Below, one piece after another: positions 1 through 25,966 of a stretch of DNA of 25,966 nt. The notes beneath the pieces were generated by a model. The model saw nothing but the letters and a program-made list of their open reading frames with translations, had not been told where the DNA came from and ran no database searches. Location: IMG/VR virus record IMGVR_UViG_3300034198_005278, positions 1 to 25,966 of that record. The stretch is one strand, 5' to 3'. The translations under genes and the position numbers were made by a program. Every line of letters begins with the position of its first letter. The stretch's first letter is position 1. This stretch comes from a virus.

Positions 1-900
1 ATAACTTGCTTGCCCCGCATATGAATATGCTGGCAATTGATTGGTATCGTTGTAGCAGTTAAATGCTAAAACACTGTCATTTCCATTCCACGATCCAACA
101 AATGAAGAATAAAAATAATTAAAAGAATATCCAGCAGTGCTGCTATAAATCGACCCTCCCATATAAGGGTTTGTCGTCGATGAATAAACACATGCAACGC
201 CATTGGAGTTATACAAAAAAGTGCTGGCGCCGAATAGCTGCTTACCGCTAAAATAAGCAATACCCTGAGAATTACCATCAGAACAGTAAACCGAATTTGG
301 CGTTGTGCTACCTAATGTCCCCGGTGTTGACCAGTTTACTGGTGCAGATGTTGCGGCAGTCCAAGTATAGGAAGAACCATTCCAATACAAATAAGTTGGA
401 GATGTTGGTGCGGCTACAAATCCAGTTGTCCCTGAACCTGTTTGATAGTTAATTTGATTTGCTGAACCACCAGAAATGTTTGTTGCCGCATTAACATTGG
501 TTAAATAAAAACCATTACCAGAAAAATATGGTGCAGTAAAAACACCAGTATTTGGGTTGTATTGCAATTTTGTTGAACTAGTATATTCGGTTGTTACAGT
601 TCCGCTGGTGACAGTGGAGAATACTGGATAAACGGTCGCGTTCGTGGCCGTGTCGTCAGTAATAGAAAGACTGCTGCCGCCACCGCCAGTTGGTTTGGCC
701 ACCAAGTTGGTGTTGGCCGTGCCGCCACTGTACCAATACTCTGTAATTGTTGTCGTGCCAATCCCAACCGTCAAACCAACATAGCGATTTGCAGTAAGAA
801 TGGCAGTGTTTGCAGCAGTCGTCGTAGCATAAGGCCCATATCGCGAGTCTACGGGCTTCGGCGCTTGTACTGATAAATTGTCGTTAAGGGTAATTGCCAT
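1..900 (-). CDS. Tail fibre/receptor-binding-type structural protein, C-terminus cut by window edge
   Basis: An uninterrupted reading frame of 300 codons runs from an ATG at 900 to the window edge, so the C-terminal part is missing. The N-terminus (MAITLNDNLSVQAPKP, then RYVGLTVGIGTTTITEYWYSGG around residues 40-60 and a GGGG linker near 74) resembles the short adaptor segment seen at the start of phage fibre and baseplate-attached proteins. What follows is rich in Ser, Thr, Asn, Gly and Tyr with few charges, as in beta-rich fibre shafts. It starts 6 nt after the stop of the 433-residue fibre-type gene, in the same transcription unit. I infer a virion surface protein. The exact role (fibre, spike or decoration) cannot be told without the missing end. 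Confidence 0.65.
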   Translation of the reverse strand, partial: MAITLNDNLSVQAPKPVDSRYGPYATTTAANTAILTANRYVGLTVGIGTTTITEYWYSGGTANTNLVAKPTGGGGSSLSITDDTATNATVYPVFSTVTSGTVTTEYTSSTKLQYNPNTGVFTAPYFSGNGFYLTNVNAATNISGGSANQINYQTGSGTTGFVAAPTSPTYLYWNGSSYTWTAATSAPVNWSTPGTLGSTTPNSVYCSDGNSQGIAYFSGKQLFGASTFLYNSNGVACVYSSTTNPYMGGSIYSSTAGYSFNYFYSSFVGSWNGNDSVLAFNCYNDTNQLPAYSYAGQASY

Positions 901-906
901 AGCACA

Positions 907-2208
907 TTAACTGAAGGTAATTGAGCCGCTTGTGGTTGTTGCGTAACCACTGATGTACACATTAAAACTTACTGCCGACCAGTAGCTGTTCGGAGAGTTC
1001 ACGTTCTGAGCTACAGGAGCCAAAATGAACTGTCCAGCGCCGATGGAACCGTTGTTCAATGCTGTATTGTACCAAGTAGTTTTTTGCGAATAGCTTGCCG
1101 CAACCGCAAACCAAACATATTGCGAGGAAGCATTGAATGTAATGGAGATTGGCGATCCTGCGTCTGAGACAACCTTGTTCGCAGTTCCTGCTGCTATCGC
1201 ACTTGCAATGCTTGCCGCCGTAGGCGCAGTCGAAGACACACCCCAAAAATAAGGATAAATGCCGGTAATGCCCTGCGATCCAGATGCCAGCGTCGACGCC
1301 GCTTGTGGCGCTGTGGTCGTTTGAACAGCTGGTGTTGTTGGGTCGGTTGTACCGCTGCTTGTCAGTTTCGCCAATCCAGCAGCATATGTTCCCTCTGCAG
1401 TCCAGTTTGTTGCACCAGAGACGACTGTGAAACTGTTTGTGTAGGTGCTTGTATACGAATAATTTGGGTTGTTCGGGTCGGCATATCCAAACTGGCTTGG
1501 TATGTCAGCAATCACCGTACCAGTAGGCGATGTGACCGTATTGATAACAGACCCATTTCGCTTAAACACCAAAGACGAATAAGCACCAGCATCGTTTTTG
1601 TATTGAGTTTGCGACAAAAACTGAGAAATTGTTGAACCAATTTCCTGATAACCAGAATACGATGCGCTGAATGTTTGCGTTGGTATCGTATATGTAGGCA
1701 ACACCGTTGGAAAAATCAAAGAATCCAACAATTGAACAATGTTTTTTGATTTTAATGATGCCGCAGTTGTGCCAGCCGTAATTCCTCCAACAGTATTTGG
1801 CACTGTTATTGAATCAGCAATTGTGCTGTTGTAAGTTGTAGCAAAAGTTGTATTGGTAATGGCAACACCAGAATTTGATGTTGCAGCTAAAGAAGATGAT
1901 GAAACACTTTGCGATGCAGGGTATGTACAAAATACAACCAAAGCACCGCTGGTGAAGTTGACCAATGAGCCAGCATTTGATGATGAGTAAACTGTCGTCC
2001 GCGATAAAGTTGTACCAGAGCTTGTGTATGTCCCAGTACCTACTTCCCACGCACCCGTAGATGCCTCGGTAATACAGTAATAAGTTGTATTCGCGTTACC
2101 AATTACGGAGAACGACCGAAAACCAGCGACCGCGCCAGCCAGAGTAAGAGTACCCGTGCCGGTTGTGGTGCTGGTTTCCTGTACCCGATCTGCAAGTACG
2201 AGGGCCAT
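907..2208 (-). CDS. Fibre-type virion protein, 433 aa
   Basis: Residues 1-102 (MALVLADRVQETSTTTGTGT, then TTYYCITEASTGAWEVGTG and the end FCTYPASQSV) match my memory of a recurrent N-terminal module of podophage fibre and appendage proteins, which probably anchors a longer appendage to the virion. The remainder is Ser/Thr/Asn/Tyr-rich with repeated TTYNST and TTAPQA-like segments and almost no Cys or Lys, consistent with a beta-structured shaft and tip. It follows the small structural gene by 16 nt and precedes another fibre-type gene by 6 nt, so the three probably share one late transcript. The family assignment is from recognised pattern, not from a search. Host-receptor binding is inferred. 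Confidence 0.65.
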   Translation of the reverse strand: MALVLADRVQETSTTTGTGTLTLAGAVAGFRSFSVIGNANTTYYCITEASTGAWEVGTGTYTSSGTTLSRTTVYSSSNAGSLVNFTSGALVVFCTYPASQSVSSSSLAATSNSGVAITNTTFATTYNSTIADSITVPNTVGGITAGTTAASLKSKNIVQLLDSLIFPTVLPTYTIPTQTFSASYSGYQEIGSTISQFLSQTQYKNDAGAYSSLVFKRNGSVINTVTSPTGTVIADIPSQFGYADPNNPNYSYTSTYTNSFTVVSGATNWTAEGTYAAGLAKLTSSGTTDPTTPAVQTTTAPQAASTLASGSQGITGIYPYFWGVSSTAPTAASIASAIAAGTANKVVSDAGSPISITFNASSQYVWFAVAASYSQKTTWYNTALNNGSIGAGQFILAPVAQNVNSPNSYWSAVSFNVYISGYATTTSGSITFS

Positions 2209-2224
2209 GTTTTACGCTTTCGGT

Positions 2225-2617
2225 TTAAGCAGACAGCGCGGTATATGTCAGCGAACTGCAAGAAACCGTGTCACCGGCGGCAACGGTCAGGCCGTTGGTC
2301 ATGTTGATGTCAGAACCCGAAGCAGCAACAGAACACTGAATGATGGCGGTGCCGCCAGAGGTTTGCAGGGTTGCAAACGCAACAGCAGACGCATTACCTG
2401 CGGCATTGGTGTCGCTCGTGATTGCGTTAGCCGTGGCGGTGCCAGTAGATGACGCGCCAAAGGCAGTTGCCGACAAAGGCAAGGTTGCCACAGCAGTGCC
2501 AGGTGCGGCAATGGTTGAGGGCGAAATACGGAACACCAAGTTCCCGCTGGTGCCGATCAACGCGGTGACGGCGTCGGTTGCTGCGTTACGAGCCGACGTG
2601 CTGTGTGTTACTGCCAT
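2225..2617 (-). CDS. Small virion structural protein, 130 aa
   Basis: This Ala/Thr/Ser-rich protein has only three Arg, no Lys and two Cys. It begins MAVTHSTSARNAATDAVTAL and shows alternating hydrophobic residues suggesting a compact beta-sandwich. I recall proteins of this type beside fibre genes in many phages, usually labelled structural protein. A strong Shine-Dalgarno (GAAGGAGC on the minus strand) sits about 6 nt before the ATG, inside the 3' end of the overlapping 53-residue gene, so the start is well supported. Position between portal-proximal genes and fibres suggests a head-tail or appendage accessory protein. Nothing here identifies it as a major capsid protein: it is much too short. 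Confidence 0.65.
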   Translation of the reverse strand: MAVTHSTSARNAATDAVTALIGTSGNLVFRISPSTIAAPGTAVATLPLSATAFGASSTGTATANAITSDTNAAGNASAVAFATLQTSGGTAIIQCSVAASGSDINMTNGLTVAAGDTVSCSSLTYTALSA

Positions 2618-2747
2618 TTTGAAGCTCCTTCAATTTGTCTTCGTCGAGGTATCCGACGAGTTCGACGGTTTCGGTTTTACCCGTTTCTTTTCGGGTAATC
2701 TCAAGGGTAAACCGTAGTTCACCAGGTTGTCCTGCAAGTTCTATCAT
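2586..2747 (-). CDS. Small acidic protein, 53 aa, overlapping both neighbours
   Basis: The reading frame starts MIELAGQPGELRFTLEITRK, contains a second amphipathic stretch (ETVELVGYLDEDKLKELQ) and ends NTQHVGS. Its ATG overlaps the stop of the upstream 120-residue gene as ATGA. Its last 32 nt overlap the start of the 130-residue structural gene in another frame and carry that gene's ribosome binding site. The tight coupling on both sides and the regular alternation of charged and hydrophobic residues make it a probable real gene. The function is unknown. The beta-strand/helix alternation could suit a small virion or assembly factor, but that is a guess. Confidence 0.6.
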   Translation of the reverse strand: MIELAGQPGELRFTLEITRKETGKTETVELVGYLDEDKLKELQNGSNTQHVGS

Positions 2748-3106
2748 GCCAGAAATCTCAGTTTGTACAAGGTAGACAAGTACCGGCCAACAATTTCATC
2801 AATTATATTCTGCAAAGCAGTGTCTTCTTTGCTCACCACCTTGTACCGACCATCCTCAATGTCTTTGAGTGAGTCTTGCAAGAACTCAACAATGTTGGTC
2901 GTTTTCTTGGCACTCAGCAAGCTGATTGGTCCAATCAACTCGTGACGGCCTTGGTACGCTTCGGTGAAATTGTCAGCCAGTTCAATGATTTCGTTGTAGA
3001 ACTCATTGAGCGCCATGTGCTTAGAAAAGCTGCGGGTATTCAGATGCACCGAGTGCGCAACATCACGCGCAAGAAACAGCGTGCCTACAAAATCAGCGGG
3101 TTTCAT
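2744..3106 (-). CDS. DUF5856-like phage protein, predicted all-helical, 120 aa
   Basis: The sequence opens MKPADFVGTLFLARDVAHSV, followed by HLNTRSFSKHMALNEFY and IIELADNFTEAYQGR. I recognise this as the pattern of a short, helical, Dps/ferritin-like phage family that I believe is catalogued as DUF5856. Several His and acidic residues (H18, H21, H30, E35, E40) recur in helical spacing, but metal binding is unproven. Its ATG overlaps the portal stop codon as ATGA, and its own stop overlaps the next start as ATGA, so it is translationally coupled on both sides. The location directly after portal is typical of virion or assembly genes. The biochemical role is unknown. Confidence 0.65.
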   Translation of the reverse strand: MKPADFVGTLFLARDVAHSVHLNTRSFSKHMALNEFYNEIIELADNFTEAYQGRHELIGPISLLSAKKTTNIVEFLQDSLKDIEDGRYKVVSKEDTALQNIIDEIVGRYLSTLYKLRFLA

Positions 3107-5289
3107 TGTTGCATCCCTTCAGTCGATTCTGGCATACCCGGCATTTGACGCGGTTCCGACTGCTCTACCTCTGGGCGTGCGGCCATCAAGTCACCGCTAT
3201 TGATCATTGAGTGGATCGTGCCCACAGCAATGTCCTGAATTTGTTCCGGTGACATACTGGCCTGAATTGCAGAAATACGCTGGGTTTCGGCTTGAAATGC
3301 TTTGATGTCAGCCTCGTAGTCTTTGCGACGCTGCTCCTGCATTTCAATGGATTTGCCCACGTTTTGCAGCATCTGGTGCATTTGTTCCATTTCCTGACCC
3401 ATCGCCTGCATTTGCTGCTGGGCGGCGGCTAGTGCCGGGTTGTCCTCGGCATCATCCATGAGCTTGGGGTCAATAGTCTTGGCAAACCGTTTGGCCATCT
3501 CTTGAGCGCCTGGCCAATCCATGTTCTTCACAAACAAGTCACCAGCCACCTGCCAAAGTTGGGGGTTACCCTGCAACAGTTGAGCCATAGCCTCCAAAGC
3601 CTCTTGGCGCTTAGTGGCGTAACCTGGGCCGGTGGTAACCACCACATCGTACTTGCCAACGGTGGGGTTGTAAATCTTGTCGATCACAATCCCGTGCTCA
3701 TTTTGCACTTTGCGAACGGCTTCGGGCTGGGTCGGGTCAATCTTGACCATATCGGACTCGCCGTCTTCGCCAATGATCCGTGCAATACGCTGGGTGTCGT
3801 AAATTTTTGGGATCAGGTCCACCAACTGACGGGTGACATAGCGCACGGCACGAGCCAAGTTGTCAACATAATGATAGGTTCCGGTATCACCCTCGCGCTG
3901 ACGCGCCAGGATGGCCTTGCCGGACCGCTCATTGCCTTGCTGACCCAGTGACGCATCGTACTGGCCGGTCGTGGATTTAATGTCCTCAGAGGCCCCTGCT
4001 TTGGCTTGCAGCAGGCCAGATGACGCCATCGGGGGCTGGGCACGCTGGGGCAAAGGCAAAACATTGCCCTGGCCATCGGTAACATCACTGTTTACTTCTA
4101 AATACGGCCAGTTGGTCGTGTTGGCGGTCTTCCACTGGGGTTCATAGCCCTCAAACTGGCCACCATAGCCAATAAACGGGGCCTTGGGTGCCAAAGCCAG
4201 CATCTCTGCCTCTTGGGACACCCAGTAGTTGTACATCCGTTGGGCGTCTTTGGCATTTCGGACCAAACCGCTCATGTAGATGCGGCCATCCACCTCAAAT
4301 TCGTTGCCAATGACCTTCACAACCGGAATCCAAGCACCGGCCCAGTCGCGTTCTTCCAAAATTTCGTAGCCGTTGATCTTGCACCACTTGACCTTTTTAA
4401 TCTCCACCTCGCGTTTTTGCTTGGGAGCGCCATACATGGCCTTCATGGCCTTGTCTTCAGGCGTGCCAGCGTAATAGGATTGGTTGCCAGGGTACAAATG
4501 CAGTGTTTTGTGGTCGTAGTCAATGTAAAAATACTCGGCAATTCGCACGGTATTCTCGTTGATCCACTGGTTAATGGACTGGTCGCCCACGCCCATCGAC
4601 TGCAAGGTGTTAATCGGGGCAGCGTTGGGGTACAGCCGATGATATTCCTCTTTTGGTATATCTTCGGTGATAAAACACCACTTGGCATCAGCACCACAGG
4701 GGTCTTGAATCATGGGGTCCATGTAGACCGAGAACGAATTGCGGATACGGCCAATCTTGATGTCCTGATTAAACGATTTATCGTCGCAATACTCGGTCAA
4801 GATGCGCAGGTAACCCTCGCCATACGCCACCTGGTTCTCGCAGGCCGTGTCGTATGCAACATCGGCGTCGCTGATGTACTCAATGTGACGCACGATACCA
4901 TTAAACACCTCGGCCACCTGAATGTCGGCACCGTCATCGGCGGGGATGACTTTGCCCGATGGACGGTTCTGGCGCTGGTCGTTTGTGACCTGGCGAACGT
5001 GCTGGGGCAGTTTGTTAATTGTCAAGCAGGGACGAGCATTGATGGTCTGGCCTTGCACAGCGCCACGGGTAGACAGCACATCGGCTGGCCACTGCCACTG
5101 GTTGTCGGGCGAACCGGCAAAAAACCGCAGGTCGTCCAGCTCATCCTCACGGGACTCAGAATAGGCCGAGATGGCCATGTCCAAACGGCTTCTGGCCGTA
5201 CTCAGCACATCGGCAGAGCTTTTGTCCTTGGCCGAGCCGCCCTCGGATACAGCAGCGGCGGCGGTGATCCCAGTGTAATCTTGAGGCAT
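3103..5289 (-). CDS. Portal protein, P22-like
   Basis: At 728 residues it is close to the 725 residues of P22 gp1. It forms the dodecameric ring at one capsid vertex through which DNA is packaged and ejected, and docks the terminase. Visible family features are an N-terminal region with FFAGSPDNQW (near residues 52-61) and RPCLTINKLPQHVRQVTNDQR (near 87-107), the central SFSVYMDP strand region, and a C-terminal Met/Gln-rich helical stretch (about 620-700) that would correspond to the barrel. It begins one base into the stop of the 49-residue basic protein (TAATG) and its stop overlaps the next start (ATGA). Position just after large terminase agrees with the assignment. Confidence 0.93.
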   Translation of the reverse strand: MPQDYTGITAAAAVSEGGSAKDKSSADVLSTARSRLDMAISAYSESREDELDDLRFFAGSPDNQWQWPADVLSTRGAVQGQTINARPCLTINKLPQHVRQVTNDQRQNRPSGKVIPADDGADIQVAEVFNGIVRHIEYISDADVAYDTACENQVAYGEGYLRILTEYCDDKSFNQDIKIGRIRNSFSVYMDPMIQDPCGADAKWCFITEDIPKEEYHRLYPNAAPINTLQSMGVGDQSINQWINENTVRIAEYFYIDYDHKTLHLYPGNQSYYAGTPEDKAMKAMYGAPKQKREVEIKKVKWCKINGYEILEERDWAGAWIPVVKVIGNEFEVDGRIYMSGLVRNAKDAQRMYNYWVSQEAEMLALAPKAPFIGYGGQFEGYEPQWKTANTTNWPYLEVNSDVTDGQGNVLPLPQRAQPPMASSGLLQAKAGASEDIKSTTGQYDASLGQQGNERSGKAILARQREGDTGTYHYVDNLARAVRYVTRQLVDLIPKIYDTQRIARIIGEDGESDMVKIDPTQPEAVRKVQNEHGIVIDKIYNPTVGKYDVVVTTGPGYATKRQEALEAMAQLLQGNPQLWQVAGDLFVKNMDWPGAQEMAKRFAKTIDPKLMDDAEDNPALAAAQQQMQAMGQEMEQMHQMLQNVGKSIEMQEQRRKDYEADIKAFQAETQRISAIQASMSPEQIQDIAVGTIHSMINSGDLMAARPEVEQSEPRQMPGMPESTEGMQQ

Positions 5290-5438
5290 TATTTCTTACC
5301 TTTTGGTGCGCCCTTGGGTGCCGCGCGCTTGACAGAATATGCAATCGCCACGGCCTGCTTAATCGGCTTGCCTGCGCCAACTTCAGCCTTCACGTTCTTG
5401 CGAAACGCTTCGGGGGATTTAGATTTAACGAGTGGCAT
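5289..5438 (-). CDS. Small basic phage protein, 49 aa
   Basis: The protein begins MPLVKSKSPEAFRKNVKAEV and continues with GKPIKQAVAIAYSVKRAA to a Lys-rich tail. This is a pattern I have seen repeatedly in phage genomes between terminase and portal genes, always as a short hypothetical protein. About a quarter of the residues are Lys or Arg. The predicted helix AFRKNVKAEV followed by AVAIAYSVKR could bind nucleic acid. Its TAA overlaps the portal ATG as TAATG, indicating coupled translation. The function is unknown; a packaging or virion-associated DNA-binding role is inferred from charge and position only. Confidence 0.7.
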   Translation of the reverse strand: MPLVKSKSPEAFRKNVKAEVGAGKPIKQAVAIAYSVKRAAPKGAPKGKK

Positions 5439-5439
5439 A

Positions 5440-5565
5440 TCACTTCTTTTTCATTGGCATGGGCTTGGCCTGGCGCTTATCAGCGGCCATGTCTTTCTTG
5501 CTGCCCTCTTTGCCGTATGCTTTTTTCTCAACGTCTTTTTTGGATTTTTCAAACTTAGTTGCCAT
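5440..5565 (-). CDS. Very small Lys-rich protein, 41 aa
   Basis: From the ATG at 5565 it reads MATKFEKSKKDVEKKAYGKE and ends QAKPMPMKKK, with about one Lys in every three residues. A longer frame exists upstream but would lie inside the terminase gene. The ATG at 5565 comes one base after the terminase TAA and one base precedes the neighbouring 49-residue gene, so this start fits the compact arrangement. No domain is recognisable and it is probably mostly disordered or helical. Short Lys-rich proteins next to terminase and portal could interact with packaged DNA or be internal virion components, but there is no direct sign of that. Confidence 0.6.
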   Translation of the reverse strand: MATKFEKSKKDVEKKAYGKEGSKKDMAADKRQAKPMPMKKK

Positions 5566-5566
5566 T

Positions 5567-7093
5567 TTATGCCCCCAGCCATGAAGTTGAAACACCGGAT
5601 TGTCCTTGGCTACGAACAACACGTTCCTTGGGATTGTACTCTCGGTGTGCCACAGGGAAGGCAAAGGTCACGCAGATGGCGTCAGCCGCATCGGGCGATG
5701 CCAGGCCACGAGCCTTCATGTCCTTTTTGCTTTCCAAGAAAATGGTGCCCCTAGAATCTGGCTTGATCATAGGCGAAATCAGATCAGTTTTCAAGAACCG
5801 ATCTTTGGGGATGCTGGCCGTGCGCAACCACTCCTTCATCTTTCCCCACATCTCGGCGCGCTTGTTGCCGTACATGATGGGGTTGGCCGACTTGTTGCCA
5901 AAGTTCACGCCCTTGACCTTGTAACGCTGTTCTTTGAGCCGATCCACAATCCCAGCGCCTAGGCCACCCTCATCAATCACCACCAGGGCCGGCTTGAATT
6001 CCTCAATAGCTTCAATGATGTGGCCAACAACCGTCATTGTGTCGTCGCCTCGGTGCCGGTCAATCCTCACAATGTCTCGGCCCTGGCGCACGGCAATCAC
6101 CGTCGCATCAGCGCCAAAACGCGCAGGGTCCACACCAATGATGATTGGGGCTGTCTGGTCTTTGTACTTTGACCGGTCCATTGCTTCATCCACAATGTTT
6201 GCCGGGATGAACTGGTCATCGCCTTCAGACGGGAACTGGCCATACACCTCAACGTGCGCCTGCGCGCTGTCCGGGCCGTACTCATCAATTATGTTTTGGT
6301 ACACAGCCTTGTCGGTGCCTTCCACCGTACGGGCGTCCACCACCTTGTTGGTCCAAAAGTCGCGCTTGCTGTTAAAGCATTCGTAAAAGTAGCCAGTATT
6401 GCGGCGGGGGTTGGAAAATGCCATCCATAGACGGTTCGGGGTGTTTTCGGTAAAGAAACCAGCCGTTACCGCCCAGATGGCATCATCAATACCGCTGGCC
6501 TCATCAAAAATCACCATCACGCCATCGTGATTGTGAACGCCGGCGTAAGAATCAGGGTTTTCTGCCGACCACAGCCGGCCCTCAACGGCCCAGTACCTGG
6601 TGCCCTTTTTGAGGTCTTTTTCAATCAGCTCGGTAAGCCAGTTGGCGGGGGCTACCTTGGTGGCCGACACCTCAAACCAATGGCTGTTAATGCTCATGGC
6701 CAACCACTTGGTAATCTCGGCCCATGTGACCGCTCGGAGCTGGGCTTCGCTGTTGGCTGAGATGATGGTCGTTGATCCTATCCTGGTGGACAGCATCCAG
6801 ATCGTAAGCCAAGACACCAAGGCAGACTTGCCAATACCTCGGCCAGAACTTACCGCATGGCGCAGGGTTTCAAAGTCAATCAGCCCCTTTTGGCGCTTGA
6901 TGTGCGAGGTGATCTCACGCAAGACCTCGCGCTGCCACTTGCGTGGACCCTTAAAGTTGGCCAGCGGCGTGTTCTCCTGGCCCCACGGGAATGCAAACAA
7001 CACAAACGCCTCTGGATCATCAGCAATGGCCGGCGACCACAGCGTGGCCATCAGTTCCTGTTCGTCTTCGGGCTTGTAGATTGTGGTTTGCAT
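5567..7093 (-). CDS. terL: Terminase large subunit (packaging ATPase and nuclease)
   Basis: This 508-residue protein drives DNA translocation into the procapsid and cuts the concatemer. The ATPase half shows a Walker A-type loop (SSGRGIGKSA, residues 82-91) and Walker B (VMVIFDEAS, 192-200), with the catalytic Glu after the Asp. The RNase H-like nuclease half shows GVDPARFGAD (D322), VVIDEGGLG (D374/E375) and SPDAADA (D468, D471). The length and motif order fit large terminases of podophages. Its ATG overlaps the stop of the ADP-ribosyltransferase-like gene (TAATG). The small subunit gene lies further upstream across a non-coding region rather than adjacent, which is unusual. Confidence 0.95.
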   Translation of the reverse strand: MQTTIYKPEDEQELMATLWSPAIADDPEAFVLFAFPWGQENTPLANFKGPRKWQREVLREITSHIKRQKGLIDFETLRHAVSSGRGIGKSALVSWLTIWMLSTRIGSTTIISANSEAQLRAVTWAEITKWLAMSINSHWFEVSATKVAPANWLTELIEKDLKKGTRYWAVEGRLWSAENPDSYAGVHNHDGVMVIFDEASGIDDAIWAVTAGFFTENTPNRLWMAFSNPRRNTGYFYECFNSKRDFWTNKVVDARTVEGTDKAVYQNIIDEYGPDSAQAHVEVYGQFPSEGDDQFIPANIVDEAMDRSKYKDQTAPIIIGVDPARFGADATVIAVRQGRDIVRIDRHRGDDTMTVVGHIIEAIEEFKPALVVIDEGGLGAGIVDRLKEQRYKVKGVNFGNKSANPIMYGNKRAEMWGKMKEWLRTASIPKDRFLKTDLISPMIKPDSRGTIFLESKKDMKARGLASPDAADAICVTFAFPVAHREYNPKERVVRSQGQSGVSTSWLGA

Positions 7094-8544
7094 TAACGAT
7101 TTGAACGCAGTTGGTTGCGCGGTTTCTCTTCAGCCAGCAGGTCGGGGGCGGCTACCCCCATTGCGGCAGCAATAGCGGCGTTTCTTCGCCAAGGATCAAA
7201 GGCGGCAAAACGGGAACGAATGTTATCTGGATTAGGAACAACAAATGATAAACCACCAAATTCTTCGTCTGAAACTTTTGTCGTACCCAAAAGTTTTCCT
7301 TGTTTTTTTATTTTTCTTTCTAAATTATCTAACGATTTAGAACTATATTGTGGATTTGTTATTAACAATGGATATGAAACATCAGAATTCATTTGTTTTG
7401 ACAAATCTTTTTCAGAAGTCCAAACGCCAGATTTAGCAAGTCTTTCAGCCCATTTACTGTCAGTATTTCTTGCAGTATTTTCACCCAATTTTGTTATGTC
7501 AAAATTGGCAATATCTACTGCATCAGTTGCGTGAAATGCGGGTGTATTAAATCCCATCGCCACAGCCCTTTGATCTGCCGTATTGTTCGCCGGCAATCCA
7601 AGCCCACCCTGCTCAACAGGCAATGCAGCACGTTGTTGCGCCAGACGCAAGGCTTCATCTTGAGGTCCAACAACACCAGACATTTGCGGGTGATAGCCAA
7701 ATTCATGGATCGAATCTGCATTCGTCCAAAGGTCTTTCGCCTTAACTTTTTGGCTCAAAATTTTGTAATCACCTTTGAGTGCAGATTCGCCATGAGTTTT
7801 AGCGTAATCCTTACTCAACGTCACCCAATCACCAGGGTTGATGCCAGAAATTTTCTCATCTTTGGGAACTGCGCGATACATCAAAACTTCCGCATTAGGA
7901 TTGCCTCGTACACGATGAGCCAAAGCAAATGCCTCTTTGTCTGCTATTGGAAAACCAGTTCCGTAATACTGCGCTGCCTTTGCCGAATAAACATCAGCAG
8001 GATACATCTGGCCACCGCCCGTCAAATCATGCAACGGCGCGCCAAAATCAGGACCAGGCGCTGTATGACCTGCTCGATACTCAGCAGGATTCAGGAAATT
8101 CATCCCGCCAACAGCCTCTGTGGACATCCCAACCGGCATACCTTTGGTGGCAAATGCCGCCTGCCTGGCCAACCTTGCCGCTTGCAATGCCTCCATCGGC
8201 GTGATCGGTACTGCCGATCCAAGGTTTGATGCGGCCTGTTGCGCCGGACCCTGCGGTGCCAAGGGCAGGCGTTGAAGCAAATCCTGAGTGCCATACGGCA
8301 CCTGCGGTTGCTGGTCATAACTCACATCGCCAAATGCCTCCATCGGCATCGGTGTGCGCAACAGGTTCATCAGGTCCGAAGGGATGCCAGCCGTTGCGGC
8401 GGCTCTGCCTCGCAAGAACTGAACCGGCATATCCAGCGCGGCCTGCGGGTCTTGCACCGTTCGGTTGCGGCGAAGGTGCGGGAAATACCCAAACGCCGCT
8501 CCTAGCGCGTTCTGGCTGTCTGGTGCTAGGCTGTTAATCGGCAT
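7093..8544 (-). CDS. Protein with two ADP-ribosyltransferase-like domains, 483 aa
   Basis: The first 200 residues are low in recognisable features, with an Ala/Gln-rich helical part near 95-135. A first ART-like domain spans about 185-300: MYRAVPKDE (R224), GDWVTLSKDYAKTHGE (S244), and EFGYHP (E281) give an Arg-Ser-Glu-type triad. A second spans about 335-452: AFHATDA (H338), a DITKLGENTA segment, SGVWTS, and PNPDNIRSRFAAFDPWRR. Both patterns resemble phage ART-like domains described in polyvalent proteins (Iyer and colleagues). Such proteins may be co-injected and modify host targets by transferring ADP-ribose from NAD, but activity is not shown. It sits between the small and large terminase genes, and its stop overlaps the terL start. 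Confidence 0.7.
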   Translation of the reverse strand: MPINSLAPDSQNALGAAFGYFPHLRRNRTVQDPQAALDMPVQFLRGRAAATAGIPSDLMNLLRTPMPMEAFGDVSYDQQPQVPYGTQDLLQRLPLAPQGPAQQAASNLGSAVPITPMEALQAARLARQAAFATKGMPVGMSTEAVGGMNFLNPAEYRAGHTAPGPDFGAPLHDLTGGGQMYPADVYSAKAAQYYGTGFPIADKEAFALAHRVRGNPNAEVLMYRAVPKDEKISGINPGDWVTLSKDYAKTHGESALKGDYKILSQKVKAKDLWTNADSIHEFGYHPQMSGVVGPQDEALRLAQQRAALPVEQGGLGLPANNTADQRAVAMGFNTPAFHATDAVDIANFDITKLGENTARNTDSKWAERLAKSGVWTSEKDLSKQMNSDVSYPLLITNPQYSSKSLDNLERKIKKQGKLLGTTKVSDEEFGGLSFVVPNPDNIRSRFAAFDPWRRNAAIAAAMGVAAPDLLAEEKPRNQLRSNR

Positions 8545-8616
8545 GGGTTGATGTTAAATGATTTTGCGGAAAATAAAAATAAAAATGTTCGCGGGGGTAC
8601 CGTTCCCGTTGCCATT

Positions 8617-8652
8617 CCCCGCCGGCCCTCCCTCCCCCCACCCCCGCCGGCC
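8617..8652. repeat. Direct repeat CCCCGCCGGCC flanking the G-rich tract
   Basis: The 11-mer CCCCGCCGGCC occurs at 8617-8627 and again at 8642-8652, 25 bp apart, with the C-tract between. Each copy contains the palindrome GCCGGC. It may be a protein binding pair or simply a product of the local GC bias. Confidence 0.5.
8626..8645 (-). other. G-quadruplex-forming motif on minus strand
   Basis: The plus strand reads CCC-T-CCC-T-CCCCCC-A-CCCCC, so the minus strand has four runs of three to six G separated by single bases. That is the arrangement expected to give the most stable parallel G-quadruplex. It lies in the leader of the ART-domain/terminase transcription unit and about 30 bp from the nearest DnaA-box-like site. 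A fold could form in the minus-strand DNA or in its RNA. Formation is predicted from sequence only. Confidence 0.7.
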
Positions 8653-8677
8653 AGCCGGTCGGGACGCCTGGCGCGGG

Positions 8678-8766
8678 TTGTCCACAGGGTATTGTCCACA
8701 TCTGTCCACAGATGCCTGTGCATAACTCGAAATTGCCCTAATTTGCGCTTTTTACCCTGTGGATAA
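8678..8766. other. Cluster of five DnaA-box-like 9-mers, candidate replication origin
   Basis: TTGTCCACA occurs at 8678-8686 and 8692-8700, and CTGTCCACA at 8702-8710. On the opposite strand there is TTATGCACA (8717-8725, plus strand TGTGCATAA) and a perfect consensus TTATCCACA (8758-8766, plus strand TGTGGATAA). The bacterial DnaA consensus is TTWTNCACA. Two sites fit it exactly and three deviate at one or two positions. Five sites in 89 bp, mixed in orientation and followed by an AT-rich patch (8763-8800), are the classic arrangement of a DnaA-dependent origin. DnaA is a host protein, so the phage would borrow it. Confidence 0.55.
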
Positions 8767-8902
8767 CTCAAAGTTTATTAACATAATGATCATCGTATAA
8801 CGCAGACAGGGGTTTGTGTTGTGTTTATACAACATATGTGCGCGCGCGTGTATTGCCAAAGAATTTGGCTATCGCGTGCCCCAACCCCATAGCCAAACCC
8901 TA

Positions 8903-9415
8903 TCACGCCTCTTTTGCCTGCACATCAACGATGTTGCTTTCATCGGTAAGCACACGCTGCTTTGCCTCCTTCAAGGCATCCATGACGCTAATGCGTGTAT
9001 CCGTCACCGACACATCAATGCGGTCGCCATACATCTTTGGCTTGAGCTTTGACGCAATCCATTTGCGCGCATCAACCTGCATCCGCTTTTGTTGAACCCA
9101 AGCCGATGCGGCAGGTCCTTCAAGGTAAGCTGGCATCTCCTCATCAGCCAACTCCAAAATCTCCTCGGCCAGGCGGTCGGCTCGATTCTCAATGGCTCGC
9201 TCATACATCCCGCGAAACTCTGGATTGCTTTTAAGCATATTCATCACCGCCTGGTACGACGGCATACCCTGGCCCTTGAGCGCGGTATACAGGCTCTTAC
9301 CCTGAGACATCTGCTCCGTCATCTCAACCCAGCACGGATTGTCAATCCCAAAAACTGTGGGCCGTCCACGTCCACGCTTTACCTCAACCACCGGCTGATC
9401 CAAGTTATTGCTCAC
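8903..9415 (-). CDS. terS: Terminase small subunit, 170 aa, GTG start
   Basis: The protein recognises phage DNA and recruits the large subunit for packaging. The sequence has an N-terminal helix-turn-helix-like region (GKSLYTALKGQGMPSYQAV followed by LKSNPEFRGMYERAIENRAD) and a long helical segment with VQQKRMQVDARKWIASKLKP, then KMYGD. This is the pattern of phage terminase small subunits that feed P22-like packaging motors. I place the start at the GTG at 9415 because GAGGAG lies 8 nt upstream. The frame can be extended to a TTG at 9430, but that would put the ribosome site inside the gene. The large subunit follows only after a 358-bp gap and the ART-domain gene. Confidence 0.85.
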   Translation of the reverse strand: MSNNLDQPVVEVKRGRGRPTVFGIDNPCWVEMTEQMSQGKSLYTALKGQGMPSYQAVMNMLKSNPEFRGMYERAIENRADRLAEEILELADEEMPAYLEGPAASAWVQQKRMQVDARKWIASKLKPKMYGDRIDVSVTDTRISVMDALKEAKQRVLTDESNIVDVQAKEA

Positions 9416-9501
9416 TTGTAAACTCCTCAAAAAGAAAAGGTACTCACGCCAGGTGGCGCTTTCCCTTCAAAATGCGGCAACTGCAAAATCCCCGCACACG
9501 A

Positions 9502-9849
9502 TCATCCTATCACCTCAATCTCAACCCGGTAAACCTTTGGGCCATCGACTCGTTGCTTGTACTGCCAATCCACCAGTTGGTGCCCATCATCCACACCAAG
9601 CCAGTCAGCCACCCCATCCCTCACCGCCTTAAACCCCGACTGCAAATTATCCCCATCCAAACGCCTTGGAGCCACCCTGGTAAGCACAACAGTCACCGGC
9701 AGGGCATTGATACCACCAAACCGTGCAACGGCCTCCAAAGCCCGTTTTGCCTTTTCTCGCTGACTCTTTGTCAACCTCGCCTTTGCCGCCCAATGCAACC
9801 TCATGTTGGCCACCGACACGATTTTCATGTCAATTTCCACTTCAATCAT
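9502..9849 (-). CDS. RusA-family Holliday junction resolvase-like endonuclease
   Basis: RusA enzymes cut four-way DNA junctions as dimers and are common in phages, where they resolve replication or recombination intermediates before packaging. This 115-residue protein has the family's length and acidic cluster: RRLDGDNLQSGFKAVRDGV places D65, D67, N68 and D78, and LGVDDGHQLVDW supplies D87 and D88. An early conserved stretch (NMRLHWAAKARLTK) precedes it. It lies downstream of the primase/helicase across the repeat array and upstream of terS, in the same orientation. Assignment is by motif; catalytic residues look intact. Confidence 0.78.
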   Translation of the reverse strand: MIEVEIDMKIVSVANMRLHWAAKARLTKSQREKAKRALEAVARFGGINALPVTVVLTRVAPRRLDGDNLQSGFKAVRDGVADWLGVDDGHQLVDWQYKQRVDGPKVYRVEIEVIG

Positions 9850-9880
9850 TCCACCCCCCCAACATCAAACTTTTCCCCAA

Positions 9881-10080
9881 ACCCGAACCGAACCGAGCCG
9901 AAACAGTTTACGAGCCGAAACCGAATGGGTATATATACCCTTTCGGTAAGTTTCGGTTCGAAAAACCGACTGTTTGGACCGGCGACTTCGGTAAGTTTCG
10001 GTAAGTTTCGGTTAATTCGGTTCATAGTTTCGGTTCAGCCGAATCAGCCGATTCGGTTACCGATTCGGTAAGTTTCGGTT
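9881..10080. repeat. Inverted array of CCGAA/TTCGG iterons around a TATA-centred palindrome
   Basis: On the plus strand the left part (9881-9925) carries repeated CCGAA units, and the right part (9942-10080) carries repeated TTCGG units. The unit TTCGGTAAGTTTCGGT appears at 9942-9957, twice overlapping in 9987-10012 and again at 10064-10079. The centre is an exact 14-bp palindrome, GGGTATATATACCC (9927-9940), which extends to 9920-9947 with one mismatched pair. An outer inverted pair, AAACAGT (9901-9907) and ACTGTTT (9969-9975), encloses it. A further small inverted repeat (CCGAATC/GATTCGG) lies near 10039-10056. Iterons flanking an AT-rich palindrome next to a primase/helicase gene suggest a replication origin or operator array. 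Confidence 0.85.
9920..9947. other. 28-bp imperfect palindrome with TATA core
   Basis: ACCGAA-T-GGGTATATATACCC-T-TTCGGT reads the same on both strands apart from one T/T pair (9926/9941). The 8-bp alternating TA core would melt or extrude easily. As RNA it would form a strong hairpin with an A/U top and no following U-run on either strand, so it does not look like an ordinary intrinsic terminator. Confidence 0.8.
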
Positions 10081-12112
10081 CACTGCCGATGTCCATATTC
10101 GGCCTTGTTCGGTAGCCCCTTGAATCCTCAATAACCAAAGACTTTTTGACCAAACTGTCCACAACTTCCCTAAACCGATTGGATTTGATGCCATGCTCTT
10201 TGGCCGATTCCCGCCACTCGTCGTAGGTCACCAGATCAATAATGTTGTTCTTTTCATGGCTAATTTGAATGGCCACCAAACAGTCCAGCGTCTTTCTCTG
10301 GTTGCCGGCGAGATAGGTTTTCTTCTGGATTGAGTTGGTCAGTCCACTAATGTCCACCGCCGTCAGGTATGCGCCCTTGACCGCATTGCCATGTTTGTCC
10401 TTGATTGGCAGGTCAACCTGGGTGATCTGAAAGTTCTTGGGTGCCGGCATCTCGGCATCCTTCATCTTCTTGGACTCAAAGGCAATGGTCTTGGTGCCTG
10501 AGTCCAACTGGCATCTGTACTCAGCATCCAGCGCGCCCTTGAGTGCCGTTGAACCCCGACTACGATCCTTGTCAGCCACGCCTGAGTGGTGAACCACTAC
10601 CACGCAGCACCGATATGGCTTCCTCAAGTAGGTGTCCAGGTGCTGGATGAAGGCATTCATGTCCTGGGTGCTGTTCTCGTCGCCCCCATAATTCCTGGCC
10701 AAGGTGTCAATCACGATCAGGCTGGGTGTAGTCCCCGACTGCTGGCACAATTCTTTGATGGACTCAGCCACAACCGCCGCCTCGGTGGCGTCATACAACT
10801 GAGCCGCTCTGTGGCTTTTATACAACGGTGCGCCGTTCAATGTAGCCCCATTTCCCAGCTCCCAGCCCTTGAACCGCCGAGCCAAACCGTTATGGCCCTC
10901 ACCCGCAATAAAGAATACGGCACCCTGCTTTACCTCATGCCCGTGCCATGCCCTGCCAGTGGCCACACAACAGGCCAGGTCAATGCTGACGAACGATTTA
11001 CCGCCGCCTGGGTCGCCAAACACCTGTGCCAGTGAGTCGCTCTCAATATAGTCATCCACGATCCAATTGATTTCCGATAGCTCTAAACTATCAACCCGTG
11101 AGAACTCAAAGGCCAGTTTGTCTTTCAATGGCCCGGCCACCCTCTCGATTTGTTCTTTGACCGCATCCAACCCTTGCAGGCAGTGCAGGTCGTTGAAGTC
11201 AGTTGGCTTGTTGTCAACCATGTCAGAATCGCCAAATTGTGGGTACACGATCTCGCCAAACACCAGTGCCGCAGCCGCTCTGCCCTTGGTAACGCCAGGG
11301 TTGCCTTCTGTAAACTGATCGTTGTCAGCGCCAATAATAATTTTGGCACCAGGAAACATCTCTTTGGCGCTCTTGGCCACCTTGGCCAGGTTGCCGCAAT
11401 CAAACGCCACCATCACAGTGTAGCCTGTTGCCTCATGGATCGACGCGCAGGTGGCAAACCCCTCACCCACAAACACAATCTTACGATTCCCGCGTAGCTC
11501 AAAGAATCCACCCTCAATCTTGCCGCCCTTCAAGAACCGCTTGTTGCCATCCGCATCAATGGTTTGGTATGACAGAATTTCACCTGCCTGGTCGATCACA
11601 GGCACCACCAGCCGCCCAGCCCGGTCAATCTTGATCCCGTGAGCGCCAATGTGCTTTCTCACCAAGTATGGGTGGTCATCGCTCGCATCAGCATAAGTCC
11701 CGACCTCGTCCTCCGCACGCTCTGCGGCCACCGCTTGGGATGCCAGCCGATCAGCATCCTTTTTGGCTCTTACCTCTGACAGCCACTTGTCATGTTCAAA
11801 CCGCTCGGTAAACGACATTACTCGGCCAGTATCTGCCACCCACTTGGACTCAAACACCGGCTCCTTCCAGCACCCAGCAATCCCAACCGGCACCTTGCCG
11901 CTGGCGTGCAGTATGTACCACCCATCCAACGCCCCCTTTTTGCTGGAGATATGTGGCACCCGGTGTATCTCACCATCAGCCACGACCTGATCCTTTATCA
12001 GCAAGCCAGCCGCCTCACAATGACGCCTGAATGATTCTTCAGGCTTGATCAGGTCCTGGCTCTCAGTCGCTGCCGCAAACCCGTTGGGAAAAATAGATGT
12101 AATTGATGTCAT
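10022..12112 (-). CDS. TOPRIM primase / RecA-fold helicase, 696 aa
   Basis: This is a fused replication protein. Residues about 160-310 form a TOPRIM-type primase core with VFVGEGFATC (E217) and IIIGADND (D263, D265). Residues about 345-545 form a RepA-like/AAA_25 helicase core: Walker A GDPGGGKS (366-373), FIAGEGHNGL, Walker B LIVIDTLARN (465-474) and HHSGVADKDRSRGSTALKGA (508 onward). It probably unwinds and primes phage DNA at the fork. No N-terminal CHC2 zinc finger is visible. The start overlaps the regulator's stop as ATGA. Oddly, the last 20 residues (two EPKL and two TES units) are encoded by the iteron array that continues downstream of the gene. Confidence 0.88.
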   Translation of the reverse strand: MTSITSIFPNGFAAATESQDLIKPEESFRRHCEAAGLLIKDQVVADGEIHRVPHISSKKGALDGWYILHASGKVPVGIAGCWKEPVFESKWVADTGRVMSFTERFEHDKWLSEVRAKKDADRLASQAVAAERAEDEVGTYADASDDHPYLVRKHIGAHGIKIDRAGRLVVPVIDQAGEILSYQTIDADGNKRFLKGGKIEGGFFELRGNRKIVFVGEGFATCASIHEATGYTVMVAFDCGNLAKVAKSAKEMFPGAKIIIGADNDQFTEGNPGVTKGRAAAALVFGEIVYPQFGDSDMVDNKPTDFNDLHCLQGLDAVKEQIERVAGPLKDKLAFEFSRVDSLELSEINWIVDDYIESDSLAQVFGDPGGGKSFVSIDLACCVATGRAWHGHEVKQGAVFFIAGEGHNGLARRFKGWELGNGATLNGAPLYKSHRAAQLYDATEAAVVAESIKELCQQSGTTPSLIVIDTLARNYGGDENSTQDMNAFIQHLDTYLRKPYRCCVVVVHHSGVADKDRSRGSTALKGALDAEYRCQLDSGTKTIAFESKKMKDAEMPAPKNFQITQVDLPIKDKHGNAVKGAYLTAVDISGLTNSIQKKTYLAGNQRKTLDCLVAIQISHEKNNIIDLVTYDEWRESAKEHGIKSNRFREVVDSLVKKSLVIEDSRGYRTRPNMDIGSEPKLTESVTESADSAEPKL

Positions 12113-12327
12113 TCTTGCACCCCTACCAGCTCAGGCCAAATGTCTGGCCAACTGCCTTGGCACACCATCTTGCGAGTGACGCGGCCATCGGTCTGCTGCT
12201 CTATGCGAACAGCCTCCCAGGCCGACATCTCACGCCTGCCGGTAAGGCACTGGTAGAGATATTGTTCATTGATGCCAACTTTTTCTGCCAGTTGTCGGCG
12301 CTCATCTGGTGTAATTTGTGTGTTCAT
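12109..12327 (-). CDS. Cro/YdaS-like helix-turn-helix regulator, 72 aa
   Basis: Residues 10-31 (RRQLAEKVGINEQYLYQCLTG in part) form a helix-turn-helix. The following RREMSAWEAVRIEQQTDGRV and PDIWPEL match the tail typical of the YdaS/Cro-like family of small prophage regulators. Such proteins bind short palindromic operators and set early gene expression. Its stop overlaps the primase/helicase start (ATGA). It is transcribed divergently from the early plus-strand operon, and three AGCA-N3-TGCT palindromes lie in the shared control region, one only 15 bp before its start. I infer that it represses the plus-strand promoter and itself. Confidence 0.75.
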   Translation of the reverse strand: MNTQITPDERRQLAEKVGINEQYLYQCLTGRREMSAWEAVRIEQQTDGRVTRKMVCQGSWPDIWPELVGVQE

Positions 12328-12338
12328 AGGGTGCTGAG

Positions 12339-12355
12339 TCTAGCAGATTGCTTGA
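12339..12355. promoter_or_regulatory. Operator-like site O1
   Basis: TCTAGCAGATTGCTTGA contains AGCA-GAT-TGCT (12342-12352). It is nearly identical to the O2 site 54 bp away (only the 3-nt spacer differs) and lies just upstream of the divergent regulator's start, so it could mediate autoregulation. Confidence 0.6.
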
Positions 12356-12392
12356 GGAAAATGGTGTTAGGGAAAGCACCTATGAAAATAAA

Positions 12393-12409
12393 TCTAGCAA
12401 AGTGCTTGA
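12393..12409. promoter_or_regulatory. Operator-like site O2 overlapping the -35 box
   Basis: TCTAGCAAAGTGCTTGA contains AGCA-AAG-TGCT (12396-12406). Its right end overlaps the TTGACA hexamer of the plus-strand promoter, so a bound repressor would block RNA polymerase. Confidence 0.65.
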
Positions 12410-12433
12410 CAGCAACTAGCCCCGTGCTAGAAT
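12406..12433 (+). promoter_or_regulatory. Sigma70-type promoter of the early plus-strand operon
   Basis: TTGACA (12406-12411) and TAGAAT (12428-12433) are separated by 16 bp, which is close to the bacterial housekeeping consensus. Transcription would start near 12440 and give a leader of about 40 nt before the 31-residue gene. It is the clearest promoter in the window and is covered by the O2 and O3 palindromes. Confidence 0.75.
12416..12430. promoter_or_regulatory. Operator-like site O3 between -35 and -10
   Basis: CTAGCCCCGTGCTAG is a variant, with AGCC-CCG-TGCT at 12418-12428, centred 22 bp (about two helical turns) from O2. It occupies the promoter spacer and the first bases of the -10 box. 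Confidence 0.55.
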
Positions 12434-12481
12434 TCAGCCGTGCCAACGAAATTGTTCTTGGCATCAAATTGAAAGCACACA

Positions 12482-12577
12482 ATGGAAAAACACACAAACA
12501 CTATCTATGACTATTGCCTCGCCATTTCAATTGGCATTGCCCTTGCCGCCTTGCTTGTTGCATGGTGGTCATCTTAA
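12482..12577 (+). CDS. Tiny membrane peptide, 31 aa
   Basis: The frame encodes MEKHTNTIYDYCLAISIGIA followed by LAALLVAWWSS. It is a short polar N-terminus plus one transmembrane helix of about 18 residues (roughly 12-29) with a Trp pair at the membrane edge. It is the first frame after the early promoter, about 50 nt from the -10 box, and is followed 20 nt later by the next gene. The ribosome binding site is weak (GAAAG). The hydrophobic pattern and position argue for a real product. Early membrane peptides of phages can act on host membrane functions, but nothing specific can be claimed. Confidence 0.45.
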   Translation: MEKHTNTIYDYCLAISIGIALAALLVAWWSS

Positions 12578-12597
12578 TCACAACCAGGAAACTAAAC

Positions 12598-12966
12598 ATG
12601 ACACACACTGAACTTGCTAACGCACTTCGTGCCGCAAAACAAACGGAAACAGATGCCAAAAACGAGCGATTGCGCATTGAGCAATTGATTGTTGATCAAT
12701 TTGCCAAGCCCCTTTCCAATGAGGGCACCATCAACGAAGACGAATTTTCTATTGTCTACAAACTTAATCGCACAGTAGACACCGACGCTCTGTCTCACGA
12801 CTATGAGCAACTTCCGGTCAACGCACAAAAAGCATTCCGCTGGAAAGCTGAAGTCAACATGACTGTTTTGCGCGCCGTGATGGATCTTGATCCAGAAGCC
12901 TACAGCAAAATTACTAAGTACATCACCAGCAAACCCGCCAAACCATCTATTGAACTGAAAGACTAA
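12598..12966 (+). CDS. Conserved phage protein of early recombination operon, 122 aa
   Basis: The start MTHTELANALRAAKQTETDA follows an AGGAAA ribosome site by 7 nt. A longer upstream frame from 12514 crosses the tiny membrane gene and is rejected. The N-terminal half is a charged helix (KNERLRIEQLIVDQF). The rest (KLNRTVDTDAL, FRWKAEVNMTVLRAV, YITSKPAKPSIELKD) looks like the pattern of a small phage family I believe is catalogued as DUF7173, which frequently precedes Sak4-type ATPases. The KPAKP-type end is recurrent in it. It probably belongs to the recombination module, perhaps as an accessory factor. The function is unknown. Confidence 0.7.
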   Translation: MTHTELANALRAAKQTETDAKNERLRIEQLIVDQFAKPLSNEGTINEDEFSIVYKLNRTVDTDALSHDYEQLPVNAQKAFRWKAEVNMTVLRAVMDLDPEAYSKITKYITSKPAKPSIELKD

Positions 12967-12968
12967 TC

Positions 12969-13715
12969 ATGTCATTTGATCTTAAAAGCATATCTAAAAC
13001 TAAACGTGTGCGCGCACCCAAAATTGTGGTTGTTGGCCAGGGCAAAATCGGCAAAACGACTTTTGCCGCAATGGCACCCAATGCGATTGGCATCCTCACC
13101 GAGGATGGCGCTGACGCGGTGGACGCCAACGCATTTCCTTTGGCCGGTAGCCTTACCGAAGTCTATGCGGCAGTTGACACATTGATCAACCAGGACCATG
13201 ACTTTCAAACCCTGTTTATCGATTCTCTTGATTGGCTTGAACCCATGATCCAACAGCACGTCTGCACGGCAAACGGCTGGAAGAACATAGAGGCACCAGG
13301 CTTTGGCAAGGGTTATGTTGCCGCCGCTGAAGAGTGGCGCAACCTTCTGTCTGGCCTTGAGGTTTTGCGTTCGGCCAAGGGCATGGGCATCATCTTGATT
13401 GCGCACGACAAGATCAAACGGATTGAAGACCCTCTTACCGAAGGTTTTGACAGCCACGTCTTAAAATTGCACGATCGAGCCGCTGCCCTGGTTCAAGAAT
13501 GGGCCGATGTTATTGGCTATGCTGGCTACCGCATTTTTACAAGCAAGACAGATGCCGGCTTTGGCAACAAAGAAACCAAAGCAACTACCACAGGCGAACG
13601 CATCTTGCACGTTGAACCACACCCAGCACATTGCGGTGGTAACCGCTTTGGCCTTCAAAATATGCCGCTTGATTGGACGGCATTCCAAGCTGCGCTCTCT
13701 GTAGCGCAATCTTGA
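12969..13715 (+). CDS. Sak4-like RecA-fold ATPase (AAA_24), recombination mediator
   Basis: The 248-residue protein has Walker A GQGKIGKT (23-30), Walker B TLFIDSLDWLE (81-91), an LIAHDKIKRIEDP segment near 142-154, and a basic, His-rich C-terminal third. That is the layout of AAA_24 phage ATPases of the Sak4 group, which assist single-strand annealing or strand exchange together with an SSB partner. It begins 2 nt after the preceding stop and is followed by a DUF669 gene, the usual partner of Sak4 in phages. The context strongly supports a role in phage recombination. Confidence 0.83.
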   Translation: MSFDLKSISKTKRVRAPKIVVVGQGKIGKTTFAAMAPNAIGILTEDGADAVDANAFPLAGSLTEVYAAVDTLINQDHDFQTLFIDSLDWLEPMIQQHVCTANGWKNIEAPGFGKGYVAAAEEWRNLLSGLEVLRSAKGMGIILIAHDKIKRIEDPLTEGFDSHVLKLHDRAAALVQEWADVIGYAGYRIFTSKTDAGFGNKETKATTTGERILHVEPHPAHCGGNRFGLQNMPLDWTAFQAALSVAQS

Positions 13716-13751
13716 TCTCACCAATTCAAATTTAACCTCAGAAAGAAAATC

Positions 13752-14240
13752 ATGGCTCAATTCCAATTCGACGCATCGACCGTCGCACCCCAAGCATCTA
13801 CTGGCCCCCTGCCTGCTGGCACTTACTTGGCACACATTACCGAGTCCGATGTGCAGCCTTTGAAGTCTGGCAATGGCGAAGGCTTAAAGCTGACTTTCGA
13901 AATCATTGAAGGCCAGTTCAAAGGCCGGCGTGTGTGGGAAAACCTCAACATTCGCCACACTAGCGAAGAAACCCAACGCATCGCTCAAAGCCAGCTATCT
14001 GCGCTTTGCCATGCCGTCAATGTAATCAAGCTGATGGACACTGCCGCCTTACATTTCAAGCCAGTAAAAATCAACGTCACCGTGCGCGAAGCCCAGGGCC
14101 AATACAAGGCCAGCAACAACATTAAGGGCTATGAGTCTGCCAGCTCTGGTTTTAGTGCGCCAGTGGTTGATACACCGGCATCTGTTGCAGAACTTGAAGC
14201 CCCCAAGGCCAAGGCTCCCGCCTGGGCGCGCAAGGGCTAA
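13752..14240 (+). CDS. DUF669 single-strand DNA-binding-like protein
   Basis: DUF669 proteins behave as phage SSB-like partners of recombinases. The core is residues 1-132: an opening of MAQFQFDAS, GPLPAGTYLAHITES, GLKLTFEIIEGQFKGRRVWENL and NVTVREAQGQYKASNNIKGY, matching the family. After that comes an Ala/Pro-rich linker (135-157) and a short AWARKG end, as expected of a flexible SSB tail, though the tail here is basic rather than acidic. An AGAAAG ribosome site precedes the ATG. It sits between the Sak4-like ATPase and the exonuclease. Confidence 0.85.
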   Translation: MAQFQFDASTVAPQASTGPLPAGTYLAHITESDVQPLKSGNGEGLKLTFEIIEGQFKGRRVWENLNIRHTSEETQRIAQSQLSALCHAVNVIKLMDTAALHFKPVKINVTVREAQGQYKASNNIKGYESASSGFSAPVVDTPASVAELEAPKAKAPAWARKG

Positions 14241-14241
14241 C

Positions 14242-15333
14242 ATGGCCCAGCTACCACAATCAGTTGTTGATCCTGTGGCCGACGCCATCTTTGCTCATTA
14301 CAAGGCAAAGTATGGCGCGGAAGTCCAGCGCCCATACCTTGGCGCATCTGCCATCGGCAAGCCGTGCCTGCGCCAGCATTGGTATTCTTTTCGCTGGTCC
14401 AAGCCGGCTCAGTTTTCTGGCCGCTTGTACCGAGTGTTTCAATCTGGCCACCTGCAAGAGCCTAGGGTTTACGCTGATCTTGCCGGGATTGGTTGTACTG
14501 TTTACCAAATTAACCCAGCCACCGGCAAGCAGTGGTCGTTCAGTGAGCCAGATGCTGGCCACCATTTTCAGGGCAACGCAGACGGCATCATCACAGGCAT
14601 CCCGCAGGCTCCAAAATCTCCGCACATCTTAGAAATTAAGACTGCTTCAGACAAGATGTACAAAGAAATGCAAAAATTGGGCGTAAAGAAGGCCAAGCCC
14701 GAACACTACGCGCAGATGCAAGTCTACATGAAGTGGAGCATTGACGAGTTTGGGGAGGACGGATGCCGCCGGGCACTGTACCTAGTTGTCAACAAAGACA
14801 ACGACGACATTTATACCGAACGCTTAGAGTACAGCGCCGAGGATGCAAAAGCACTGGTTGACAAGGCTTTGGCCATCATTACCAGTGTCGAGCCGCCAGT
14901 TGGTGTGTCCACCGATCCAAGCTGGTTTGAATGCAAGTTCTGCGATTACAAGTCAATCTGCCACGGCACCGACCTGCCGGCATCAACCTGCCGGTCATGC
15001 TTGCACGTCACGCCAGAAATGGATGGCAAAGGCCGCTGGTCGTGCGCATCGCACAACATTGACCTGACTACCGATCAACAACGAGCTGGGTGCAACAATC
15101 ATCGGTACATTCCAATTTTGCTGGCCAAAACGGCGCAGCCAGTAGACGCCACCCCAAATGATGGGGTGCTGTACCAAATGGCCGATGGCCAGCAATTTGT
15201 CAATGGTGACCCAGAATTGGACCAGGATCACATTAGCAGTTCAGAACTACACGCCTGCACCGACAAGGTCATGCTAGTGGACGGCCAGTTGCTGGAACTG
15301 CGCAAGCAGTACAAGGGACGGATTGCACAATGA
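14242..15333 (+). CDS. PD-(D/E)XK exonuclease with Cas4/AddB-like Fe-S cysteines, 363 aa
   Basis: It likely resects DNA ends to make single strands for the Sak4/DUF669 pair. The nuclease core shows GHLQE (69-73), GNADGII (D114), ILEIKTA (E131, K133) and YAQMQVYM (156-163), the RecB-type motif series. C42 (GKPCLRQHW) and the C-terminal trio C231-x2-C234-x5-C240 form the four-cysteine arrangement that holds an iron-sulfur cluster in Cas4 and AddB. A further CRSC (250-253) with later cysteines in WSCASH and AGCNNH suggests an extra zinc-binding module. I chose the ATG at 14242, 2 nt after the DUF669 stop, not the in-frame start at 14131. Its stop overlaps the helicase start as ATGA. Confidence 0.87.
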   Translation: MAQLPQSVVDPVADAIFAHYKAKYGAEVQRPYLGASAIGKPCLRQHWYSFRWSKPAQFSGRLYRVFQSGHLQEPRVYADLAGIGCTVYQINPATGKQWSFSEPDAGHHFQGNADGIITGIPQAPKSPHILEIKTASDKMYKEMQKLGVKKAKPEHYAQMQVYMKWSIDEFGEDGCRRALYLVVNKDNDDIYTERLEYSAEDAKALVDKALAIITSVEPPVGVSTDPSWFECKFCDYKSICHGTDLPASTCRSCLHVTPEMDGKGRWSCASHNIDLTTDQQRAGCNNHRYIPILLAKTAQPVDATPNDGVLYQMADGQQFVNGDPELDQDHISSSELHACTDKVMLVDGQLLELRKQYKGRIAQ

Positions 15334-17030
15334 TCTTGCGCGACTATCAGTCCCGCTCGGTCACCGACTTGTTTGATTGGTGGACTAAACACCAGGGCGA
15401 CGCCGACATCCCATTGCTGGTGTTGCCTACCGCCGCAGGCAAGTCAGTGATCTGTGCCGAGGTCGTGCGCCAGATGTGGCACGAGTGGCCAGAATTCCAC
15501 CCGCGCACGGTGGTTCTGGTCCCATCCAAAGAGTTGGCCGAGCAAAATGCGGCCAAGCTCCGCGCGCTACTGCCCCATACCATCAGTGTGGGGTTTGTCA
15601 GCGCCAGTTTGGGCACCAAGAGGTACAACGCTGATGTCATTGTTGCCACCATTGGCAGCATCCACAAGGCCGCACACCTGCTTGGAAACATCAAGGCGGT
15701 GATTATTGATGAGGCTCACCTAGTGAGCCAGCACGCCGGCGATTCTGGGATGTACCGCACATTTTTGTCCAAGTTGGGTGAACTGTGCCAATTCAGGACC
15801 GTGGGCATGACGGCCACGCCTTTTCGCGGCAATCAGGTCTGGCTGACTGACGGCGATGATCCGCTGTTCACCGGCATCGCCAGCCGGGTATCCATGCGTG
15901 AATTGCTGGACGCCAAATACATAGCACCGTTAGTGCCGCCGACCGAGCGAATTGAAACCCGGATCGACGCTAGTCATGTCGGCATCAGCAATGGCGATTA
16001 TAAGGTTGGCGAACTTTCACGAGAGGTTGAAAAATACCTTGCCAAAGTGGCTGTGGAGGCCACCAAAATGGCCGCACAGCGCAAGAAATGGATTGCCTTC
16101 ACACCGAGTGTAGAAAACGCCGAAAGCCTGTCTGAGCGCTTTAATTCGCTTGGCATTGTCAGCGCGGTGGTTTGCGGTGAAACCCCGAAGCAAGAACGTG
16201 AAGACCTGATTCGACAGTTTAAGAACCATCAGATTCACTGCCTGGTTACAGTTCTGGCATTGTCGGTCGGGTTTGATGTGCCCGATGTGGACTGCATTAT
16301 CTGGTGCCGACCGACCAAGTCGCCGGTGCTATATGTGCAAGGTATGGGACGAGGCACTCGTATTTCAGACGGCAAGGTTGATTGTCTAGTGTTGGATTTT
16401 ACCGACACTGTGGAGCGCCTGGGGCCGGTGGACACAATCCAAGGTCGAGCCAAGAAAAAGTCGGGCAAAGAAGAAGCCCCGTACAGCATTTGCCCAGATT
16501 GTGGCGAACGCAACCTGCCGACCGCTTTGGTATGCGTTCATTGTGGTGGGACGATCCGCGATGAAGAGGTTAAGGCATTAGATGCCAAGGTGTCGTACGC
16601 GGCATTGCTGTCTAGTCAAACCACAGTCGCCGAGCTGGTGTGGCATGACATCAGCCGCGTGGACTACAAGTTGCATCGCAAGCCTGGCAAGCCTGACTCC
16701 ATGCGCGTGGACTACTTCACCGGCCTTTTGCGGGTGGCCAGCGAATGGGTGTGCTTTGATCACACTGGCTACGCCAGGCAGAAAGCCGAGCAGTGGTGGC
16801 AACTTCGGTCCACAAAAACAGTACCCGAAACCACCTACATTGCGCTGGACTTTTTGGGCGTTGATGTGATCAACGAGCCAAGTCGAATTGCAACTCAAAA
16901 AAATGGAAAATACATAGAGGTCAAACACCATGAATTTAATCGAACTCAACGCCATCAAGGGTCATTTGGTCAGCCAGGTGAAACAGATCAATTCAATAGA
17001 AGTGAATTGCCTGCACTGCAACAATTTTGA
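15330..17030 (+). CDS. SF2 DEAD/DEAH-box helicase with zinc ribbon, 566 aa
   Basis: The ATPase and helicase lobes are complete: PTAAGKS (33-39), VLVPSKELAEQ (motif Ia), IIDEAH (125-130), MTATPFRG (160-167), a CLVTVLALSVGFDVPDVD segment (304-321) and YVQGMGRGTR (335-344). A zinc ribbon follows with C388-x2-C391 and C402-x2-C405. The family includes RecG/UvsW-like and RadD-like enzymes that remodel forks or recombination intermediates. The zinc ribbon after the helicase core resembles RadD. The final 34 residues are encoded in a stretch that also encodes the next gene in another frame, and look unlike the rest of the protein. Confidence 0.9.
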   Translation: MILRDYQSRSVTDLFDWWTKHQGDADIPLLVLPTAAGKSVICAEVVRQMWHEWPEFHPRTVVLVPSKELAEQNAAKLRALLPHTISVGFVSASLGTKRYNADVIVATIGSIHKAAHLLGNIKAVIIDEAHLVSQHAGDSGMYRTFLSKLGELCQFRTVGMTATPFRGNQVWLTDGDDPLFTGIASRVSMRELLDAKYIAPLVPPTERIETRIDASHVGISNGDYKVGELSREVEKYLAKVAVEATKMAAQRKKWIAFTPSVENAESLSERFNSLGIVSAVVCGETPKQEREDLIRQFKNHQIHCLVTVLALSVGFDVPDVDCIIWCRPTKSPVLYVQGMGRGTRISDGKVDCLVLDFTDTVERLGPVDTIQGRAKKKSGKEEAPYSICPDCGERNLPTALVCVHCGGTIRDEEVKALDAKVSYAALLSSQTTVAELVWHDISRVDYKLHRKPGKPDSMRVDYFTGLLRVASEWVCFDHTGYARQKAEQWWQLRSTKTVPETTYIALDFLGVDVINEPSRIATQKNGKYIEVKHHEFNRTQRHQGSFGQPGETDQFNRSELPALQQF

Positions 17031-17130
17031 AACCGGCGTGTGCAAACAATTTGGAGCCAAGCCGCCAATGGAATGGATACACGGCTCAGTAGATTGTGAG
17101 CATTGGGAATGGGATCAAATTCCATTCTGA
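16930..17130 (+). CDS. Small four-cysteine protein, 66 aa, overlapping helicase end
   Basis: The protein has C27-x2-C30-x7-C38-x17-C56 (NCLHCNNFETGVCKQF and VDCEHWEW), which could bind zinc, after an N-terminal helix. I recall similar CxxC...C...CxxW small proteins in phage early operons. An AGAGG ribosome site lies 8 nt before the ATG. The first 101 nt overlap the helicase 3' end in a different frame. The strong RBS and the cysteine pattern, half of it beyond the overlap, support it as real. The function is unknown, possibly protein-protein or nucleic-acid binding. Confidence 0.65.
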   Translation: MNLIELNAIKGHLVSQVKQINSIEVNCLHCNNFETGVCKQFGAKPPMEWIHGSVDCEHWEWDQIPF

Positions 17131-17162
17131 ATACAGTTTGCACTTTACGAAAGGTTTGCAAA

Positions 17163-17345
17163 ATGACTCAAGAAGAACTGTTTGATTGGGTAAGCATATT
17201 GATGGACATCATTGGAATGATTGCCGCATTTGCCCTTATTTGCGCAATTGTTGGGTTTGCCATTACCAAAATGGACAAAATACCTGCCAAAAAAACCGTG
17301 CCCGACTGCGGCTCGTGCCGCCTTTATAAGGATAAATCAAAATGA
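17163..17345 (+). CDS. Single-pass membrane protein with CxxC, 60 aa
   Basis: Residues about 10-34 (VSILMDIIGMIAAFALICAI in part) form one long transmembrane helix. The C-terminal tail is basic and carries C49-G-S-C52. I use the ATG at 17163, preceded by AAAGG, rather than the upstream in-frame ATG at 17103 inside the previous gene. The stop overlaps the next start as ATGA. The function is unknown; an early membrane-targeted phage protein is the most that can be said. Confidence 0.6.
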   Translation: MTQEELFDWVSILMDIIGMIAAFALICAIVGFAITKMDKIPAKKTVPDCGSCRLYKDKSK

Positions 17346-17431
17346 CATGGCCATTTCCTTTGACCCCTATTCCAGTAGACCACAAGCCGCCAAAATTTAA
17401 TCCAAACAACCATGAGGATTCACCACTATGA
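17342..17431 (+). CDS. Mini-gene, 29 aa, Pro-rich, coupled on both sides
   Basis: The frame reads MTWPFPLTPIPVDHKPPKFN and ends NNHEDSPL. Its ATG overlaps the previous stop as ATGA and its stop overlaps the next ATG as ATGA, giving an uninterrupted chain of translational coupling. Eight of 29 residues are Pro, so it is probably unstructured. It could be a functional micropeptide or a leader whose translation carries ribosomes to the next gene. No RBS of its own is visible, which fits coupling. Confidence 0.5.
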   Translation: MTWPFPLTPIPVDHKPPKFNPNNHEDSPL

Positions 17432-17622
17432 CTAAGAACATCGACCCCCAGGCTTTCCCTAGCAATCAAAACAGCAACGGCATGAGTTTGCGAGATTACT
17501 TTGCGGCTAAGGCGATGCAAGGAATTATTTCCAACTTGGATGCTTGCTTGCTGACATTTGAAGAAATATCGGCAAGGGCTTGGGCGCAAGCAGATTCCAT
17601 GTTGAAAGTGAGGGCAGAATGA
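17428..17622 (+). CDS. Conserved small phage protein, 64 aa
   Basis: The sequence (MSLRDYFAAKAMQGIISN at 19-36, then FEEISARAWAQADSMLK) matches a frequent small phage protein in which a DYFAA-type motif precedes a helix ending in ADAML. It is found mainly in early regions of phages of Proteobacteria and has no assigned activity. The start overlaps the 29-residue gene (ATGA) and the stop overlaps the next start (ATGA). A helical adaptor or host-interaction role is possible but not shown. Confidence 0.7.
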   Translation: MTKNIDPQAFPSNQNSNGMSLRDYFAAKAMQGIISNLDACLLTFEEISARAWAQADSMLKVRAE

Positions 17623-17888
17623 ATTTAACTAAACTGAACAAGCGTGACTACCCGAAACTTCAAGAGAAGCGGGTGCTGCGCAATAACCCACCGGCATCGC
17701 TCCATGCATTTGGGAAAAAGTTGGACGGCGACAAGCTGGCCGAGAAGTACCGAAAAGCCGTTGGCGGCACCTACGTTAAGCGTGAACGCGCACCCAATGA
17801 AGCGCTGCCCCGAACGGGTGATTGGCGGTCGTCGGTTTATGACCCAAACGAAATAGAGTCCCGCGTGGGCCTGGCGAGGTACACATGA
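17619..17888 (+). CDS. Small basic protein, 89 aa
   Basis: I use the ATG at 17619, which overlaps the previous stop as ATGA. A longer frame from 17580 would overlap the upstream gene by 43 nt. The protein is strongly basic (KLNKRDYPKLQEKRVLRN, KLAEKYRKAVGGTYVKRERA) with no hydrophobic core of note, and may bind nucleic acid. The stop overlaps the following ATG (ATGA). No family recognised. Confidence 0.6.
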   Translation: MNLTKLNKRDYPKLQEKRVLRNNPPASLHAFGKKLDGDKLAEKYRKAVGGTYVKRERAPNEALPRTGDWRSSVYDPNEIESRVGLARYT

Positions 17889-18088
17889 TTGAAAAACCAA
17901 TTGGCTGGCTAAGAATTATTGGCCACAATGCCTATTTTAGTGTTGGGGAACCGATAGGCAAGATCGGGATTCGGGTCCCGCTTGCCGCCTACAAAGAACC
18001 TATACCGAAATCAGTTGACCGCGAAACTCAATCTGCCCCTCAGCAAACTTGTGAACCACTTCCGGCCACAAAAGTTGTCCATCTTTAA
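17885..18088 (+). CDS. Last gene of early operon, 67 aa, convergent overlap
   Basis: The first 38 residues (MIEKPIGWLRIIGHNAYFSV, then GKIGIRVPLAAYKEP) look like a small beta-rich domain. The remainder (KSVDRETQSAPQQTCEPLPA and onward) is read from the antisense of the metallophosphoesterase 3' end, with which it overlaps by 89 nt. The start is well supported by ATGA coupling to the previous gene. The C-terminal tail may be an accidental extension after loss of an earlier stop. Function unknown. Confidence 0.5.
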   Translation: MIEKPIGWLRIIGHNAYFSVGEPIGKIGIRVPLAAYKEPIPKSVDRETQSAPQQTCEPLPATKVVHL

Positions 18089-18962
18089 AAGTCAACACAA
18101 CGAACCCCGACCGCCAGTTAGTCGGGCTATCTTCAAGGTAGTTCACGAACTGGGGGCCGGAGGGGTCTGCCAACGTGCCGGTGTCTACGCCAAAACGATT
18201 GCCTGTGTAATCCGCATACGGCGTGACTTTAAGACTGTGAAGGTGTCCTGTGACGATAGAAACGCCGCTGTTCACTGTGTTGTTGTGCGTTGCATGAATA
18301 CCGCCTTTCCATCTGTGCTTAATCACCACGTTTTCAGTGGGCCAGCACGACCAGCATGGGGTCCAGGCGGGAAAATGATCTTTAAGACTGAAGCCTTTAA
18401 CATGTTCATACTGCGGGGCGTTAGCGGCAAGTCGGTTCTCAAAGCGTGCATCGTGGTTACCCAGCGTCCAGACGAGCTTCACCTTGCGATACGCTTGCTT
18501 GGCGGTGTCTTCAATCTCCCCCATAGCAAGTTCACATGCCTTCAGTTCTTGGATAATAGAAGGTGTTTGATCCCAGCCGATTCTGGGGAATCTGCTGATG
18601 CTGGCTCCGTCAAAAATATCGCCATTGGCAATGAGCGCCTTCGATTTCAGCTCGGAAATTGCCCACAGTAGCCCACGATAAGCGGTGGTATGAATCCCTG
18701 GCCAGAAATGTGCGTCGCTGAAGACGATGACCGTGCCGTTTTCGATGCCGAGACTAACGCGAGCGGTGGATGCTACATTGGTTTCTACGGTTCTTTTCTG
18801 CGGGGTATCAATTTCAAAGTTGATGCCGGTTTTAGCTTGGATTCTTACTTTGCGTTTCTGCAAACTGCGCACATCCATGCCAACTTCACGGGCCATTATG
18901 CCCACCGATTTATAAGTTCGCATCAATTTAATGAACTCGTCGTCACTCAGTTTGATAGTCAT
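18000..18962 (-). CDS. Metallophosphoesterase with N-terminal HTH-like region, 320 aa
   Basis: All calcineurin-type metal and active-site motifs are present: SDAHFW (D83, H85), NGDIFDG (D115, D118), LGNHDAR (N169, H170, D171), GIHATH (H223, H226) and VTGHLHS (H240, H242). The enzyme would hydrolyse phosphoester bonds with two metal ions. Phage members of the family include nucleases and phosphatases, and the substrate here cannot be told. Residues 5-46 (DDEFIKLMRTYKSVGIMARE, then VGMDVRSLQKRKVRI) look like a helix-turn-helix, hinting at DNA association. The start at 18962 lies 2 nt after the acetyltransferase stop; an in-frame extension to 19013 would overlap that gene. Its 3' end collides with the early plus-strand operon. 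Confidence 0.85.
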   Translation of the reverse strand: MTIKLSDDEFIKLMRTYKSVGIMAREVGMDVRSLQKRKVRIQAKTGINFEIDTPQKRTVETNVASTARVSLGIENGTVIVFSDAHFWPGIHTTAYRGLLWAISELKSKALIANGDIFDGASISRFPRIGWDQTPSIIQELKACELAMGEIEDTAKQAYRKVKLVWTLGNHDARFENRLAANAPQYEHVKGFSLKDHFPAWTPCWSCWPTENVVIKHRWKGGIHATHNNTVNSGVSIVTGHLHSLKVTPYADYTGNRFGVDTGTLADPSGPQFVNYLEDSPTNWRSGFVVLTFKDGQLLWPEVVHKFAEGQIEFRGQLISV

Positions 18963-18964
18963 TT

Positions 18965-19393
18965 TCAGTCTTTCAGTTTGCGTCGCCAGTACAAAGTCCC
19001 TTTGGCACCCCAAGGCACCGTCGGCTCAAACAGTTTGAATCCCATGCCTATCAGCGAGTTGCTTGATGCTGGGTTCTCGTAGGTGTCGGTGATTAACCAC
19101 CGCCACCCTTGAGTTTTTGCTTGTCGGATTCGGACATGAATAAGGCGTTTCTGTATTCCTTTACCGCGACTATCAGGAACAACCCCTGCGCGACACAAAT
19201 AGCCAGTATCACCCCAGCGAGTAGAAGGAATAAGACCGGCGAAACCAATCGGACTATCATCTTCACCAGAAGCAATCCACCACCACCCAGAATTTGTAAC
19301 ATGAGGTCTATCCCAGGGTAAACAAAGCTCTTGCAGCGCAGATAATGTATTTTGCGCGTTGGGGTCGAAAAGGTTAACCCGCTTGATTTTCAT
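18965..19393 (-). CDS. GNAT-family acetyltransferase, 142 aa
   Basis: The acetyl-CoA-binding signature is visible as AGVVPDSRGKGIQKRLIHV (RGKGIQ at 76-81), followed by the typical NPASSNSLIGMGFKLFEP segment (107-124), so the fold is almost certainly GNAT. The substrate could be an amine on a small molecule, peptide or protein; nothing visible selects one. I chose the ATG at 19393 (MKIKRVNLFDP). The frame continues to a TTG at 19435 with no ribosome site. It is co-transcribed with the metallophosphoesterase (2-nt gap), which suggests a joint auxiliary function. Confidence 0.8.
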   Translation of the reverse strand: MKIKRVNLFDPNAQNTLSALQELCLPWDRPHVTNSGWWWIASGEDDSPIGFAGLIPSTRWGDTGYLCRAGVVPDSRGKGIQKRLIHVRIRQAKTQGWRWLITDTYENPASSNSLIGMGFKLFEPTVPWGAKGTLYWRRKLKD

Positions 19394-19457
19394 GCTATGG
19401 ATTTTAATTGCGCAAACTTTACCATAATGTGACAAAACTTATTTTTAAGAAATTATT

Positions 19458-19718
19458 ATGAAATCATTGCACCCACAAATTAGAGATTTGTTGCGTAAAA
19501 ACAACGATGGTTTAACTATTGCGCAACTTACTGTGCAATTACGATTAGTTGCAAAAGATGTAAGACCAAATAGCATTCAGACGTCTGTATCAACCATGCC
19601 AGACTCATACATTGACCGATGGGAAGGTCCTAATCAAGGTCAATATGCGGCAGTTTGGTGTGTGGTTGTGCCACCAGAAAACTGCCCCAAGCCGTCAAGA
19701 GTAAATGCGAGTACCTGA
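19458..19718 (+). CDS. Putative winged-helix-like small protein, 86 aa
   Basis: The protein (HPQIRDLLRKNNDGLTIAQL followed by VRPNSIQTSVSTMPDSYIDRW and AAVWCVVVPPENCPKP) has the outline of a winged helix, with recognition helix near 36-48 and wing near 50-70. The AAVWCVV.PP..CP end is one I recall in phage proteins called DNA-binding or hypothetical. It is the only plus-strand gene between two minus-strand blocks, and its last 24 nt overlap the 3' end of the M15 peptidase gene. Its lone orientation suggests separate transcription, so it may be an independent accessory unit or a regulator. Confidence 0.6.
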   Translation: MKSLHPQIRDLLRKNNDGLTIAQLTVQLRLVAKDVRPNSIQTSVSTMPDSYIDRWEGPNQGQYAAVWCVVVPPENCPKPSRVNAST

Positions 19719-20123
19719 TCGGTCAATAATAAGTGCCTGCTTGCGAGGCGTCATGTCTATAGAGTTGGGCACGCTGATGTGAGTCCAACTGCTAAATTCT
19801 CGGATAACCTGGTCGTATCCGATTCCGCTGGCAATTACCTTGCGCACAACTTCATCTGGCGTCATACCAGGCACTCGGATGTCAGCCGCGCATCCAAGTC
19901 GATGCTGGCTTGAGTCTTTGCTGCCAACGGCGTCATTGACCTGTTTTGACCGAAATGCGCTGTTGACCATAATGGGCTTGCCGCCTAGCAGGACTTTGAC
20001 CTGCTCTAACAAGTCTGCCAAGCGACGCAAGTTGGCAACCTCGCGGTCGCCTGGTGTGTTGTCAAACTCACGGTGATCAGTAACCGTAAGTTCTTGCAAC
20101 GTAAAGTGCGGCGTCAGGTTCAC
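19695..20123 (-). CDS. M15 family peptidase, endolysin candidate, 142 aa, GTG start
   Basis: The zinc-site motifs of the M15/peptidase_M15_3 group are present: SQHRLGCAADIR (H74, D81) and WTHISV (H115), after NSAFRSKQVNDAVG. These enzymes cut peptide cross-bridges of peptidoglycan (L-alanoyl-D-glutamate or D-Ala-D-Ala bonds), so it should lyse the host wall. There is no signal peptide, so it relies on the upstream holin. The GTG start overlaps the holin stop as GTGA. It is the last gene of the late block and ends convergent to the lone plus-strand gene. Confidence 0.88.
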   Translation of the reverse strand: MNLTPHFTLQELTVTDHREFDNTPGDREVANLRRLADLLEQVKVLLGGKPIMVNSAFRSKQVNDAVGSKDSSQHRLGCAADIRVPGMTPDEVVRKVIASGIGYDQVIREFSSWTHISVPNSIDMTPRKQALIIDRSGTRIYS

Positions 20124-20287
20124 TGGTCAGGGAACGAAACACCAATCAAGCCGGCCACGGCCATGCCGGCGGCAATGATTGAGTCGGCCATAGCCGGGGC
20201 AATCGGCACGCCAATTGCAGTCAACAGCAAAATGACACCGCGCCAAGTCGATGTCTCTTTCATGCGTTCAATGATGTAACTTTTCAT
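20120..20287 (-). CDS. Holin, two transmembrane helices, 55 aa
   Basis: The frame encodes MKSYIIERMKETSTWRGVIL, then LLTAIGVPIAPAMADSIIAA and GMAVAGLIGVSFPDQ. It has a short charged cytoplasmic start, a STWRG turn, two hydrophobic helices (about 17-33 and 36-51) separated by a short polar link, and an acidic end. This closely resembles small phage holins with the STWRG...IG segment. It would form the lesion letting the peptidase reach the wall. The start overlaps the stop of the upstream membrane gene (ATGA), and its own stop overlaps the peptidase start (GTGA). Confidence 0.8.
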   Translation of the reverse strand: MKSYIIERMKETSTWRGVILLLTAIGVPIAPAMADSIIAAGMAVAGLIGVSFPDQ

Positions 20288-20505
20288 TTGTCAACCTTTC
20301 CATCTATTTTGTCAAAAATACGGACCAACATATCTCTAATATCTTTTAAGTCCGTGCGGTAATCGTCTTTAGTAACATATTGTAATGGCATACTTTTTAC
20401 ATCTGAATCCAAACGATCCAAAGCAATATAAATGCGATTCAGAGTCCAACCACCAAAAAAACCAGCAACTGAAAACGCAATGTTAAAAAGTATTTGATAG
20501 TCCAT
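20284..20505 (-). CDS. Membrane-anchored coiled-coil protein of lysis cassette, 73 aa
   Basis: An N-terminal hydrophobic helix (about 5-23: LFNIAFSVAGFFGGWTLN) is followed by a charged helix (IYIALDRLDSDVKSMP) and a second heptad-like segment (DLKDIRDMLVRIFDKIDGK). It begins 3 nt after the ejection protein stop and its stop overlaps the holin start. I recall this type directly upstream of holins in phage lysis cassettes. It could be a holin partner, antiholin or spanin-like protein. There is no lipobox, so an outer-membrane spanin subunit is unlikely. Confidence 0.65.
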   Translation of the reverse strand: MDYQILFNIAFSVAGFFGGWTLNRIYIALDRLDSDVKSMPLQYVTKDDYRTDLKDIRDMLVRIFDKIDGKVDK

Positions 20506-20508
20506 GAT

Positions 20509-22332
20509 CTATTTCAACAGTGAGTTTTTGTTTGGTTTGGCCGGTGCAAGTTGATTTGGTTGTTCCAATGCTTTCCCCACCTTTTGGGAAACTTCACGAG
20601 TTCTGGCTAATTCAGCGATTTTGCTTGCTCCAGGTACTTTTAGAGATTGTAACGCCTCCAAGCCGCGCAAAACAGCACCAGATGTATTACTGTAATTTAC
20701 CGCACCAGGTTCTTTGACAACCACATCTTTAATGGCATTGCGTAAATCCAGAATCTGATCGCGGCCGGTCTTTCCGAACATATACGTCAGCTTTTCATCT
20801 CCCAATTGATTGATAAATGTATTCAAATTCTTGAACGACATTTGATCACCTTGAGTGAGCAATTCTTTCATGTGCTGAAGGGTTTGGCCTTGCAGTTCGG
20901 CATAAGCCTGCCGCCCCTCTGGGCCGGCTTTTTTCAACAAACTGGTGACAGTGCGCATTTCTTCAAATGGTGCGTCCAGCACAATATGCTTAAACACTTT
21001 TTCCAATTCCACCCTGCGATCTGTGTAGCCAGCTTTGGTGCTAAGTAATTTGTCAACCCGTGAAACGTCCTCAAACTCTTTGGCCAACTGCCGGCGCGAA
21101 GCGCGCGCGGCCTGATACAGTTCACCGCCGGCGCCCTCGCCCATGTCGGTGATAATTTGCTTGAGCTTGCCAGCGTTTGGCGAGTTCTTGACCTGGCCAA
21201 TTTGCTGATAAATGTCTTCCAAGGCGCGCACGGTAATTGCACCAGTCTTGCCTGGGTCGTTCATGGTCAACGACTCAGCCACCGAATCCAGAATAGGGTC
21301 CAGCTTTTGGCGGGCCGTGGGGGTCTTGGTGTTGATGTAATCTAGCAGTGACTGATACGGCACCGTCTGAAGAGTCTCACCGGACTCATCAGCAGTCTTG
21401 TACAGCGCCTTGTAGGCATTGAACTTCTTGGTGTACTCGTCGTTAAGAGCCTTGTCCACAATCCTGCCAACTTGCGTCACTTGCGACGGATCGGCCACCT
21501 CGGCACCAACTTCCGAAGTCATGCGTTCAAAGTTGTTGACAATGTCTTGTTTTTGGTTGGCCTTAAAATTCCGAACCTGCTCGGCCAACTTGGTTTTGGC
21601 ATCTTCAGAAATCCCGGTCACCACACCCCGCTGAACTTCGGACTCAAACTGTTGCTGCGCCAAGTTCTTAGTGCGTTCACCTTGAGTTGAACGGATGCCA
21701 AATTGATCCAGACGTTGTTGGCGCATCAAATCTTCAGCAGTATTGGCCGCTCCCACGCCAATCATGGCCGGCTCCGCAGTTCGGCCTGCGGTGGCCATTT
21801 GATTGATAGCCGGTCGAACTATTGACCCGGCTTGTTTCATGGCGGCAGGAGCCAAAGCATTCAGGGCATTACCAGCTGCGCCAAATGTCGGCGGCATAGC
21901 CTCTAAAAGGCCGCTGATGGCGTTTACATACTCTGGGCCAGACTGAGTGCGGGGCTGATAAAACTGTGACGCTACAGAGCGTGCGGCGGCCTCGCCGGCA
22001 GCTTTGCCTTGAGGTGTTCCCTGACCTGCAACAGCCTCCCCATACATTTTTGCCAATGGCGTTGCAACTGCTTGGCCAATACCACTTGCGACAATTGCAG
22101 GAGCCTCCACCGCTCCCATGATCTTGTCACGCAATGATGCCTCTGGTTTGGGTAATGTGATTGCGTTTTCATTGCCGGGAATAAGAGCATCCGCACCAAT
22201 GCCAATAGACTTGTAAAAATCCATCTTGGGCATTTTGGAATAGAACTTGTCATACAAAGAATCTGCCAGCTTTAAGTCTGGCACATTGTCGTATTGCGGG
22301 TACTGTACGCGAAACTCTGCAAGGGTGGCCAT
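20509..22332 (-). CDS. Internal virion/ejection protein, 607 aa
   Basis: The opening MATLAEFRVQYPQYDNVPD with DSLYDKFYSKMPKMDFYKSI is a conserved start I associate with podophage internal virion proteins ejected with the DNA. Residues about 75-165 hold Ala/Gly-rich hydrophobic segments (APAIVASGIGQAVA, NALNALAPAAM) that could insert into membrane. The rest is mostly helical and charged, ending in an Asn/Lys-rich tail. It follows another ejection-type gene by 2 nt and precedes the lysis cassette by 3 nt. In P22 terms it would sit in the place of gp16 or gp20, but individual homology cannot be claimed. Confidence 0.7.
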   Translation of the reverse strand: MATLAEFRVQYPQYDNVPDLKLADSLYDKFYSKMPKMDFYKSIGIGADALIPGNENAITLPKPEASLRDKIMGAVEAPAIVASGIGQAVATPLAKMYGEAVAGQGTPQGKAAGEAAARSVASQFYQPRTQSGPEYVNAISGLLEAMPPTFGAAGNALNALAPAAMKQAGSIVRPAINQMATAGRTAEPAMIGVGAANTAEDLMRQQRLDQFGIRSTQGERTKNLAQQQFESEVQRGVVTGISEDAKTKLAEQVRNFKANQKQDIVNNFERMTSEVGAEVADPSQVTQVGRIVDKALNDEYTKKFNAYKALYKTADESGETLQTVPYQSLLDYINTKTPTARQKLDPILDSVAESLTMNDPGKTGAITVRALEDIYQQIGQVKNSPNAGKLKQIITDMGEGAGGELYQAARASRRQLAKEFEDVSRVDKLLSTKAGYTDRRVELEKVFKHIVLDAPFEEMRTVTSLLKKAGPEGRQAYAELQGQTLQHMKELLTQGDQMSFKNLNTFINQLGDEKLTYMFGKTGRDQILDLRNAIKDVVVKEPGAVNYSNTSGAVLRGLEALQSLKVPGASKIAELARTREVSQKVGKALEQPNQLAPAKPNKNSLLK

Positions 22333-22334
22333 TG

Positions 22335-23825
22335 TTAAAGCCCCAATCCTAGTGGGTCGGATTCGGTCGTAATGTGCTTGGCACCAGGTCCGGCCTGAAT
22401 TTTCATTGATCTAATTGCCAACTCACGAGCTTTTTGTTTTTGTTGGATTACAGAATCAGGTTCACCTGCTTGAGGAAAATACTTTTTATCTTCGTTAACG
22501 TATTCTGATGGACTAATAGATGCGCCAGATTCTTTGCGCAAACTTGCTGTAATAAAATTTAATTTTGCTTGTTGATATTTTTGTTGTTCAGCACTTGGGC
22601 CACCCATAGATGAAGGCAACGTATTCATTATTGCACCAGCTCCTTCTGCTAACTTTTCCCCTTGATATGGAACCAAAGATGTCAATGTACCTTCAACAGC
22701 ACCCTTAAATCTACCCCCACTTGTTGTTCCTGATTTTTCCAAATTGGTCAGCAATTTGTTGGAATCAATCATACGCATACCAAATGCGGTGGCGTTTCCT
22801 TGGCTTTCGGTAAGAGCCTGGCCTTTGCCTTGCAACTGTTTTGGAGCGCCACCCATCGGCATGGCAGGTTGGCCAACCGCCGGGGCAGGCGCTCGCGCTC
22901 CAGGCATACCAGGCCCAGCGGCTGGAGCGGCAGCGGGTGTGGCCACACCGCCAATTGTGACGGGAACGGCTTGCAATGTGCGCTTATTGACGCCAAACAT
23001 ATTGCCGTCTGCATCTTCTTTAATTTCAAATCCAGGGTTGGCTTTTTCCCAATCCAAACGCTCTCGTGCAATACGATTAGTTGCGCCAATGTCGGCAATC
23101 GCCTGGTCATACAACTTGCGGCTTGGATCATTAACAGACAAAGCATCGCGCTCTGTTGTCAAGCGTTTGAGATCGGTTGGAGCGGCACCAGAAGCAACAA
23201 TTGTTCTGCCTGCACCTGTGACCAAACCAACATTTGGCACAACGTGCGTTTTCATGGCTTCATCAAGTTGATTCTTAACAATTGCTGCGCGTGCTTTTGC
23301 TTGTGGAACATTAGGATATTGAGACAAATCCAACAGTTCTTGGCGCAAGGCATCGGTATTGTCGGCCAAAGCATTTTGCGAACGTGCCGGTCCAGCTTGG
23401 GGTGCCAAAGCATTTGGAACTTGCCCGTTAGGTGCAGCCTGTCCCATCAATCCTTGTGACTGTTCAGGCATTGGCGCACCGCCATACCCGCCAGTTGCGT
23501 TGGGTGCGCCGTTATATTTTGACCTATATGCGGCCAACTCTTGTTGAGCTGTAAGCATTTGAATGCCATGCAACTGAACATTTGGATCAGGATTTTGCGC
23601 CATTAAACTGGCGGCAGTCATTAAATCAGGGCCACCATTTTTGGTAATGGCTTCTCCCATTTTGGTCAAATAATCTTCATGCTTGCGCATTTTTTCAAAT
23701 TGCATTTGAGCAACTTGATTTTGATTTTGAGCATTTTGAATTTGAGCCAGTTGGCTATATTGCGCCAACTGATTTGGAACTTCAATGGGCCGTACACCCA
23801 GTGCAATGTTGGGATCAAGTGCCAT
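22335..23825 (-). CDS. Ejection/DNA-injection type virion protein, 496 aa
   Basis: The start (MALDPNIALGVRPIEVPNQL, then QNAQNQNQVAQMQFEKMR) is a Gln/Asn-rich coiled-coil characteristic of internal head proteins in podophages. Two Pro/Ala/Gly-rich linkers (about 100-145 and 295-335) separate the helical parts. The C-terminal NFITASLRKESGASISPSEY region resembles a conserved patch in phage injected proteins. A GGACG ribosome site precedes the ATG. It lies between the gp7-like gene and the 607-residue protein, the typical position of a second ejection protein. The second linker contains repeated Met-Pro-Gly motifs suggesting disorder. Confidence 0.68.
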   Translation of the reverse strand: MALDPNIALGVRPIEVPNQLAQYSQLAQIQNAQNQNQVAQMQFEKMRKHEDYLTKMGEAITKNGGPDLMTAASLMAQNPDPNVQLHGIQMLTAQQELAAYRSKYNGAPNATGGYGGAPMPEQSQGLMGQAAPNGQVPNALAPQAGPARSQNALADNTDALRQELLDLSQYPNVPQAKARAAIVKNQLDEAMKTHVVPNVGLVTGAGRTIVASGAAPTDLKRLTTERDALSVNDPSRKLYDQAIADIGATNRIARERLDWEKANPGFEIKEDADGNMFGVNKRTLQAVPVTIGGVATPAAAPAAGPGMPGARAPAPAVGQPAMPMGGAPKQLQGKGQALTESQGNATAFGMRMIDSNKLLTNLEKSGTTSGGRFKGAVEGTLTSLVPYQGEKLAEGAGAIMNTLPSSMGGPSAEQQKYQQAKLNFITASLRKESGASISPSEYVNEDKKYFPQAGEPDSVIQQKQKARELAIRSMKIQAGPGAKHITTESDPLGLGL

Positions 23826-23834
23826 TATTCGTCC

Positions 23835-24548
23835 TTAACCAATTGGATTATTGGAAAAAGTATCATATCCAGGATACCCAGCACCAACACCCCCGCCACC
23901 GGCGTTTCGGCTGTTCAGCGCATTGATCAAATTGTTGTTGCTGGTATAACCCAAGTATGAGCTAAGTCCACTATTCATAGCGTTGGCAGAACCCACAAGC
24001 CCTGCGGCATTAGCGGCAGCGCCGCCCGTCATGTAGTTTCCAACATTGGCGGCATTTGTAGCGCCAGCTTGGTTTGTAAAGTTGGTTGCACTTTGACCAA
24101 CACCAGCCAGACTTTGAAGGGGACCCAGCGCAGCGTTGCGCTCAGTCTGATAACGATTGAATGCGTTTTGATATTCTTGAGAACCCATGTTTTGACCGTA
24201 AGCCTGGGCCGCTTTGAGCGCGTTACCAGAGATCAAACCACCACGAGCTGCGGCATTTTGATTCAATGCCTTATTGCCTTCGCTTAATCTGAATGCGTAG
24301 CCAGGGTCTTGGGTCCAATCGGTTTCAGCAAATGGCGTGTAATTCATCGCCATCGGAGTCAATTTATTCAGCGCACTAACACCAGCTTCGCGCCAAGGTG
24401 CCTGATCAGCGCGAGTCTGGTTGTATTGAGCATTAGAAATGTTTGATGCGTTGTTTGCAGCATCGGCTTGCATTGACGCAGCGCTTCTGGACGAGCTTGA
24501 GCCAAGAAGTGAACTTCCAATAATTGCTGCCGGAAGCATCCATGTCAT
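23835..24548 (-). CDS. P22 gp7-like DNA transfer protein, 237 aa
   Basis: Recognised by QTRADQAPWREAGVSALNKL, DPGYAFRLSEGNKALNQNAA and ARGGLISGNALKAAQAYGQN, a signature shared with phage DNA-transfer/ejection proteins of the P22 gp7 type. A hydrophobic N-terminus (about 3-17) and a Gly-rich C-terminus flank the helical core. It is thought to leave the capsid with DNA and help cross the cell envelope. AAGGAG, 6 nt before the ATG, lies inside the end of the cupin gene. Confidence 0.82.
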   Translation of the reverse strand: MTWMLPAAIIGSSLLGSSSSRSAASMQADAANNASNISNAQYNQTRADQAPWREAGVSALNKLTPMAMNYTPFAETDWTQDPGYAFRLSEGNKALNQNAAARGGLISGNALKAAQAYGQNMGSQEYQNAFNRYQTERNAALGPLQSLAGVGQSATNFTNQAGATNAANVGNYMTGGAAANAAGLVGSANAMNSGLSSYLGYTSNNNLINALNSRNAGGGGVGAGYPGYDTFSNNPIG

Positions 24549-24549
24549 A

Positions 24550-24918
24550 TTAAACTCCTTTGCTCATATGTTGAGCAATTTGTTGAACTTGCTCTGCATT
24601 GATTGGAGCAATAATTACATCATCAATTTTTTCTTCATCCGTGCAATCTGTTGCATGAATGCAATACCAAATAACGTCTGTGAGTGATTTTACGCCATGA
24701 TGCTTGCCAGCGGAAATTGTTAAGCAAGTAGGGGCATGAACAATTGACGATGAACCGTCAACAATCAATTCAATTGAACCCTTGGCCAAAATTGATAAGT
24801 GATCAAATTTATGCGTGTGTTGCATTAACCAGCTTCCAGCCGGAATAACTGCTTCCTTGGCATAAACGCCACCACCAAAATGGTGTTGCACATCAGGTTC
24901 AATAAAATTCACAATCAA
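24550..24918 (-). CDS. Cupin-domain protein, 122 aa
   Basis: The first cupin motif is GSWLMQHTHKFDHLSILAKG with H34, H36 and H40 as likely metal ligands. The second is weaker (APTCLTISAGKHHGVKSL, H73 or H74). The fold is a small beta barrel. Such proteins may be enzymes (isomerases, oxygenases) or purely structural or sugar-binding. It starts within the stop of a fibre-type gene (ATGA) and ends 1 nt before the gp7-like gene, so it is made with virion proteins. A role in modifying a fibre or a surface sugar is possible; nothing proves it. Confidence 0.75.
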   Translation of the reverse strand: MIVNFIEPDVQHHFGGGVYAKEAVIPAGSWLMQHTHKFDHLSILAKGSIELIVDGSSSIVHAPTCLTISAGKHHGVKSLTDVIWYCIHATDCTDEEKIDDVIIAPINAEQVQQIAQHMSKGV

Positions 24919-25580
24919 CCCTCATACATGATGTTTACGCTACCGGCGTCAAAAGCATCAGTGCCGCCGACTGTCGTAAGGCGCAGGCGGTCCAGGGTGC
25001 CAGAAAGAGCAGATTTATATCCACCAATTGGGTATGACGTACCTGCGCTTGAACTGCCTGTTGCACCAGATGCCACCCAAATGTTTGAGCCAATTGTCAA
25101 TAATTGAACCGCTCCACCTAAAATAACAGATGCTGAATTTGCGCCACCAGTAATGCCAAAACCTGTGGTAAAAGTTGCAGAAGCGGAAACGCGCATTGTG
25201 GCTGAACTGTATCCAGAAGTGTCAATTGACCCAGAACCAATTTGAACAATCAGATCAGAAGTTCCGTTTGTACTTACACCATTGAGCATTACAGTAATTC
25301 GCTTCACCCAGCTTGGGATGCTAGTGAAATCGATACTGGTGCCCGAAGTGGTAGCCTGAGTGGTGGCCAAAGTCAACTCGGTAAAATACAGCCAATCAGT
25401 ACCCAAAACATTGTTGGCGCTGGTTGTCAGCCGTTTCCAGCCAGAGACGCGCCCAGCCGTCGAGGACTCAAACACGATGTCACCTGCGGTGAACGTGCCG
25501 CTAGTCGGGTATGACGTGCGCAGGTCAACAATGTTGCCGCTGGCGAATTGAATGCCTTGATCTGAGAGTGCTGTGGTCAT
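24915..25580 (-). CDS. Fibre-type structural protein, 221 aa
   Basis: The N-terminal half (MTTALSDQGIQFASGNIVDL, then GDIVFESSTAGRVSGWKRL) and the C-terminal end (TLDRLRLTTVGGTDAFDAGS, ending IMYEG) are typical of phage fibre or tip domains, the latter resembling a beta-sandwich found at fibre C-termini. Composition is Ser/Thr/Gly-rich. Its stop overlaps the cupin start as ATGA, and AAGG upstream of its ATG lies in the preceding fibre gene. I infer a receptor-binding or appendage component. Confidence 0.65.
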   Translation of the reverse strand: MTTALSDQGIQFASGNIVDLRTSYPTSGTFTAGDIVFESSTAGRVSGWKRLTTSANNVLGTDWLYFTELTLATTQATTSGTSIDFTSIPSWVKRITVMLNGVSTNGTSDLIVQIGSGSIDTSGYSSATMRVSASATFTTGFGITGGANSASVILGGAVQLLTIGSNIWVASGATGSSSAGTSYPIGGYKSALSGTLDRLRLTTVGGTDAFDAGSVNIMYEG

Positions 25581-25589
25581 TGTTTAGCC

Positions 25590-25966
25590 TTATCGAAGTT
25601 CATTCCATACAAAAGTTAATCCGCTACCACCAGCTACTGTTGACGATGTAATAGAATAAGTTGCCCCAGGTGGAACAACAAATACAGCCGATGCTGTTAA
25701 TGAATCATTTGGTGTATAAAAATAAGAGTTCATTATTGTTACACCTCCAACAACAGTAACTAATGAAATACCAGTGTTTGGAAATGATGATTGATTAGTT
25801 TGATAATAGGCACTGACCATAATTGGCCTATTCGTGTTGTTTGTATAAGGTGTTCCTGAATTTCTACTTCCTGAAAGATTTTGCCATGTTTGACCAACAC
25901 CCATCGGTCGCAAGTCATATCCGCTTGAATCAGTTGGCACGCCTGATGCGCTAATGTTAATTGCAT
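25590..25966 (-). CDS. Fibre/appendage-type protein, N-terminus beyond window edge
   Basis: An open frame enters from the right edge (first full codons AINISASG) and runs 125 codons to a TAA. GVGQTWQNLSGSRNSGTPYT and IMVSAYYQ, then VVPPGATYSITSS, match a C-terminal domain I have seen in phage fibre and structural proteins (VGQTWQ...R..GT.Y.N...PI.V). There is an in-frame GTG at 25940, but the homology-like sequence upstream of it suggests the protein begins outside the window. It precedes the 221-residue fibre gene by 9 nt. Confidence 0.6.
   Translation of the reverse strand, partial: AINISASGVPTDSSGYDLRPMGVGQTWQNLSGSRNSGTPYTNNTNRPIMVSAYYQTNQSSFPNTGISLVTVVGGVTIMNSYFYTPNDSLTASAVFVVPPGATYSITSSTVAGGSGLTFVWNELR

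Follow-up and report, generated by a model that had tools for sequence, protein, structure and literature searches.

Putative DnaA boxes phased to a predicted host XerC/XerD site beside the terminase genes of integrase-less freshwater phages

Why would a phage carry five sites resembling DnaA boxes within 89 bp, next to its terminase genes? The question is raised by a 25,966-base stretch of phage DNA in IMG/VR (IMGVR_UViG_3300034198_005278), the whole of which is called the window below. The cluster lies in a 358-bp gap between the gene of an Sf6-type terminase small subunit (terS, positions 8903-9430, minus strand) and an ORF of 483 amino acids located downstream (7093-8544, minus strand), part of which matches phrog_2579 ('ParB C-terminal domain'). 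Past this ORF come the gene of the terminase large subunit (terL, 5567-7093, minus strand) and a P22-like portal gene. The 483-residue ORF is missing in some relatives; in contig G002, it is absent between terS and terL. Just before it, a GC-rich stretch (8570-8676) ends in an A/T run (8570-8586), an arrangement that is conserved in front of the next gene. On the far side of terS, TTCGGT iteron-like repeats (9883-10081) lie beside the gene of a Toprim/AAA_25 primase-helicase (10022-12112, minus strand). A small YdaS-like (Cro-type) protein is encoded at 12109-12327, by the sole regulator-like gene among the ten window proteins that were scanned.

The boxes and the adjoining Xer-type site in the window

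The consensus of DnaA boxes is TTWTNCACA, with degenerate positions 3 and 5. As the initial annotation had described, two exact matches and three near matches are present in the window. Box 1 (TTATCCACA, 8758-8766) and box 2 (TTATGCACA, 8717-8725) match exactly on the minus strand. On the plus strand, box 3 (CTGTCCACA, 8702-8710) has two mismatches, and boxes 4 and 5 (both TTGTCCACA, 8692-8700 and 8678-8686) have one each. Judged on the window alone, the cluster is not significant and lies within chance. The whole window holds two exact matches against an expected 3.23, and its four sites with at most one mismatch within 89 bp were equalled or beaten in 20 of 300 dinucleotide shuffles (three or fewer sites per 89 bp in 280, four in 19, and five in one).

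The boxes were said to adjoin an AT-rich patch. The patch exists, but not as a simple unwinding element; by its sequence identity, it is an Xer recombination site of the dif/pdif type. The predicted 28-bp site (8776-8803, minus strand), a conserved block in relatives that resembles Acinetobacter pdif, has an 11-6-11 layout consisting of a XerC arm (8793-8803), a central region TGATCA (8787-8792), and a XerD arm (8776-8786; TTATGTTAATA on the minus strand). A spacer of 9 bp (8767-8775, minus strand) separates the XerD arm from box 1, instead of the usual 10 bp; among the redundant matches listed, the spacer is 10 bp in 188 of 190 and 9 bp in two. In relatives, an 11-bp XerC arm, a 6-bp centre, and an 11-bp XerD arm near TTATGTTAAAT were found, with the consensus ACTTTATACAA-TGACCA-TTATGTTAAGT over 81 non-redundant modules, all of which had been chosen beforehand for having the XerD arm and box 1. 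The XerD arm TTATGTTAAGT is near-invariant in this preselected table.

A BLAST search of plasmids with one phage variant (site, spacer, and box 1) gave 523 records, 504 of which are from Acinetobacter, with individually weak E-values (best 0.02). The two Acinetobacter plasmid matches that were read are pdif sites, and one of them is 25/28 identical to the variant of phage contig L016. In the available portion of one study, ACTTCGTATAATCGCCATTATGTTAAAT is among the oligonucleotides for binding and cleavage assays with A. baumannii XerC and XerD (PMC7399989). The arm bases agree with this pdif oligonucleotide at 20 of 22 positions in L016, 18 of 22 in the consensus, and 14 of 22 in the window; thus, the window copy is a degenerate member of the group. 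Against known phages, the module region (boxes plus Xer site) gave weak matches alone; the Roseophage SIO1 match has TTATGTTAA and no boxes.

Conservation, phasing, and carriers of the module

To the question of whether the cluster is more than chance, relatives give a clear answer. Eighty of them were collected by their TerS (69-83% identity), and boxes are present in the 450 bp after terS, with the exception of L017, whose contig ends sooner. The initial annotation had suggested comparing 9-mer conservation with surrounding DNA, and had named an absence of conservation as a refuting outcome. In the window and the 80 relatives, 312 box-like 9-mers occur in 35.7 kb after terS versus 64 in the remaining 593 kb of these loci, an enrichment of about 80-fold, and the boxes keep fixed offsets; the refuting outcome did not occur. 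A chance cluster would fit the window alone, but it is ruled out by this conservation and by the test of canonical offsets described below.

Three types of arrays were distinguished. In type I, the boxes stand at 0(+), 41(+), 56(-), 66(-), and 80(-) in the orientation of TerS. Type II keeps boxes 1, 2, and 5 (0, 41, and 79), lacks boxes 3 and 4, and can point either way relative to terS. Type III keeps the boxes at +77 and +100/101 and has lost boxes 1 and 2; on the XerC side, near -113 and -89, most of the type III arrays listed have further boxes. Canonical offsets are occupied by 267 boxes, admitted with no more than two mismatches apart from position 5. In these, variation is 30% at position 3, which also takes G, 23% at position 5, and at most 6% at every other position. 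The boxes fit TTWTNCACA and are predicted DnaA sites. A conserved AAGTATTACA-like motif (L371, L374, L419, and similar contigs) stands near +23 in type III and near +44 in type I, a difference of 21 bp or some two helical turns.

The coupling of the boxes to the Xer site was examined by three linkage scans, which searched for the XerD arm plus box 1, the array alone, or the Xer core alone. Their counts are a sample (at least 120 matches) of partly redundant loci, several per contig, and non-redundant counts are given where they were made. With 8-12 bp allowed between the XerD arm and box 1, the gap is 10 bp in every match listed. The array-only scan yielded 42 loci first found there; one at a contig edge was left out, and an Xer site lies at zero shift, with at most three mismatches, in 41 of the 41 usable new loci listed. 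Pooled, 107 of 107 distinct arrays among the matches listed have the Xer site, and no array of canonical spacing lacking it occurs among them.

The scan with the Xer core alone is the unbiased version of a separate offset tally, which is biased for box 1 because most of its sites came from loci chosen by the XerD arm plus box 1. It gave at least 101 sites, 51 of them non-redundant among the matches listed. The canonical offsets are +21 and +62 on one strand and +77, +87, and +100/101 on the other, where boxes 1 to 5 of the window stand at +21, +62, +77, +87, and +101. At these offsets, 38 of the 51 non-redundant sites listed have at least one box and 31 have at least two; with the offsets shifted by 1-15 bp, none of the 51 has a box save two at +1. 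Among the matches listed, box density per kb-strand is 11.5 within +11 to +112 and 0.93 outside. Thirteen of the 51 non-redundant sites have no canonical box, five of which have boxes elsewhere within 130 bp, and the 60 newly fetched Xer loci among the matches listed comprise 43 with canonical boxes, six with boxes elsewhere, and 11 with none within 130 bp. Since every array listed comes with an Xer site and Xer sites are sometimes box-free, the boxes depend on the Xer site and not the reverse. The constancy of the spacing is due in part to common descent.

In the two box-free records that were examined, L365 and L368, the Xer site abuts the 3' end of a gene weakly matching O-like replication initiators, and there are no DnaA boxes.

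The carriers fall into at least four gene-content families: A (the window type), B (L277/G017), C (L250), and D (L240/L371). They were assigned by linked BLAST clusters; a separate quick assignment, used for the repeat counts below, left 24 of 112 carriers unplaced. The module is common to many freshwater phages. It maps between the replication genes and the terminase genes and adjoins the latter in every family examined. In family D, the small ORF in the TerS position is dissimilar to the window TerS, TerL is remotely similar, and the portal is of another kind; the module is identical in kind despite the differing terminase. Relative to terS or terL, the partly redundant loci comprise 147 in the same orientation, 18 inverted, and 24 undecided, and the internal spacing is equal in both orientations. 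A tyrosine integrase (PF00589) is absent in 26 large contigs and 27 further records, while the same search found it in 14 of 14 control genomes.

Among 44 large contigs, the module was found in 30 by pattern, and the window with its 9-bp spacer makes 31. PolA (PF00476) is encoded by 11 of the 44, no contig has both, and two (G007 and G013) have neither; these counts are phylogenetically non-independent. The 11 PolA contigs belong to a clade with 80-85% TerL identity that has no Xer site; 11 of the 12 sister-clade contigs lacking the module encode a family-A DNA polymerase. In a second set of 27 records, PolA occurs in one, L418, which has an Xer site and no boxes. Several members of the PolA clade have dispersed tandem TTGTCCACA pairs upstream of TerL (L139, 6850-7500; L267, 8980-9450; L156, 40-420), again with no Xer site.

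Possible functions of the module

What could such a module do? I consider it about an even chance that the cluster belongs to a compound recombination module, of which the DnaA boxes are one half and the 28-bp site for host XerC and XerD is the other. Since the phages have no tyrosine integrase, they would use the host XerCD, which would act at the phage site. The boxes may be read as Xer accessory sequences mainly because they depend on the Xer site and not the reverse. The boxes, in phase with the XerD arm, would be occupied by host DnaA as an accessory or architectural protein, and the complex would direct recombination between two sites carried by a single phage genome. Such recombination, at an early stage of infection or during a plasmid-like existence, would probably circularise injected terminally redundant DNA or convert multimers to monomers. 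Lying by the terminase genes, the site would be near the packaging start and thus inside the terminal redundancy, as with loxP and pac of phage P1. Contig ends are in excess on the XerC side (23 of 115 lie within 500 bp versus 6.8 expected; 6 of 115 on the box side); this excess, which may be an assembly effect, is weakly compatible with such a position.

Host-protein sites at defined positions beside the core, the hallmark of accessory sequences, were found (38 and 31 of the 51 sites listed, as above), and binding to them is predicted. Several points count against the accessory reading, among them the two box-free sites beside an O-like gene and the part played by common descent in the constant spacing. 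The boxes of types I and II lie on the XerD side, and only type III has them on both sides; the degenerate Xer copy of the window has a 9-bp spacer; and, in the portions of the literature that were available, there is no precedent for DnaA as an Xer accessory protein, nor a relevant case in phage-plasmids or tailed phages. The fuller proposal is that host DnaA gates the XerCD-dependent circularisation or monomerisation of the incoming genome, and that several freshwater phage families share this device in place of their own integrase or resolvase and initiator. I put this forward tentatively, at somewhat less than an even chance.

The main rival is a DnaA-dependent phage origin beside an independent Xer monomerisation site, in the style of a phage-plasmid replicon: host DnaA would open the DNA and load the host replisome, and XerCD would resolve multimers. 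I regard this as possible but rather unlikely. It is favoured by the tracking of replication gene type, as the module (31 of 44 contigs) and PolA (11 of 44) never coincide, by the occurrence, in the sampled carrier families, of primase-helicases that contain an AAA_25 domain or match AAA_25-type PHROGs, and by the missing boxes in the two records where an O-like initiator gene adjoins the Xer site. These two records would also fit an arrangement in which the Xer site lies near the origin and the DnaA boxes are the origin where a phage initiator is missing. In addition, relatives have a conserved G-rich block and then a run of A/T only, together spanning about +120 to +225 as counted from the Xer site, before the next gene; in many carriers, the run and the Xer site are about 200 bp apart. 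However, upon inversion of the module in some relatives, the A/T run stays on the TerL side, and its distance to the boxes is not fixed. Canonical arrays never occur without an Xer site among the matches listed, and the GC skew of six joined contigs has no clear two-armed pattern, gene strand being a confounder.

Another origin candidate in family A is the set of conserved iterons beside the primase gene. The initial annotation had proposed the box cluster as a second origin-like locus besides this iteron array. The array is indeed conserved 1.2-1.3 kb away: in relatives too, TTTCGGT repeats lie about 1.3 kb from the module, beside the primase gene. Clusters of at least three repeats within 250 bp occur in 37 of 52 family A carriers, in none of the 19 family B and 7 family C carriers, in one of the 10 of family D, and in 9 of 24 unplaced carriers; among assigned families, they are thus a trait of window-type phages and one other carrier. 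The DnaA cluster itself is conserved, while its role as an origin is weakened by the Xer identity of the patch, by the constant company of the Xer site among the matches listed, and by the flipping of the module.

A DARS- or datA-like element, which would alter the ATP/ADP state or the free level of host DnaA with the Xer site being incidental, is improbable. Boxes 2, 3, and 4 are oriented as in the cores of E. coli DARS1 and DARS2, and type III arrays have a similar triad on their XerC side. Their spacing, 0(+), 15(-), and 25(-) here versus 0(+), 14(-), and 26(-) in E. coli, is off by 1 bp at both positions, however. The phasing of the boxes is to the Xer site, boxes 3 and 4 are missing from type II arrays, and inspection by eye revealed no convincing IHF site between boxes 1 and 2.

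More improbable still is an attP that integrates at chromosomal dif through host XerCD, as in CTXphi-type elements, a reading invited by a dif-like site in phages with no integrase. The central region of the phage sites is mostly NNNCCA, whereas most Burkholderiales dif matches have TGTATA. The MAGs of relatives are labelled Rhodoferax, Burkholderiales, beta proteobacterium, Methylococcaceae, and actinobacterium. Canonical dif was found in 45 of 200 Burkholderiales genomes; it was not found in 60 Rhodoferax-group genomes, nor, with two mismatches allowed, in 25. A TerL scan of 84,980 species genomes gave six MAG contigs, none of which has the module, and no phage-type Xer site occurs in 398 Pseudomonadota genomes, which may not include that of the host. 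A dif-integrating element (IMEX) was provisionally rejected because the centre of the phage sites is unlike that of most Burkholderiales dif matches and because the genomes searched, which may lack the host's, contain no junction or integrated copy.

A packaging (pac) site, to which the small subunit of the terminase would bind, is suggested by the adjoining terminase genes in every family examined and by the excess of contig ends on the XerC side with no such excess on the box side. It is the least probable and is rejected as the main reading because module orientation and terminase type vary (family D has the same module with an unrelated ORF in the TerS position and a remote TerL); it also leaves the Xer and DnaA sequence signatures unexplained.

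If the recombination module with DnaA accessory sequences is real, it gives DnaA a new task, that of an architectural protein for site-specific recombination, and offers a compact case in which a 130-bp module of host-factor sites replaces integrase and initiator genes. The module is widespread (at least 120 matches in the scans) and may account for the circularisation or the monomeric state of tailed phages that have no integrase. Its sharing by integrase-free freshwater phages suggests the borrowing of host proteins for genome management.

Comparison with known systems

Like the phage module, E. coli oriC, DARS1, and DARS2 contain multiple DnaA boxes that differ in orientation and keep a fixed spacing. 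The phage module differs in its coupling to an Xer site, in a spacing unlike that of DARS, and in an A/T run at a variable distance from the boxes.

The plasmid sites cer (ColE1) and psi (pSC101) are similar in that an XerCD core of 28-30 bp lies by about 100-200 bp of positioned host-protein sites. According to the available portions of three studies, cer and psi depend on some 180-200 bp of accessory sequence to which ArgR or ArcA binds together with PepA, and which makes recombination intramolecular (PMC2409434, PMC5357621, PMC11724359). In the available portion of one of them, the accessory sequences are on the XerC side, and PepA has no recognisable motif (PMC11724359). The phage module instead has DnaA boxes, on the XerD side in types I and II or on both sides in type III, and belongs to integrase-less tailed phages rather than plasmids. 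By analogy, phased DnaA could build a complex like those of cer and psi.

The pdif sites of Acinetobacter plasmids have nearly the same 28-bp core (25/28 for the L016 variant). The two that were read have no box array; one 1.2-kb stretch contains a lone box and the other none. In phage P1, loxP lies near pac and helps to circularise infecting DNA. In the loxP/Cre system, according to the available portion of one study, a recombination site of the phage maintains the plasmid prophage as a monomer (PMC2409434). P1 encodes its own Cre, whereas the phage module would use the recombinase of the host.

Follow-up and report, generated by a model that had tools for sequence, protein, structure and literature searches.

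We describe a dense iteron array, centred on a short hairpin, that very probably represents the replication origin of a phage and that would be bound by the C-terminal winged helix of the adjacent primase-helicase itself. The array lies in a viral DNA stretch of 25,966 nucleotides (the window, meaning the whole stretch that was analyzed). A first-pass annotation of the window had already suggested a possible origin bound by the neighbouring primase-helicase or another phage protein, and our comparison with relatives supports an origin with the primase-helicase as its binder: the element keeps a constant place, its iteron word is tracked by the winged helix only, and array and domain have been swapped jointly. 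Conserved position, co-variation of iterons and domain, matched swapping, paired changes in the hairpin stem, and the domain architecture of the protein were all read from sequence. In this way both an origin and its probable reader domain could be located in many phages, a large group in which the start of replication is apparently undescribed; a limited search of the open-access literature found no earlier description of such an origin.

The iteron array and its place beside the primase-helicase gene

The features of the window are as follows.

8903-9430, minus strand: small terminase gene (TerS), ~450 bp beyond the array
9502-9849, minus strand: RusA-like Holliday junction resolvase gene, commonly but not always the next gene downstream, with no tracking of the iteron word
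9883-10112, no strand assigned: whole iteron array, 18 units (12 TTCGG and 6 CCGAA, plus-strand reading)
9901-9907, minus strand: 3' arm of the outer stem, ACTGTTT on the gene strand (AAACAGT on the plus strand)
9915-9925, minus strand: inverted iterons next to the hairpin on its 3' side, TTCGGTTTCGG on the gene strand
9927-9940, minus strand: central hairpin, an exact 14-bp palindrome GGGTATATATACCC with an A/T-rich centre; the stem covaries among relatives
9941-9957, minus strand: two iterons next to the hairpin on its 5' side, spaced 10 bp apart, ACCGAAACTTACCGAAA on the gene strand
9969-9975, minus strand: 5' arm of the outer stem, AAACAGT on the gene strand (ACTGTTT on the plus strand)
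10022-12112, minus strand: primase-helicase gene, 696 aa, with Toprim (residues ~213-314), RepA/RecA-like helicase (~332-590) and winged-helix (~598-672) domains
10097-10321, minus strand: C-terminal winged-helix domain (residues ~598-672), the proposed iteron reader, in which residues 642-645 (IKSN) track the iteron word

The array is not a product of chance. This is because one 200-bp interval holds 16 CCGAA or TTCGG units, while no such interval outside the array holds more than three, and because the counts of TTTCGGT and TTCGGT exceeded those in all 100 dinucleotide shuffles. Many of the units are spaced 10 bp apart, about one helical turn. Exactly four copies of the 16-mer TTCGGTAAGTTTCGGT were found, at 9942, 9987, 9997, and 10064, and these, the 14-bp palindrome and the AAACAGT/ACTGTTT pair are all present as first annotated. 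The two arms described in that annotation do exist; however, they are unequal (12 TTCGG versus 6 CCGAA units) and one CCGAA unit, at 10039, sits in the right arm. The array had also been placed beside the primase-helicase gene, which it does adjoin, but since it extends to ~10112 its right part is inside the 3' end of that gene, where it forms the last codons and encodes a low-confidence tail (SEPKLTESVTESADSAEPKL). A reading of the array as a mere coding repeat was dropped, as most of it in the window is outside the coding frame. Separately, in three relatives (L072, L076, and L080) the array was seen by eye to lie partly within an extra small open frame starting MTMPETARIDVPMYRNG, with iterons reading as codons.

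The minus strand carries, in order, a Cro-like gene, the primase-helicase gene, the RusA-like gene and the small terminase gene, and the plus strand encodes Sak4, a single-strand binding protein, a Cas4-like exonuclease and a helicase. Toprim domain and C-terminal winged helix are part of one polypeptide in the primase-helicase, whose helicase part matches AAA_25 and is closest to RSF1010 RepA, both by sequence profile (E 2.7e-10, the only match) and by fold (Z 21.8). The winged helix was modelled with a pLDDT of ~85 in a full-length AlphaFold model made with an alignment, and the isolated C-terminal segment, modelled without one, had a pLDDT of 43. No named structural neighbour is available for the winged helix because the fold searches covered mainly the helicase part. 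Elsewhere in the window, among structural and packaging genes, a 483-aa protein (7093-8544, minus strand) matched PHROG 2579, "ParB C-terminal domain" (E 1e-34).

An element of this type follows the primase-helicase gene in 73 of 80 non-redundant loci, down to ~30% protein identity. The densest repeat of the 3-12 kb locus begins between -250 and +150 bp from the primase-helicase stop codon in 66 of these loci, and in 7 more it is located behind an inserted gene. A clear array near the gene was not found in 7 of the 80, and none was seen in L088 (30% identity). Among the close relatives (80 loci), nearly all have a CCGAA-type array at the same place, and L028, L078, and L083 have a CGTCCGGA array in place of it. 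Relatives with the gene but without CCGAA repeats, a case that the first-pass annotation had set against its own reading, carry a different repeat there instead. That annotation had also considered the array unusually dense for a phage of this plan, which does not hold, as relatives of the same plan have equally dense arrays at the same place.

In L027, L032, L038, L065, and L067, inserted genes separate the array from the primase-helicase gene. By eye, differing insertions were identified exactly between gene and array in these five loci and in L028 and L078 (inserted-gene loci: ~650-1500 bp after the primase-helicase stop), and the L078 insert resembles a DNA methyltransferase. More distantly, phages CGphi29, PB15, and 1N2-2 (32% identity) share the gene plan and have other iteron words and a hairpin in the gap after the primase-helicase gene; no DNA similarity to named phages was found. 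The element is also present in phage-like contigs from bacterial assemblies. Across lineages the plan of the array, iterons followed by an A/T-centred hairpin and inverted iterons, is constant and the iteron word differs. The neighbours vary (RusA, a MazG-like gene in 1N2-2, others, and the inserted genes), and the element stays with the primase-helicase gene.

A search of viral contigs with the 16-mer gave a similar picture, in that every contig with at least three copies either has the primase gene or breaks off at the array. Five contigs had a single copy, none of them with a detectable primase; one (L273) contains RusA and stops directly behind the match, and the other four, with neither primase nor RusA, look like chance matches. 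The GC skew of the window has no sign change at the array and turns with gene direction. In the full genomes of PB15 (L259) and CGphi29 (L260), the minimum of the cumulative GC skew is at the divergent Cro/Sak4 border (22456 and 5037, respectively), ~2 kb off the array. GC skew is uninformative about the origin since it turns where gene direction turns.

Several observations were made elsewhere in these loci. In L163, L172, and L173 the opposite flank of the primase-helicase gene, ~3.2-4.1 kb upstream of its stop, has a dense CCGTAGC repeat (11-15 copies per 300 bp), and a second cluster, of AAGCGAG (7 copies per 300 bp) lies near 15380 in CGphi29 (NC_020844), far from the replication genes. 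Twelve contigs (L007, L008, L011, L012, L014, L034, L041, L043, L055, L058, L059, and L062) end ~70-500 bp upstream of the primase-helicase start, and these positions could be genome ends, a variable region or assembly breaks.

Iteron word and winged-helix domain

In all ~110 loci the class of the helix-turn-helix (HTH), defined by residues 642-645 in the turn and the start of the recognition helix, matches the iteron word as follows.

HTH xN[AS]R: iteron GTACCGAA
HTH IKSN: iteron ACCGAAAC
HTH V[KA]NN or IANN: iteron CATCCG[AG]A
HTH LDYR: iteron GCACCGAA
HTH VARN: iteron CGTCCGGA
HTH LDRH: iteron GTGAGAAA

Co-variation was measured as the mutual information of each protein column with iteron class. 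The best 22 columns are all in residues 598-672, where the best score was 0.78-0.80, compared to 0.39-0.48 in residues 1-589. In the other proteins, each scored over the loci that hold it, the best columns reached 0.34 (Cro), 0.38 (RusA), 0.46 (TerS), and 0.38 (Sak4). Part of the association may be plain linkage, because domain and array are contiguous in most loci. However, the loci with inserted genes and the weaker signal of RusA, which is a good control because it sits just beyond the array, argue against linkage alone.

Trees of the two parts of the protein differ greatly in the number of iteron class changes that they imply. On the tree of residues 1-585 (N-terminal) 17-18 changes were counted, versus 4, the minimum possible, on the tree of residues 592-672 (the C-terminal domain), and for the GTACCGAA class 10-11 changes are already required by the starred, well-supported N-terminal branches. 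As these were quick trees with many weak forks, the exact counts are rough; the contrast between the N-terminal and C-terminal trees is not. It follows from this contrast that a cassette of ~600 bp, comprising winged helix and array, has been repeatedly swapped as a matched pair between backbones that are ~90% identical. Pairs of loci show the borders of such exchanges: in L019/L047, L022/L061, and L011/L033, for example, identity is ~90% up to about nucleotide 1700 of the gene, 40-65% over winged helix and array, and 83-98% in the next gene. The proteins of L027 and L028 are 99% identical over 585 residues, and yet L027 has LNAR with GTACCGAA and L028 has VARN with CGTCCGGA. Overall, co-variation and swapping both indicate that the iteron sequence is matched to the C-terminal domain of the primase-helicase.

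The six natural pairs of iteron and winged helix, five of them within closely similar proteins, amount to a matched lock-and-key set. They make an initiator recognition code directly testable by swaps of domain and array.

The central hairpin and alternative readings

A stem-loop just 3' of the primase-helicase gene is conserved in relatives, and an A/T-centred hairpin is present in the array region of 70 of the 80 loci. Such hairpins are ~7 times denser in the array regions (133 in 36 kb, a number that includes hairpins formed by the iterons themselves) than elsewhere in the same loci (319 in 610 kb). Among 57 close relatives, 8 of the 10 pairs of the inner stem have changed on both sides, 89% of inner stem cells are paired (16-51% for slid partners), and changes on both sides were counted in 118 cells versus 38.7 in shuffles. 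The outer stem AAACAGT/ACTGTTT is likewise exchanged for other complementary pairs in relatives. As MAFFT had offset it by one column between groups, the outer stem was judged by a separate and weaker test, in which its own mean complementary run was 6.3 and that of cross-paired arms 4.8, a signal that comes partly from iteron letters within the compared segments.

The centre of the hairpin is TATA, TACA, TTATA or TTTA in relatives, and on the gene strand of more distant relatives TTTA and TTATA are frequent loop sequences; ten hairpins have a TTTA loop and none has its reverse complement TAAA. The GGGTATATATACCC stem word was found with five iteron classes, and the GTACCGAA class with seven different central words. 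The stem does not appear to carry sequence specificity, since its word is independent of iteron class. The palindrome had been described in the first pass as an easily melted AT core, and the centre is indeed A/T-rich, but a more apt description is a conserved hairpin or palindrome that keeps its symmetry and not its sequence.

Selection for the hairpin is likely rather than proven, as template-switch mutation could also yield paired changes. The paired stem changes would then be a by-product of template switching and the palindrome only an A/T-rich core within the origin, a qualification of the origin reading that we consider unlikely. Changes on both sides with almost no intermediates are what correction of a quasi-palindrome would leave; on the other hand, A/T-centred hairpins recur at this place in phages with unrelated iterons and stems, are concentrated here relative to the rest of the same loci, and are accompanied by an outer stem that also changes in pairs. 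The co-varying stems, and a loop whose asymmetry in distant relatives (TTTA/TTATA, gene strand) suggests that a single strand may be read, would also suit a transcript that crosses the gene border and acts as a terminator, antiterminator or mRNA element, and a promoter/terminator scan listed the palindrome as a weak terminator-like site. Even so, we regard a structured RNA as very improbable, given that the hairpin in the window lacks a genuine T run behind it, that Rfam gave no match, that G-U pairs, which RNA stems usually tolerate, are nearly absent among the stem changes (7 of 547 cells), and that the many iterons tracking a DNA-binding domain would be left unexplained. Iterons and a hairpin with a conserved loop also resemble double-strand origins of rolling-circle replication, a mode formerly suggested for pRN1 (reported in PMC4234260). 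We give hardly any credence to a nick site of this kind, as domain searches of the replication-region genes found no HUH-type replication endonuclease and the protein that tracks the iterons is a primase-helicase.

Arrays of this type can also be operators, and in most relatives the array is upstream of RusA and late genes, so that the primase-helicase or another phage regulator might control its own gene or the RusA/terminase operon from it, with no origin function. This appears improbable: the array is not at the promoter of the gene for the protein that tracks the iterons but at the 3' end of that gene, the scan found no sigma-70-like promoter at 9300-10500, the downstream gene varies while the element stays, and Cro does not track the iteron word. 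The proximity of TerS, and the fact that repeats with a palindrome can act as packaging sites, might alternatively point to a pac or cos site read by the small terminase. We consider that exceedingly improbable, because TerS tracks the iteron word no better than unrelated genes do (0.46; the winged helix reached 0.79 in these loci) and is located ~6 kb from the array in PB15 and ~1.7 kb from it in CGphi29. An attachment site was dropped as a candidate, given the free variation of the stem sequence and the fact that no integrase was seen.

Proposed mechanism and comparison with known systems

A replication origin bound by the primase-helicase is the reading that we favour, and from the features above we infer binding, melting, priming, origin activity and replication direction. 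The primase-helicase would bind the iterons via its own C-terminal winged helix, and several subunits would probably line up in helical phase on each side of the palindrome. The A/T-centred palindrome, which can form a hairpin or cruciform, would then be opened by wrapping or supercoiling, and the hexameric helicase and the primase would be loaded there and make the first primers. The combination of RepA-like helicase, Toprim primase and winged helix suggests that a single protein may find, open and prime the origin, acting as initiator, helicase and primase in one. More tentatively, and we would not count on it, the hairpin may be a strand-specific priming or loading site read by the primase-helicase through its structure, protein and ~230-bp site may be self-sufficient, and satellites, decoy origins or origin-directed nucleases, for example, may select new specificities in these phages and so cause the iteron-reading domain to be exchanged rapidly. 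What selects for changed origin specificity is a question that these data raise.

Single aspects of the element are familiar from other replicons. In none of the compared systems, as far as we know, do a protein with Toprim, RepA-like and winged-helix parts, short iterons in helical spacing, a hairpin that covaries and repeated exchange of matched pairs occur together. In P4, the alpha protein has a helicase of the SF3 type, and we know of no conserved hairpin in the P4 origin; the protein described here has an AAA_25, RepA/RecA-like helicase and no SF3 domain. The likeness lies in the make-up of a single protein: alpha, too, has a Toprim-type primase, a helicase and, at its C terminus, a winged helix, which binds repeats in the origin (described in PMC4234260).

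In plasmid pRN1, a stem-loop 3' of the primase-helicase gene is required for replication, and a similar stem-loop is present in phage BIP-1 (PMC4234260). Those systems share with ours a stem-loop directly after a primase-helicase gene that ends in a winged helix, and low sequence but high structural conservation. However, their proteins combine an archaeo-eukaryotic primase with an SF3 helicase and origin iterons were not found there, whereas Toprim and RepA-like helicase domains, many iterons and a smaller hairpin are found here. The oriV of RSF1010 has iterons and hairpins used for priming (PMC4234260). It resembles our element in having iterons with a hairpin and, by domain homology only, a RepA-like hexameric helicase, but RSF1010 uses separate RepA, RepB', and RepC proteins and a different primase in place of the single 696-aa polypeptide.

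Exchange of replication modules is known from lambdoid phages, as lambda and Stx phages have different replication modules (PMC7466680) and the rep region of lambda has been replaced by that of P22 (PMC3349717). There too the origin iterons are in or at the initiator gene and the modules differ between phages. Lambdoid O, in contrast, acts as a stand-alone initiator and brings in the helicase of the host by way of P, whereas our primase-helicase unites parts for binding, helicase and primase activity, and a conserved hairpin is present in addition. In the PLE satellites of Vibrio cholerae, the DNA-binding domain of RepA and the origin are matched, swapped modules, as shown by origin-swap experiments (PMC8263062). 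In PLE as in our phages, the DNA-binding domain of the initiator co-varies with the origin iterons and is exchanged with them as a module. The PLE RepA has an N-terminal RepA_N domain, iterons of ~30 bp that are semi-palindromic and a noncoding origin, whereas here the domain is C-terminal on a primase-helicase, the iterons are ~10 bp, and the array overlaps the 3' end of its own gene around a hairpin. Matched exchange of origin specificity, established experimentally in PLE satellites, is thus frequent in phages too, with at least 10 changes forced by the well-supported branches.
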